A stretch of 64,000 bases of DNA, taken from Siphonodentalium dalli. Taxonomy: Eukaryota; Mollusca; Scaphopoda; Gadilida; Siphonodentaliidae. The position numbers and the translations under genes were made by a program. The notes under the pieces were generated by a model that was given only the letters and a program-made list of their open reading frames with translations, had not been told where the DNA came from and did not search any database. Of the stretch, positions 1-64,000 are shown piece after piece. Where the stretch lies: positions 92,000,707 to 92,064,706 of the forward strand of contig CP136067.1 of the NCBI GenBank assembly GCA_032622095.1, given 5' to 3'. Every line of letters begins with the position of its first letter. The first letter of the stretch is position 1.

Positions 1-483
1 ATATTAGCAGTGAGGTAGTCTGGCACTGATTCAGAGTGATATATAATTTTTCTATTTGATGAGATAGTTATAACATTGTTTAATCACATAATTAGTCCCT
101 AAACTCAGCCTCATATTTTATAGTAAGACATAAGTATATTATCGCCATGTACAGTGACGTAAGAGCTTAGCGCAATGATGTCAATGTCAATGCCAGAACC
201 ATATTATTTTGTTAACCAGAAAATATTTATGATATTTGATTTGTGTTGGGTTATTTAGGGTTGACTTTGAGGTAAACATGGGTGATATAGGTGGTTGAAC
301 AATTTTGTTAACACGAAAAGACACATTTAAAAGGGAACTATATTTTGTCTTGAAGGTGTCTTTACTTCCTCTTCGGTTGTGATAAGGAAATCAATATTAA
401 TTTTGTTTAACCCAAGCCGTTTTAAGATCGTTTTTTTCTTTGCTAAAATATGATCATGTGATAAAGTGGATCTCAAATTTGTA
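1..483. other. No recognised feature
   Basis: AT-rich sequence without a supportable exon, RNA or element terminus. It would be part of the STK11IP intron after exon 6 if the gene continues leftward. Confidence 0.4.
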
Positions 484-597
484 GCAATTCTATACAAAAT
501 TTATTATCCTCGTCCACTAAATTTTATTCGTGCCTCGCTAAAGCTCACCTCGAATCGAATTTAGTGCACTTGATTAATAAATTTTGTATAGAATTGC
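484..597. mobile_element. Foldback MITE with 23-bp perfect inverted termini
   Basis: The left end (484-506, GCAATTCTATACAAAATTTA...) and right end (575-597) are perfect reverse complements over 23 bp. A second inner pairing is CACTAAAT/ATTTAGTG. The arm carries AATAAAT near ATAGAA, as in the foldback elements at 23443-23621 and 47406-47552, suggesting one loose family. Confidence 0.7.
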
Positions 598-1340
598 GAC
601 TCATTAGAGATCCTCTATTTATGTAACATTCACGTGGTTAAACCATTTAGCCTTCATTGAGAATAAAATTCGTTCAACTTTGTTTAAACAAAAAAATACA
701 GAAGGGGCCGTTGTATATAAATAACAAAACAATAGGCTATTTTATACCAATCGATTATGTTTAGTCTCTTCCGTGTTTTATTACACATCATCCGATCCCA
801 TTATTGACATTACGTCCACAAAGGAAACTATTAGTGCTTTCACCACACTACAAAATCAATGAATAATAGAATTAAAATGATTTACAGCACATATATAAAT
901 CAGCCCTCGAAATTAGGAAATATATCCCATGGCAAATTTAATGCTACGGCATTATAGATTCCACATGTTGCCACAGCATTTCCCACAGGATTTCTTATTG
1001 TCGTAAGGCCAAAAAAAAACATGTCTGTTTCCGATAGCATGGGGAAAATTTTCCAGGCAGGCAGGAATTTTTTTTTTTTTTCTTCAAATTAGTCATTTGA
1101 AAGCGATAAAACAGTGCATTAACATGTATTAAAGAGTTTTGAATATCATATACTTGCCAACTGCCCAAGTATTGGATCTCATTCATAGCAGTACCATTTT
1201 GAATAGACAGGGAAATTGTTGATGGGATCAACATTGCTCTCAGATATATTCATGTGTTCTGACATATAACGACCAGTGATCACATGATAGAGTTCAAAGT
1301 AGTTTAAGTTTATTATTTTATTTGACAGAATATCCAATGT

Positions 1341-1996
1341 TGAACACCCACCAATTGAAAATTGGAGCAGAACTTACCCTATAGGCATGTGAAGTAACCC
1401 CACCCCCCCCCCCCAACAAATTGAAAGTTTGAGCAGAACTTCCCCTATAGGCCTGTAAAGTAAGAAACCCTCCCAATTGAAAATTTGAGCAGAACCCCCC
1501 CCCCCCCCCCTACCAATTGAAAATTTTAGCAGAACTTACCCTATAGGCCTGTGAAGTAACCCCCCCCCCCCCCCCACCAATTGAAAATTACCCTATAGGC
1601 CTGTAAAGTAAGAACCCCTCCTACCAATTGAAAATTTGAGCAGAACTTGCCCTATAAAGAAACCTTCCCCCCACCAATTGAAAATTTGAGCAGAACTTAC
1701 CCTATAGGCCTGTAATGTAAGAACCCCCCACCAATTGAAAATTTGAGCAGAACTTACCCTATAGGCCTGTAATGTAAGAACTCCCCCCCCCCCCACCAAT
1801 TAAAAATTTGAGCAGAACTTACCCTATAGGCCTGTAATGTAAGACGCCCCCCCCCCCCCCCCCCACCAATTATAAAGTAAGAATCCCCTCACCAATTGAA
1901 AATTTGAGCAGAACTTATAATATATGCAGACCCCCCCCCCCTCCCCACCAATTGAAAGTTTTAGCAGAACTCCCCTACATGTATATGCCCGACTGC
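1341..1996. repeat. Poly-C minisatellite, about 12 units of 50-65 bp
   Basis: Each unit is a C-tract (4 to 19 C) followed by ACCAATTGAAAATTTGAGC, AGAACTTACCC, TATAGGCCTGTAATGTAAG. Unit length varies mainly through the C-tract and through internal loss of the TATAGGCCTG part. Confidence 0.9.
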
Positions 1997-3056
1997 ATGT
2001 GATAACATTTAGTATTAAAAATAATAAAATTAAAAACTCTCCGTCGCCCACAGGCCATTTTCTGTGCTAGAAAAACTCAACTCTGACACAAGTTTGGCGA
2101 AGTTCTCTGTTGATTTGTGCAATCCCGTGAGAAGGTCGGACACAGGACACGATTTCACTAATTTCAATATCCGCTCAGTCTTGTTACAACAATTGTGAAT
2201 GAAGCACAGCGGTGTCGCCATATTTCGGAAAATACTGTTTGAAACTGATTGAAACTATATATAAGACTCCAGTCTGAGTGTCAACACACAGTGCCTTTAA
2301 GATTATACGTACGTTGCGTAATTTTGGGCGTGCTTCTATGGTCGGATCACACGAAGAGTGGTGCCGACATACAGGTATTTGGTCTGTCACCAAAAGTTAC
2401 TTTCCGGGGATAAAACATGTACAGGTTGATATCATGTTTCTTGCTATGAGAAATTCTGGGGAGAGTTGACAATAAATGTGGTCGTAAACGCGTTTGCCTG
2501 GCATGATTCCCGCAGGAATTTCCTGCATGCAATATCAGCTGGTCGCGGAAATGACAATTAAAAACTACAGTTGAAGGGCAAACTACTATAAATCACAACG
2601 TTATGCCAGCCATACGAAAACAAAAGCATTCTAGCTGGCATCATCCCATTGGCAATGGGTTCCATGTACTTGTAAAAACTTCTGAGCAAGCGATTTTAGT
2701 ATCAGAAGTCCGTTTATAGGCAACATGCAAGTACGGTAGTGCGTACATGTCTTTTATGCTCGCAAACGTCATGTAAATATATCTGACGCGGAATGTGGTA
2801 AATTTCCCTGTATCTTTTGAGATCCGCATATATTAAAAATGGGCCTTGCATTGCATACATAATGTTGCACCTTGTATTCATTGCAAGATCTCTGCAAATG
2901 ATATAATATAGCTTAATCAAGGACAGTAATTTTCCCGCCAAAACGCACGTGTTTTCACTGCTTGATTTTATCGCGTACATAATTGTCTCTCGTGCATGGT
3001 ACATTGCAGGGTTGGGGTAATTGTAATTTGTAATTGTAATTTAATGTAATTAAATT
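1997..3056. other. Unassigned stretch inside the expanded MITE
   Basis: There is no exon with convincing splice sites. The 2820-2925 part matches the interior of the compact Harbinger-type MITE (GATCTCTGCAAA...AGCTTAAT). The rest (2000-2820) is unrecognised. Confidence 0.35.
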
Positions 3057-3135
3057 TTCGGGGACTCGCGAGTAAAATTGTATATATACAATGTACTACA
3101 TTGTATATATACAATTTTACTCGCGAGTCCCCGAA
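3057..3135. repeat. Perfect 39-bp inverted repeat with a 1-nt centre
   Basis: Bases 3057-3095 are exactly reverse complementary to 3097-3135, with only C3096 between. The outer part is TTCGGGGACTCGCGAGTAAA and the inner part is ATTGTATATATACAATGTA, itself palindromic. It lies about 575 bp downstream of STK11IP exon 6. Confidence 0.9.
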
Positions 3136-3710
3136 TACACAATCAATCGTGTCCTTTTCAGAAATAAACTGTAGATGGGCGGTGTTAATAGTATATTTCA
3201 ATGCGATGTCGTACGTTCTATATTTAGCCAGATTCCAGGAATTCGCGTCATCCAGGTTTATACCTTTCTGTCATCGCCCAATTCCGCGAAGGATTTAAGT
3301 TTGAGGCGCTATAATACATAGTAATTTTTTACAAACACAGCCCATAAACGACATGGGATTTCCGAAGTAACTCGCCAATTTAAAGTTTGAAATACGCGAC
3401 GCTATTCGATGCGTAGCATGGCCAACCGCGGGTTTCTTATTTATATCTAGAACACTGGAATGCGCGATCGTATAAACTCACCCATGCGTCAGTTGATGTA
3501 TGCGGTGGTTGTTTATTGATGATGTTATTGATGTTTTTGGGATTGGGAAATATTAAACACGGACAGGTTAATATGCAGACTGACTAGCCGTCTGAAGAAG
3601 AAAAAAATTGAGGCCGGCAAGAAAATCTCAGCCAGGCCGGGTACCGGAAACAGAGACGTTTTTTTTTTGGCCTAACCAATTTTTAGTACTCTATATAAAT
3701 AGATACTGAC

Positions 3711-3840
3711 CTTCTAAGTTATCAAGGTTATTGTTTCTCAAGATTAACGTCTTAATGTTGCGTCGAGATGAGAGAGAGAATTGAGGAACTCTGTCAAGCA
3801 AATTAAAGCCAAGATTCACTCGCTGTATGTTCGTCAGGTA
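3711..3840 (-). CDS. STK11IP: STK11IP exon 6
   Basis: Acceptor GTTTTTTCAG|TAC and donor GAAG|GTCAGT bound 43 codons plus one base. The translation is YLTNIQRVNLGFNLLDRVPQ, then FSLSSRRNIKTLILRNNN and LDNLE: two leucine-rich repeats with LGFN and LRNNN turns. No exon 7 was found to the left (1-3710), so the gene continues outside the window. Confidence 0.85.
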
Positions 3841-6800
3841 CTGAAAAAACAATGGAAATTAAACATGAGAAGACAAAATATGCTTTTAACTTACTCCCAT
3901 TAACACGTTCATGACGTGAGCCGTGTTGGTGCAGCATTAAAGATCCTGTGCCAGTGCATAATCTTATATATGTGAGACACCCATAGGAGATGGAATGGTT
4001 ATCTCACTAAAACCACTAGTATTATTGGGCCGCATATATTCTTCACTTTCAGACATAAATGCCCAAGATGAACCTATCAACTCACTTATGTTCGTGTTGC
4101 CATTAGCCATTTTAGCCAAATACGAAAAATTTATAGAGTTATAGCTAAAAATAAATAAATAAATAAATAAATGGTGAAAAATATGGCAAAAGGCATTTCC
4201 CGCCTGGCATACACATGGACAGCATACATGGAAGACAGAAGCATTAGCCTTATGCCATCTTTGTCACAGATCTAATTACCATGAAAACAGCTAATTCCAG
4301 TTGGATAAAAGACAGTCACCTCACTGCAGTTGTAGGAGTATGTGATTAAATCGTTGTGTATACTTTTGCAAATTATTATCACCATTAATACCATACTCCT
4401 TGTGTTATAAAAACAATTTCTGAGTAGGGATTCAGGAACAACCCATCAGGCCATTGCAATTAATATTAGGTTGTTTTCTCTGAAAATGCTTTAAATACCA
4501 GGTCTGGGCAGTTGGTGTCATATTTCAAAAATGAATCAAAAGGGAAAATTTGAGTTTGCCAGCAAAAACCAACTAAAAATAAATCTATAGTCAAATAATT
4601 TGGCAAGTGTTAACAGTTCCTGTCAATGACTGTGACATGGTCCTGATTCCATTAACGGAACCAAAAGTTGTTTCCATTCTATTGGCTTTGGCAAAATAGA
4701 AATGTTCAACTTTAAAATGACTCCGAACAACAAAGTGCTATTTTCACTCGTTAGCAGTGTTCGCGCTGGACCGAAAAATAATTTAGCCAAAAGTTTAGCC
4801 AAATGAAAATTTTATTAGCCAAATGAAAAAAACTTTAGCCAATTTTTTTTTGGCCAAATTAAAAAAAAGCTATGGCCAAATTAAATCATCGTTTTATTAT
4901 TTTTATATATGTCATTTATTACAAATTTATTAATCTTTATGTGAAAGAGAGATTTGGGGGGGGGGGGGGGGGGGGTAACCCGGGATTGGGTATACGGACA
5001 TTTCCCCACTTTCTTCTTTTAAATCATTGCCATGGAGACGGGAGAACCATTTGACGAAGTCTACCCAAATTTTTTTGGAAGCCCTTGACCAAAGGTACAT
5101 AACTTATATGGAGTCTGCTCTATAGCAAGAAAATCCTACGGGGCTATAGGCTAGGGCCAGTATTAAATATTAATTATCCTTGCGAAAATATCTAAGTGAC
5201 ACCTGGAAACTAATAACTTAATATTGTTACGCCATTATCAAATTACAATCTGTCATAAACGCATGCATATTATTTTGAATGTATCGGTATTGACGAAAAA
5301 TAGCCACAAAATATCTGTCGTGATTCACATTTGGCTGATTAAAGCCCCGGTTCCATATCCCCGATTTCCCACCCCGAATGTTCCAGAATGACTCCCGAAT
5401 CATAATTTTGTAAAATCGTGGAGTAAGTTCGGGACAAGTCGGGACAGTGAATTTTTACCCCCGAACATGATCGGGGATATCGGTGCTATCGGGGTCGATT
5501 CGGGACAATTCTGGACTCGCTCCCGGCAGTTTTGAAATGTTCAAAACTCTCGGGAACCGCAAGCCGAATCGCTCCCGAATTGTCAATCATCGGGAGAAAT
5601 TCGGCACCTATTCGGGAGTAGTCGGCAATATTCGGGTGGATATTCTGGAGTAGTCGGCAGTATTCGGTATGTAATTCCCGAATTCGCCATGTGTGCCATG
5701 GCTGCTTTTATACTGAGATCCGGTGTATCTTCAAAATTCGGCATCGATTCGGGACGTTCGGCAGCAATTGAATACCAATTCGGTATTTATTCTGCATCAA
5801 TTCGGTACCAGTTCGGCATTGATTCCGGGTATTCGGCAACAATTCGGTGTAAGTCGGTTGTAATCTGGGCAAATCGGCAGACACTCGCACGAAATTTTTG
5901 TATCAGTTCAGGATAATTCTTGATCATTCGGGAAGAAATTCGGAAGCATTCTGGAATACTCGGCAATGTTCGGGACGATTAAATTTTGTCATAATTCGGC
6001 ATCAGTTCGGTGGCTTTTTGGAATAAAACTCGTCCAGAATTATCTCGAATGCTGCCGATTTGGTCTGGTCCCGAATTGGTGCCGAATATACTAATTCGGG
6101 ACAGAAAATCGGGAATATGGAACCGGGGCTTAAGTTATTGTCTTACACTTGGTGCTCATAAACCTTGGCCGCCATACATACAATGTCATCATAAACATGC
6201 ATTGTGCAGGAGCCCCGTGAGTGACCAGACAGACAATGGGGGGGGGGATTAGCGGATTAAATGTTAAATAATGATATGACCTTTTGCTGTTTCGTGCAGA
6301 GTGACTGGTTTCCCTTTGTACTGTCCGCGATCGGGTTTCCCTTTGTACAGTCGGCGATATATTCCCACTTACGTATACGAGATCGTTCACATCACAGAAT
6401 TAAAAACCCACTTGCCAAAAATGCATGCTTCCTGTCTCTATTTGGGGTAAAAAAAAGTTTAGCCAAAAGTTTAGCCAAATGAAATTTGTATTAGCCAAAT
6501 TAGAAAAAGATTAGCCATTGGCTAATTTGGCTACCGACAGCGCGAACACTGCTCGTTAGTTAGTTCAAATATGAGAGGAAAATCAATCGTGATTGCCTTC
6601 ATTTTGATAAGGAGTAATCTGTTATATTTTACCAAATCTGCTGCGATGCTGGTGTTTTTTTTTTTTTTTTTTTAAATTTTTTATTGTGAACAAAGAATAA
6701 CAAAAGAGAAAAGACATAATACACGCACTCGCTCATGCTCTCGATCCAGGACATGGAAGAGCGGACTCTGCCATGACCTGGCCTACTTTCGTACCAGTGA

Positions 6801-9800
6801 CATGACTTTCGGAAATATTTAAAGGCACATATTGTGTTGGGACTATATCTTTCTTTAGGCACCGTTCAACTTAACAGCAAGACGAAGCAGTGATATTAGT
6901 TTCTTCCTTGAAATATATTTGACCGAAAATTTGCTTTCTTTAGCTAAAATAATGGTGATAAAACAATAGACTATTTTGTTTCCGTCAGAATAACATTCAA
7001 AATCCCGTACTAAAGCAGCTAAAGTGTTTGATGGTGTGTAGTAAGTATATCAGGTTTGCAGAATCAAAGTTCCAAACAATATGTGTAACTTTAATTATTT
7101 TATGTTCAGAGTTTACCATAAACAGTATAATTAATAAATTAACCATATTGAAACTGTATTGTAAATATTGGTTCGACAGCTATCTGGAAAATACACAACG
7201 CTCGCTGTTTTTGCTTTTCGGACAGTGTTGTGATGTGTTTAATCAAACAGGTGTATCTATTGCAGTTATCGTAGAATATGATTGGTCAAATTATAATGAT
7301 CAGTGTAACACTAAATTGGATAGATTTCTTTCGCTCGGGTACCGGGTATAATTCATTTTGTTGTGTGCTATATTCAGAGTCACTGTTTATGTCGGGTGTA
7401 TTTTTGAGTCTGCAAATATTGGGGTTTCAGTCTATTATTTTATTTTTAAGGCATTTCGAAGTGTCATCCACTGGTTATCGAAGTCATAATTCATGTTACA
7501 TTTTGCATTGTATCTCTCGCATTCATACCTAAATTGAAGATCGCAAAGGAATGAGCAAAGCGACAGTTGTGTTGGCGTGAATTTTGTCCTGTATATATAC
7601 TGTTTCATCACTAACAGGAAGAGGTTGCTTATTGACTTTCTGTATTCGTGATCTATACCGATAATAATATTCTTCTTTGTTAGATCAATGGGAAACTGGT
7701 TGTTTTCCTTCCATATTTCAATTTCCTTTATAAAGGTTTGTACATGGGGACAGTCCCAAAAGATATGAGAAATTGTTTCCTGTAAATTTTGACACCGATT
7801 GCAGAAGTCGTCGACTCGAAGGTTAGCCAACTTCAGAAATTTATTGGTACCGATAATTCGCGTGTTTATTCTGAATTGGAGCCACTGTAATTTCGTATCG
7901 GTTGTCGTTTTAAAGGGCATGCTCAAATATTCTTCCCAATTTTCTATCTTCTCGGAAATTTCGGATTCCCATTTTTGACATGAATTTGGCATAATTTTCT
8001 CACTTTCTAGCACTTTATAAAATAATTGTCCGCCCTTTTTGTCACGGAGTATCGCAGTAAGATTATTAGGTAGGTATGGGCAGGGTATACGGATTAATGG
8101 TTGATTAAGAGAACTTGCCATTGACATAATCTGACGTTTTATGTTGCTGATAGTTATGAAATCGACGCGGATGTTGAAATTTGCATATAATGTGTGTGGG
8201 GTATGGAATGTATAATCTGATTGGAATAAATCGTTTATAAAATATATTCCCGCATCTCTCCACGATTTAAAGTTGATTGATGAACCTCCAATTTTTATGT
8301 TCGGATTATTCCAGATAGTCGAAGCCATAATAGTATTATTTGAATTATTTAATCGCATAAATTTACACCATGCACCGAAAACATCTCTCCAGAATGGATT
8401 TGCGAACTTGTTTGTTTGCTTTGAAATATAACTTGAATGGTACGTGAGAAATAGTTGGTCGTTTAAGAAGGATGTAGTGTTACACAATGAAGCCTATTTT
8501 GATTGTTTGCAAACCAAGCGTCGTATCCAGGTAATTTTCATGGCATTATCAAAGTTTTCAACATTAATCATCTTCAAACCTCCGTGCATATGATCGGCAC
8601 ATAATTGTTTTCTTTTTATTCGATCGCGTTTGGAATTCCAAATGAAATTATATAAACAGGTATTTAGGGCTTTAAAAAAAGTTGTACCTGGACTTGGTAG
8701 AGTTATAAATAGGTGTGTCAATTTCGGTAAGATGAGGGATTTGACAACGGTTATTCTACCTAAAGGGGTCAGGAGTCTGTGTTTCCAAATTTTTGTGGTC
8801 TTTTCTATATCTTCGAGTTTATAATTGTAGTTTATATTCATGTTTGTTAAATCAGTGTCGAAGTGTATACCTAGAAAATTGAAAGTGTTTACAGTGGACA
8901 GGTTTAAATCTATAAGAACATGCCGTATTTTATTTGGTGACCCTATCCCTATCCATGCTGATTGACATTTTTCAGGATTTATGCGCAGACCCGATACCCG
9001 AGCAAATTCGTCAAGTGTTAAGTACGATTCACGTAGACTTTTTTCAGAACCATCAAGAATGAGCGTCGTGTCGTCCGCATATTGTGTTATTTTGTACTCT
9101 GAACCGCCGAGGATAATCCCTTTAATTGTATTGTTTTGGCGTATCATTAGCCCCAAGACTTCTGCGCAGATGAGAAAAATATACGGTGATATTGGGTCAC
9201 CCTGGCGGCAGCCTCTCCCTAACAAAAAGCTCTGAGAAATATGACCATTAATCAGAATAGATGAGCTGGCATTATCGTACAAAATTGATAGCCACTTCTT
9301 TATGGTATCTCCAAAATTAAAAAGGTCAAGACATTTTCTTATAAATGACCAGGAAACAGTGTCAAACGCTTTTTCAAAATCGATAAGGAGTAGTAGACCA
9401 GATTTATTTTCTTGCTTTGTCCTGTGAATTATGTCATATATTAATCGGGTGTTGTCTCCTATATACCTACCAGCTAAAAACCCAGTTTGATCGGGATTGA
9501 TTATAGATGAGAGCACACGTTTTATTCTGTTCGCTATACATGACAAGGCTAGTTTGTAAGATGTATTCAAAAGGGAGATGGGACGCCAGTTTTTTAGCAT
9601 CTTTCTATTTTTATCCTTTTTTGGAATCAGAAGTTATAATACCTTGCTTTTGTGTGGTGTTAGTAACCTATTCACAACTGGGACTACTTGTTATAAAACC
9701 CTAAATATAGAACTCCGACATCATATCGATTTCCGGGAAATAGGCCAAAGCACTATTTCAAAAACAGAAATGAAGTCACTGTGTATAAATACCACCATAG

Positions 9801-12800
9801 ATCTATATAAATAGCAAATTGCTTATTATGCAATAGGTTACTAAAATCAAATGGTATAAAATAAAAATCAAATAATTTAACCCTGTCAGTGCCAAGTCTT
9901 ATTTTTGTATCAACCCATATTTCCTTGATCATTTTTATGTTTACCCATACCATAGTATGGTAAACATAATGTCGACGTCCGGATTGACCACTCGTCGTGC
10001 GTCCGTCAGTCCGTCTGTCTGTCTGTCTGTCCGTAGACAGAGTTTATATGAGTTTCTCAGACCAAAATACAGATCGAGTTCAAATATGGGTTTGATCTGA
10101 GTTTTATGGAGTTATGGCCCTTTTTCGACTTCAAATTCATGCATGCTGTCATAACTCAAACAATTTTTATCTGATCGGAACCAAATTTGGTATGCGAGTT
10201 TCAGAGCCCAAAATACAGATTGAGTTCGAATATGGGTTTGATCCGATTTATTTTAAAGGAGTTATGACCCTTTTTTCGAAAAAAAAATTGAAAAAAAAAA
10301 ATCCGATGCTATAACCGAAGTATATTTTGTCCGATTGTGTTCATATTTGATATGTAGGTTTATGATGACACGCCCCTCATCTGTATAGTTTTTGGTATTG
10401 ATTGGTTGATCGGTTTAGAAAATAATTAACCCTTTACACACATGCTATCCAATGCAATAAGTTGAACATATTTCTTCTGATCTGCCTCATATTTCTTACC
10501 TAGGTTTTTCTTAGCACGTTCTTCATCTGTATGGTTTTTGGTATTGTTTAATTAACCCTTTTCACTCTTATGTTTACTTAGAATTCACCCAAGCTGCTAT
10601 GACTCAAAACATTTTTCATCTGATCAACACCAAATTTGGTATATGAATTTATCACCCCTAAATACAGATCGAGTTCAAATATGGGTTTGATCCAATATAT
10701 TTTAACAGAGTTATGACCCTTTATAATTCAAGTAATTACTGCTGGGAATTTTAAGAGAACATATCTCACAGACCATGTGTGTTTAATGAAATGAGTTAAT
10801 TATCACTATGGACATAAGATGTGACATGCTATAAAGCCTGATAGTGGTACTGCTGGCTGGCAGGATTTTTTTATCATAATGTGAAATTGATTGATGGCTA
10901 TCTAGTGGAGTTCTGTTCTCTGTAAGTTAATTAGTCCATTGTTACTTTGTAGGGGATGTTTTACAGACATTGTTGTTTACATACACTGTTGTCTTATCTT
11001 AGACAAAAATTAATCCACACATTCCTCAGTTCCATGATATGATTTCATTGCAAATGATGAACCCTCTCCACAAATCATATGGTTTTGATGCTTTTCATTT
11101 GATCATTCTCCTATATTATGTCCAGGTTGATGGTGTTCCACTTTTGATTTGCATGGATTTGGGATTAAAATTAAACCATTCCATAGACACATATTATGCG
11201 ATAGACAGAAATAATATTATCCCTTTCACTTTGATCCAGGTTCAGTAAGGGTTTCAATAAATCACCAATTGTATATTCATCAATGGAGGAAATGTCTTAT
11301 TTTGAAATTCCCTCAATTGCATTTGGGCTCCAGGGTAATATTAATGGTGCTGGTATTCTTGAGACTGACTTATTGTATGGGTTTCTAAATCCAATGACAT
11401 GCTTTGTATAGACTATTTTGTGTTTATCAGTTCATTAGTTTGGGTAAGATTAACCCTATTCTATCCGATTTGATAACTCAAATATTTCCATTGGTTATGT
11501 TTATACATGTAGTTCTTGGCATAGTTGACGAGAACACACCCCTAACCTGCATAGTGAGGGTCATTTGGTTTATTTGCTTAAAAATATTAACATCCTCCGC
11601 CAATCCTGTTGACACAATGTGATAACTAAATATTTTTCACATAATCACTATATTAAGTGTGAATTGTTGAAACTTAGGATTTATAAAAATAGCTAATCGC
11701 CAAGGTATGGGTTAAACATCTGCCGATCGTGATCGGCCTCTCGTTCAAATTTATTGATTATAATAATGTGATACATTGATGGAAAGAGCTCTTTGCTATT
11801 TCCATCAATGTATCACATTATTATAATCAATAAATTTGAAAAATGATCAAGGAAATATGGTTTGATACAAAAATGGGACTCGGCACTGAAAGGGTTAATA
11901 AATTTTAAGTCCTTCGCTTCCTCTTTGTCTCAGTAAGATAGGTACCTGCAGAAAGTTCTCTGTTCTTTTAATGAAGTTATGACTCAATTCGATCACTTCA
12001 AGGACACTCACAAGTCGCTGAAAAAAACAAAATTATCTTCATGAGTCAATTAAATGGAATCAAGACCGTCAAAGAAGGTTCATGCAAAATAACATAAAAG
12101 TCTCTATAATCATCATTATCATGAAGAATATGAAGAAATATATATACACAGTAATGCTCTAAGTAATTGACTCCTTAACCAGAGCGGAATTATGGGTAAC
12201 TTTTCAGGATTTAGTCGGAAATTCTCTGGGAGAGCTTTCCGATGAATGGCAACAAGCCATATTTCCGACTAAATCCTGAAAAGTTACCCAATATTCTGCT
12301 GTGGTTAAGAAGTCGATTACTTAGAGCATTACTGTACTTTGTTCTTATTTTCATTATCAATAATCCTGTAATGAACATTATTTGGCCCTTTTAACCCTTA
12401 TAAAAATATACATTGGAATAGTCTATTATTCATCTGGAGGGGTTTACTGGAAAAAAAAGCAGATGGCAGCTCATGCAAGTGCAGAAATTTATCTAATTAT
12501 TGGAGAAAAATGTTGCGATAATAAGTTAAAAAAGCAGTCGTATGTTGAACTTATTATCTGAAAATCAATGAGTATTTAGGGTTAATACGGGAACTACTCA
12601 TCCATGAGTATTTAGTATAGAAATGGTTAATAAGGGAACTACTCATCAATGAGTATTTAGTGAAGCAGAGACCAGCTCAGAAGTTTCAAATTAGGAGAAG
12701 TCACTTCTCCCTGTTTGGTTATTAGGGAGAAGTAATCTGTAGTCAGGGATAACTAACAACGGCTGAAGTTCAATTTACACCCCAACATCACCCTTCTGTG

Positions 12801-15800
12801 ATCTAATAAAATGTCAGCAGACCACAGTGTCCCCCGAAAAAGTGGCAAGTCGATGCACACTATTTGCAGACTTCCAGACTGCGCCTGCATGTGAATGTTG
12901 TTATGGGTAACCCGTACAAGACTGTAGCTTCTTGAAATTTTGCCAAAACCATGTGCCAATACATTCTCTTATATATGCGAGTCTGCCATAGGGAGCCTTG
13001 CATATATAAGAGAATACATTCGCCTAACAATATTCACCTTGACTTTGTAAGCCAATGCAAGAGAATGCACTGGCAAAGGATATTTAATGCTGCACTAGCG
13101 CAGGTCCCATCATGAAAGGGTTGAAGAAGCAGCATTTCAGTCATGGCCAACACATTGTTTCACTGGGCCTGCATCTTGACACTTACCAGTGACTCATCTA
13201 GGGAGTGTATGTTATAATCTATATCTATATTTGCGAATGTCTGTCTGTCTGTCTGTCTGTGTTCTATAGAAATTCACAGGGGACCATCTAGATGATGCCA
13301 AAGGGGTCTACTAGGAGTAGCTTTTTACGAGAAAGATAATGGTCGGGGTTAGAATTTTCTAAAGTGACGCCGTTGTTGTCAGGGGCAGAAAAGGGGGAGG
13401 GGCAGAAAAAAAAATTGTCGCCGGTGGCCACCAAACTTATATATAATGATCCCCATGATATGAGGAATCTAATGGTGTGGTTTAAATATGGCAAAAGTCG
13501 CGCCGTTCGCGTCAGGGGTGCCCGGAAGGGGGAGGGCAGATTTTGTTCTGTCGCCGATTTCCACCAAACTTATAATCATCCCCATGATATGAAAAAACCA
13601 ACGATGTGGTTTAAAAGTGGCGTCGTTCGAGTCAGGGATGCACGGAAGGGGAGAGGGGCACCAAAATTGAAAAACTAATTTTAGCGCCGATCTCCACCAA
13701 ATTGATATATATTCTTCTTCATTATATAAGGAATCTAATTGTGCGATTTAACAACGCCAAACCCATGATATGAAAAAAACAACGGTGATGAATCAAATTG
13801 TGCGCTTTAACAACGCCAAATTGTTGTATTTTGGTTGAGAGATTGGGAGGGGTGGGCACTAAATTTGATAATAATTGGTTTAGTCGCCGATTGCCACCAC
13901 ACTTATACAAAATCATCCCCATGGTATGAGGAGTCTAATGGTGTTGCGTATATCTGTCAAATGTGGCCTCATTCGAGTCAGGGTTGCATTGAAAGGGACA
14001 GGGGCACCAAAATTGATGCACAAATTTTTTGCGCCAATATCCACCGAATTGATACACGTTCTTATCCAAGATATGAGGAATCTAATCGTGTGATTTAAAG
14101 ACGCCATAGTGGTGCTGTTTATTTGAGAGATGGGGGTGTAGATTGGCACCAAATTTGATAAAAAAAATTTGTTTAGTCGCCGATTATCACCAAACTGATA
14201 AGCAATCATCTCCATGATATCAGGAGTATAATCGTGTGGTTTAAGGATGTCATAAGTTGGGCCATTCGAGTCAGTGGTGTATAGAGATGAGAGGGACACA
14301 GCAAATTATATCTATATGTTTAGTGCCGATTTCCACCAAATTGATACATATTCTTCTCTGTGATACACCAAATTTGTGCCCTATGGGTGAGAGATATGGG
14401 GACCTTAAATTTGATACGAATTTGTATACTCGCCAATTTTCACCAAATTCATATATAAGCATCTCTAATCTCTAATGAGTCTTAGTGTGTGCAGCTTGAG
14501 ACTGAAATAGGGACGGGAGGGTCACCAAGACTGATACAAAATATTTTTAGTACTAATTACCATCAAATTCAGACACGTTCTTCTCAAATGATACAAGAAA
14601 TCAAATCGTGCTGTCTGTCTGTCTGTCTTTCTGCGTTCTATATATAACTTCACGCGGTACAATAGAGATGGCACCAAGGCGTTCTAAGAGGGGTAACTGT
14701 TTACAAGGAAGATAACGGAGCGGGTAAAAAATTTCTAAAATGACGCTGTTGGTGTCAGGGGAAGAAAAGGGGGAGGTCGGCAAAATTTAAAATATAGCGT
14801 GAAATAGTTTTGTCGCCGATTTCCACCAAACGAATACATAATCACTTTCGCAATATGGCGTTGTTCGAATCAGCGTTGCATCAAAAATTGATTTAATAAA
14901 CTATTTTTAGCCCAGATTTCCACCAAATTGATATATTATTCTTCTCTATGATACGAGGAATATCATCGTGTGATTTAAAGACGTCAAATTGGTGTCGGTT
15001 GGGTGAGAGATATGGGTCATAACTATTCTCAGAATTTGTTTAGTCGCTGATTACCACCAAACATATATATAACCATCGCCAGTATATCATGCATCCATGA
15101 GTCTAATGGAAGTGGTTTAAATATGTAAAAACAGGCAAACGCTGGAAAAATTTTATTTGGCTCGAATTTCCATCGAATTCATACACGTTTTTCTCTAATG
15201 ATATACCATGAATTAAATCACATTTGGTGTCGTTTGCGTCGCGGATGGCGAGCGGATATGCACTTTCATTGATAAGATTGCTATTCGCCTTTATCGACAT
15301 ATAAGTTATATACAGTCACCCAGGCCATCTCCATATCATTTTAAGTAGTTTTGGACGTTCACATTTCACAATCCCGACATATATGGTGACCCACTTTAGT
15401 CACTTGAACAATTATATCTTCTTAACTGTCATATTTATATGGGAATAGCAATCAGGGCATTCACAAAATGAGCTAGCAAAAAGAGATACATAGAAGAAGC
15501 ATTAAACGTATATTTATCATTCTATTGAAGAGATACATATATTCGTGCAAACTGAGAGACCCCGAACCGTCAGAGGATTGCATATATATTATAACAAAAT
15601 TGAGTCTGTTCCATTCAATACAGTTTCCACAAAAAAGTTACAATTTGTCAAGAGATATGGAAGGCCTGTTCAAAAATAGTGGTCACTGTGTGCAGTCAAA
15701 TATAGTTTCTTCTGATATACAAGAAAATGCAGTTAGTAGCATAAGACTTTTCAGGATCCTCCCAATACTGCACATCTGACAAGGGTTTTATAACAGACTC

Positions 15801-18800
15801 CTCGACTGACATAAACTACTCAAAATCTCGCTCTGTGCCTGGCACATGTAGCTAATATTTATGCGCATCAACATGTCGTTTAAACAGAGAATATTTAGCC
15901 AATATATAGCACCATGAACAGAGGAGCACCTGGAAATTTCTTAGAAACATCTGTATCTTCATGGAGATAGCCGGGTGTCCTCGAGAACTTAGTCCAACCC
16001 ACTAAATTGATTGATACATCTTAATATTTAAAACCCAATTATCATCTTTTATCGAACTAATGTGTTTGTGATGTTCATGTATCATATTATAACGTCTAAT
16101 GTATACGCAGTTGTAAATAAATACATACTTCATTATTGTTGGAACAGATTAATCGCGACAAACAGAATGACACTTGACAAGGTGAGCCACTACTTATATC
16201 CCAATGACTGTAATAATCATGTTTTATGATGCTATTTGAATATACAATTTATGAGAAAAGTATAACACTTTTAAGCAAGAGCATTCTCTATCCCCAACAA
16301 ATATCCACAGCATACAGAGGGTTTATCATCGCATTAACCTGGGCAATGCCGGGTAACCCTGCTAGTAGTTAATAAAGGAGGACCATTTTAGACATGGCCA
16401 ACACATCGGTTCACTGGGCCTGCACTTAACACTTACCAGTGACTCATCTAGTAGACCGGGTTGTGGCTGAGGTAGGTGTCACCCGGAGATGGCGAAATTC
16501 CCATGTTGATTTTCTATTTCTGGATACCATTCTACATCAAAATTTCTGAGGTGTATGGGGCAAAGCCCAGAACTTTTTTTTAAATGGTCAAAATCATGTC
16601 AAATTGCTTGAAAATGGCTATATTCTAAAAAATCAATCTATGATAGTTAAAATTGTGATAAATGAAACGAAACATCCACCTAACTGACCTCAATTAGTCT
16701 ACTTATCATGAGCAAAAAGAAATATCACAAAAGGATAGACGTATTTTGAAAAAAATTCAAATTTGTAATTTTTTGGCCTGTATTTGACGAAATTTCAATT
16801 TTTCGTCCAGCGAAAAATGGTCATAACTTAAAAATCGTTCTTTAAATCACGACCAAATGAGCTTTAAAAACAGCTCACATCATTTGTGCTACTATCTAAT
16901 GAGAAATAATTACCATTTATTTTATATGTTTCCTTATATTCATGATATTGTTACCCCTATAGGGAGTGTAAGCTTTTATACTGAATCAAGGAGCACCATT
17001 TTAGACGCGACCAACACATCGGTTCACAAGGCCTGCATCTTAACACTTACCAGTGACTCATCAAGGGAGTGTATGTTGTTATAGTTAAAGGAGCACCATT
17101 TTAGACATGGCCAACACATCGGTTCACATTTATCTCCACCACATGATTCGAGAACATCCTGAAACAAACCAAGGAAAAATAGAACATATGACAGTTTATG
17201 CACCACTCACTGCCCAATAAATGTTTAATGTATTATGTCAAAGTAGCTTGATAAGGTCAAGGTAGCTTTATTAGGTAGGTAATAGCGTGCCTGTCATTTG
17301 CAGAATGAGGTCCCCAGAGGGTGAATTTAGTGATGTTACCCCACATAGCGGGCTAGCATCACCAAATTCACCCTCTGGGAACCTCATTCTGCTGAGGTGT
17401 AAGCAGAATGAGGTCCCCAGAGGGTGAATTTGGTGATGCTAGCCCGCTATGATTCGGGGTAGCATCACTAAATTCACCCTCTGGGGACCTCATTCTGCAA
17501 ATGACAGGCACGCTATTTCAAGGCTTGTTTTCACCCATTAGTCAGCTCGATTATGCATTTTATCTTCTGTAAATTAGGGGATATTGAAACTTCCCAGCAG
17601 GGGAAAAGTAACTAAAACAATGTTAATTTGAGACTATAGATACTTCCCAGAAGATGGGCCTAAGCAGAATCAGGTCCCCAGAGGGTGAATTTGGTGATGC
17701 AAGCCAGCTGTGCAGGATAGCATCACTAAATTCACCCTCTGGGGACCTCATTCTCCAAATGACAGACACACTATTTGCAGGATTGGTATCATAGAGTGAC
17801 TGCAAACATTGATCATTTTCGTAGCAGCCTTGTCCATACCTTGTCCATAACGGTATATGTTGACTAAGGCCAAAACAAAACACCTCTCTGTTTACGATAA
17901 CATTGGGATAATTTTTCAGAAAGGCAGGCAGGGATTTCTTTTTTTAACAATTTATTTTTTAAACCTTTCAGTTGTAAGCGATATAATATTTTAGTCATGG
18001 TCCCATGGAGTATGGTACATCAATGTGTATTGAAACGAGCCAAGCATTGGATAAAAACATGCTGTCCCTTGAATTCATTCACTCTACAGTAAGATCTCTA
18101 CAAAGTTGAGCTTAATAACCGACTTATTTTTGGTTTTTGGATTGGGAAATATGATAAATATTCACATTGTCACTAACAGGCTACAATAGACTAGCCTTCT
18201 GGAAAAAATTGAAAAAGAAATTGAGGCAGGCAAGAAAATTTCGGCCAGGGTATCGAAAACAAAGAGGTTTTTTTGGGCCTAACCTGTATATTCTGTAGGC
18301 ATCTGGTGACAATCAGTGTGATGAGCTGTGGTCTCTGGTGCTTCAAACCCTCCAGCATGTGAATGGGTACCTTCTTTATCTCCAAACATTGGAGAAGCCT
18401 GAACCGCGACAATTGTATCGGTGACTGAATTGTACAAGAACCATGAATAATCTGAAATAGAGGAGACATATATCAATTCATTATATGCTTGCCTATAAAT
18501 TAGCTAAAAATTACCAACATAAATCATTGTATGGATCTGTTTCTCCATCAGTCTGTTTGTAATTTTTCTCTCCGACGCCTGGAGCAATTTCAAAAAAATT
18601 TGGTGTGGTGACTCGGGGTACCCCAGTGGATGTTATGACAATGTTAGTTATTTAAAAAGAAATTATTACAATTTTTTTTAAATCAACAAGTCAAAATGTT
18701 TAAAGTGATGTGAAGCACTCCAGTAGGGTGATCAAACAGAAATGGAGAATAATTTTGCTAAATTATATGCGATTCTTTAGATCCTCATCCTCATTTCAGA

Positions 18801-21800
18801 ACTCACGTGTACATAATTATTTGAAGGCCGCGAGTTCAACATACCTTCAATGCTATAGTTTTAATGACGAAATCGTGGACGAATTGAACATTCCGTTTCC
18901 AGTGTTCGACATAAAGTTCTTGACGAGCAAGCCGCCTCCTCTCAGAGAAGCTCATTTCCGTATCCGTCTCCAACTCGCTATAACGCCGAAAGCTTTGATT
19001 TAGAACACTCAAACCCTGGGTCGTTAGGCAGAATTTGCTTTTCCCGCTGAGTATTCGCTCTCCTGAATAAACAACAAAATTAAAATAAACATTTCTAATT
19101 CAGTTCTAGAAGTATACTTTAAAGATTTGATTAAGCGCACCCCAAATTCCAATTACAAATTATTTGGATTCAGGGGTAAAAAATATAACTTTCCAGAATC
19201 CATACCTGATCGACCCTGAGAAAGAGGCAACCCGACTGACCCCAAGACAGCCCGAGCCAGAGACAACCCGATCAACCCTGAGACAGCCCAAGCCAGTGAC
19301 AGCTCGAGACAGTGACAACCCGACCCGATCGACCCCGAGACAGCCCGACCCAGAGACAACCAAATGGGATCGACTCTGAGACAGCCCGAACCAGTGACAA
19401 CCCGACCCGATCAACCCAGAGACAAAATTTTTTTTTAGAAACATTAATGTTTTGTTTAACCCTTTACCCAACAAAACGGCCAAAACCGCCCAAATAAAGC
19501 TTCAACAGCCTAAAATATCTTCGGTCTGTCTCAATATATGTAACACCATACAAATATGGATATCATTGGAACCGGTTCATTGACCACATTGTGATGGTTA
19601 CAGTTATGCCCTGTGCCAATGCATTCTCTTATATATGCGAGTCGACCATAGGTCGCCTCGCATATATAAGAGAATGCATTGGCCTAAAAAAACACTTTTT
19701 ACCACTTTTTCTTACATTCTTTAACAATTTAAAAAAAAAATCTTACATTTTTTAACAATTTTTATAATATTTTTCTACATTCTTTGACAATTTTATCATT
19801 TTTAATATGTGTTAAGCCAATGCATTCTCTTATATATACGAGGCGACCTATGGTCGACTCGCATATATAAGAGAATGCATTGGCACAGGGTCGTTCTGTT
19901 GGGTAAAGGGTCAACAGAAAATAATAAGATCAGGCCTACATGTGTGAGCCTATTCAAAAGATCACCGATGATAAAGAGCATTCATGATTTTATTGTCCAT
20001 TAACAGTGAATATCATTATACTATTTCCGACTAAATCCTGAAATGTTACCCATAATTATGCTGTGGTTAAGGGGTCGATTACTTAGGGCATTACTGTACC
20101 TCATCCAAAGAGAGTCATTTATTCGTGTTCTGATAAGAAAGAAACATTTGTTTTAACCCTTTCATGACGGCATCTGTACTGATGCAGCATTAAATATTCT
20201 GTGACAGTGTATTCTTTTATAGGGAGCCTCGCATATATAACAGAATGCATGGCTTACAAGGTCAAGATAAATATTGTTAGGCCAATTTGTTGTATTCTGT
20301 TATATAAAGCAGCCCTCTTAATTCAGATTGTTTGGTTTCGGCAATCCGCTACGACAACCCTTTGCCGTGGCCCAGTTTGCTTCAGCAAATGGCCTCGGCA
20401 TTGCTGATTGCCATAGCAAATTATGAGGGCTGTATAAATGCAAAACCTGAAACCTGGGACATGCTTCCTTTTTCTACTATGACATTCCTTTAGAACTGCA
20501 TTAAATTCTATGATGGCTTCATAGCTTTTTCTACAGCATTGCCTTTTGCTGCAGCTATTTCAAGGGTTGGGGATGTAAAGATAACATAAGCATACAACTG
20601 CAAACACCCAAATGATTCACATTCAATTGTAAGCCTTGAAATAGTGTGTCTGTCTTTGGCAGAATGAAGTCCCCAGAGGGTGAATTTAGTTATGCTATCC
20701 TAAGCAGGCTAACATCACCATATTCACCCTCTGAGAACCTCATTCTGCTGAAGCCTCAACTACTATGGGAGACCTGTATGTAGGATAAGATTCCCCAGTT
20801 GAAATTGGTGATGTTCACTCATTAGTCACCTCGATTATAGTTTTATCTTCTGCAAATTAGGGGATATAGAAACTGAACAGAAAGGGAAAATGTAAATAAA
20901 AACAATGTTAATTTGAGACTATAGATTAGAGCCCGAAGCAGCCATCGCACACCGCCACCGCGTTGGCGAGCCATATTATCTGTAACGCCAGCCACATGAA
21001 AAAATCTCCGTCGCTGAAAATGTAAAATGGCTGAGCCATGTGCATGGGCTTATATGTCAAGCACAATGTTCAGTACTGTGAATCGCAAGAACTAAATCGC
21101 ATTGCCTATATTTTGGCATACTCGCATGGATACTACTTGGTTGTTAACGTACATGTATATTATCAGAACACCCGGGCTATGTTGAATAGACTATTCCATT
21201 GCATGCTTTCAAATAACTGAATGGGAGCATCCATTCAGTATTGAAGGTGTTAAAGTATAGATTATTTATTTCGACACGACTCAGTCTCAGACATCATTGA
21301 CATTTGTCAATATATGCACATAACCTGTGGCAGAGAATAGAAAATAGTTTGAAATATTATATCATTACTATCGGATTCATCATTCAATGATACATGCATA
21401 TATCGCAAGATGCCAGTGATGATAGCAGTCTGAAGTCGACAGAAGTCGTCATGTAACTCATACCGATTAGATGGGAAACTACATATAGTACATCCATGCC
21501 AGTCCTTCGTGTAATTTCGCCATAATGGAAAATCCCAACATAAAAATAGCACATGTGGTCTGCAATTCTACCGGTTCACCACAAACGCTAAAACAAACGG
21601 GGTTTACATATAACCGGGAATAAGTAAAATTTTGGAATGAAAATACACTGAATGTCGTCGGCCACGAACGTCGCTACTGAGCCGGCTTAGCTAGCTAACC
21701 AGCCACAAAATTGGTTGAGCCAGCCGCGAAAACAATGGATACCACCAGGAGATGAGGCCTATGCAGAATGAGGTGCCAAGAGGGTGAATTTAGTGATGCT

Positions 21801-22811
21801 ACATGCAATTGCTCTGAGGGGTAGCATCACTAAATTCACCCTCTTGGGAACCTCATTCTGCTAATGAGAGACATGCTATTTCAAGGCTTGTTCAGGATAT
21901 TAAAGTGAACTCTATCTCCAGTTAAGAACATTTTAGTTCTGATAATTCAAGAGGTATTCATTTGGGAACACTAATTTGGTGTATCATGATATGTATCGTA
22001 CCGTTGATCGTGATTGATGTCGTATCATGAACAAGTGTATCATTACAGGACTACTCTCGTGTCCCGATTAAAATTACATGCAACAATATTTTTTTTCATG
22101 AAATTGGCAATTGCCACCCTGTACGAGCTTATTCTGGTCTATACATTGATTTATTTTATTAATTTTAAACTGGCAAGATCATTTGTAACTTGCCAAAACG
22201 CGATAAAACCAAATTAGTATGACCAAAAGCAAATAATGTAAATATTCTTCTCTGTCTGAATGATGATGTTTTACAAACCTTTCTACCGATGTAACGCATG
22301 CGGAGGTGTTTCAATCAATTGAATACTTTATTTAAAAACCATTACTGATGTAGGCTGTAGTAGGCAGTGGCGACTAGTGTAAGTACCAAGCAAGTTTGAG
22401 TTACTGGTAAACATTGTTTTGTTCGCATAAATTATATTCCGGCTTAATTTCACTCCGTATAAAATTAATTCCGGGAATCAATGATAGACATGCATAAAAC
22501 CTAACCGGTTGCTCACCAAAACAAATCGGTATACTTGCTAATTTGGAATTTGAAATTAAACAAATCAACACTTTTATAAAGATATATAAAATATGTCTGC
22601 CCTGTACTTCTACTCCGGTCTGTACTATTATTGAAATTTGCCCATTTGTCCGCCCTGTACTACTATTCCAGTCTGTTCTTCTATTCGGGACACAAGAGTA
22701 CATATCAGAAGTATTTTAGACTATCCTTGGTTGATCTCTGATTAGCTCACCATTTTGCCGCAGTACCCCAATCAGCTGGGTTATAATGCGTGACGCTGCC
22801 TCGTCTGTCAT
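3711..22811 (-). CDS. STK11IP: STK11-interacting protein (LIP1), 5' part of a six-exon-plus gene
   Basis: Six minus-strand exons, each with AG acceptor and GT donor, join without breaking frame: 61, 218, 168, 108, 72 and 130 nt, giving 252 codons plus one base. The product starts MTDEAASRIITQLIGVLRQN. It then has an ILSGKSK...LT...VLN block, a FVHDFVIKTIALK block, an LQCLEIKKVP..MLEGL repeat, an ESCGGDKCEP block, an IELSHN repeat and VNLGFN / LILRNNN leucine-rich repeats. This order matches the N-terminal half of STK11IP as I know it (LSGxSxLSLxT, LELRGVPLHCLHGL, ACGGD, LNLSHN, LDISYN, LILRGNELRSL). The family binds the kinase STK11/LKB1 and is reported at lysosomes in mTORC1/autophagy control. 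The rest of the LRRs and the C-terminal part lie beyond the left edge. Introns are 3688, 393, 1125, 5033 and 8105 bp, most of it mobile DNA. Confidence in the family is high; whether the locus is intact cannot be judged from half a gene. Confidence 0.85.
3900..3990. mobile_element. Fragment of the TTAA-type palindromic MITE family
   Basis: CGTTCATGACG, GTGCAGCATTAAAGATCCTG and TGCCAGTGCAT, then TCTTATATATGTGAG, are shared with 12953-13130, 20150-20260 and 54510-54605. It is a decayed one-sided copy. Confidence 0.45.
4747..6559. mobile_element. Non-autonomous hAT element with 8-bp target duplication
   Basis: Terminal inverted repeats CAGTGTTCGCGCTG (4755-4768) and CAGCGCGAACACTG (6538-6551) are flanked by the identical 8-mer CTCGTTAG (4747-4754 and 6552-6559). 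Both hAT hallmarks are therefore present. Subterminal TTTAGCCAAA / ATTAGCCAAAT repeats occur near both ends in the same direction (4789-4880 and 6450-6530). No transposase reading frame remains. It lies in STK11IP intron 5 and carries a second transposon at 5343-6129. Confidence 0.92.
5343..6129. mobile_element. TTAA-flanked inverted-repeat element inside the hAT
   Basis: The left terminus AGCCCCGGTTCCATATCCCC and the right terminus ATATGGAACCGGGGC are inverted repeats, flanked by TTAA (5339-5342 and 6130-6133). The interior is made of short repeats of ATTCGGGA, ATTCGGCA and CCCGAAT. Target site and termini fit the piggyBac/Kolobok kind; no transposase is present. Confidence 0.75.
6560..6654. 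other. Short intronic gap between hAT and LINE
   Basis: About 95 bp of AT-rich sequence between the hAT target duplication and the LINE A-tract. Nothing else is seen. Confidence 0.4.
6655..9720 (-). mobile_element. 5'-truncated L1/Tx1-type LINE
   Basis: Minus-strand non-LTR retrotransposon: reverse transcriptase and C-terminal domain between 9655 and 7435, a 3' region down to a poly(A) signal (AATAAA, 6685-6680), and an A-tract of about 19 (T-run 6655-6673 on the given strand). The endonuclease and ORF1 are missing and homology fades at about 9720, so it is truncated or eroded at its 5' end. The 3' region between 6870 and 7434 is assigned by position only. It lies in STK11IP intron 5, in the gene's own orientation. 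Confidence 0.8.
7435..9633 (-). pseudogene. L1/Tx1-type ORF2 remnant: reverse transcriptase plus CCHC
   Basis: The reading frame starts inside an LIPKKDKN-x-LKNWRPISLLN block. It continues through FLAGRYIGDNTRL, LIDFEKAFDTV, GCRQGDPISP (RT motifs 3-4) and the catalytic YADDT box, to a thumb region and a C-terminal CNRC-x(8)-H-x4-C knuckle near 7760-7815. One in-frame TAG (8494-8496) splits it. A one-base frameshift near 9634 separates it from an upstream KQGIIT block. The motif set and the missing endonuclease fit a dead copy of the L1/Tx1 clade. Confidence 0.85.
9881..11894. mobile_element. Non-autonomous piggyBac-like element (2.0 kb)
   Basis: Flanked by TTAA (9877-9880, 11895-11898). Termini are CCCTGTCAGTGCCAAGTC and its inverted partner GACTCGGCACTGAAAGGG; the inverted repeat continues for about 60 bp through GTATCAA and CATATTTCCTTGATCATTTT. 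TTAA target plus CCC/GGG ends is the piggyBac pattern. The interior has CTGT and GTCCGTC repeats and a degenerate tandem of about 120 bp (AACCAAATTTGGTATG, AATATGGGTTTGATCC, GAGTTATGACCC). No transposase is seen. Confidence 0.75.
11745..11839. repeat. Perfect 41-bp inverted repeat with 13-nt loop
   Basis: Bases 11745-11785 are exactly reverse complementary to 11799-11839. The loop is GAGCTCTTTGCTA. It lies just inside the right terminus of the piggyBac-like element. The arm starts TCAAATTTATTGATTATAAT. Confidence 0.9.
11946..12017 (-). CDS. STK11IP: STK11IP exon 5
   Basis: A 72-nt exon (24 codons) between acceptor TTTTTTTCAG|CGA and donor CTGCAG|GTACC. It encodes RLVSVLEVIELSHNFIK, then RTENFLQ: a leucine-rich repeat with the typical L-x-x-L-x-L-S-H-N core. 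It joins in phase 0 to exons on both sides. Confidence 0.8.
12149..12334. mobile_element. Mariner-type foldback MITE, copy 1
   Basis: Termini CAGTAATGCTCTAAG and CTTAGAGCATTACTG form a long imperfect inverted repeat including TTTCAGGATTTAGTCGGAAA and its partner. Other copies (32704, 49718) are flanked by TA. It lies in STK11IP intron 4, 132 bp upstream (5') of exon 5. Confidence 0.75.
12540..12665. repeat. Short duplicated motif with ACTCAT/ATGAGT symmetry
   Basis: GGTTAATA-GGGAACTACTCATC-ATGAGTATTTAGT occurs twice in tandem, with a further ATGAGTATTTAGGG upstream. Confidence 0.5.
12953..13130. mobile_element. TTAA-type MITE fragment with 69-bp-class hairpin
   Basis: A palindrome built on ATTCTCTTATATATGCGAG and its complement occupies about 12957-13027. 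It is followed by AATATTCACCTTGACTTTG, GTGCTGCACT-type sequence and the terminus CATCATGAAAGGGTT. It is related to 20150-20260. Confidence 0.6.
13215..16365 (+). mobile_element. Non-autonomous Helitron (3.15 kb)
   Basis: The left end reads TCTATATCTATATTTGCG, then GTCTGTCTGTCTG. The right end has a hairpin (CCTGG-GCAATG-CCGGG) nine bases before CTAG (16362-16365), followed by host T. An A|T insertion site, no target duplication and the hairpin-then-CTAG end are Helitron hallmarks. Removing 13215-16365 restores GTTA|TAGTT, which matches the uninterrupted exon copy around 17070-17090. The left boundary could equally be the TC at 13218. The interior is a degenerate tandem (see 13330-15250). No Rep/helicase is seen. 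Confidence 0.8.
13330..15250. repeat. Degenerate tandem array inside the Helitron
   Basis: Units of roughly 130-180 bp share GTCGCCGATTTCCACCAAA, then TGATACATA-TCTTCTCTATGATA, GAGGAATCTAATCGTGTGG and TTTAAAGACG. At least ten are discernible. Some have stretches of C/G-rich AAGGGGGAGGGG. Confidence 0.75.
16456..16982. other. Unassigned intron 4 sequence
   Basis: About 530 bp of unique-looking AT-rich DNA between exon 4 copies. It begins GACCGGGTTGTGGCTGAGG. No termini, exon or RNA is recognised. Confidence 0.35.
17051..17158 (-). CDS. STK11IP: STK11IP exon 4
   Basis: Acceptor GTTTCAG|GATG and donor CACTG|GTAAGT bound 36 codons. The translation is DVLESCGGDKCEPMCWP, then CLKWCSFNYNNIHSLDESL. 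The CGGD-x-C block and the SFNYN-x(5)-LD-x-SL stretch match the segment between the first and second LRR groups of STK11IP. The 3' part of this exon plus about 22 bp of the following intron recurs as decayed copies downstream in intron 4. Confidence 0.85.
17287..17775. mobile_element. Palindrome-of-palindromes MITE (AGAATGAGGTCCCC family), copy 1
   Basis: The core AGAATGAGGTCCCCAGAGGG, then TGAATTTAGTGATGCTA, occurs in alternating orientation. The stretch 17287-17517 is a near-perfect inverted repeat of about 115-bp arms, and each arm is itself a hairpin. A unique spacer (TTTTATCTTCTGTAAATTAG) and another hairpin (17664-17758) follow. Termini carry AATAGTGTGTCTGTCATTTG-like sequence. It sits at the 3' end of STK11IP intron 3, immediately upstream of exon 4. 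Confidence 0.8.
17868..18279. mobile_element. Compact Harbinger-type MITE abutting exon 3
   Basis: Flanked by TAA at 17865-17867 and 18280-18282. Termini GGCCAAAACAAAACACCTCT and AGAGGTTTTTTTGGGCC are inverted repeats. A 3-bp TWA target and GGCC ends fit the PIF/Harbinger pattern. It is 412 bp with no coding capacity. Its right target duplication overlaps the exon 3 splice donor. Confidence 0.75.
18284..18451 (-). CDS. STK11IP: STK11IP exon 3
   Basis: Acceptor CTATTTCAG|ATT and donor ACAG|GTTAGG bound exactly 56 codons. The translation begins IIHGSCTIQSPIQLSRFRLL and continues LQCLEIKKVPIHMLEGLKHQ, ending TLIVTRCLQNIQ. It corresponds to the first leucine-rich repeat region (LRHLELRGVP-type). 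The donor is odd: the TAA target duplication of a Harbinger-type MITE supplies +2 to +4, and the first two MITE bases supply +5 and +6. Confidence 0.85.
18845..19062 (-). CDS. STK11IP: STK11IP exon 2
   Basis: Acceptor TTTATTCAG|GAGAG and donor AAG|GTATGT bound 218 nt (two bases plus 72 codons). The translation holds RILSGKSKFCLTTQGLSVLN near the start and NVQFVHDFVIKTIALK at the end. Both are recognisable STK11IP N-terminal blocks. The middle (ETDTEMSFSERRRLARQELY) is charged and probably helical, with no counterpart I recall in vertebrates. Confidence 0.85.
19200..19433. repeat. Degenerate CCCGA/GACAGCCCGA minisatellite
   Basis: A short-period repeat built from CCCGACCCGATCGACCC, GAGACAGCCCGA and CCAGTGACAA modules lies 140 bp 5' of STK11IP exon 2. 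It is far more GC-rich than its surroundings. Confidence 0.75.
19460..19910. mobile_element. piggyBac-type MITE with two inverted 69-bp hairpins, copy 1
   Basis: Termini CCCTTTACCCAACA and TGTTGGGTAAAGGG are flanked by TTAA (19456-19459) and TCAA (19911-19914, a decayed TTAA). Inside, hairpins at 19615-19683 and 19816-19884 (GCCAATGCATTCTCTTATAT..., 28-bp arms) are in opposite orientation to each other. A spacer of T/A-rich TTTTTACATTCTTTAACAA repeats separates them. It lies in STK11IP intron 1. Confidence 0.8.
20020..20096. mobile_element. Mariner-type MITE, right half only
   Basis: ATTTCCGACTAAATCCTGAA through GGGCATTACTG matches the right arm of the element at 12149-12334. The left arm is absent. 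Confidence 0.7.
20150..20260. mobile_element. TTAA-type MITE fragment
   Basis: TTAACCCTTTCATGACGG, GATGCAGCATTAAATATTC and a partly deleted hairpin (GGGAGCCTCGCATATATAAC) are shared with 12953-13130 and 54510-54605. Confidence 0.55.
20633..21888. mobile_element. AGAATGAGG-family MITE, copy 2, split by an 820-bp insertion
   Basis: The left half 20633-20930 (AAGCCTTGAAATAGTGTGTC, hairpin, spacer) stops at GACTATAGAT. The matching right half resumes at about 21754 (GGAGATGAGGCC, hairpin, GCTATTTCAAGGCTT). The material between (20931-21753) is unrelated and unrecognised. Confidence 0.7.
21889..22750. other. Unassigned part of STK11IP intron 1
   Basis: AT-rich sequence with no recognised element ends. 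A short CCGCCCTGTACT/TACTATTCCAGTCTG repetition is present at 22590-22690. Confidence 0.35.
22751..22811 (-). CDS. STK11IP: STK11IP exon 1 (start codon)
   Basis: ATG at 22811-22809 opens 20 codons (MTDEAASRIITQLIGVLRQN) plus one base, then a good donor, G|GTGAGC. The split codon joins to the GA of exon 2 to give Gly, followed by ERILSG. This start was chosen because it is the only upstream minus-strand stretch seen that fits the expected LLR-x-NG lead-in and the phase of exon 2. A CAG lies just 5' of the ATG, so a further 5'-UTR exon is possible. Confidence 0.75.
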
Positions 22812-22855
22812 CTCTGTGAATTGATATCAGGGGTCAAATTTCATGTGATTTGGTA

Positions 22856-22977
22856 GCATGTGGCCTTTTAGTCAGATCAATTGACAACATGTGGCTTCTT
22901 CTTATGTCAGATCCTTCAGCATTGAACATGTGGCTTCTTCTTACGTCAGATCCTTCAGCAACATGTGGCTTCTTCCA
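22856..22977. promoter_or_regulatory. Triplicated motif just upstream of the STK11IP start codon
   Basis: Direct repeats begin at 22887, 22926 and 22961 (the last truncated), with a degenerate one at 22856. They contain ACATGTGGCTTCTTCTT and then TTACGTCA or TTATGTCA plus GATCCTTCAGCA. Each full unit has an E-box (CATGTG) and a CRE/ATF-like site. They sit about 45-165 bp 5' of the exon 1 ATG, where a promoter is expected. Function is inference only. Confidence 0.35.
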
Positions 22978-23005
22978 ACAATATGGTCGAAATAAAGTCA
23001 GGCCT

Positions 23006-23395
23006 GCAAAGTGTGTCTGCCATTTGCAGAATGAGGTCAACATATGGTGAATTTAGTGACTATATCCCGCATGATGGGCTAGTATAGCCAAATTCACCCT
23101 CTGGGCATATTGAACATTCTGCTTAGACCTCAAGTGCTATGGGAGATTTAGGATAAGGTTGAAGTTACCCAGTTGAAATTGGTGATGTTCACCCATTAGT
23201 CACCTCAATTATTCATTTTATCTTCTTCAAATTAGAGGCAAAAAGTAACTAATAACAATGTTAATTTGAAATTATAGGTACTTCCCAGAAAATGTGGCCT
23301 AAGCAGAATGAGATGTCCCCAGAGGGTGAATTTGGATATGCTAGCCAACTGGGGACTTCATTCTGCAAATGACAGACACAATAATTGACGGCTTG
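23006..23395. mobile_element. AGAATGAGG-family MITE, copy 3
   Basis: It runs from GCAAAGTGTGTCTGCCATTT through a first hairpin (GGTGAATTTAGTG...), the standard spacer (TTTTATCTTC-TCAAATTAG) and a shortened second hairpin, to CATTCTGCAAATGACAGACA. It starts about 195 bp upstream of the STK11IP ATG. Confidence 0.75.
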
Positions 23396-23442
23396 AATAA
23401 AGAATAAATTTTTATTTGATCTTGAAAATGATACCCTACCTA

Positions 23443-23621
23443 CAATAAATATATAGAACCGTCTTCGTGTATGTTTTTGTAAATGATTACGGTACCGCAC
23501 GAGATAGCCGGCGGAGTGATACCACGAGAGCCGGAACGGCACGAGTGGTATCACTCCGCCGGCTATCGAGTGTGGTAATCATTTACACAAAAAAAACACG
23601 AAGACGGTTCTATATTTATTA
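23443..23621. mobile_element. Long foldback MITE (about 179 bp)
   Basis: Near-perfect inverted repeat centred at about 23533: AATAAATATATAGAACCGTC...CCGGCGGAGTGATACCACG pairs with the right arm ending GACGGTTCTATATTTATT. Both arms place AATAAAT at the outer ends. Confidence 0.8.
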
Positions 23622-24484
23622 CATATCTCCCATATAACTAGGATGTCAATAAATTTTTATATTTATTGCCAAAATCTGCCACATTAGTGTTCCTTTAAAA
23701 TGCATAGGGTTAATTTCAGTTACAAATCAGGGAACCAGTCTATCGATTCGAGGATCTCTAGAAACTTCCTTTACCGGCAAACTCCTGAAACTTTGTTTAT
23801 GCTTCATCTGGATTCGAAAATGTGTTATAATTGTGTTTAATTCAACTGATTTGGTTCATAAATCCTCAAATAAAGTTGTGCTTTGTGTGGAAGAATAGAT
23901 ACAGACAACTGTCTTACTGTCACCAAAAAGTATCTTGTTGTTCATTTATGGATTTTTAATTTACTTTTCGCCGCTGAAAGTTGGAAATTGATGAAAGTGA
24001 AACTTCGTCATAGGATATTTCAAGGAATTCATTCACTTTAAATGGGAAATAACAAAATACTGTGAATGGTCTGAGGGGTAGCATCAATGGTCATAGATTC
24101 ACATGAATATTTATTTTACATTATAGTTTGTCAACAAATCTACCAGAACTTAAAGGTATTTATACTGTTTGGTTTTTTTATTTTGTGCTCAAATCGGCAT
24201 ATTTTACATATCATTTACATGTACATCACAGAACTTTTCCTAAAACTAAACTGTTTTAATATAATTTCCTGATATTACTTGGTTAAAACTGGACAAGAAG
24301 CCAACAGTTATTTATTATATTGCAGTTCAACTTTATATGAAGCACCGAGGACAGCATCTAGTGTTTAACATACCAAGGACCTTGGTCAAGCAAATTATTA
24401 CAGCACCAGCGACTTTAAATCAATGAAAGAATTATCAAAGAATACAAATACAACAATTTTTCAATCAATGCGGTCTCACATTAA
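23622..24484. other. Unassigned sequence
   Basis: No exon, RNA or repeat terminus is recognised. It is AT-rich with short open frames typical of noncoding DNA. Confidence 0.35.
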
Positions 24485-27172
24485 CTTAAGGACTTTGCTA
24501 ACCCAATTTTCCCCAAATTTTATGGAGTCAAAATAAAGGTTTATGTTCACTTTTATTAGTGATCACAGTAACCAAACCCATGAATGCAACATTTTAAGAG
24601 TATAATTCATGGTGGAACATGTCAGAAATACTAAATGTGAACTTTATAGAGGTTTTTAAAAATAATTTTTTCGAACCCAAATCCAACAAACACAAAGTCC
24701 ATATCTGAGAAAAAAATATGGGAATGTGTGCTGAACACTGTGAAGAATGAAGAACAATAAAAATATATTCATATTTACCAAGTATTCTTTGAAAAATATA
24801 CTCAGAACCACTTGTTTGCAAATGGTAGATTAACTTTCTCAGTAATGCTGTCCAGAAGATGACACTTGATGGGTGGATTATGGGTACCTTGTACACAGTC
24901 TTGCTGGGATTGTTATCAGCCTGTGTGCCAGTCTGTGGCCACTGGACCATAAGGGATTAGTCCACGATTGGTGACCTATTTAGTGGTTACAGGGTGGTGT
25001 GCTAAATTGAAGCTTAAGAAATTATTTTGTCAACTCACCACTGTCAATAGTTAACCAATCGCTGCCAGCTATCAGTTAGCCATGTTGGGGAAATAATTCT
25101 GGCATTTGTTAACAACTGGTTCTATGTAATGTTTTCAAAGAACACTTGGTAAATATGAATATATTTTTATTGTTCTTCATTCTTCACAGTATTCACTACA
25201 CATTTCCATATCTTTTTCTTAGAAATTGATTTTGTTTTTGTTGGATTTGGGTTCGAAAAAAATATTTTGTAGATCCTCTATAAAGTTCACATTTTGTATT
25301 TCTTAGATAATCCACCACTAATTATACTGTTAAAATGGTGCATCCATGGGTTTGGTTGCTGTGATTACCAAAAAAAGTGGCCCTTATTTTGTCAATTTAA
25401 TGAATAATTCATGAGCCGTTGTCCATTTTTTTCTCATATTGATATGCAGTTTTTGTTATAAATTATATTACAGGTTATCAATCTTCAATCCATGGTTCCA
25501 GGGAAGAACTTCCGTGTAAAATAAGTTTTCTCAGTGATTTTCAGTTGAATTTCCTAATTAAATATGCAAATTATATGCAAATTAGCAAAATGCCGATAAA
25601 CTAATTTGCATATTCGGCCAGTCATTGTGTAAAATTATTTTATCCGAATACTTGTTCCAAGTTTCATACAGAATCGTTGAGTAGTTTAAGAGTTACATGT
25701 ATTTCAATGTATTTTAATGTAATTTTATTGTGAAAATTCCCCCCAAAAAAGGTCATTTTGGGTCCGTCCCACACTTTGGAGAATAGTCATAAAGCACTGG
25801 GAGCCGATTACCAAAAAACACCTAGTTTTTTAACATTCAAACGACCATATCTCCAGAACTAAAGGGAATTTTTCAATTCTGTAAAAAGTTTTGTGTATTG
25901 TTTTCATTGCCCTTTAAAATGACACCAGTTTTAGTGCAAACACATCTGTTTGAAATTTTGAGTGGAATTGCCTAATTTGGGTTGAAATTGGGTTAGCAAT
26001 AGTGCTGGGCGGTATTTAACCATAAAAATACCGCGGTAATCCTAAAATAATACCGCGGTATACGGTATTACCGATTATTTAAACTAATCCCTTAAACCCC
26101 CGTTTAGTAGCATTCGTTTGGTACACAGGTCGACTGTTTATGGAGGGAAATCTAATCGCTACCCAGATTACATAAAACAAGGAAATTTACACTCCGTTTT
26201 ATTAAATTATGGAATGCAATCAATGAATGTATCATTATCTGCATGCATGGATTCATGAGCTGATCTTAAATACAGGTAATAATTGTGATTTATACAATTT
26301 AATGCAAGCATCATTCAGCGAAGTTGGATACACCTAAGAGCTTTGAAACAATCCCCAACTGACAGTGCCGACTTGCAGAGCACGTGCTGTGACGTTGATA
26401 TTGGAATGTTCCGCCGGGTGTGAATAACTTAAGAATAAGTACGATGATTTTATTAAATGCCGGGAAATGAAGTGTATTACTTCCAAAGTATTTAACTTCT
26501 AGAACTATTATTGACTTCCCGTTGCATTATTATAAATCATACTTTTAAATCCAGGTTTATGAATGTGATCAATTATTCCCACTCGATAACACCCCTGAAA
26601 TAATGAGCTGTCCATGCATTCAGTCGATTAAAAAAGGCGCAGAATGATGCAATCATACCTTGCAATATAATGTTGGGCTGGATTTTGTCCCAGGTGGGGA
26701 AGGAATGCATTTTGTTTGGAAATGACATAAACTTGCACACGCCAATCATTAAAACGGACTGGTCATTTTAAAATTGTCGATCAAGACGTGCATGGGGCAC
26801 ACAACGTAAGTCTTGAAATATATTTGCACCAATTTCGGGGATGACTTGGTAAACAGAATCCGCAACGCTAGTAGCTACTCCAGCCCAATTTACAGCAACG
26901 CTGTCTCCTGACACAAACTCGCTACCTCTTAATTGTGATTTCGATGAAATACGGTGTAAAGAAACGAAGTAATTTCTTTGTATCCCGACAAAGGAAAACC
27001 ACAATATACTCGGTAATGGTATGTAACCGCGATAATACCGTCTTCACGGTTTACCGATTATGGGAAAGAATGACGGTAACGGTATTGAAAATCTTACCGA
27101 CTATAATCGGTATACGGTATACCGAAATACCGCCCAGCAGCAGCACTAGTTAGCAAAGTCCTTAAGTTATTT
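24485..27172. mobile_element. Large foldback element interrupted by a hAT
   Basis: The outer ends ACTTAAGGACTTTGCTAACC (left) and GGTTAGCAA...AGTCCTTAAGT (right, split by the hAT) are inverted. Inside, about 240-bp arms (24559-24799 and 25130-25370) are imperfect inverted repeats (GTGATCACAGTAACCAAACC..., CATATTTACCAAGTATTC). The right side has about 600 bp with no left counterpart. No coding sequence is present. Confidence 0.65.
25992..27156. mobile_element. Non-autonomous hAT element with 8-bp target duplication
   Basis: The 8-mer GTTAGCAA (25992-25999 and 27149-27156) flanks 26000-27148. Termini TAGTGCTGGGCGGTATTT and AAATACCGCCCAGCA..GCACTA are inverted. Subterminal ACGGTATTACCG / GGTATACGGTATACCG repeats are present at both ends. 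No transposase frame is seen. Confidence 0.9.
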
Positions 27173-27647
27173 TGAAAATATGTGTTCATATGTGTGTGGA
27201 TACAGAATTCTGTTTCCAAAATGCTAATGAAACATCACCTCGGATAAGCTTGAAGCTGAGGTGGAATAAATGCGATATAGTCATCACACCACCAGGTCAT
27301 GTGAGTTGTGTCGTGACGTATCCGTCGCAATTTCTCAGTTTCAATCAAGTTTCAACCTCATTTTATTTCTTTCTTACTTTATTCACACTATCACGTTCTT
27401 ACCGGAATGAGCAAATCAACTCATATGCGTGTTGAACACATTTAACTTCGTATTCAACAGCTAAATTTCTGTTTAAAGCTCAAAATTCAAGTATTTAAAT
27501 TGAAAAATACAACAGACGGAGTTACTTAAAATTGGCTACTATTTCCCAGTTCCTGTTTCAATAACAAATTAGAGGGTATTCGTACTCTGCAATTTACGTT
27601 CAAAATCATATTTATTTTTCATTTTCTATGTGCACACGCCGCGCGCC

Positions 27648-28090
27648 ATCCATGAGGCCCCCACCCCACACCCCCCCCCCCCCTGGAATACGGAATACCA
27701 CTTAACACAGAGGGTGGAATACGGAATACCAGTTAACAGCCATATGGAATACGGAGTACCAGTTAAGATCAGATACAATATATTGATGATAAAAGGATCT
27801 AAAAGTAATAAAAGTATATATTGGAATAGTCTAGTATTCAACTGGAGGGGTGTTCGTGAAAATGAAGCAGACGAGAACAATTTTTATTTCAGAATTAGTT
27901 TGATATAGTTTGATTTACTGAGGGAAATGTTCAGATAATATGTTTTTTTGGAAGGTCGGCGTACAAATACCGGTATTTTTGGAATACCGAATACCTCCTA
28001 ACAGAGGGGCCGGAATACGGCGTAGGCCTACCTCATAACAGGGCATGGAATACGGCGTACGAAAGGGGGGGGGGTGGGGGCCTCATCCAT
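27648..28090. mobile_element. Inverted-repeat element with GGAATACGG repeats
   Basis: CATGAGGCCCCCACCCC (27650-27666) pairs with GGGGTGGGGGCCTCAT near 28071-28086. Between them, GGAATACGGAATACCAGTTAACA-type units recur at 27694-27770 and 27985-28060. 27808-27855 also matches 12410-12450 (TTGGAATAGTCTA...ATTCA.CTGGAGGGG). Confidence 0.5.
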
Positions 28091-28245
28091 TAGACATAAC
28101 ACTTCTGATATGCCGCTACCGGAAACAATGTATTTTATAAACTTATAAGCTTTACACAGCTTTACACAAACTTTTCGGGACATGACAAACTGCGGGATGG
28201 GATGCAGGACAAAATGACGAACTACGGACATTTACGTGAAACAGT

Positions 28246-28950
28246 CGATATCTCGAAATGGAAGCGGGGTAACGTCGCAAGAGCTATACTCTGACATTTA
28301 CCTCAGTTAACGGTATATATACTCGCATAGCGCGCATCTATACTCATAAATCGACTCCACCCACCCGTAGGCCTATATATGTGCAATTTCACTTATATAT
28401 CAACTTATCAAGATGTAATCAGGGGCGCCGGAAGAGGGGGGGCAGAGGTGACAGCTGACCCCCCCCCCCCCCTGCCCTTGACCAAGGGGGGCGAGCGGGG
28501 GCAGGACTTGCCCTTTTTCTGGAGACAGAAAATGCTTTTTGTGTGTTTAATCTCGTGTTTTTATAGCAAAATGTGACTTTTTTTTGGTCCAAATACCACC
28601 AATTTCACAAGGAATATGAATTTTTTGTCAATTGTATCACAAAACGGCCATAAAAACCGACAAATACCATTAAAATAGGGATTTTTGCCACCATGAATTT
28701 ATGGTTATTTTCCCGAGTTTGCGGCGAAATGCCCTTTTTTGCGGAAAAGTGCCCTTTTTGTAGGCTCTGCCGCCCCCTGCCCTTGGATGCTTCCGGCGCC
28801 CCTGAAGATGTTCCACCCACTTTGGTGTCTTAAAAACCACCCGAAAGAGATCCGTCAATTAGTTGAATATAACGTGAATGCCAATTTGTGGTGAAGGTCA
28901 GAGTATATATATAGCTCTTTCGACGTTACCCCGCTACCTCTCGAAATATA
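28246..28950. mobile_element. Inverted-repeat element carrying a hAT MITE
   Basis: The left arm (28252-28297, GCGGGGTAACGTCGCAAGAG, CTATACTCTGAC) pairs with the right arm (28897-28947, GGTCAGAGTATA, CTCTTTCGACGTTACCCCGC). The arms are about 45 bp. The hAT-type insertion at 28420 sits between them. Confidence 0.6.
28420..28804. mobile_element. hAT-type MITE (385 bp)
   Basis: Termini CAGGGGCGCCGGAAG and CTTCCGGCGCCCCTG are perfect inverted repeats. AAGATGT occurs next to both ends (28410-28416 and 28805-28811), a near-complete 8-bp duplication. The interior has CCCCCTGCCCTTG repeats and G/C tracts. Confidence 0.8.
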
Positions 28951-30926
28951 TAGCACACGCGCACGCATAGCACGCGGAGGGCTCGTTTTTTGCTGTCCAA
29001 CGAAAGCTCGATAAAGTCCAGGAACATTATGATAAATTAGGGCAAAAATACCACTAAAGATATTTTTTTCAGAATTTGGAGGCGAATATGTTTAGAGCAA
29101 CATACTAAAAGTCACCAAGAATCCGAAGCGAGCATTTTATGCTATATCAATTTCCCCCGGTGGGGGTGGATATTTCATTGAAATTTAAATTATATGAATA
29201 TTGGTCGGGGAGTGTTAAGTTAACGTTCATTGTTTATCTCATAGTCAACTATATTTGATCCATAATTAATTTGTTATGTATAGCCTATAATTATTTTGGG
29301 GACAAAAAGGAATATTAATATGTGCAATTTCTCCCGAAAAAGAGCCGAAATTGTGATAAATTCTTCAAATTTCGATAAAACATTTAATTTTGTTTTTAAA
29401 TTGACAAGTTCAGTCTTTATTATTGTGTATCAGTATATTAGGCATTCAGGATGTTGCAAAAAACATTTTGAACTTCAACAACCTCTCACTGCCTGGCTGA
29501 TTGAAAAATTCGGCCCTAACCGACTAAGATGTGTCAACAAGATGTGTCAAACGTCTGTTCAGCATTTTCATGGTATTACCAGTCTGACATTAAAATTGTT
29601 GAATTAACAAATAACGAGTAGTGTAGTTAACTTCATACTTGCATATTTTGACGATGGGTTAATATGACTATATTACATTCGGAGGCTCGAGGCATTTTGT
29701 TGTTGAACAATGCCGAATCTAAATTGAACTGCCAGAAACTGTTGACATGCAGTAAGTTGCTTCATGTACTTCACACATAAATTACGAGCAAACAACAGTC
29801 GGTGCATGTTTTACATCTATATAGGAACGACGGCGCAATTTCTATCTGACTTTTGTATCGTGATATATTTGAATATTTGAGAACTCTGTCTTGTTACTTA
29901 CACTGCAACTTGAATTCAAGACATTTTGGTAAACACAGCAGACAACGAGTCGGGTAAAACACTCATAAGCTATTACATTGACGAAAAGCTGAGCCCCTAT
30001 AACCAATAATTATTGTCATGCATTTGGTCTCTTAGCTAAATATGCATAAGCAGTATATATACGTACGTGCCTTAATGATTCAAGTTATAAACTCATTTTC
30101 CTTATAATAAGGGTTAACCCATCCATATCAATTTGAATCATTCACTTTTGCAGCCTAATGTGATTTTGTTACAAGCGGATTGAAACCCATACTTTCATTC
30201 CGAAAAAATCACTAATTCGTTGGCAAGTAGCCAGTAAATGAATGCCGATGTGTATATGCACAAGTTGGTGGCAGAAACACAAGTCTGAAACAAAAACTCC
30301 ACAGAAGGGATTTAGTGACGCCGTGCACACGTGCGATTGCATGCATTGTTTCGCTTGTTGGGAATGATGTGTTTTCAGCTCATTGCCATATAATTTGAGA
30401 TTTCACAATTTACCAAGGTGATTGATTTCAGTATAGGGACCCTCAAAATTTACTTCAATTGTTTTATTTTTACAATTTGAAGTGATTAGTTGATGTGTAG
30501 TGCAGTACACATCTCTCACAAATTGATTTTCATACTTTACTGACAGTTGTTGTGATAACCATGAAAACTTAGATATCAGCTGTATCTGTTTGCGAATTTA
30601 AAACTGAGCGAAAAATAGTACGACTCGTGTGTTTATTAAAAATAACAGGGACATTAATAGTTGATGAAAACGATACTAGGCAATTATATTTACACTGAGG
30701 CAACCAATCTGAAACGCATTATTCATAATGTTATGTACAGTGATAACACATAGTAACACCCTGGGTGTGTGTAGTGCGTCTATAGACATCGCATATTGTA
30801 TAGGCTGAATGTGCAAGAAGGCGCTTCTCAGTTTCCACAGCCATGGTCAGAGTTAGCTACTGGTTTGTATATAAAACAACTATTAAAAAGCACGCGACCA
30901 ATCTTGTGAATTGAACAGACTACATG
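28951..30926. other. About 2 kb without recognised features
   Basis: AT-rich, no exon with credible borders on either strand, and no element ends. An open frame at 29296-29607 has no recognisable domain. Confidence 0.35.
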
Positions 30927-31508
30927 CAGTAATGCCCTAAATAATCGACTCCTTAACCCTTTACCCAACAAACCGACCAAAACCGGCCAAATAAAGCTTC
31001 AACAGCCTAAAATATCTTCGGTCTGTCTCAATAGAACCATACAAATATGGATATCATTGGAACCGGCTCCTTGACAACATTGTGATAGTTACAGTTATGC
31101 CCTGTGCCAATGCATTCTCTTATATATGCGAGTCGACCATAGGTCGCCTCGCATATATAAGAGAATGCATTGGCCTAAAAAAATCTTTTTTTTAACACTT
31201 TTTACCATTTTTTCCTACATTCTTTAACAATTTTATAATTTTTAATGTGTTAAGCCAATGCATTCTCTTATATATGCGAGGCGACCTATGGTCGACTCGC
31301 ATATATAAGAGAATGCATTGGCACAGGGCCGTTCTGTTGGGTAAAGGGTTAACCAGAGCCGAATTATGGGTACTTTTTCAGGATTTATTCGGAAATATGG
31401 CTTATTGCCATTCATCGGAAAGCTCTCACCATATTTCCGACTAAATCCTGAACAATTACCCATAATTCTGGTCTGGTTAAGGAGTCAATTATTGAGGGCA
31501 TTACATTC
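30927..31508. mobile_element. Mariner-type MITE, copy split by a TTAA element
   Basis: The left end CAGTAATGCCCTAAATAATC...CTCCTTAA stops at 30956. The element resumes at 31349 with TTAACC-AGAGCCGAATTATGGG and continues to GAGGGCATTA. Without the insertion it matches the copies at 12149 and 32704. Confidence 0.8.
30957..31348. mobile_element. piggyBac-type MITE with two inverted 69-bp hairpins, copy 2
   Basis: Same family as 19460-19910: CCCTTTACCCAACA / TGTTGGGTAAAGGG ends and perfect TTAA duplication (30953-30956, 31349-31352). Hairpins are at 31106-31174 and 31254-31322, mutually inverted. It is shorter than copy 1 because the central T/A spacer is reduced. The inside sequence is highly similar to copy 1, implying fairly recent activity. 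Confidence 0.88.
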
Positions 31509-31589
31509 ATTATATACTGTAAACGGTTGTGGTTTTACTTCTTTCGAGTTCAATCAAATTATTTGATTTTGAAATAAGCCCACAGTGGG

Positions 31590-32400
31590 GTGCCGTCGGT
31601 CCGGGGGGGGGGGGGGGGGGGGGGGCTCGGGGAGGGGGTTCGAACCACCGCGGGTGGTCCGTCAACCACCGAAGGACGCGTGAAGCTGGTGCTGCTTCGG
31701 TACGAACTGATGTTGGTATTAACGGGCATTGACGGGTATCTTATTTCGGTCGTACGTAACTGCTGCTGCTGTGTAAAATGACGGATACGACACTACTATA
31801 TATGTATTCGTTGATGCCAAACATTTGACATATGCAACTGGTGCGGCTCAGCGATAAACTGATGCAGCACTCAATGGAATCACGAGCCTATTTGGCCACA
31901 TATAACTGATGTTGCTGTGGCTGGTGCAGCTTTTATACGAAGTAATGTTGGTGCCAACCTTCTACAAACTGGATGCGTGTTGGTGTACGTCCTCGGGGGG
32001 GGGGGGGGTCACACATAGCTGGTTCTTCTTTGGTACGAACTCGTGTTTGAAGATGTTTCGCTTTTTTCGGTGTCATATTTTTGGTGTTTGAATGATTTCA
32101 TTCGGATATACTTGCATAATTTTTCCGGATTTTGTGGACACTAAATTTTTTTAACTGCCACGGGCAAACGCTCTTTATTTTAAACTTATAATATAATACA
32201 TGAAAAAAAATAACCGAATATTAGATCGGTGGTTACTTTCGCTGTAAGATCCGTACACGACGCGTAATGTCTATAAATAGCTGTGTAGGGAAGAGGTTTG
32301 ATATATATGATTATGTACAAAACAGAGAGGCTGGCTAATGACCAATCCGATCCCAATATTTATTTTATTCTCCTATACCCCCCCCCCCCCCAACATTCAT
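31590..32400. repeat. G/C homopolymer tracts and a degenerate GCTGGTGC repeat
   Basis: A 23-G run (31603-31625), a G-run at 31995-32007 and a C-run at 32379-32391. GCTGGTGC-GCTTC-GTACGAACTGATGTTGGT-like segments recur near 31685, 31920 and 32020. No coding evidence. Confidence 0.5.
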
Positions 32401-32703
32401 GGGAAGGCGCTCCGAACCATATTTAGACAATTGTGACATGTTAGAGCCCATCGTGTGTTTGGTCATGTAAACAAAATATTACGTGACAATAACCTTTGTA
32501 TATCTGGCAAAAATAATTGCTGAAATCATTCGAGAGGTCTGGGAGAAAAATCGCGAACAAACAAACTGACATATATATCACTTTCTGCGAACCCTTTGGT
32601 TGAAATAGTTTCTTGGATCTATGAGGAAAATCATGAACAGAGAGACGGACATACATCCTACAGATTCCTACTCTTTTGCATGTATCGATATAAATGACAA
32701 GTA

Positions 32704-32953
32704 CAGTAATGCTCTAAATAATCGGCTCCTTGACCACAGCAGAATTATGGGTAACTTTTCAGGATTTAACCACAGTAGAATTATGCATGGGTAATTTTTC
32801 AGGATTTAGTGTGAAATATGGCTTGTTGCCATTCACCGGAAAGCTCTCAGTGAGACCTTTCCGATGAATGGCAACAAGCCATATTTCCGACTAAATCCTG
32901 AAAAATTACCCATAATTCTGCTGTGGTTAAGGAGTCGATTACTTAGGGCATTA
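32704..32953. mobile_element. Mariner-type foldback MITE, copy 4
   Basis: It starts CAGTAATGCTCTAAATAATC after TA (32702-32703) and ends TACTTAGGGCATTA. It contains an internal partial duplication (AACCACAG.AGAATTATG, TTTCAGGATTTA) in the left arm. Confidence 0.75.
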
Positions 32954-33302
32954 ATCGCAGGTGCACAGGTTCCCATGGTACTAAATATATGTGCCAAGTT
33001 AAAAAAAAATTACTTAAAAATGTAGGAATAAAAGCTTGGACAAAATTATACATGTTGCGAAAATTTTCTAAGTAAAAAACGGGGATAACTCCGCCAAAAA
33101 AAAGAAGTCCGACAGACGTTATAATCGCAGGTGCACATGTTATCATGGTGGTTGATGTCTGTGCCAAGTTTCACGGAAATTGATCAAAAAACGACTGAGA
33201 AAAACTCCGGACAAATTTGTGTCCACGGACGGTACGACGGACGACGGACGGACGGACAAGCTGATTCCACTAGACCCCTCTAACTTCGTTACGGGGTGTA
33301 TA
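32949..33302. repeat. Tandem ATAATCGCAGGTGCACA unit ending in a GACGGACG block
   Basis: A unit starting ATCGCAGGTGCACA-GTT and including TGTGCCAAGTT occurs at 32953 and 33126, followed by ACGGACGACGGACGGACGG, AGCTGATTCCA and GGGGTGTATAAC. It looks like one end of a non-autonomous repeat common in molluscs, recalled from pattern rather than matched. Confidence 0.5.
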
Positions 33303-34584
33303 ACTAAGAAAAAAGTTAAACTAAAACAAACATAACTAGGCTACAAATTCCATGTGGGAAATTTGGATACTTCCATATATCACGTTTTCCCGTTTCTCAT
33401 GTTATACATTACATTCTTCTCGCTTTATCCCATTCTGTCTCCACCCTCCCTCCCCTCTCTCTCTCTCTCTCTGTCGGTCGCTCTCATTCGCTGACCACAT
33501 ATCCGTCTATGAACCGTCGATTTGGTTTATCATAGTAGACCGTAAGCCGTTGATACGAAATAAATTCTCATTTTAGTTTGCTGTTTATGTTTTCTTCAGC
33601 TTATACTAGCATTTTTTCTGATGTATTATTAAACACAGTCAATGACTGTGGGGTCGCTCACCAGACTGCAAAGACTGATAAGACTGGGACTCTGGAGACC
33701 AAAACAGTCAGCACTTTTCATAATTACTTTAAAAGAAGTAGATTGAAACAGGATATGTGGCTAGAGAGACTTCAAGTATGTAGATTGGTAAAAAAATCCA
33801 CCTTGAAATTGCCAACTGTACACTACTGATCACCCCCTCCCCCAGTTCAACAAGTCCCCTCCCGACCGGGCTCCAGACTCCCAAGTCTTAGGTTGGAATT
33901 TCACATCCGACACCTCAAACTTTCTCAATTGTTGGAAATTTCCAATCTCACAAGCGCCCTTTTCTAAAACCATTTAGACATGTTTGAAGTCCAATTATCC
34001 ATGGACCCAAAACACAATACATGTATGTCAGACCAATCAGTCAGGTGGTTTCAAGGTAGATGTTTTAATGAATTTGGTATTTCAATGATTTTATTAGACA
34101 CAAAAGTGTTAACTCCCCATAGCCTGCCATTTCTTGACAGGTTGACCTCATTTTAACAAATCTGAATCTTAGTCACTAAAGGATCCTCCTGATTCCTCCA
34201 TACTATATGTAAGCTAAAGAGTCCAAACTCTCTTGAGAAGACATTTTAAGGTCCCACCCTATTTAACCTGGTGACCACATCTGAATAAATTTGAATCCCA
34301 GACACCAAAGAACCCTTCATACATATCATAAATATCAGTAAAATAGACCTGATGGTCCCTGTGAAGGAAGCATATTAAGAGGGAAACTGTCCTTCGCTTG
34401 GCCCCTATTTGACCAGGTGACCCCATTAAAAAAAATCTGAATTGCAGTCAATGAAGAACATTCCATTCTATATAAGCCAACTAGTTCTTGCAAACATATT
34501 TTAAGAATTACTATGTAGTGAAATAGTTAAGTCTCTGGCTCTGCCCTTATTTGACTTTGTGATCCCATTTTCACAAATCTGATA

Positions 34585-35778
34585 AGGATAAGATTTAAGT
34601 TCCCCAGTTGAAGTTGGTGATATTCACCCATTGGGCACCTCATTTATAAATTTTATCTTCTGCAAATTAGGGGATATAGAAACTTCCTAGAACGGAAATT
34701 TAACTAACAACAATGAAATTTGATACTATAGATACTTCCCAGAAGATGAGGCCTAAGCAGAATGAGGTCTCCAGAGGGTGAATTTGGTGATGCTAGCCCG
34801 CTGTGCGGGATAGCATCACAAAAAGCGTGTCTGTTCCTACATTGTGCACGCCTGGCCTCAAGCAACACAATGTATTATACAATCAAGCCTTGAAATAGTG
34901 TGATAGTGTGTCTGTCATTTGCAGAATGAGGTCCCCAGAGGGTGAATTTAGTGACGCTATCCCACACAGCGGGCTAGCATCACTAAGTTTACCCTCTGTG
35001 GACCTCATTCTGATAAGGCCCTCAACTGCTATGGAAGACCTAGAATAAGATTGAAGTTCCTCAGTTGAAGTTGGTGATGTTCACCCATTGGGCACCTCAA
35101 TTATGAATTTTATCTTCTGCAAATTAGGGGATATAGAAACTTCCTAGAAGGGAAATTTAACTAACAACAATGTAAATTTGATACTATAGATACTTCCCAG
35201 AAGATGAGGCCTAAGCAGAATGAGGTCCCCAGAGGGTGAATTTGGTGATGCTAGCCCACTGTGCGGGATAGCATCACAAAAAGCGTGTCTGTTCCTACAT
35301 TCTGCATGCCTGGCCTCAACCAACACAATGTATTATACAATCAAGCCTTGAAATAGTGTGATAGTGTGTCTGTCATTTGCATAATGAGGTCCCCAGAGGG
35401 TGAATTTAGTGACGCTATCGCACACAGCGGGCTAGCATCACTAAATTCACCCTCTGGGGACCTCATTCTGATACGGCACTCAACTGCTATGGAAGACCTA
35501 GAATAAGATTGAAGTTCCCCAGTTGAAGTTGGTGATGTTCACCCATTGGGCACCTTAATTATGAATTTTATCTTCTGCAAATTAGGGGATATAGAAACTT
35601 CCTAGAAGGGAAATGTAACTAACAACAATGTTAATTTGATACTATAGATACTTCCCAGAAGATGAGGCCTAAGCAGAATGAGGTCTCCAGAGGGTGAATT
35701 TGGTGATGCTAGGCCGCTGTGCGGGATAGCATCACTAAATTCACCCTCTGGGAGCCTCATTCTGCAAATGACATTAGT
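34585..35778. mobile_element. AGAATGAGG-family MITEs amplified as a 458-bp tandem array
   Basis: One partial and two full units. CAACACAATGTATTATACAA recurs exactly 458 bp apart (34863 and 35321). Each unit holds hairpin, spacer (AAATTAGGGGATATAGAAAC) and hairpin of the family seen at 17287, 20633 and 23006. The array ends by reverting to the normal element end (CATTCTGCAAATGACA). Confidence 0.85.
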
Positions 35779-35849
35779 CCTGATATGAACAATACATGAT
35801 AGATTGGGAAATTAATGACTTCTAGCAGATCTGCAAGGAATGTTTATAA

Positions 35850-36130
35850 ACATATCAAGATTCTCCAGTTAAAGTTGGTATTGTGTGCACCCATTGGGCA
35901 CCTCAATTATGCATTTTATATTCACAAATTAGGGGATATAGAAACTAAACAGAAGGGAAAAAGTAAGTAAAAATGTCAATTTAAGTGCCTATATACTTTC
36001 CAGAAGATGAGGCCTAAGCAGAATGAGGACCCTGGCTAGTGTATTTGGTGATGCTAGACTGCTGTGCAGGGTAGCATAACTAAATTCGCCCTCTGGGGAC
36101 CTCATTCTGCAAATGCCAGACACACTAAAT
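35850..36130. mobile_element. AGAATGAGG-family MITE, 3' part
   Basis: It begins in the spacer (TTCTCCAGTTAAAGTTGG), runs through AAATTAGGGGATATAGAAAC and one decayed hairpin, to CATTCTGCAAATGCCAGACA. Confidence 0.7.
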
Positions 36131-36254
36131 TCAGGTTAGAGAACAATAATTTGTTTTGATTTTATTTTAATAACAAACACTGGCATGAGTGCTAGCTAAC
36201 CATTAGTTCACACCTGTCAGCCTGATAAACATCTCAATTGATGACTGTGTGTGT

Positions 36255-36290
36255 ATTTATATTAACTCTCTCTCTCTCTGTCTGTAGCTA
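36255..36290. repeat. Short CT microsatellite
   Basis: ACTCTCTCTCTCTCTGTCTGT run; a similar CT run is at 33455-33472. Confidence 0.8.
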
Positions 36291-37744
36291 ATACAATTGA
36301 CTTAATCTGCTGGTGGGAGAGATCCTGTTTGTTAGGAGATCAGACAGGGTGGAATGCTGTTGGTTGGGGACAGGGTGGGGTTATGGGTCATGTGGGGGGA
36401 GGGTGATATTGTTTTTTTGTATTTTAAATTGATCAAGGAGTTCCTGAATTTTTTATTATTTTTTTGGGAATTATGGCTCTGGCTCCACCCCTATTTGACC
36501 CAGTGACCCGATTTGAACAAATCTGAACCCCAGTCATTCAATGACCCCCCATACCAAATATAAACTAAATCGGCATAATGGTTCTAGACAAGAAGTCGTT
36601 ATAAGAATTACCAAGAAGGAATATAGTTATGGCCCTGGTTTCGCAACTATTTGACACAGTGACCTCATTTGAACAAATCTGAATGACAGTCACATAGGGA
36701 ACATCCACACCAAATATGATCAAAATGCAAAAATGTAATTTTTTAGTTTTTAGAGTTATGTCCCTGGCTCTGCCCCTATTTGACCCAGTGACCCAATTTG
36801 AACAAATCTGATTCCTAGTCACCCAAGGTCCCTCAGTACCAAATATAAGCTAAATCGGCCCAATATTTTTTTAGAAGAAGTCATTGTAAGAATTACCATG
36901 AGTTATGGCCCTGGTATCTCAACTAATTGACCGGGTGACCTCATTTGAACAAATCTGAACACCACTCTCCCAAGGACCCTCCATACCAAATATTAGCTAA
37001 ATCGGCACAATGGTTATGGACAAGAAGTTGTTGTAAGAATTACTATGGAGGAATAGAGTTATGGCCCTGGTTTCGCAACTATTTGACCCAGTGACCTCAT
37101 TTGAACAAATCTGAATGAGAGTCACCTAGGGAACATCCACACCAAATATGAACCAATTCGGTATGATGGTTTCAGAGGAGAAGATGTTTAAAAAAAAAGT
37201 TGACGGATGGACGGACGGACGGACGGACGGACGACGGACGAGGAGTGATGACTATAGCGCCACCGGAGACTTCGTCTCAGGTGAGCTAAAAAGCAGAACT
37301 ATCACCAGGAGGTTCTGCTGTATAGCCGAAATAAAGGCTAGCAGCCTAACGGTTTAAAATTGAGCAATGCAGTGGACATATATATATATAGTCTCTTGGT
37401 CGTATCATGAAACTATCGGTTGTAATGGTAAAGGAATACCGCCGTTTGTTAATTTCACTACGTTGGGTTTGAGTAAGATGCATTCCTAATTGGGTTTGAG
37501 TAAGATGCATTCCTAATTTTGAACACCTGAATGTGACAAAGGCGAATATTTTCTATTGTGCCATACATCACGTACCGAATCGTGATGGCACAATAGGTGA
37601 TTGGTTTATTATGACACATGTACAGAGTCGTATTGCAATACGTTTGATGTATTATAATGGCACACGTGACAAGTCATGGTGGCAAAATTCTAGGTTGTTT
37701 ATAATGAAGAATTTACTTCAGGGGTGTGTGTGTGACGTTAAGTA

Positions 37745-38490
37745 TACACTAAGATGTTATACGCCATCAGGAGTAAACCGTCCACTCTAAAACTTAGGAA
37801 ATCCCACCTAAGTTGCGCGTTGATACTACTAACCAAATGCACTCGTCAAAAAGATTGTATTTCAATGTTTGATTTTTGGAGTATCTTTCTCCTTTGACGG
37901 AATTTGCCAAGTCTATCCATACCATGTCTGTACCCGACGCGAGCTCTCCTCAAGGCAAGATGCATTGCCAGCAAAACGATTAAACTCGCAGGGTGTATAG
38001 AGCTATGGAATATACCGACGTACCGGCTCCTGTATTAACCTCGATCCTTCATTAGCCCGTTTGGATTTGGCATTAAATATAGATCAGGTATGCACCTCTT
38101 ACATAATTATACGTATTTACTTTATATAGCATCTCTATAAAAATAAAAATCGCAATAATTTTGCACTGGAAGACGACCATAATGATCCATAATGTCAACA
38201 GCCCAGCACACCACGTCATAACGTCATTTAGCAGTAAAGAGGTGAAGTGTATGGTGGGCTGTGTTAATTTTTATGCATTACATGTTATGCTATATAGTGT
38301 CGCCACAAGTAAACCGTTCTCTCTTAAACTTAGAAAATCGCGATTTAGTTGCGAGTGGATTCCCACTATCACATACACTCGTCAAATAAATTATATCTCC
38401 ATGTTTCATTATTAGGAGTATTTGGTTTTCGGTGGAATTTGCCAATTTGAACCCACCCGCACGCGAGCTCTCCGCTGAGCAGGTTCTTTA
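37745..38490. repeat. Diverged direct duplication, spacing about 537 bp
   Basis: GAGTAAACCGT-C-CTCTAAAACTTAG, CACTCGTCAAA, GGAGTAT, GGAATTTGCCAA and ACGCGAGCTCTCC occur in the same order at 37769-37960 and 38306-38475. Neither copy is recognisably coding. Confidence 0.6.
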
Positions 38491-38513
38491 CTTAGTAGAG
38501 CGGTGCCTGCACA

Positions 38514-38560
38514 TCAATCAATCGATCAAGTTTATTGTCTATTAAATCAATTTAATGACA
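38514..38560 (-). mobile_element. Possible LINE 3' terminus
   Basis: On the minus strand AATAAACTTGATCGATTGATTGATT resembles a poly(A) signal plus short tandem tail of a non-LTR element. No coding part is recognised upstream, so this could be a heavily 5'-truncated copy or chance. Confidence 0.3.
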
Positions 38561-39294
38561 TTTAGACAACATCAATTAACATATGTACATAGAATTTACA
38601 GGTTACACGCGTGCAATATGTTTCACCCACATCAGTAGGCAGCCGCGAGCAAACTACAGCTGCACACATTACTTGGAAATTCAAAAAATACATGCAGCTC
38701 CAATCTACCCACAACTACCAACCACTGTGGTAACACACTCATTCCCACCATCCCTGCCATACTGCATCACCATGCAGGCGCCTTGATGGAGTACACCCTG
38801 CTCCACACGAGAAAATGCTCTGTGTAGAGCGGGGCCCGATCGGCTCAGGCATCCCCCCGCGGCACCGCAGAGCTGATGCGCTTTTTCTGACCACTTCTTA
38901 TTTTCCATATCTGTCGAAATATTCTGATTATAATTAATATAAACTTTAGATGAGCCTAAATAGAGCATTGATATATTATTTCATAATATAAAACATGTCA
39001 GTAACTTTAGTTATTATCACTATCATTGTCATGGGCATACGCGTGCGCGGGAACGGAAGTGAAAATATTTGTCTCCGTGAAAAACAAATTCAAAATGTGT
39101 ATAACGTTAGTTAAATAGTGTGATCGTTCGTATTGAACATCAGGAAACAATCCTTGTATACTAAACACATCATATAGCCTGAAATTGGAATGTAACTGTT
39201 GTAAACTTCGTGTACCAGACCTAAACTGTCACATTTAGTCACCTATTGTCGAGGTAACACCGAAGATCGACGAACAGATCTGTCGCGACAATAA

Positions 39295-39984
39295 ATGTCG
39301 GCGGAACAGAAAATAAAGAAGTATCTCCTAACTAAGAGAACCTTTCCAAATATCAGTCAGAAATACAGACCGATCCTTATAGCTGACAGCAAAGGGGACC
39401 ATCTGAAGAGGATAAGTGTGCATAGCTTTGACATACAAGTCACAAAGAAATGGCACCGCAGAGGAGGAGTTAGAACATAAAATAGTGTAAACTGGCTAAA
39501 AGACAACATACAGAGACTAACACCCAGAGATGGAAAAGCCTGGTTCTACCTTTGGCTAGGGACATGTGATCTCACAGATAAGAGCGGCAACTTCATCACC
39601 CTGCGATCATATGACGACAACACAGCAGTCGAGGAAATTTGTCAACAGTTTGAAGTTATTGTTGAAACCATCTCGCAACAGAAACACTCAAAAGTGACCA
39701 TCCTGGAATGCCGGTATATTCTATTGAGGCACACAACAAACACTATATTCATCCAAATCCGTGGGAGGATACGAGAACTAAATAAGATCTCAAATGTTGT
39801 ATCTCATTCTTTCTCCTCTGATCTCAGTGAAAGGAAAAAGATTCGTAAAGGTGACAATCACAAATTAACAACAATCAAGAAATACAACTTTAGCCTATAC
39901 ACAGACGGACTTCACCCCACTGTTCTACTAGCAAGGTACTGTTTGAGGAAGCTGTCAGAAAGGATAGCTGATAACTGTTGGTAA
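39295..39984 (+). pseudogene. LINE ORF1, SGNH-esterase-like
   Basis: The frame is continuous except for one TAA (39478-39480). Visible blocks are ILIADSKGDHLKR (block I, around the catalytic Ser), WLGTCDLTDKSGNF (block III position) and YTDGLHPTVLLARYCLRKL (block V, Asp-x-x-His). This is the layout of esterase-type ORF1 proteins in CR1-group LINEs. GTCDL replaces the usual GxND Asn. Confidence 0.65.
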
Positions 39985-40199
39985 AAGGTAAGTGAATTAG
40001 TGTCTAACCCTTATCAGTCAGCTAGGATTTCCAGGCTATACTGGTAGGGCCCCTAGCACTTAACCCACTTACCTACCCCAACATGTATATTACATTCCGA
40101 TCGATGCTACTTATACTCTCTGTGATAAAACAAAGCCAAAATCAAAAGAGCTGGGAAAGCCAACAAACACTTGCAAATCTCCTGAGGATGAGATAAAAC

Positions 40200-43100
40200 A
40201 GCAGTGGGCGGCTTAAAATTGTACCGACCATCAGTCGCAAACGCGCTGATGCTGCAAGTGTTTTCCTACTTCTCTTACTCGCAGGAGACAAACCTGGGGC
40301 ATAAAAGAGCAGATACCTACCCTGTGGCTATTGTGAGACCCAAGTAACATGGGAAAATGGTGGAGCCTGCTGCGATACATATGCCATCTGGTATCACAAA
40401 GAGTGCCTAGGCTACAACACACAGGACATGGGTAGACTTAGCAAGAGCTATGTATCTTGGCACTGCTACAAATGGGATAACATCAATGTGTCTTCATTTT
40501 CCTACAATCTATATGACACCGACGCCAGCACCAACTACTATGAACCACTTTCAAGACTGAACAGCACGTTAGAATCAATATCATCCAACTTCAGCCCTAT
40601 GAGAGCAAGTAGTCCACGATGGAACAGTGAGCATTGGAAATCTCAAAGAAACACAACTTCTATGACCTCAACATCTGAAATACCATCTTGTCAAGTATTT
40701 GAGATACCCAAGAAGACGAATCTGAGATTACTGACGATGAATTGTCGCAGCATCAAAGACAAGACCCAAGAATTGGCTGCAGCAATTGAGTACATCAAAC
40801 CGGATATTGCATGTGGCACAGAGTCGTGGCTGAGTGGCATAAAACCAGGTAAACCACCAGAACTGCAATCAAGAACAGCGAAATGTTTCCAGTGAACTAC
40901 TCATTGTACTGAAATGACAGGTCGAGCAACCACATCTAACAACAGAGAATGAAATAGTGTGGACCAAACTAAAACTCCAGAACAACAAAGAGCTCATGGT
41001 TGGTTGCTGTTACATGCCACATCGATCCGAGAAGACAGCAGATGAGTTATCAAAATCCATCAAGAAAATCAAGGATAACCACTACAAGGAAGTTCTGCTA
41101 GCCGGAGACTTCAACTGTCCCGACATAAACTGGGATATTCCAAATGCGCCAACAGATTGTCCCGACTACAACATACAGAATAACCCAATCGAGACTATGA
41201 CTAAATGCCAGCTCACCCAAATACACAGAGATGCTACGAGAGAGAATATGCTTGATCTGGTATTCACATCAAACCCCACACCTGTCAAGTCATCTGCAAG
41301 TGTACCAGGCATATCAGAACATGCAATGATTCTCACTGATATAGAAGTAAAACCCCACTACCTACACACACCACCTAGGAAGTGCTATATCTTCAGCAAG
41401 GCATCACGAGGAGATCTACGGTATGAAGCCTCTCTAGCATCTGCAAACATCTACCACGAGAAGAGCCAAGGTAGGAATGTAAACGAGCTATGGAATATAT
41501 TTAAAGACAACATCAATGCCTCCATGGAGAAACATATTCCATCAAAAACAATCCAGTTCAGAAAAAAACCTCCTTGGCTGACGACCAAAGAAAAACGAAT
41601 ACTTCGAAAAAGAGCACGTCTGTACAAAAAAGCAAGGAAAACAAATAAATGGGACCAGTACAGATCATACCAAAAAGAATGCAAGAAACAACTTAGAAAA
41701 ACTGAATGAGATTACACCAACACAATGATACAAGATTCGTTAGATAAAAGGGACACCAAACCATTCTGGCGCTATATTAAACCCAAGAAGAAAGACTCAA
41801 TTGGAGTAGCGCCCCTCCTCTCTAAGGGAAAACTGGTAAACGATAGTCAGGAGAAAGCGGAAATTTTGGTGAACCAATTTCAATCTGTGTTTACCAAGGA
41901 CAAGACAGGCCCAGTAAACACAACGAACAAGCACAGTCCAAATACCATCAAATCACTGAAAATCAATCGGGATGGAGTGACAAAGCTCCTAAAGGAGATA
42001 AACCCCGGAAAGGCATCCGGTCCTGACGATCTACCCAACCGTGTCTTGAAAGAATGTGCAGAGGAACTGAGTCCTGGACTAACAGCCATCTTCCAGCTCT
42101 CCATCGACACTGGAATGCTACCAAATGACTGGAGAAACGCCAACATCTCTTCTGTCTTAAAAAAAGGAGACAAACATCAACCAGAGAACTACAGGCCAGT
42201 GTCATTAACATCAGTATCATGCAAAATCCTCGAACACATAATATGCAAGTACATCATGAAACATCTAGAAGAAAATAAAGTCCTCACCCACCTCAACCAT
42301 GGATTTCGATCAGGACATTCATGTGAAACACAGCTGCTGACAACAACCAACGACCTTCTAAAAAACTTCAATGCCAGCAAACAAACAGATCTGATAATAA
42401 TACTGGACTTTTCAAAGGCATTTGATACAGTTCCACACAACAAGCTGCCATAAAAACTGGAATAATACGGTATAAGAGGGCAACTGCATACATGGCTAAC
42501 ATCCTTCCTCACCAAAAGAACAATGAAAGTAGTGCTTGAAGGCCACAGTTCAACCGAGGTAGACGTGGACTCCGGAGTGCCGCATGGAACACTATTGGGG
42601 CCTCTCCTGTTCCTTTGCCATATTAATGACTTACCAGATACAGTGTCATCAACAGTACGACTCTTCGCAGACGACTGTCTGTTATACAGACAAGTCAACA
42701 CCATTAAAGACAAGGTCATACTCCAACATGACCTAAAGAGCCTTGAGATATGGGCAAAAAACTGGGGTATGACATTCAACGCCAAAAAATGCTACGTGAT
42801 GAGCCTAAAAGGAAAACTCAGCAAATACTACACGCTGGATGGCGAAATACTCAGCCAGGTCGACACCAACCCATATATTGGTATCCAGATCTCGAAGGAC
42901 TTGAAATGGACAGCACAAGTGAACAACACGGCCACGAAAGCTAGCGCCACACTCGGCTTTCTCAGAAGAAATCTGAAGTTTATGCCAGAAAAATCCAAGA
43001 GAACTGCCTACATAGCATTAGCAAGATCAATAATTGACTATGGAGCTGTAATATGGGACCCCTACCAGCAGAAAAATATAGATCTCCTTGAAAAGATTCA

Positions 43101-43233
43101 ACGAAAGGCAGCAAGATTCATCACTGGAGACTACAGGTCAAGAGAAAAGGGCAACATGACGAGAATGTTGAAAGAACAACAATTACCAACACTTCATGCT
43201 CGTCGAAAAACACAGCGCTTGATCTATCTGTAA
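40200..43233 (+). pseudogene. LINE ORF2: PHD finger, AP endonuclease, reverse transcriptase
   Basis: A leucine-rich lead (VFLLLLLAGDKPGA, 40256-40300), a stop, and then a PHD-like finger YLPCGYCETQV...WYHKECLG...SWHCY (40314-40467) whose last Cys is Trp. Endonuclease motifs follow: MNCRSIKDK, AGDFNCPDINW (41102-41134) and GISEHAMI. A frameshift with apparent loss of about 60 bp removes the segment between FPVNYS and IVLK. RT: KASGPDDLPN, LKKGDKHQPENYRPVSLTS, DFSKAFDTVPH, SGVPHGTLLGPL and the catalytic FADD (42667-42678). Stops at 41707, 42451 and 42463. Confidence 0.85.
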
Positions 43234-44875
43234 AGTAAATCAGCAGTATCTTTAAACATACTTTACATTTAACTGGCGGCTTGGGTTTGGTAAAATACCA
43301 TTTTGCTATAAATTTATGGAGATTTTTCCCTGGAATTACAACATTTGATAAAAATTCAAAATAATTACACCAGCTTTCTAATGCTATAATGGAATACCGA
43401 CCCGACTTCCTGATAAATTATGTATTATTTACAATACCACACAACATCACATTCAGAAATATTTGAAACTCTGTAAACCTTGCTGCAGAGGCTCGCATAG
43501 AGATGCCCACCCCACATTGGCCACCCAACCGCCTCCCCAAAATACTTACAATATTGTTAAATATATTCATTACTGAGAGTGACATTAGATGAATAAACTC
43601 CCATAATTTATTGACCTCATACTAGTATATTTATCAGTGGTATCACTGATTATAATTAGATATTTTTTTAATAATAATATTTCAAAGACAAAATTTATTT
43701 AGTTTAATTTTGATATCTGAGTTCAATTTTACATTTAAATTTAAATTTGGGATTGGTTGGTTGACTGAACATCATATTATATCTCTATATAGGATCTGGC
43801 AAATTGGCATTATCCATCATACATGACCATTATCGTAAGTTGAATTTTTTCATGTTTTCTAAGATAGTAATTAAAATCCAATAATACTGATTAGAAATGG
43901 ACAATTCATTTAATTGATTGTATTAATTAAAATTGATTTTTTTCCCCAGTTAATGACACATCGAGTAGCCACTTAGATTATTTCATAAGTTACAAATTTC
44001 CATATGAGGACCAGTCAGCCCACCAATCTCCACAGTTCCCAAAAATTTAAGCTGTTGGGCTTTAGATCTAATTTTAACATTTACAAATCAATTACTATGA
44101 CAATGCACAAAGGGAATTCATGTGATGTGTTAAAGTAACACACACATGGTATCTGAGAGGCATGTGTATGCACCAATGCTGACTTAGTTAACCGAGTCTC
44201 CATGTTTAGTCCCATGTTAAACGGTACATGTATATAATCACTTTTATCAATTTGATATTCATGTATTTGTGTGGACGCTTTTAAAAGCATCTAATTTTTT
44301 GACAATAAGTCATTTGAGATTTGGGTAAACAACATTTGCTTATAGTCGTAATAATTTTTAAACTTAAAGCTACCCTTTAACCTTAATATTCAATATATAT
44401 ATAATTTATATGACTTATTCAATTTTGTATTCTGTCTCTTATAACTTAATATTTTTTTCAAGTGTGGTACTCATACATTATAATTTAATTAGTCAAATTT
44501 CTTATTCCATCTTATTTAATTAAACAAGTTTCAGTATTTCCGCTCCGCATCACCAGTTTTTATACACATTTTTGGAGTGGACTTACACTGCGTGGGAATG
44601 GTTGTGACATTCCCAGTTTGACATCTAGTTTGACCTCTCTGGATTGAAGCCGAAATGCCAGAAGCGAGAGACAATATGTTAAATTGTTAACTTCAGACGA
44701 TTATTCATTTAGACATGACTACAGAGATGTAGTTGAAAGGGTTATACTCTGACCAAGTTCCAAGTGGGTAAATCATCTTCGGCTCGATTCATAATTTCCA
44801 TTTACCCGAACTTTGGGTATCAAACCCCATTTCCCCAATATTAAAATTCGTTTTTCCCACCCATCCTAGAGTTGT
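43234..44875. other. No recognised feature (may include the LINE 3' UTR)
   Basis: Low-complexity AT-rich DNA. No exon, RNA or inverted termini found. The first few hundred bases are probably LINE 3' UTR, but no tail repeat marks the end. Confidence 0.35.
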
Positions 44876-45059
44876 TCACAAGACATCCTTCTTTAGATTT
44901 TTGGACATCTCAACTACATTTGAACTTAGTTGCTCTGATAGTCTGATTGGTTTTACCTTTATATGGATAGTGTCACTTCGGGGGTCTGTTCGGAGTTGAT
45001 CTGGAACTCCGACATCTCTATGACCCAGTAGTAAATGCAATACAATATGAATTAGAAAT

Positions 45060-45998
45060 TGGACATAATTGTACATAGGACTTGTGTAGCAATACTTGCA
45101 CATAAATGTCATGTTGGTACAAGCAAGTTAATACATAATATATTATATAAAATATGAAATAGACATTGGACATACCAGTATTTGTACATAGGGATGTGTG
45201 AAGTAATACTTGCACAATGCACATAAATGTCATATTGTCCACGGGAGTAAATACATAATATAGTATACATGTAACACATGCATGTATATATTGTATGCAT
45301 GCACTGCCTATTGGGTATATGTATTATCCGTGGATTGGTTTGGGAGAACTTAGAGTACAGATTAGCTGTAGCTCAGCCTGTTTACTTCTTTTATGAGTTT
45401 TACCACTAATCGTAATTTGCTTATATCTTGTTTGAAAAGTTCAGTTAGCTTATACATACTAGGCTTCTTGTAGACGTAATCATCAATATACTTATTACGT
45501 AGCTGTTTCAGCTTGTCACATTCTAGTAGCACATGATACTCATCCCCAATACCATTATTGCTAAATTTACACACTCTTTTACTAATCTCAATGTCATCAT
45601 TACCCAATTCCCCTGTCTATATTGGCAATCAATAGGTAGGGTTCCATTGATATTTCATTCTTTACTGCCCTATATAAATAGTATTTATTTGAAGAATCCA
45701 TAGTACCCCTCCATTCTTGTAATCTCATGTCATGTAGTCTAAGCTTTACAGTGTTGGTGAACCATTCACCTCCACAAGTACTTTGTGAGTGCCATAGGAA
45801 GGATAGGCCAAGCTGACCAAGTAGTCTTTCAACATATCCCGCCCATTTAAATGAACGCTTCCCTCTACAGTTATGCAGAACAGCTCTGTATAGGATTCCA
45901 GATAATTTCCAGGATTCCCCATCAATTAATTGGGCCCAATAGGATAATACTCGTTGCTTAATTAAAAATGGACACTGGTGTGATACCCAATTCAGCAT
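45060..45998 (-). mobile_element. LINE 3' fragment (C-terminal ORF2 and 3' UTR)
   Basis: Two overlapping minus-strand frames (45998-45600 and 45607-45362, one frameshift) encode the C-terminal end of a non-LTR ORF2: TVKLRLHDMRLQEWRGTMDS, EPYLLIANI and GDEYHVLLECDKLKQLRNKY, then KLTELFKQDISKLR. The usual C-x2-C before that block is reduced to one Cys. Below 45362 a partly duplicated 3' UTR (GACATTTATGTGCAAGTATT twice, about 116 bp apart) follows. No RT domain, so this is a 5'-truncated copy. Confidence 0.75.
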
Positions 45999-46059
45999 AT
46001 ATCATGGCAGTTGAAGTGGATTTCTTCAGACCCAGGACAAATTTCAGAAACCAGTGTTC

Positions 46060-46440
46060 CGTCGTTGTATCCAGGTGATAACAGGGTGTATATATACCCG
46101 TTTAACATGGGTGAATATATTTTATACAGTTTAACAAATATACCCGAGTTTCACCCTGTTGTACTCATGTGATACCCGTGTGTATCTATAGCCTGTTGTA
46201 TCCGGGTGTATATATTTAACTATATAACATGGGTACGGCAGCGTCATTCTAACATGTATCTGTAGACGCCCGGGTTAACTAGGGAGATATACCTATCAGA
46301 TGGACAAAACCCCAGGGTAAATCTATATAAAAAAAAAAAATTACCAGGGGTATACCAGGACATACCTGGGTATATCACTGGTTAACCATGGTAAACCCAT
46401 AGATTTACCCGGGGTGGATTTTTATATGGCCATGACCCTG
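46060..46440. repeat. Degenerate GGGTGTATATATACCC-type repeat
   Basis: GGGTGTATATA, TATACCCG, TTAACATGGGT and ATACCCG-GT recur in both orientations; 46360-46410 carries GGTATATCACTGG and TTTACCCGGGG. Confidence 0.4.
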
Positions 46441-47405
46441 GAAAAGGCATCTACAATAATGTGTATTTCAGTAACACACGAACGGTTAATTGTTTTCAAT
46501 GTGGAGTGTGGTTGTGGCCATGGTGTCTTTATAATCCCATACCATTAGTGTGCCTTCCTCCGTGGATAATGCTGAATCTTTGCTGTCAATTTGTATAACA
46601 ATTCAGACAACCCCCACTATCATAACTACAATATAACGCTTTCATGCTGTTACCAAAAGGAACAATATATACTTTCTGGTAAAGCTTTTCCCGGATTTCC
46701 CATTCCTGTCATGTGAAAGATTCGAGAAGAAACATTGATATATATATAATTTTAAAAATAGATATCCCGAGTTGCTTATTGTGAATGCACTGATTTACTG
46801 CAACCTTTTTAATGTTTAAAAAAAACCTTTTTAATATAGAAAACCTGGAAATTAGTAACCGAGCCAAGGTCCCTAGCTTGTTAAATAGTTTGCAAATTTT
46901 GAAAACTATAATTTTATTGTAAATGATAAGGATTTGAGAACATATCATGGTTGTTGTATGAGTGACAATGTATAAGCTTGATATTTTAAGTACAATCTTA
47001 TCGGTGCCGATGATTGTGTTCTTGTCGGATTAAGACGCAGCATGGTGCTCTGGTTCGGAATTCTATAGCCGCTTGCAGCAATAGTTTGTGCAAGAAATCG
47101 ATGTGTGTCATATCGAGTGTGGCTCAGACATTTTACAAGACAATGCACAGTCGCAAATTTATGATGTCTCAGCAACAAGGGAAATTTTTCTCCGATTTTG
47201 AATCTCCGATTACATTGTTCACACTTCCCCGTTGATAGTTGTTATATCTCTGGTGTCAGAATTTTTTTTTTACCACGTCCCTCCTCTGTTTGTAATTGAA
47301 CATAATTGAGGAAAGTTAAATTATTTCTATTTTGTGAAACCTTCTGTGTGTATGTAGGTAGAGAGACTACTCGAGTTTTGATAAAGTATGTACACTATAC
47401 ATTGA
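46441..47405. other. No recognised feature
   Basis: AT-rich; short open frames only. No splice-bounded coding segment was identified. Confidence 0.35.
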
Positions 47406-47552
47406 GGATCTACAACGAGTTCCCAGTTTATAGCGGAATTTACAAAACGAGTTCAGTAAATCAGGTCTAGACCGAGCCTTTGGCGAGGACCAGACCTAAT
47501 TTACTGGACAAGTTTTGTAATTTCGCTATAAACTGGGAACCAATTGTAGATT
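47406..47552. mobile_element. Foldback MITE (147 bp)
   Basis: GGATCTACAACGAGTTCCCA, GTTTATAGCGGAATTTACAA and AACGAGTTCAGTAAATCAGG pair with the right arm through GTTTTGTAATTTCGCTATAA and GGGAACCAATTGTAGATTC. The loop is GAGCCTTTGGCGAGG, itself partly symmetrical. AATAAATAGAA follows the right arm on the minus strand, as in 23443-23621. Confidence 0.8.
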
Positions 47553-48523
47553 CTATTTATTACATGATCCAAAACCTCGACAAAACTTACGTAAATCAAC
47601 AAATGGGGCGCAAACTAACATAAGTCATGTTATGACGTTTTACGTAACTATGCCCGCGTAAACAAATAGTCCCAGACAAATAAAGACCATTTGCCGTATT
47701 TAATGGCGTATATTTAATAAAAATAACTTTTCAAACTCTTCATTCATTATAGTTTGTTAGAAAAATATTGGAAGCCATAGTATTTTGAGACGAAGCGTAC
47801 GGATTGTAAACAGACGACAAACCAGAAGTCAAAGGTCACCTGGCACTATTTCCTGTTATTAAACGAACGTTTAATATCACAATTTATAGAATGAGTTGTA
47901 TAATGGAATAAGGGCAGGATCATGTAATAAACTATCCTTAAAGGTACGGTTGGCCTTGGCAGTGGGTATCCTGTTAAAATATCTCCACCCACAAAAACCG
48001 CTACAAACAGAAAGAACATCAAAATGTAGATATACTTTGTCCGTATACAAATAAGAAATATCGCATAAACAGTATGTTATTCTCATGTTTGACCATTGTT
48101 ATGTAAACAAAAGCATAAAAAGTTACTTTTCTGGCGTTTGTTTATATTATGATGGTAAACATAAAGAGCGTTCTTTGTTGGTGAATTCCTGATATGGAAC
48201 TAATAAAGAGCGTTTATGCCATTTCTGTGCGAGTAGCCAGTAGCATTGTGTGGTCTTCTGTAACACAATCAGGTTCTTGCTTAGGTAAAATATAGTAGGT
48301 CTTTACGATAACATGCTGTTTGCGGGATGGTCATCTCTTCTCTTCTATATATTTTGAGAACTCCGTGTATTCGAGAGATAGCCCACACCCTCCGGACCTC
48401 AATGATATGATCGTGAATGAGTATTGATATACCCCACTAAACTTTGACAAACACCAGTAATGGTGTGTAGATCATTTACATATATCTCCTATATATTTTG
48501 ATACAATCTATCTAATTTACATA
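47553..48523. other. No recognised feature
   Basis: AT-rich, no credible exon, RNA or element termini. Confidence 0.35.
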
Positions 48524-49064
48524 TCTCTCTTATATATTTATGTTTGTGTGTGTGTTGTACTTCATACAAATCTACGATTCTCGACCGATCGGGACGAAAC
48601 TTGGTACGTGTGTGTAGTTTGACCAGGCGGTGGTCGTTGTCGTATTGGCGAGCCCGTGCGACGCCCGTGCAGCGCATGCGCAGACGAGATCTCGGAAACG
48701 GGTGGAGCTATCGACTTGAAATTTGCTATGTGAATGTATCTTGCGCTGGGTACAAATTTTATCGGGTCGCCGAGCCCGTGCGACGCCCGTGCAGCGCATG
48801 CGCAGACGAGATCTCGGAAACGGGTGGAGCTATCGACTTGAAATTTGCTATGTGAATGTATCTTGCGCCGGGTACAAATTTTATCGGGTCGCCGAGCCCG
48901 TGCGACGCCAGCTTCGCGCATGCGCAGACCAGATCTCGGAAACGGGTGGAGCTACCGGGTACATTTTTTTCTTATTGAAACGCGTGGAGCTAAAAATTTA
49001 AAAAAAAAAATATAAAAAAATGTCATGTTTCGGACAAGCCGCCGGTGGCGGGCTAACCTGCTAG
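48524..49064 (+). mobile_element. Short non-autonomous Helitron (about 541 bp)
   Basis: The right end has hairpin CCGCC-GGT-GGCGG (49039-49051) nine bases before CTAG (49061-49064), followed by host T. The left end is A|TCTCTCTTATATATTTATG. The interior is three tandem units of about 121 bp. The 3' end design equals that of the 13215-16365 element. The left boundary is less certain, because a similar TCTCCTATATAT occurs 40 bp upstream. Confidence 0.65.
48648..48960. repeat. Three tandem 121-122-bp units, GC-rich
   Basis: GAGCCCGTGCGACGCC begins at 48650, 48771 and 48893. Each is followed by GCGCATGCGCAGACGAGATC, TCGGAAACGGGTGGAGCTA and (units 1-2) CTTGAAATTTGCTATGTGAA. Each contains the self-complementary GCGCATGCGC. 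Confidence 0.9.
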
Positions 49065-49717
49065 TGGTATATATACACGAAACTGTATGCGTTTTAATGT
49101 TTTTCTGTTTACAGTGTTTGGAACAGATATGAATATTTTCGACAATTAAGGCCTCACATGCCTTTAATAACTAGGTTGATATTTTGTCTGTATTATATGG
49201 CAGATATAGTTTATATTAATGCACGTTGAAGCTGTGGGGATCCATGGCGTTGGCTTCTTTCAAACCTGTTTTGTTTTGTATCGCTAAGGTCATCCATACT
49301 CCTTTTGGAGAGAGAGAAAGCACTTGTCATACACGCACATATTAGTTTATGGGTCAACATTACTTTGTGAGCTCCCTGCATGGTCGCATTCGATCGATGG
49401 AAGGAAGACATTTAGTGATCACTATCCTCGGGAGAAATATATGTTAGTATTTCTTTTTCTTTGATAAATATAGGGGTCTATACGTTCACTACTGTGTGGA
49501 TATCTATTGATCCATATATCTGCCTCGTTGAGGATTAAACCACACATTCACACTATGAAAAGCTCGCACGGAAACAAGTGTCTTATATTCGGTACCATTC
49601 TGAAATTGTTGGTTTGGTAAACTTTGTAGTTGCTCGATTTTGGAGTTTTGTGGACAATGTGCTCCAAGATGGGCAATCCCATCATAGGATGTCATAGAAG
49701 ATAATACAACTGACGTA

Positions 49718-49854
49718 CAGTAATGCCGTCAGTAATCAACTCCACAACCGAGAGCTTTCCGATGAATGGCAACAAGCCATATTTCCGACTAAATCCTGAA
49801 AAGTTACTCATAATTCTGCTGTGGTTATGGAGTCGATTACTTAGGGCATTACTG
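49718..49854. mobile_element. Mariner-type MITE, internally deleted copy
   Basis: CAGTAATGCCGTCAGTAATC at the left and TTACTTAGGGCATTACTG at the right are flanked by TA on both sides (49716-49717, 49855-49856). Most of the left arm is lost. Confidence 0.8.
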
Positions 49855-50826
49855 TATGTATGTGGTTACCATGTAGACATATCAAAGTATGTTTCAATTG
49901 GGAGCCAACTGTCAGAAAATAGGACTGAACCCCAAAATTGGGTTCTGGCCCCTAAAATAGGAATTCAGCCATTTTTATACTAATAATGAACGGGGCCAAT
50001 GACTAAAAATTACTCACTATCAAGCATAATCTTGTCTCAAATTCCGCAATGAGCCTCATAGCGAAATCCTAAGTACAAATATGGGACCAAATATGTTCTT
50101 TATTATATCAATGTGTGCCAACAAGACCAAAGTAATTTTTTTTAAACTAAACAAAGGCTGAAAATACGTTTTCTGAATGTAACGCAAGTCTTAAAAATTG
50201 AAGATTGGGGATTATTTGAAAATACAGTGTGAATGACTCGATTCATAACTCATTTCCATTATAATTACCATGTTGTTGTACATAAAGTAGATGAGTGTAT
50301 TTTGCACTCATCCATGGCTCAAATTCATTCATTTGTTGCATATATTCTGTTGAGTATAATAGGAGATGGTCCCATATGGCTGGGTTTAATGTACTGTATA
50401 AACCATTAAAGTTAGCACATTACCCCGCTTCGAATTCAACAATACCAATAGCCGTGAAAACATTGTCCATTTATTACAAATCCAAAATGAGTGGCAGCAT
50501 ATCAATTAAATTAGGATGTTTGAGAGAATTACACAAATATTCTCAACACCAGTCTGAAGTTTCATTGTTAGTTTCCAAGTTTCAGGTTTGTTGTCGAAAC
50601 AACTATCAACATATCAATAAGTCAACATAAAACTGGAAAAATGCAAGCAACTTAATTGTTTACATCACATTAATTCCCAATTCAACTAATGTTTTTGTTG
50701 CGTATTGGTAAGATTGTGTGGGATGAAGGGAAATCTAGCTCACAATCATGTATTCTCCACTGAGATGTAATGCTCCCCTCCCACCCCACGACAATAATAA
50801 TTATATAAACAAATTAAAAAACAAAT
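49855..50826. other. No recognised feature
   Basis: Intergenic-looking AT-rich DNA downstream of the PAN-like gene. An open frame at 50295-50630 has no recognisable domain. Confidence 0.35.
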
Positions 50827-50832
50827 TTTATT
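50827..50832 (-). promoter_or_regulatory. Poly(A) signal AATAAA of the PAN-like gene
   Basis: TTTATT on the given strand; it reads GAATAATAAAATTTG on the minus strand, 270 nt 3' of the stop codon. Confidence 0.4.
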
Positions 50833-51104
50833 ATTCTTAAACAAAGTTCGTTGCACAGACAATAATGAATCAAACATATAATTTATACTTAATGTTCAGT
50901 AGAAGAAATATCAAGTTCTTGACCATCATACTACATATACATGTATATGTGTACATGTATCTATGAGATATGCATACCAGGATCCTAATAAAAATATTAA
51001 AACAAAAACAAACGTCTCGTTGTCACGACATTCGGTCGGCAGCCCATGACGCGATGTCAAGCGAAGCACCCACTTATATCCATGATGTCGCCACACCTGA
51101 TGGC

Positions 51105-51392
51105 TCACACGTCGAATATGAAGCACTTAGCTCTCGAACCACTGGATGATCTTTTACGCGCGCTGTACTGAACTCTGGTACACGTCGGTGACCGTTGACA
51201 CAGAGACATGCAATCCTCCATCAGAAGTTTTCGCCCTTTGATGAATGAGATCGCAGCGTGCTGCTCGAGGTCATCCGATATTTGGAAAGTCGAACCGTTG
51301 ACTCCTGTAACGACCCGGAGGTTTGGTTGATTGGTTGTTTTTTGTACAATATTTACAAGAATATGAACAAGGAATGATTCAAAAATAAACAT
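51105..51392 (-). CDS. Small secreted PAN/apple-like protein, or 3' exon of one
   Basis: ATG at 51392 opens 95 codons to TGA (51107-51105). The first 20 residues (MFIFESFLVHILVNIVQKTT) look like a signal peptide. The body has STFQISDDLEQHAAISF, then EDCMSLCQRSPTCTRVQYS and CFIFDV. The C-x3-C-x5-C and later C spacing with F/Y-x-Y recalls the core of a PAN/apple domain, usually extracellular and protein- or glycan-binding. AATAAA on the minus strand at 50832-50827 gives a 270-nt 3' UTR, so this is a last or single exon. A possible acceptor (GTTACAG|GAGTC) near 51306 means the signal-like start may be intronic. Family assignment is tentative. Confidence 0.4.
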   Translation of the reverse strand: MFIFESFLVHILVNIVQKTTNQPNLRVVTGVNGSTFQISDDLEQHAAISFIKGRKLLMEDCMSLCQRSPTCTRVQYSARKRSSSGSRAKCFIFDV

Positions 51393-51414
51393 GATTATAT
51401 ACGCCTTGTGTCGC

Positions 51415-51605
51415 GGCCAAATTGGATCCACCCAGCCCGTTCCGTGTTTAATCCTACAGGCCAACGTTATGTATAGTAGAATTCCATGTATGGAGCTATT
51501 GAATATCGTGATTTCCATATACATGTATGATACTCCAGAGCTCTGACCTGAAGCATCGACACAACGGAACGGGGCTGGATGTATCCAATACGACCGCGAC
51601 TGAGT
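51415..51605. mobile_element. Inverted repeat built on ACGGAACGGG...CCGCGAC
   Basis: GTCGCGGCCAAATTGGATCC..CAGCCCGTTCCGTGT (51412-51450) is inverted relative to ACAACGGAACGGGGCTGGAT..TCCAATACGACCGCGAC (51562-51600). A third copy of the half is at 54736-54773. It overlaps the region 5' of the PAN-like start. Confidence 0.55.
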
Positions 51606-52335
51606 GAGAATGACTATTGGACAAGAGTGGAATGGCCAAAAGATTCTTCTTTTGTCATCTCTATATTTTTGGTTGAGGGGGTGGGGCGCTGTTTTGTGTC
51701 CATTTTGAAATCTCCAACTGTACCCTACCCCATTAAATCAAACTTCCAGGTTAGCAGTATACGATTTGCAACCCACTTTGTTTGGAACTTTTCAATTTCA
51801 ACTGGTGCCTCAAGTTTTTCAACTGTTGGACATTTTCAACCTGACTCACCGTAAAAGTAGAAAGATATGCTACTGTTAGTCTAAGAACAAGAAACTCACA
51901 TTAATTATCGGTTGGAAAATCAAACAATGAGAAAAATGTCAACCTATATGTGGTGTAACATTTCCAACTAATGAAATGAAATTCCCAACTTGGACATTTT
52001 GGCCACAGTAGACCTCACAACTACTGTCGCCACGTCCCTATCGGGGGAATCTCCCTGCAATATATAAAAAGTTCGCTGCAAGATGTGTTTGCAAAATATG
52101 AAAATTTCCATCATTTCTCAGTTCCGAAATGAGTTTTCAGTCACATTCGGTGGAATACTTAGAGGTATGAACAACTAAAAAAAATCTTACAAGGGGTATA
52201 TTCTAAGAGAGTGGACATGTTATATACCAAACAAAAGGGCGTGAATATATTTACAAGTATTAGGATAGTGATGATGGTGAATGTTTTATGAACATGTCTC
52301 ACTATTGCGCTGTATAGCATACTGTTTATACATGC
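51606..52335. other. Dispersed-repeat-like intergenic DNA
   Basis: 51898-51975 (GGTTGGAAAATCAAACAATG...ATTTCCAACTAATG) matches 58968-59033, next to lectin exon 2. Otherwise unrecognised. Confidence 0.4.
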
Positions 52336-52859
52336 AGTATGAAGTAACAGCGCACAAATATATTTACGAATGACCTTTATATCCCCCGCTTCAAACTGGT
52401 GTTAACTGTCGAGATTCTTGGATATCTTAAGTGGTGTGATTGATTTGGATAGGCGTTGAAATGGTAAAATGATAGGGCACCTTTCTATCGGAATAAATAT
52501 TACCGGGGTGGGATAAATGTTTGTTCTGGGGACCTGTGGCGGGAAATTTTGGTGCGTGTAAATCGGATTTACCGAAAAACCGACTTACACCATTTGGATT
52601 GAAATGCGACGATATGACAACATTTGTTCTTAAAAAGTCCCAAAGTATGCCCTATACTTAACCCTAACCCCACTCAGATTAAAACCAGCCACGAACCAGC
52701 TTCGCAATACAGAGTCTGGCGAATTTAGTAATGTGTCACATTACCGTCGCTTTTCTACAAGCGATCCATGCAGTATGAAGTCACAGCGCACAATTATATT
52801 TACGAATGACCTTTATATCCTCCGCTTCAAACTGGTTTTAACTGTCGAGATTCTTGGAG
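52336..52859. repeat. Direct repeat of about 92 bp
   Basis: CATGCAGTATGAAGT-ACAGCGC, ATATTTACGAATGACCTTTA, TCCGCTTCAAACTGG and TTAACTGTCGAGATTCTTGG occur at about 52334-52424 and 52768-52858. Confidence 0.8.
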
Positions 52860-53166
52860 ATCTACTCTCCCAATGTAAGGTATTATAGGTCAACTATATA
52901 TGCCTTTGCTGTTTAATTAGTTGTCGTAATATCCAATTTTGTGTGAAATTATAAATGTGACAGGAAATTTATTGCGCTATATTTAGTTATGTGGCGAATA
53001 CACCACTGTGTATGAATTCCGACAATCGCCTGAATGGCTGCATCGCTTTGCTGATAATTGATGTGATTGGCTAAAATTGACGTAACGCTTCCTAGTGTTA
53101 ATGGAAAACTTACCCATTTTCTTCAGACTTACTACCACGAAGCTGGTTCGAGTCTGGTTTTAATCT
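52672..53166. mobile_element. Inverted-repeat element (about 0.5 kb)
   Basis: CAGATTAAAACCAGCCACGA..ACCAGCTTCG (52675-52704) pairs with CGAAGCTGGTTCGAGTCTGG..TTTTAATCTG (53139-53168). One of the 52336-52859 repeat copies lies inside. No coding sequence. Confidence 0.55.
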
Positions 53167-53491
53167 GCATGATTGATGCCTATCGTACCAATTTTGGGTA
53201 CCCGAATACAATACCAAATTAAGAAGAATTGCACACAGATCTCGAAGCGAACTTTTAATATGTGCATTGAAAATGTGCACTCTTCGAAAAAAGTGAAAAC
53301 AATTTCTGTATTTGTATTTGTCAAACCTTATTTTGACTAGACTGAAACCCACCTTTGTATTTTATGAACGCGTCCAGTTGAATCAGACCGCAGTTAGAGT
53401 TTTGGACCCGCGACGCACCTGGAAGTAGAGAGGAGGGGGCGTTTTACTTAATCAACGTTAAACGTCAACATACCACAGTCCAGTCTCTTAA

Positions 53492-53928
53492 AGGTACTCA
53501 ATCCGATTCGATGGTCCCCATATCATCAGATTTCAACAACAACAATTTTTTTGAAATGCCGCTTCAGTTATTAGAATCGATTAATTGCCCAAAAATAATG
53601 CTAACCACAGTCCACTATAGTATAAAATTTATAAAACCCTGTTATTTATGAACATTTTGTACAATGAAATTTTGCCGGTTTGTCAAATATCTGACACAAA
53701 AAAGCCACTTGATTTAGAGTTATTCATCTTCATCCGCTATTTGGTCTTCTCGTCGACTTTTACTGGGCCACTAAATATTCCAGGAGGTGAAAAATAGTAG
53801 ATTTAAAAAAATCGATATCTGATCACTCTGAGCTTTGATGGATGGGTTCCTCGACTCGAATCAAATATGTTTTACCCCCGAAGCCACATAAATAGTAATT
53901 GAGGGGTGCTTAATCGGATTGAGTACCT
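53492..53928. mobile_element. TTAA-flanked MITE with AGGTACTCAATCC ends
   Basis: AGGTACTCAATCCGATT and AATCGGATTGAGTACCT are perfect 17-bp inverted termini. TTAA flanks both (53488-53491 and 53929-53932). The AGG...CCT ends with TTAA target resemble Kolobok-type elements. 437 bp, non-coding. Confidence 0.8.
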
Positions 53929-54509
53929 TTAACGGATCGATGTACGTCTCTATAAAAGTGTCCGTTATATCTCATTTTTACAACGACGCGGCATTCCCAA
54001 CATGACGTAATAAACCATTTCCAAATATGGAGTGCATTCCTAGCTTAGTAAATGTGAGAATCGTAGTATTTAGAAATAGTTATAAATACAATAAGATGCG
54101 AAAGAATAATCAGTCACGAATATCGTTGACCGATAAAAACTCGAAGATGATGTCTCCTATATTGCGATGAGTAAAATGAGTTTTAGATATATCGCCTGTA
54201 TTCAGTTTTCCAACAATATATAGTTGAGTTTGACAATACGTGGGAAACTTGTCAACACCCATTGACCTCTGATCTGTGAAGTGATCTGTTATGCCATAAA
54301 CCAATGAAATCATGCGCGTGCTTCGCCACTTTCCAATGAAATGGAGGAAACCCATAAATGCAGCAACTGATTATGAATGAGATATATGATCCAGAAACGT
54401 AATTATTGTAAAATTTACGTCGGCTTTTTAAAGAGAATGACTAAAGTCCTGGTTAAGTGCTCTTACTATTACACAAGAACAAGAATATTGATCCTTTTCA
54501 ATATGGGAG

Positions 54510-54605
54510 CAACGCTGTTGCGGCATTAAAGATGCTATACCAGTACATTCTCTTATATATACCAGTCTCCCATAGGGAGCCTCGTATAATTAAGAACTGG
54601 TTTAC
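54510..54605. mobile_element. TTAA-type hairpin MITE fragment
   Basis: GCGGCATTAAAGATGC, CCAGTACATTCTCTTATATA and CCCATAGGGAGCCTCG are shared with 12953-13130 and 20150-20260. The right arm of the hairpin is degraded. Confidence 0.6.
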
Positions 54606-54849
54606 AAGGTTCACGACGGGAGAATTCCATATATGGATCTTTTGAATATTCATGAATTCAATATATGGAATTCATGAAACTCAAAAGCTCCATGTATGGA
54701 ATGGACGTCCAGAACTTTGACATGTAGTAATGAATGCGCCGAACGGGACTGGATGAATCCAATATGGCCGCGACTTAGAAATAAGACTTATACGAAATGT
54801 CTACTTATTCCGTGAGCTATCGTACAAGAATCGTTCACACCCCAAGAGG

Positions 54850-55400
54850 CATCACTTAAATAAGCAGATACACCCTCACACACCTCCTAGCGCCATCATT
54901 TAAACAAGCAGCCACACCATCACACCCCTCCTAGCGCCATCACTTAAATAAGCAGATACACCATCACACCCCTCCTAGCACCATCACTTAAACAAACAGA
55001 TACACCCTCACACCCCTCCTAGCACCATCACTTAAACAAACAGATACACCCTCACACCCCTCCTAGCCACATCACTTAAATAAGCAGATACATCATCACA
55101 CTCCCCCTAGCGCCATCACTTAAACAAACAGATACACCCTCACACCCCTCCTAGCACCATCACTTAAATAAGCAGATACACGCTCACACCCCTCCTAGCG
55201 CCATCACTTAAATAAGCAGATACACCCTCACACCCCTCCTAGCGCCATCACTTGAATAAGCAGATACACCCTCACACCCCTCCTAGCGCCATCACTTGAA
55301 TAAGCAGATACACCCTCACATCCCTATTAGCGCGTCACTTAATCAAGCAGCTATACATGTACCTTCACACCCCTCCTAGACCATCACTTAAATAAAAATG
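54850..55400. repeat. 44-bp minisatellite, about 12 units
   Basis: The unit is GCGCCATCACTTAAATAAGC, AGATACACCCTCACACCCCT, CCTA. Variants differ mostly at AAATAAGC/AAACAAAC and at CCCTC/CCATC. Period and units are very regular. Confidence 0.95.
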
Positions 55401-57280
55401 ACCCCCAATGACCCATCAGCACTAAGGCCCCCAGACTTGCATGGGCAAACGAGCTAATAAGCAATCGGATTCGCCAGCCCGATTGCTCGCGAGTCGTGTT
55501 CCCGGCAGACTTTACAAATTCGGCTCAGGACAGTCTTTACTACTTGAGTAGATTCCAGACCGATATCGCGTGACTTACTATACCAAAAGAAACTTAGAAA
55601 GTGATACCTGCCCCCCGTACACATCCATCGTGCCAGGTTTATTTTCAATAACGGATATGGTCTAATTTTTCTATGCCTTCATTAACTGCTTCAGTGAAAA
55701 CAAATACAGATATTCAAAATAGTGGGCTGCATATCAGTCATATTCCGAACCGAATGATATGTTCTTGGTTTATCCCAGATTGAGTTGAAATGTCATCACC
55801 ATCTGCACGACAAAGACTTTGTTTTACAAACTTTGTTGCAGAGACACATATTTCCACCATCCTGCCTTGCTGAGCAATCTGGGGTGGGGAACGACCGGCG
55901 AAATGTACATGTATATATGTTCAACTTGCTTTTGGTAGTCATGTTGCAATGCCATTATTCTTGATTTATTTTTCAGTGTAATAACAAACGGGAGAGGAGG
56001 TACTCCAATCCCATTGTCTGTATACAAGTATATGTGTTATTTCATATGTATTAAATGAATTTAGACAAATATAAATATGGTTAAACTAAACAATCTGGCT
56101 CGCGCACCTCGCAGACCTGAGTAATCGGCCTCGCGCGAGTCGGCAATAAATCAAACATGCTTGATATGCGAGTCCGATTGCTCGCGAGCCCGAGTGTTTA
56201 CGTCTTGGTTTGTATAGACAACTTTCGCAAAATAAACTACGACGAATAATTATTACGAATAGGGTACTACGTCACTAGAATTAGTTTTCTTTCTATTCGT
56301 TGTCTTTTTCCATTTTCGTTGTTACGATTACGGTTTCGGATTTCCAACAAAACTCATAAATACACCATATAGTAATAAGTTCGCGATAAATGTTGGAGAT
56401 GATTAAGATATTATGTCCCTAAATTTCGATCGCCATATGGCCTTAATTACGTGCGCTCGCGCAACAGTATGGCGATCAGACAGATTCGTAGGTTGGTGTC
56501 ATCCTACTCCGTTTCACTCCATGACGTCACCAAAAACGACGTAAAACCTCGTGGTGTTCTGACATTTTTACGGTGCCGCGTTTTTGCTATGTTTATTTTA
56601 TGTGTTGTTTTCGATTATTTGTTTGTCGCCGATATCGCCATTTGTCGGGATTCCCTGTTTCTATATTTAAAACTGGCATGCTCGTAGTGAGCCTCGATTT
56701 CGATTTTTTCTCTCAGGTCAAAATACGTCAGAGTTATGACAAAAATAGATCGACCTACATTTACTCCATCAGAACTCTACATCAAAGAGTCTATAGACTC
56801 CTTCGGGACCTACATATACTCCTTCATTTGGGTATTTTTACTTATAATTGGGAAGTTTTATCATTTTTGGTTCGTTCGAAGACCTCTTTTTATCGTGCGG
56901 GAAAAGAGAGACACAAACATCGTTTGAAGAGTTTATTATTACATAAAATGATCGTTATTGATTCATTATTGATATTTATTGTTGCATATTGGCTGCTATC
57001 AATATTTACACAAATAGTATTAATTATTTCTTATAATTGCTCCTTTGGTCAACTTTGACTATCGGAAAATGAAAATGAAAATATGCCGCTGAAAAAAATG
57101 TAATCGATATTAAAGTCTCATCCTTTCGGCAACATGGAATTGGTTTTAATTACTTAAATGATTAATATAGTAATTTGCCTTTTATCTGTGATGAAATGAG
57201 AAATGGTAATTGTCTTTTTTTGCTAACATTAAATTAAATAAATTAAGTAAAATACAGTGAAATTATTTGTTAAATTATTG
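55401..57280. other. Intergenic stretch between satellite and lectin
   Basis: No credible exon. GCAATCGGATTCGCCAGCCC (55461) and AGTCCGATTGCTCGCGAGCC (56171) are short related GC-rich segments (CGATTGCTCGCGAG at 55479 and 56175). An open frame at 56573-57058 has no recognisable domain. Confidence 0.35.
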
Positions 57281-57286
57281 TTTATT
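57281..57286 (-). promoter_or_regulatory. Candidate poly(A) signal of the lectin gene
   Basis: AATAAA on the minus strand, about 235 nt 3' of the lectin stop codon. Confidence 0.4.
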
Positions 57287-57519
57287 ACATTTTTGCGCAC
57301 GTTGGCATCTCTCTGATTGCATTCTAGTTGTTACCTGTTAATGGTAATAAATTCGTTCGTCGTCGTGAAACGCGAGAATCTTGACAAACACAATTAAAGC
57401 GCTAAGTTATGACCTGATAACAACACAATGACTGCGAGTGGCAAGCACGATTGTCTCACAAACGGACTCGTAATCGTCAATTCTCTGAACCTTTTTGGAC
57501 CGTCCAAAAAAAATTACGA

Positions 57520-57832
57520 CTACAAATATCCATTCGTAATAATAATTGTCTGTCGTCGTTCATTATGCGACATGTGTCCATTAACGCACACGTACCTTCT
57601 CTCGCACATGAAGGCAATCAGTTGGTCTCCAACACCAACATAGAAACAAACGGTTCCGTTCGCGTCGGCGTCGATGTTGACGTCACCTGTTGGCGCCCAC
57701 GACCGATCTGGCTGACCGCTACACCAGTTTACTCCAAACGTGTCAGCAACCGTCATGTCGTCATACCAACGGAAATCGTCAGTGGCGGCATTGTAAATCA
57801 TTCCAGTAAAAACGGCTGGCATTTTGGAGTCT
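57520..57832 (-). CDS. C-type lectin, last coding exon
   Basis: Acceptor TTTTTTTTGTATCCAG|A at 57833; stop TAG at 57522-57520; one base plus 103 codons. The translation DSKMPAVFTGMIYNAATDDF is followed by RWYDD, VNWCSGQPDRSW, GTVCFYVGVGDQ and FMCERRYVCVN. This is the C-terminal half of a C-type lectin domain: W-x-C-x-x-G-QPD (the galactose-type triplet), then three Cys in standard order. The usual WND that completes the calcium site is absent (LIAFMC in its place), so calcium-dependent sugar binding is doubtful. A 19-residue tail follows the last Cys. The phase fits exon 59129-59273. The product is probably secreted and acts in recognition or defence. Confidence 0.75.
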
Positions 57833-59128
57833 CTGGATACAAAAAAAACAAATAAAAGATGTGGAGTGAGTCATAATATAACCTTTATACATGTATAACT
57901 CACAGAATATCACCCCACTTAGCTAGCTGGACCCAACGTAGGAAAGTACTCGACTTAAATTTTTTTTCAGGCAAAGATAAAACAATCAAAACAAGCTGAA
58001 CCCATTTTGTCTGAAATTTCCAACTAACGTGTCAGGCATGAACCCCCCAAGCCGTTCACTGAGCCGTTGAACATTTTGGACAAAGTTAGGGCTCACGTCG
58101 CCCTATCCCAGCTTCACTGGGCAAGAAGATATCTCTGGATTACAGGTTTGCCGTTGTGTAATAACAATTATGCCGCTAGTCCGGGAGGTGATAGGGTACC
58201 CCTTCACCCCCAGGATTTTAATTCACCCAACTTATGTTCTTCCTTATTATGCCCCTCAAATTTTAAGCAATGTTAACACGAAAACAAAAGTGGCCGTGAA
58301 GACACCAGACAAGATAGCGTCCATCGTGGCCACCGTTTTTTGTTGACGAGACACTAAGTCAGTTGGATGCAAATAAAAGTGAGAAAATCTTATATATATA
58401 TTTTTGTGAAGCTGAGACATATAATCCCTAATTTTTTCAGTTATACTGTTCAGAACTGTTTTATTTACAAGATTTATGAAGTTTCCTCCCTGGTTTCCAG
58501 TTTATTTTTACTTAGATGAAAATATATGATTCCAGATCCCAAAATGTCCATGCCGAGTTCTTTTCCAAAGGGTGTCGGGAAAGGAAGTTTTACATCTTAA
58601 CGTCCCACATGCAACATGCCATAGCTGAATGTTATCTTCACTATGGCCTATATGAGGTCACAGTAAAATAGATATGGTGGTTTTGCAGTTAAGATGTGTA
58701 AACAAATTTACGAGAAGGTGTGCAAAATGTGTTTTTGGCAGTTTGGATAATCCACCCATCCCGGTATACTTTCCTGCAAGAATAAACAAATTACACCCCT
58801 CCCCCGGATGGAACGAGACCGTTGTATGAACTGGTTAACGTTATTCCACGAGGTTGAGGTTGAACAAGTTCCAAAATTTATGACAGCCATTTCAGACCAA
58901 ATGTTTGACCAAAATTAAAACAAATGTGCTGCTGCTGCTCTGGAAATCAAAATTATCCACTAATTACTGGTTGGAAAATCAAACAATGAGAAAACAATTT
59001 CAACATATATGTGATGTGAAATTTCCAACTAATGTTGTGCCAGTTGTGCATTTTTTTAAACATAAAATATAGCCCTCCCCTCTTGTCACCACGTAATTGG
59101 TCGTAAATGATTCCACAAGAATACTCAC
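57833..59128 (-). other. Lectin intron
   Basis: 1296 bp between the two domain exons, AT-rich. It includes the TTGGAAAATCAAACAATGAG segment shared with 51898-51975. No other exon was seen. Confidence 0.5.
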
Positions 59129-59273
59129 CCTATACGCTGAGAGTAGTAAGTCGTGAGTTCAGACACCTTCGCAGCGTTCGTAATACGTCCTAGTTCCATC
59201 CCGATAACCTGGCAGCATTCTTGCTTCTTAGCTGATCCACTCCAGCGTTCCGAGTACAGGTACCGCATCGCAC
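59129..59273 (-). CDS. C-type lectin, N-terminal half of the domain
   Basis: Acceptor TTCATGGCAG|GT and donor TATAGG|GTGAGT bound 145 nt. In frame: AMRYLYSERWSGSAKKQECC, then QVIGMELGRI and VSELTTYYSQRIG. The W-x(4)-A-x(4)-C-x(4)-G-x-x-L-x-x-I pattern is the first half of a C-type lectin domain. The exon ends with GG, which the first base of exon 57520-57832 completes to Gly-Asp-Ser. The intron between them is 1296 bp. The first domain cysteines expected upstream have not been located. Confidence 0.7.
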
Positions 59274-59735
59274 CTGCCATGAATGCAAGTAACACTCAAT
59301 CAGCCAACACGCGGAGGATTTCATATAACAGCATATAATTGGGGTTCAAGGTTAGATAGCGATTGGTATTCAATCTGTGTAACACCTGCCACGCGATGTT
59401 AAGTTTATATTTCAAAATTAAAAAGTGGGGTTTGGACGGTATATTTGCCCGGTACATGCCAAATAAGTAGCCAGGTGCCGGTGCGCTCCGTGAATGTTTT
59501 GTTCAGCGTCTATTTTCGACGTTTTGGAACAGTTTATCCTAGAATTGTCTATAATAATTTGAAAAATAAAATTTAAGAAGGAAAAGATTTTTATAGACGG
59601 TCGACCTTAATATTGTATCGACCTGCGATCGGAGTCAGCTGGTTAGAAAGTTCGAGGTCAAGTGAACATCTGAGCGCCAAGCACGAGGAGGGCGGGTATC
59701 TCGATTGATTGTCCTCGTGGTGACGTTGCCGATAC

Positions 59736-59832
59736 CGACTGCCCATTCATACAAATTCCACACAGGTAACAAGTTCAACAAGAAAACCATAGTCAGAAAT
59801 GGTAACGCCACCAAGATCGTATTATTAGCCAT
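59736..59832 (-). CDS. Possible signal-peptide exon of the C-type lectin
   Basis: ATG at 59832 starts MANNTILVALPFLTMVFLLN, then LLPVW: a strongly hydrophobic leader. A GT (GTCG|GTATC) at 59735 would end the exon in phase 1, exactly what the exon at 59273 needs. The donor is weak, and no canonical acceptor or donor elsewhere confirms it. The open frame continues to 59635 if unspliced. Confidence 0.3.
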
Positions 59833-59879
59833 AAATATAAATAATAATACAATTATTCTATAAACTAGCTTTCAAATTT

Positions 59880-59950
59880 TATGCGGGAAATTTGCGTACT
59901 TCCATATTTCAAGTTTTCCCGTTTCTCGTGGCATACATTACTTTCATCAA
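59880..59950. repeat. Dispersed repeat shared with 33345-33410
   Basis: GGGAAATTTG-TACTTCCATAT, CA-GTTTTCCCGTTTCTC and ATACATTAC occur at both places in the same orientation. Confidence 0.6.
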
Positions 59951-60009
59951 ACTGTCTTCTTTATTACACAAGCTGATAGGCCCGACTTCACCCGGGCTGT
60001 TTCCCATCT

Positions 60010-60545
60010 GCTTTCCGGTGAAAGGTGCGATTTGACCTTCAATTGACTATTTCGAAAGTCAAGGTCAGGTCAGGGTCATGATTTGTCCAGTCCAAAACAC
60101 CCCCACCCGTAGAAAACTACCCATAGGTATCATATTTCGTCGAAATCCGTCCGTTTTACCCAACTTGAACTTTAATTAACAATTTTGAAGGTCAAGGTAA
60201 GGTCAGAGTCATGATTTGACCCGTCCAAAACACCCCCCCGACAAAAGTACCCATAGGTATCAAATTTCGTCGAAATCTATCCGTTTTATCCGAGTTGACC
60301 TTTGATTGGCCATATTGAAGGTCAAGGTCAGGCCGAGGTCACGATTTGACCCTTTCAAAACTCTCCTCGAACCAAAGTATCCCTAGGTATAAAATTTCGC
60401 CGAAATTTGTCCGTTTTACCCAAATTGACCTTGCATTGATAGTTTTAAAGGTCAAGGTCAGGTCGGGGTCACGATTTGACCCGTTCAAAACACTTCCCGG
60501 ACACAAATACCCATAAGTATCAAATTACGTTGAAATCTATGGAAA
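60010..60545. repeat. Tandem repeat (about 120-130 bp, four units) rich in AGGTCA
   Basis: Units contain CGAAATCCGTCCGTTTTACC, CAAATTGACCTTTGATTG, GAAGGTCAAGGTCAGGTC, GGGTCACGATTTGACCCGTC, CAAAACACCCCC and TACCCATAGGTATCAAATTTC. TCAAGGTCA occurs intact in units 1, 3 and 4. Confidence 0.85.
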
Positions 60546-60985
60546 GCCGAGGAGGACATGTTGGTTGCTTATTGCTAGATATACGACGCGGTATTTTGAA
60601 GGTGTTTCAAACTAGGAGATAGAAGTATTCTGCCTTTCAAATGGTGATGAATTATAGTAGTTTATTCAAATTTTATGGCATAAATTGTTATTAAAACCGT
60701 ATATACTATAAAAAATTAATGACTCGAAAATTAAGTGGGCCTTTAAACAAAGTCACAATTGCATTTAGGCTCATCTCATACTCGTCCATTCAGCGATATT
60801 CTACTGCGCAGTTTGTTATAGCCTCCAGTATTTATTGAGCGTTATACCCCCAACTGTTATAATTCGCCTTTAGCAGGCGTACTCTTGCCTCAGATTATTG
60901 AGATATTAGGTCACACATAATCACATTAAATCGCATCGTAACATAGCAATTGTGTGGGCTCCTTGGCGTGAATATGTAATGAGAA
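60546..60985. other. No recognised feature
   Basis: AT-rich spacer between two satellite regions. Confidence 0.35.
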
Positions 60986-61765
60986 ATAAGGTCATACGTA
61001 ATGACATTAAACTCAAGAAAACCCTCGAAAACAAAACAAAATCACATTTAAGGTTTTACGTTATTTCCTTCATAAAAAGAATCTTCGTGATAATGAACCC
61101 TCTCGTTACTTTAGAATATAGAATTAACCTTAAAATAAAAAAAATCTTTGGAACACAGAACCTTCGGAATAACGAACCTTCGGATTGGTGAACCTTCGGA
61201 ATAGCGAACATTCAGAGAAATTTCGGAATAGTGGACCTTCGGGATAGTGAACATTCGGAATAGAGACATGCCCCCCAATATTCATATTATATGCCCAGAG
61301 TTCAAAGGTATGGACCCATAAAATTCTAAACTTGGCCCTTAAAATATTGAACTCCAAATTGGAGCACACACAGAACACCACTTAAGTCAACTGAACCTAT
61401 GTCATGTCCCAATGCGGGAGGGTCCATATATACCACAACATTCATAGTATATGCCAAGAATTCAAAGGTATGGGCCCACGTAATGACATAAAATCTCAAG
61501 AAAACCAGCGAAAACAAAACAAAATCACATTTAATGTTCTAAGTTAAGTTATTTCCTCCTGTATCTGTATCGGTGTGCGCGCATGATCAGTTCGGATGTG
61601 AGCGCACACTCCATATAAAGAATCTTTGTGAAAATGAACCCTCTCAAATTAGTCTCAATACTTTAAAATATAGAATTAACCTAAAAATAACAAAAACCTT
61701 CGGAATAGAGAGCCTTCGGAATAGCGGACCTTCGGGATAGCAAACCTTCATAATAGAAGCATGTC
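60986..61765. repeat. Duplicated block (about 480 bp apart) with CCTTCGGAATAG repeats
   Basis: CGTAATGACAT-AA-CTCAAGAAAACC, CGAAAACAAAACAAAATCAC, ATTTAA and TTATTTCC occur at 60996 and 61478. Each copy ends in tandem GAACCTTCGGAATAGCG/GTGG units (61150-61265 and 61690-61755). Confidence 0.8.
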
Positions 61766-62341
61766 CCCACAATTACACCGGTGACGTAAACACATGTGCC
61801 AATCTTAGTTGTACTCTCGTAATTATCGGTACGATGAAACGGTGACGGAATCTGACGAGGTTTGCCGAATGTACAATCACCCAGTGAATTATCGATCGAC
61901 CATGCGATATCAAAAAACCAAAAGCTAGAAACACCACACTACGGTGGCGTAATAAATTCTTGCTCCTGTTTCGAGATACTTAAGGGTCTACTGATGTATT
62001 ATAACAATCTGTGTGTTTGCTATGTGTGCAGTCTATGCCAGTCTGAGGATGATGTCTTGAAATGATTGTATATATATCTTTATTCCTCCATACAATGAAG
62101 AGCATATATATAAACAAAACAAAGAAGAAAAAAAATCATTACAAATAAGTTGAGAACAAAAATACATCAAAATTTGGCTATACAATATACATGGTTATAT
62201 AATTTGACTGCCAAAAGAGACAGATACGAACATAGTTTATTACATATAAGCATGTATGTATACACGAGTACACGCTCGATCACGCACTTGCATATGCACT
62301 TCATGCATACACACATACATCCACTTATACATATATAGACA

Positions 62342-62345
<4 letters not shown>
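61766..62345. other. Unassigned, possible LINE 3' UTR
   Basis: No host exon. A minus-strand AATAAA-TATATATA motif at about 62072-62088 may be a retroelement tail. Confidence 0.3.
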
Positions 62346-62426
<81 letters not shown>

Positions 62427-62575
62427 ACCCTCACACACCCTCACACACACACAAACACACACGAACGCACCCTCTCCACCCTCTCACACGCACGTGCACA
62501 CCCTCACACACACACACTCACCCCCACACACCCTCACACACACACACACACACACATCCACGCATATATATGAAT
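62346..62575. repeat. CA microsatellite, pure then interrupted
   Basis: An uninterrupted CA run of about 79 bp (62346-62424) is followed by ACCCACCCTCACACACCC-type imperfect CA/CACCCT repeats to about 62560. Confidence 0.95.
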
Positions 62576-62819
62576 ACATTATGTAACGTCATGCACCTAT
62601 ATATGCAGTGTATATGTGCATGTACATGGAATTAACTACACCAAAGCATAGTATGTGGGACATTATGAGGAAATAAGGAGTATGAAATAGTTCAAGTCGA
62701 GCTGAAGCGGGACTTTAAATTGTGTTTAAAACGGTTATACAATATGTTAATTAAAAGGGGTATCTTAAGTGCAAGCGAGATATCTCCAAGGTTTGAATAA
62801 TTGCAAAAGTTGTATGGTA

Positions 62820-63035
62820 TTTATATACACATACATATGTATACACACATACGCATGCATGTATACATATACATATACGGACTATACGCATACATACACA
62901 TATATATATACATATACATACACATGTATACATACATACACATACATACATATATATATACATACATATACATACACATACATATATATATACATATATA
63001 TATACATGCACACACACACATACATGTAGATATGG
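62820..63035. repeat. ACAT/TATA microsatellite
   Basis: Imperfect ACATACAC / TATATATACATA runs with a terminal CACACACACA. Confidence 0.9.
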
Positions 63036-63326
63036 GTATGGCTTGTGCCATCATGTATCCGGAAGAATACTAAGATTCATGGATGTCCGTTGAAGTCAGG
63101 TTATGTAAAATGTATCGTACGTAAACTGTTAAACAGCCTACACATGCAGGAAGATATGGGTAATTTGAAGAATATATAATTATACATGTTTGGCGGAACG
63201 GTGCATGGTACTGAATTGACCAAAGCTGTGACTGAGATAATTTACCAACTAGCTGTAAATGTATTAATAGAAAAAGAAAAAAAAAGATAACGCCATTATA
63301 TTCCGAAAAAGCGCTGATCACTTTAG

Positions 63327-63998
63327 TTAACCATCATCAAAATGAAACTGTTTCCACATAAATGCTGTTGTCCTAACGAGCAACCGAGATAAATTAAGGT
63401 GGTTATCTGAGAGCAGAGCGAGATCTCTATGTGGCGATCCCAGAAGGGCAGACAGTAGCTGCAAACGGGGTAATTGGTCTAGGTAAAGGAAACATTCAAT
63501 GCCATGTTGGTCAATGACGTGATACCACATGTCATTCCGAATATGTAGCAATGATGGGCAATCTAACAAGATATGTTGTACTACACATGGGTAGGTCGCT
63601 GAACAGTGTTTGCATATGTCAGTTTCTCCGAAAGCTGTATGTGCGATTATGCGACCAATCAGGAGGAATACAAATTTTTCCTTCGGAAATTGTGAGCACA
63701 GTTTCCATATACCGATCGTTCGCAGCGTGGGATGAATGGTACGGAAAGCTGCTAAAGAGGAGTCGCTGGCGATATGATTATTCCAGTCGAGTTCATCTAA
63801 CTCCTGTACAGCTGACCGCACCAAACGTTTCCACGCCACGACCGATGGAAATTTATTGGAAATAGCATATTCAATAAGGTGATGTTCGATATTATATTTA
63901 CATAGAATGCACCATATGTCACAAATAAAAGATGTTTCATCAGTTGAAATACCTGAAATAAAATCATATAGGCGTCTTAAGAATAACTGTTTTGATGT
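63327..63998 (-). pseudogene. LINE ORF2 C-terminal end, running off the right edge
   Basis: An uninterrupted minus-strand frame of 223 codons plus stop (63329-63327) is open to the window edge. It encodes SKQLFLRRLYDFISGIS and EHHLIEYAISNKFPS, then WKRLVRSAVQELDELDWNNH and CKHCSATYPCVVQHILLDCP. C-x2-C...H...C next to WxxLV/WNNxI is the C-terminal domain of a non-LTR ORF2. The RT domain would lie to the right. There are no stops in this part, so the copy may be younger than the other LINEs. Possible 3' UTR continues leftward; AATAAAGATATATATAC on the minus strand at about 62072-62088 could be its end. Confidence 0.75.
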
Positions 63999-64000
63999 TT

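Follow-up and report, generated by a model that had tools for sequence, protein, structure and literature searches.

How did stretches of exon 4 of a leucine-rich repeat (LRR) gene come to lie inside the intron that follows it, and do they matter to splicing of the gene? The question is raised by a 64,000-nucleotide stretch of the genome of the scaphopod mollusc Siphonodentalium dalli (contig CP136067.1, positions 92,000,707 to 92,064,706; referred to below as the window; GC content 38%). Three exons of the gene frame the problem:

11946..12017, minus strand: exon 5, 72 nt, with a CAG acceptor and a CAG/GTACC donor.
17051..17158, minus strand: exon 4 of the STK11IP-like LRR gene, placed by splice sites and frame; it is 108 nt long and begins and ends in phase 0.
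18284..18451, minus strand: exon 3, 168 nt, with a CAG acceptor and a CAG/GTTAGG donor.

All three exons are in phase 0 at 5' and 3' ends alike, and another minus-strand exon with good splice sites runs from position 3840 downwards. Exon 4, as implied by the initial annotation, is borne out from 17158 to 17051 by its TTTCAG acceptor, its GTAAGTG donor, and its reading frame. The translation of joined exons 3–6 consists of leucine-rich repeats and matches LRR proteins, the best solved relative being nischarin (E 4.1e-10, with seven residues from the intron preceding exon 3 included in the query). Pfam matches to LRR_8 and LRR_4 were both below cut-offs, the exon 4 peptide alone produced no Pfam match, and a search of the whole window against Rfam at gathering thresholds produced none. 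In a comparison with a fragment of human STK11IP, 57 of 144 positions were identical and a CGGD stretch was shared; the paralogue nischarin gave 48 of 159. The gene is provisionally taken as STK11IP-like, on the strength of this comparison with the human fragment. A literature search pairing STK11IP with mollusc returned nothing.

Other repeats also lie in the window. The intron that separates exons 5 and 6 contains, at 7435–9633 and in minus orientation, a LINE-like reverse transcriptase (RVT_1, E 1.9e-40, with zf-RVT just below cut-off), and a second LINE-like element with endonuclease and reverse transcriptase matches in the two open segments searched lies on the plus strand at 40428–43233. 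Nested inverted and tandem repeats are found at 17281–17775, in intron 3 near the exon 4 acceptor; a 458-bp tandem array at 34588–35739 looks, by eye, related to them. An inverted repeat at 12148–12335, whose arms are 92% complementary, has relatives at 20022–20099, 31349–31504, 32699–32953, and 49750–49861, and a minisatellite with a 44-bp unit (12.3 copies) spans 54850–55395.

The sequence repeated downstream in the intron spans an exon–intron boundary, with 77 nt from the 3' end of exon 4 on one side and the adjoining 23 nt of intron on the other. When 16950–17160 was compared by blastn with the window, it matched 13124–13213 (85.6%, E 5.8e-25) and 16371–16451 (89.0%, E 5.8e-25), and, at E 3.4e-15, 16373–16414 (97.6%) as well as 16961–17028 against 17064–17128 (83.8%). 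These matches had been described in the initial annotation as three blocks that repeat the 3' half of exon 4 together with the start of its intron. The blocks are not separate: when two insertions, at 13218–16365 and 16452–16959, are excised, a single contiguous array of 3.4 copies remains, with a unit length of 103–104 bp according to Tandem Repeats Finder and steps of 100, 102, and 103 bp in the joined-array alignment. Copy coordinates derived from the offsets of that alignment are as follows:

17028..17127, minus strand: copy 1, with 77 nt from the 3' end of exon 4 and 23 nt from the intron.
16963..17027, minus strand: copy 2, head part.
16415..16451, minus strand: copy 2, tail part, carrying a decoy donor whose GT begins at 16436.
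16366..16414, minus strand: copy 3, head part.
13164..13217, minus strand: copy 3, tail part, carrying a decoy donor whose GT begins at 13186.
13122..13163, minus strand: copy 4, a 42-nt fragment.

The segment 16366–16451 is therefore composed of the copy 2 tail and the copy 3 head, and beyond exon 4 itself the array holds two whole extra copies and one 42-nt fragment. The similarity, on which the earlier reading depended, is far above chance: the best match of 17029–17135 to the rest of the intron on the sense strand scored 78.8 bits, and the highest score among 200 dinucleotide shuffles was 25.6. It is very unlikely that the repetition is an assembly artefact in which haplotypes were joined. 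Joined haplotypes would be expected to show long, nearly identical repeated flanks, whereas the units are ~102 bp long, copies 1–3 differ from each other by 7 to 12% and contain different insertions, and all matches of 16950–17160 (E up to 0.1) fall within the array.

The larger of the two insertions interrupts copy 3 and has the features listed below:

13218..16365, plus strand: Helitron-like element, TC...CTAG, 3148 bp, inserted between A and T with no target duplication.
16337..16354, plus strand: imperfect palindrome of 18 nt, with a 6-bp stem (one T-G pair) and a 6-nt loop, its last base 11 nt from the CTAG terminus.

The element starts with TCTATATC at 13218 and ends with CTAG at 16365, and these limits fall where the register of the array requires. 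They match the 3.15-kb Helitron of the initial annotation, which had placed it in the sequence GTTA/TAGTT; that sequence belongs to exon 4, and the interrupted copy reads ATAA/TAGTT. Across this junction copy 3 aligns to copy 2 without a gap. An uninterrupted counterpart does lie nearby, as had been claimed, although exon 4 is not the best one. Copy 2 has the same length as copy 3, with nothing inserted at the Helitron position, and provides the best empty site; exon 4 lacks a 3-bp insertion at this position and is thus the second-best empty site.

Canonical Helitrons, as described in PMC4067079, have a 5' TC and a 3' CTRR, insert between A and T without target duplication, and carry a palindrome of 16–20 nt ~11 bp from the 3' end; autonomous members encode a Rep/helicase protein, and multiple genomic copies occur. 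The element shares with this description the TC, the CTAG, the A/T site, and the absence of a target duplication. The fold of its 3' hairpin was no stronger than that of shuffled sequences (z −0.65), and with 15 nt of host DNA included the fold changed (z 0.70). Inside, the element consists of decayed repeats with no long open frame, the longest open segment being 130 aa. Nine segments of at least 70 aa (five on the minus strand and four on the plus strand) were searched against Pfam, and a single match, below cut-off and unrelated, was obtained. With no Rep/helicase found among these nine segments, the element fits a non-autonomous Helitron only. A search of the window with the two Helitron ends turned up no further copy of either. 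A second copy of the Helitron head (76.9%), by eye without the terminal TCTATATC, lies inside the element at 14612–14793 and may be an internal duplication or a nested relative. Patterns of the Helitron ends had no exact match in scans of viral contigs; a looser 3'-end pattern, which matched 11 times where 4.1 were expected and just once exactly, was set aside.

Related classes described in the same account share some of these features. Helentrons and HINEs likewise make no target duplication but prefer TT targets, whereas the element sits between A and T; proto-Helentrons share the CTAG end and the A/T site but start with TT, where the element starts with TC. Its layout is similar to that of oyster Helitrons as presented in PMC8268682, in which a microsatellite is followed by short satellite arrays. 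A GTCT microsatellite near the 5' end and internal tandem repeats are common to both, but the repeats here are decayed and irregular, and the likeness is one of layout.

The initial annotation had recognised the Helitron as an insertion into one of its blocks; a second insertion, in copy 2, was absent from it:

16452..16959, strand not assigned: insertion of 508 bp that splits copy 2, flanked by TAG at 16449–16451 and 16960–16962.

Its empty site is CATCTAGGGAG in copy 3. Inspected by eye, the two ends of the insertion have only TAG/CTA in common and form no convincing inverted repeat, and 16456–16955 used as a query had no other match in the window. PIF/Harbinger elements, as described in PMC2213677, carry terminal inverted repeats and duplicate 3 bp of the target. 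The TAG flanks fit this class, but the ends, which by eye have only TAG/CTA in common, do not.

Both insertions sit within copies of the array, and both therefore postdate the duplication. The order put forward in the initial annotation, duplication first and Helitron second, agrees with this result, since with the element excised copy 3 aligns to copy 2 and no gap remains at the junction. At its far end the array adjoins another repeat:

12949..13125, strand not assigned: dispersed repeat containing a hairpin, which adjoins copy 4 where that copy ends; relatives of the repeat occur in the window.

Local matches of this dispersed repeat stop at 13122, 13125, and 13125 in three aligned places, and copy 4 stops at 13122. 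The insertion of the repeat probably cut the array at copy 4, the remainder of which was not found in the window.

The relationships among the copies bear on how the array grew. Identities are 88/99 between copies 1 and 2, 93/100 between copies 1 and 3, and 90/102 between copies 2 and 3; over its 42 nt, copy 4 is identical at 35 positions with copy 1, 32 with copy 2, and 34 with copy 3. Copies 2 and 3 have in common a 3-bp insertion (with two of its three bases alike) that is absent from exon 4, and agree with each other at columns 67, 101, and 102, where copy 1 differs. Nischarin aligns gaplessly to the exon 4 repeat from W onward, and the shorter form seen in exon 4 is therefore probably ancestral. 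The shared insertion and the three columns suggest that copies 2 and 3 go back to a single extra copy that appeared first and was later amplified. Against this reading, among variable columns, eight unite copy 1 with copy 3 and five unite copy 2 with copy 3; the excess of the former may reflect private change in copy 2, constraint on copy 1, or conversion between copies.

Copies 2 and 3 each retain a decoy donor, CTG/GTAAGTG, that equals the real donor over the nine nucleotides scored. The initial annotation was correct that GTAAGTG donors are kept; its coordinates, 16437 and 13187, are one base before the G of GT, which is at 16436 and 13186. Only 4 of the 254 GT sites scored in the intron reach 8/9 agreement with MAG/GTRAGT, namely the real donor, the two decoys, and an unrelated site at 13037. 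From either decoy, the predicted extension reads DESL-VSVKMQAL and then stops; decoy use would add eight codons, the ninth being a stop. Both features would favour a reading in which the three like 5' splice sites compete in cis and the decoys are sometimes used as alternative 5' splice sites that extend exon 4, in which case the early-stop transcripts would be degraded and expression of the gene tuned to a lower output. As judged from sequence, such a role is very unlikely: the decoys lie 614 and 3864 nt past the real donor, no excess conservation is seen, no pyrimidine-rich acceptor is visible by eye directly before copies 2 and 3, and the CAG present there is in the wrong phase. Reed and Maniatis reportedly engineered duplicated splice sites in 1986, and donor proximity is said to have been a factor in the choice. 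Their constructs reportedly placed identical donors in like exon context in cis, as is the case here, but the donors of the present array are natural and stand hundreds to thousands of nucleotides apart.

The reading frames of copies 2 and 3 could be taken as a sign that the array is what is left of exons once used alternatively (in a mutually exclusive way): they are open up to the donor, and the 3-bp insertion is in frame. We consider this highly improbable. The copies have neither the exon 4 acceptor nor its 5' 31 nt, and the first 39 nt of exon 4 have no other match in the window below E 0.3. Moreover, chance alone predicts the open frames: simulations gave an open frame with a probability of 0.57 (copy 2) and 0.76 (copy 3), and, with a factor of one third for an in-frame insertion, the joint chance is still ~0.15. 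The longest invariant run across the three copies, 20 bp, was also within chance (p 0.26), so that neither the open frames nor this run gives a sign of selection on the copies. The copies are probably functionless, a readable record of genome decay.

The likeliest explanation, and one in which we place high confidence, is a neutral tandem duplication of part of an exon that was afterwards interrupted by transposons, an event ordinary in kind. In this scenario, a segment starting within exon 4 and reaching 23 nt into its intron would have been duplicated in tandem there. One extra copy would then have acquired 3 bp and been amplified, which would account for the two complete additional copies and the partial third. 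The gene probably never depended on the additional copies, since the acceptor, the 5' exon portion, and the proximal donor are all retained with copy 1. Splicing presumably went on from copy 1, and the other copies may have drifted as neutral landing sites, with the Helitron-like element entering copy 3 between A and T, the 508-bp element entering copy 2 with its TAG repeat, and the dispersed repeat coming to adjoin the cut end of copy 4. Overall, the observation of the initial annotation is confirmed and sharpened, and its interpretation is supported.

Duplication of exon sequence together with splice signals has been described as a route to new introns (Lehmann et al. 2010, PMC2891723). Both that route and the present case involve exon sequence copied locally in tandem along with a splice signal; there the duplicate, which includes a proto-splice site, gives rise to a new intron, whereas here an existing intron was lengthened and supplied with spare donors. 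No general view is changed by the case. It is instructive in that an array of known register serves as an internal ruler, giving the limits of insertions and their relative order without a second genome, and it offers a natural test of how the spliceosome chooses among like donors.
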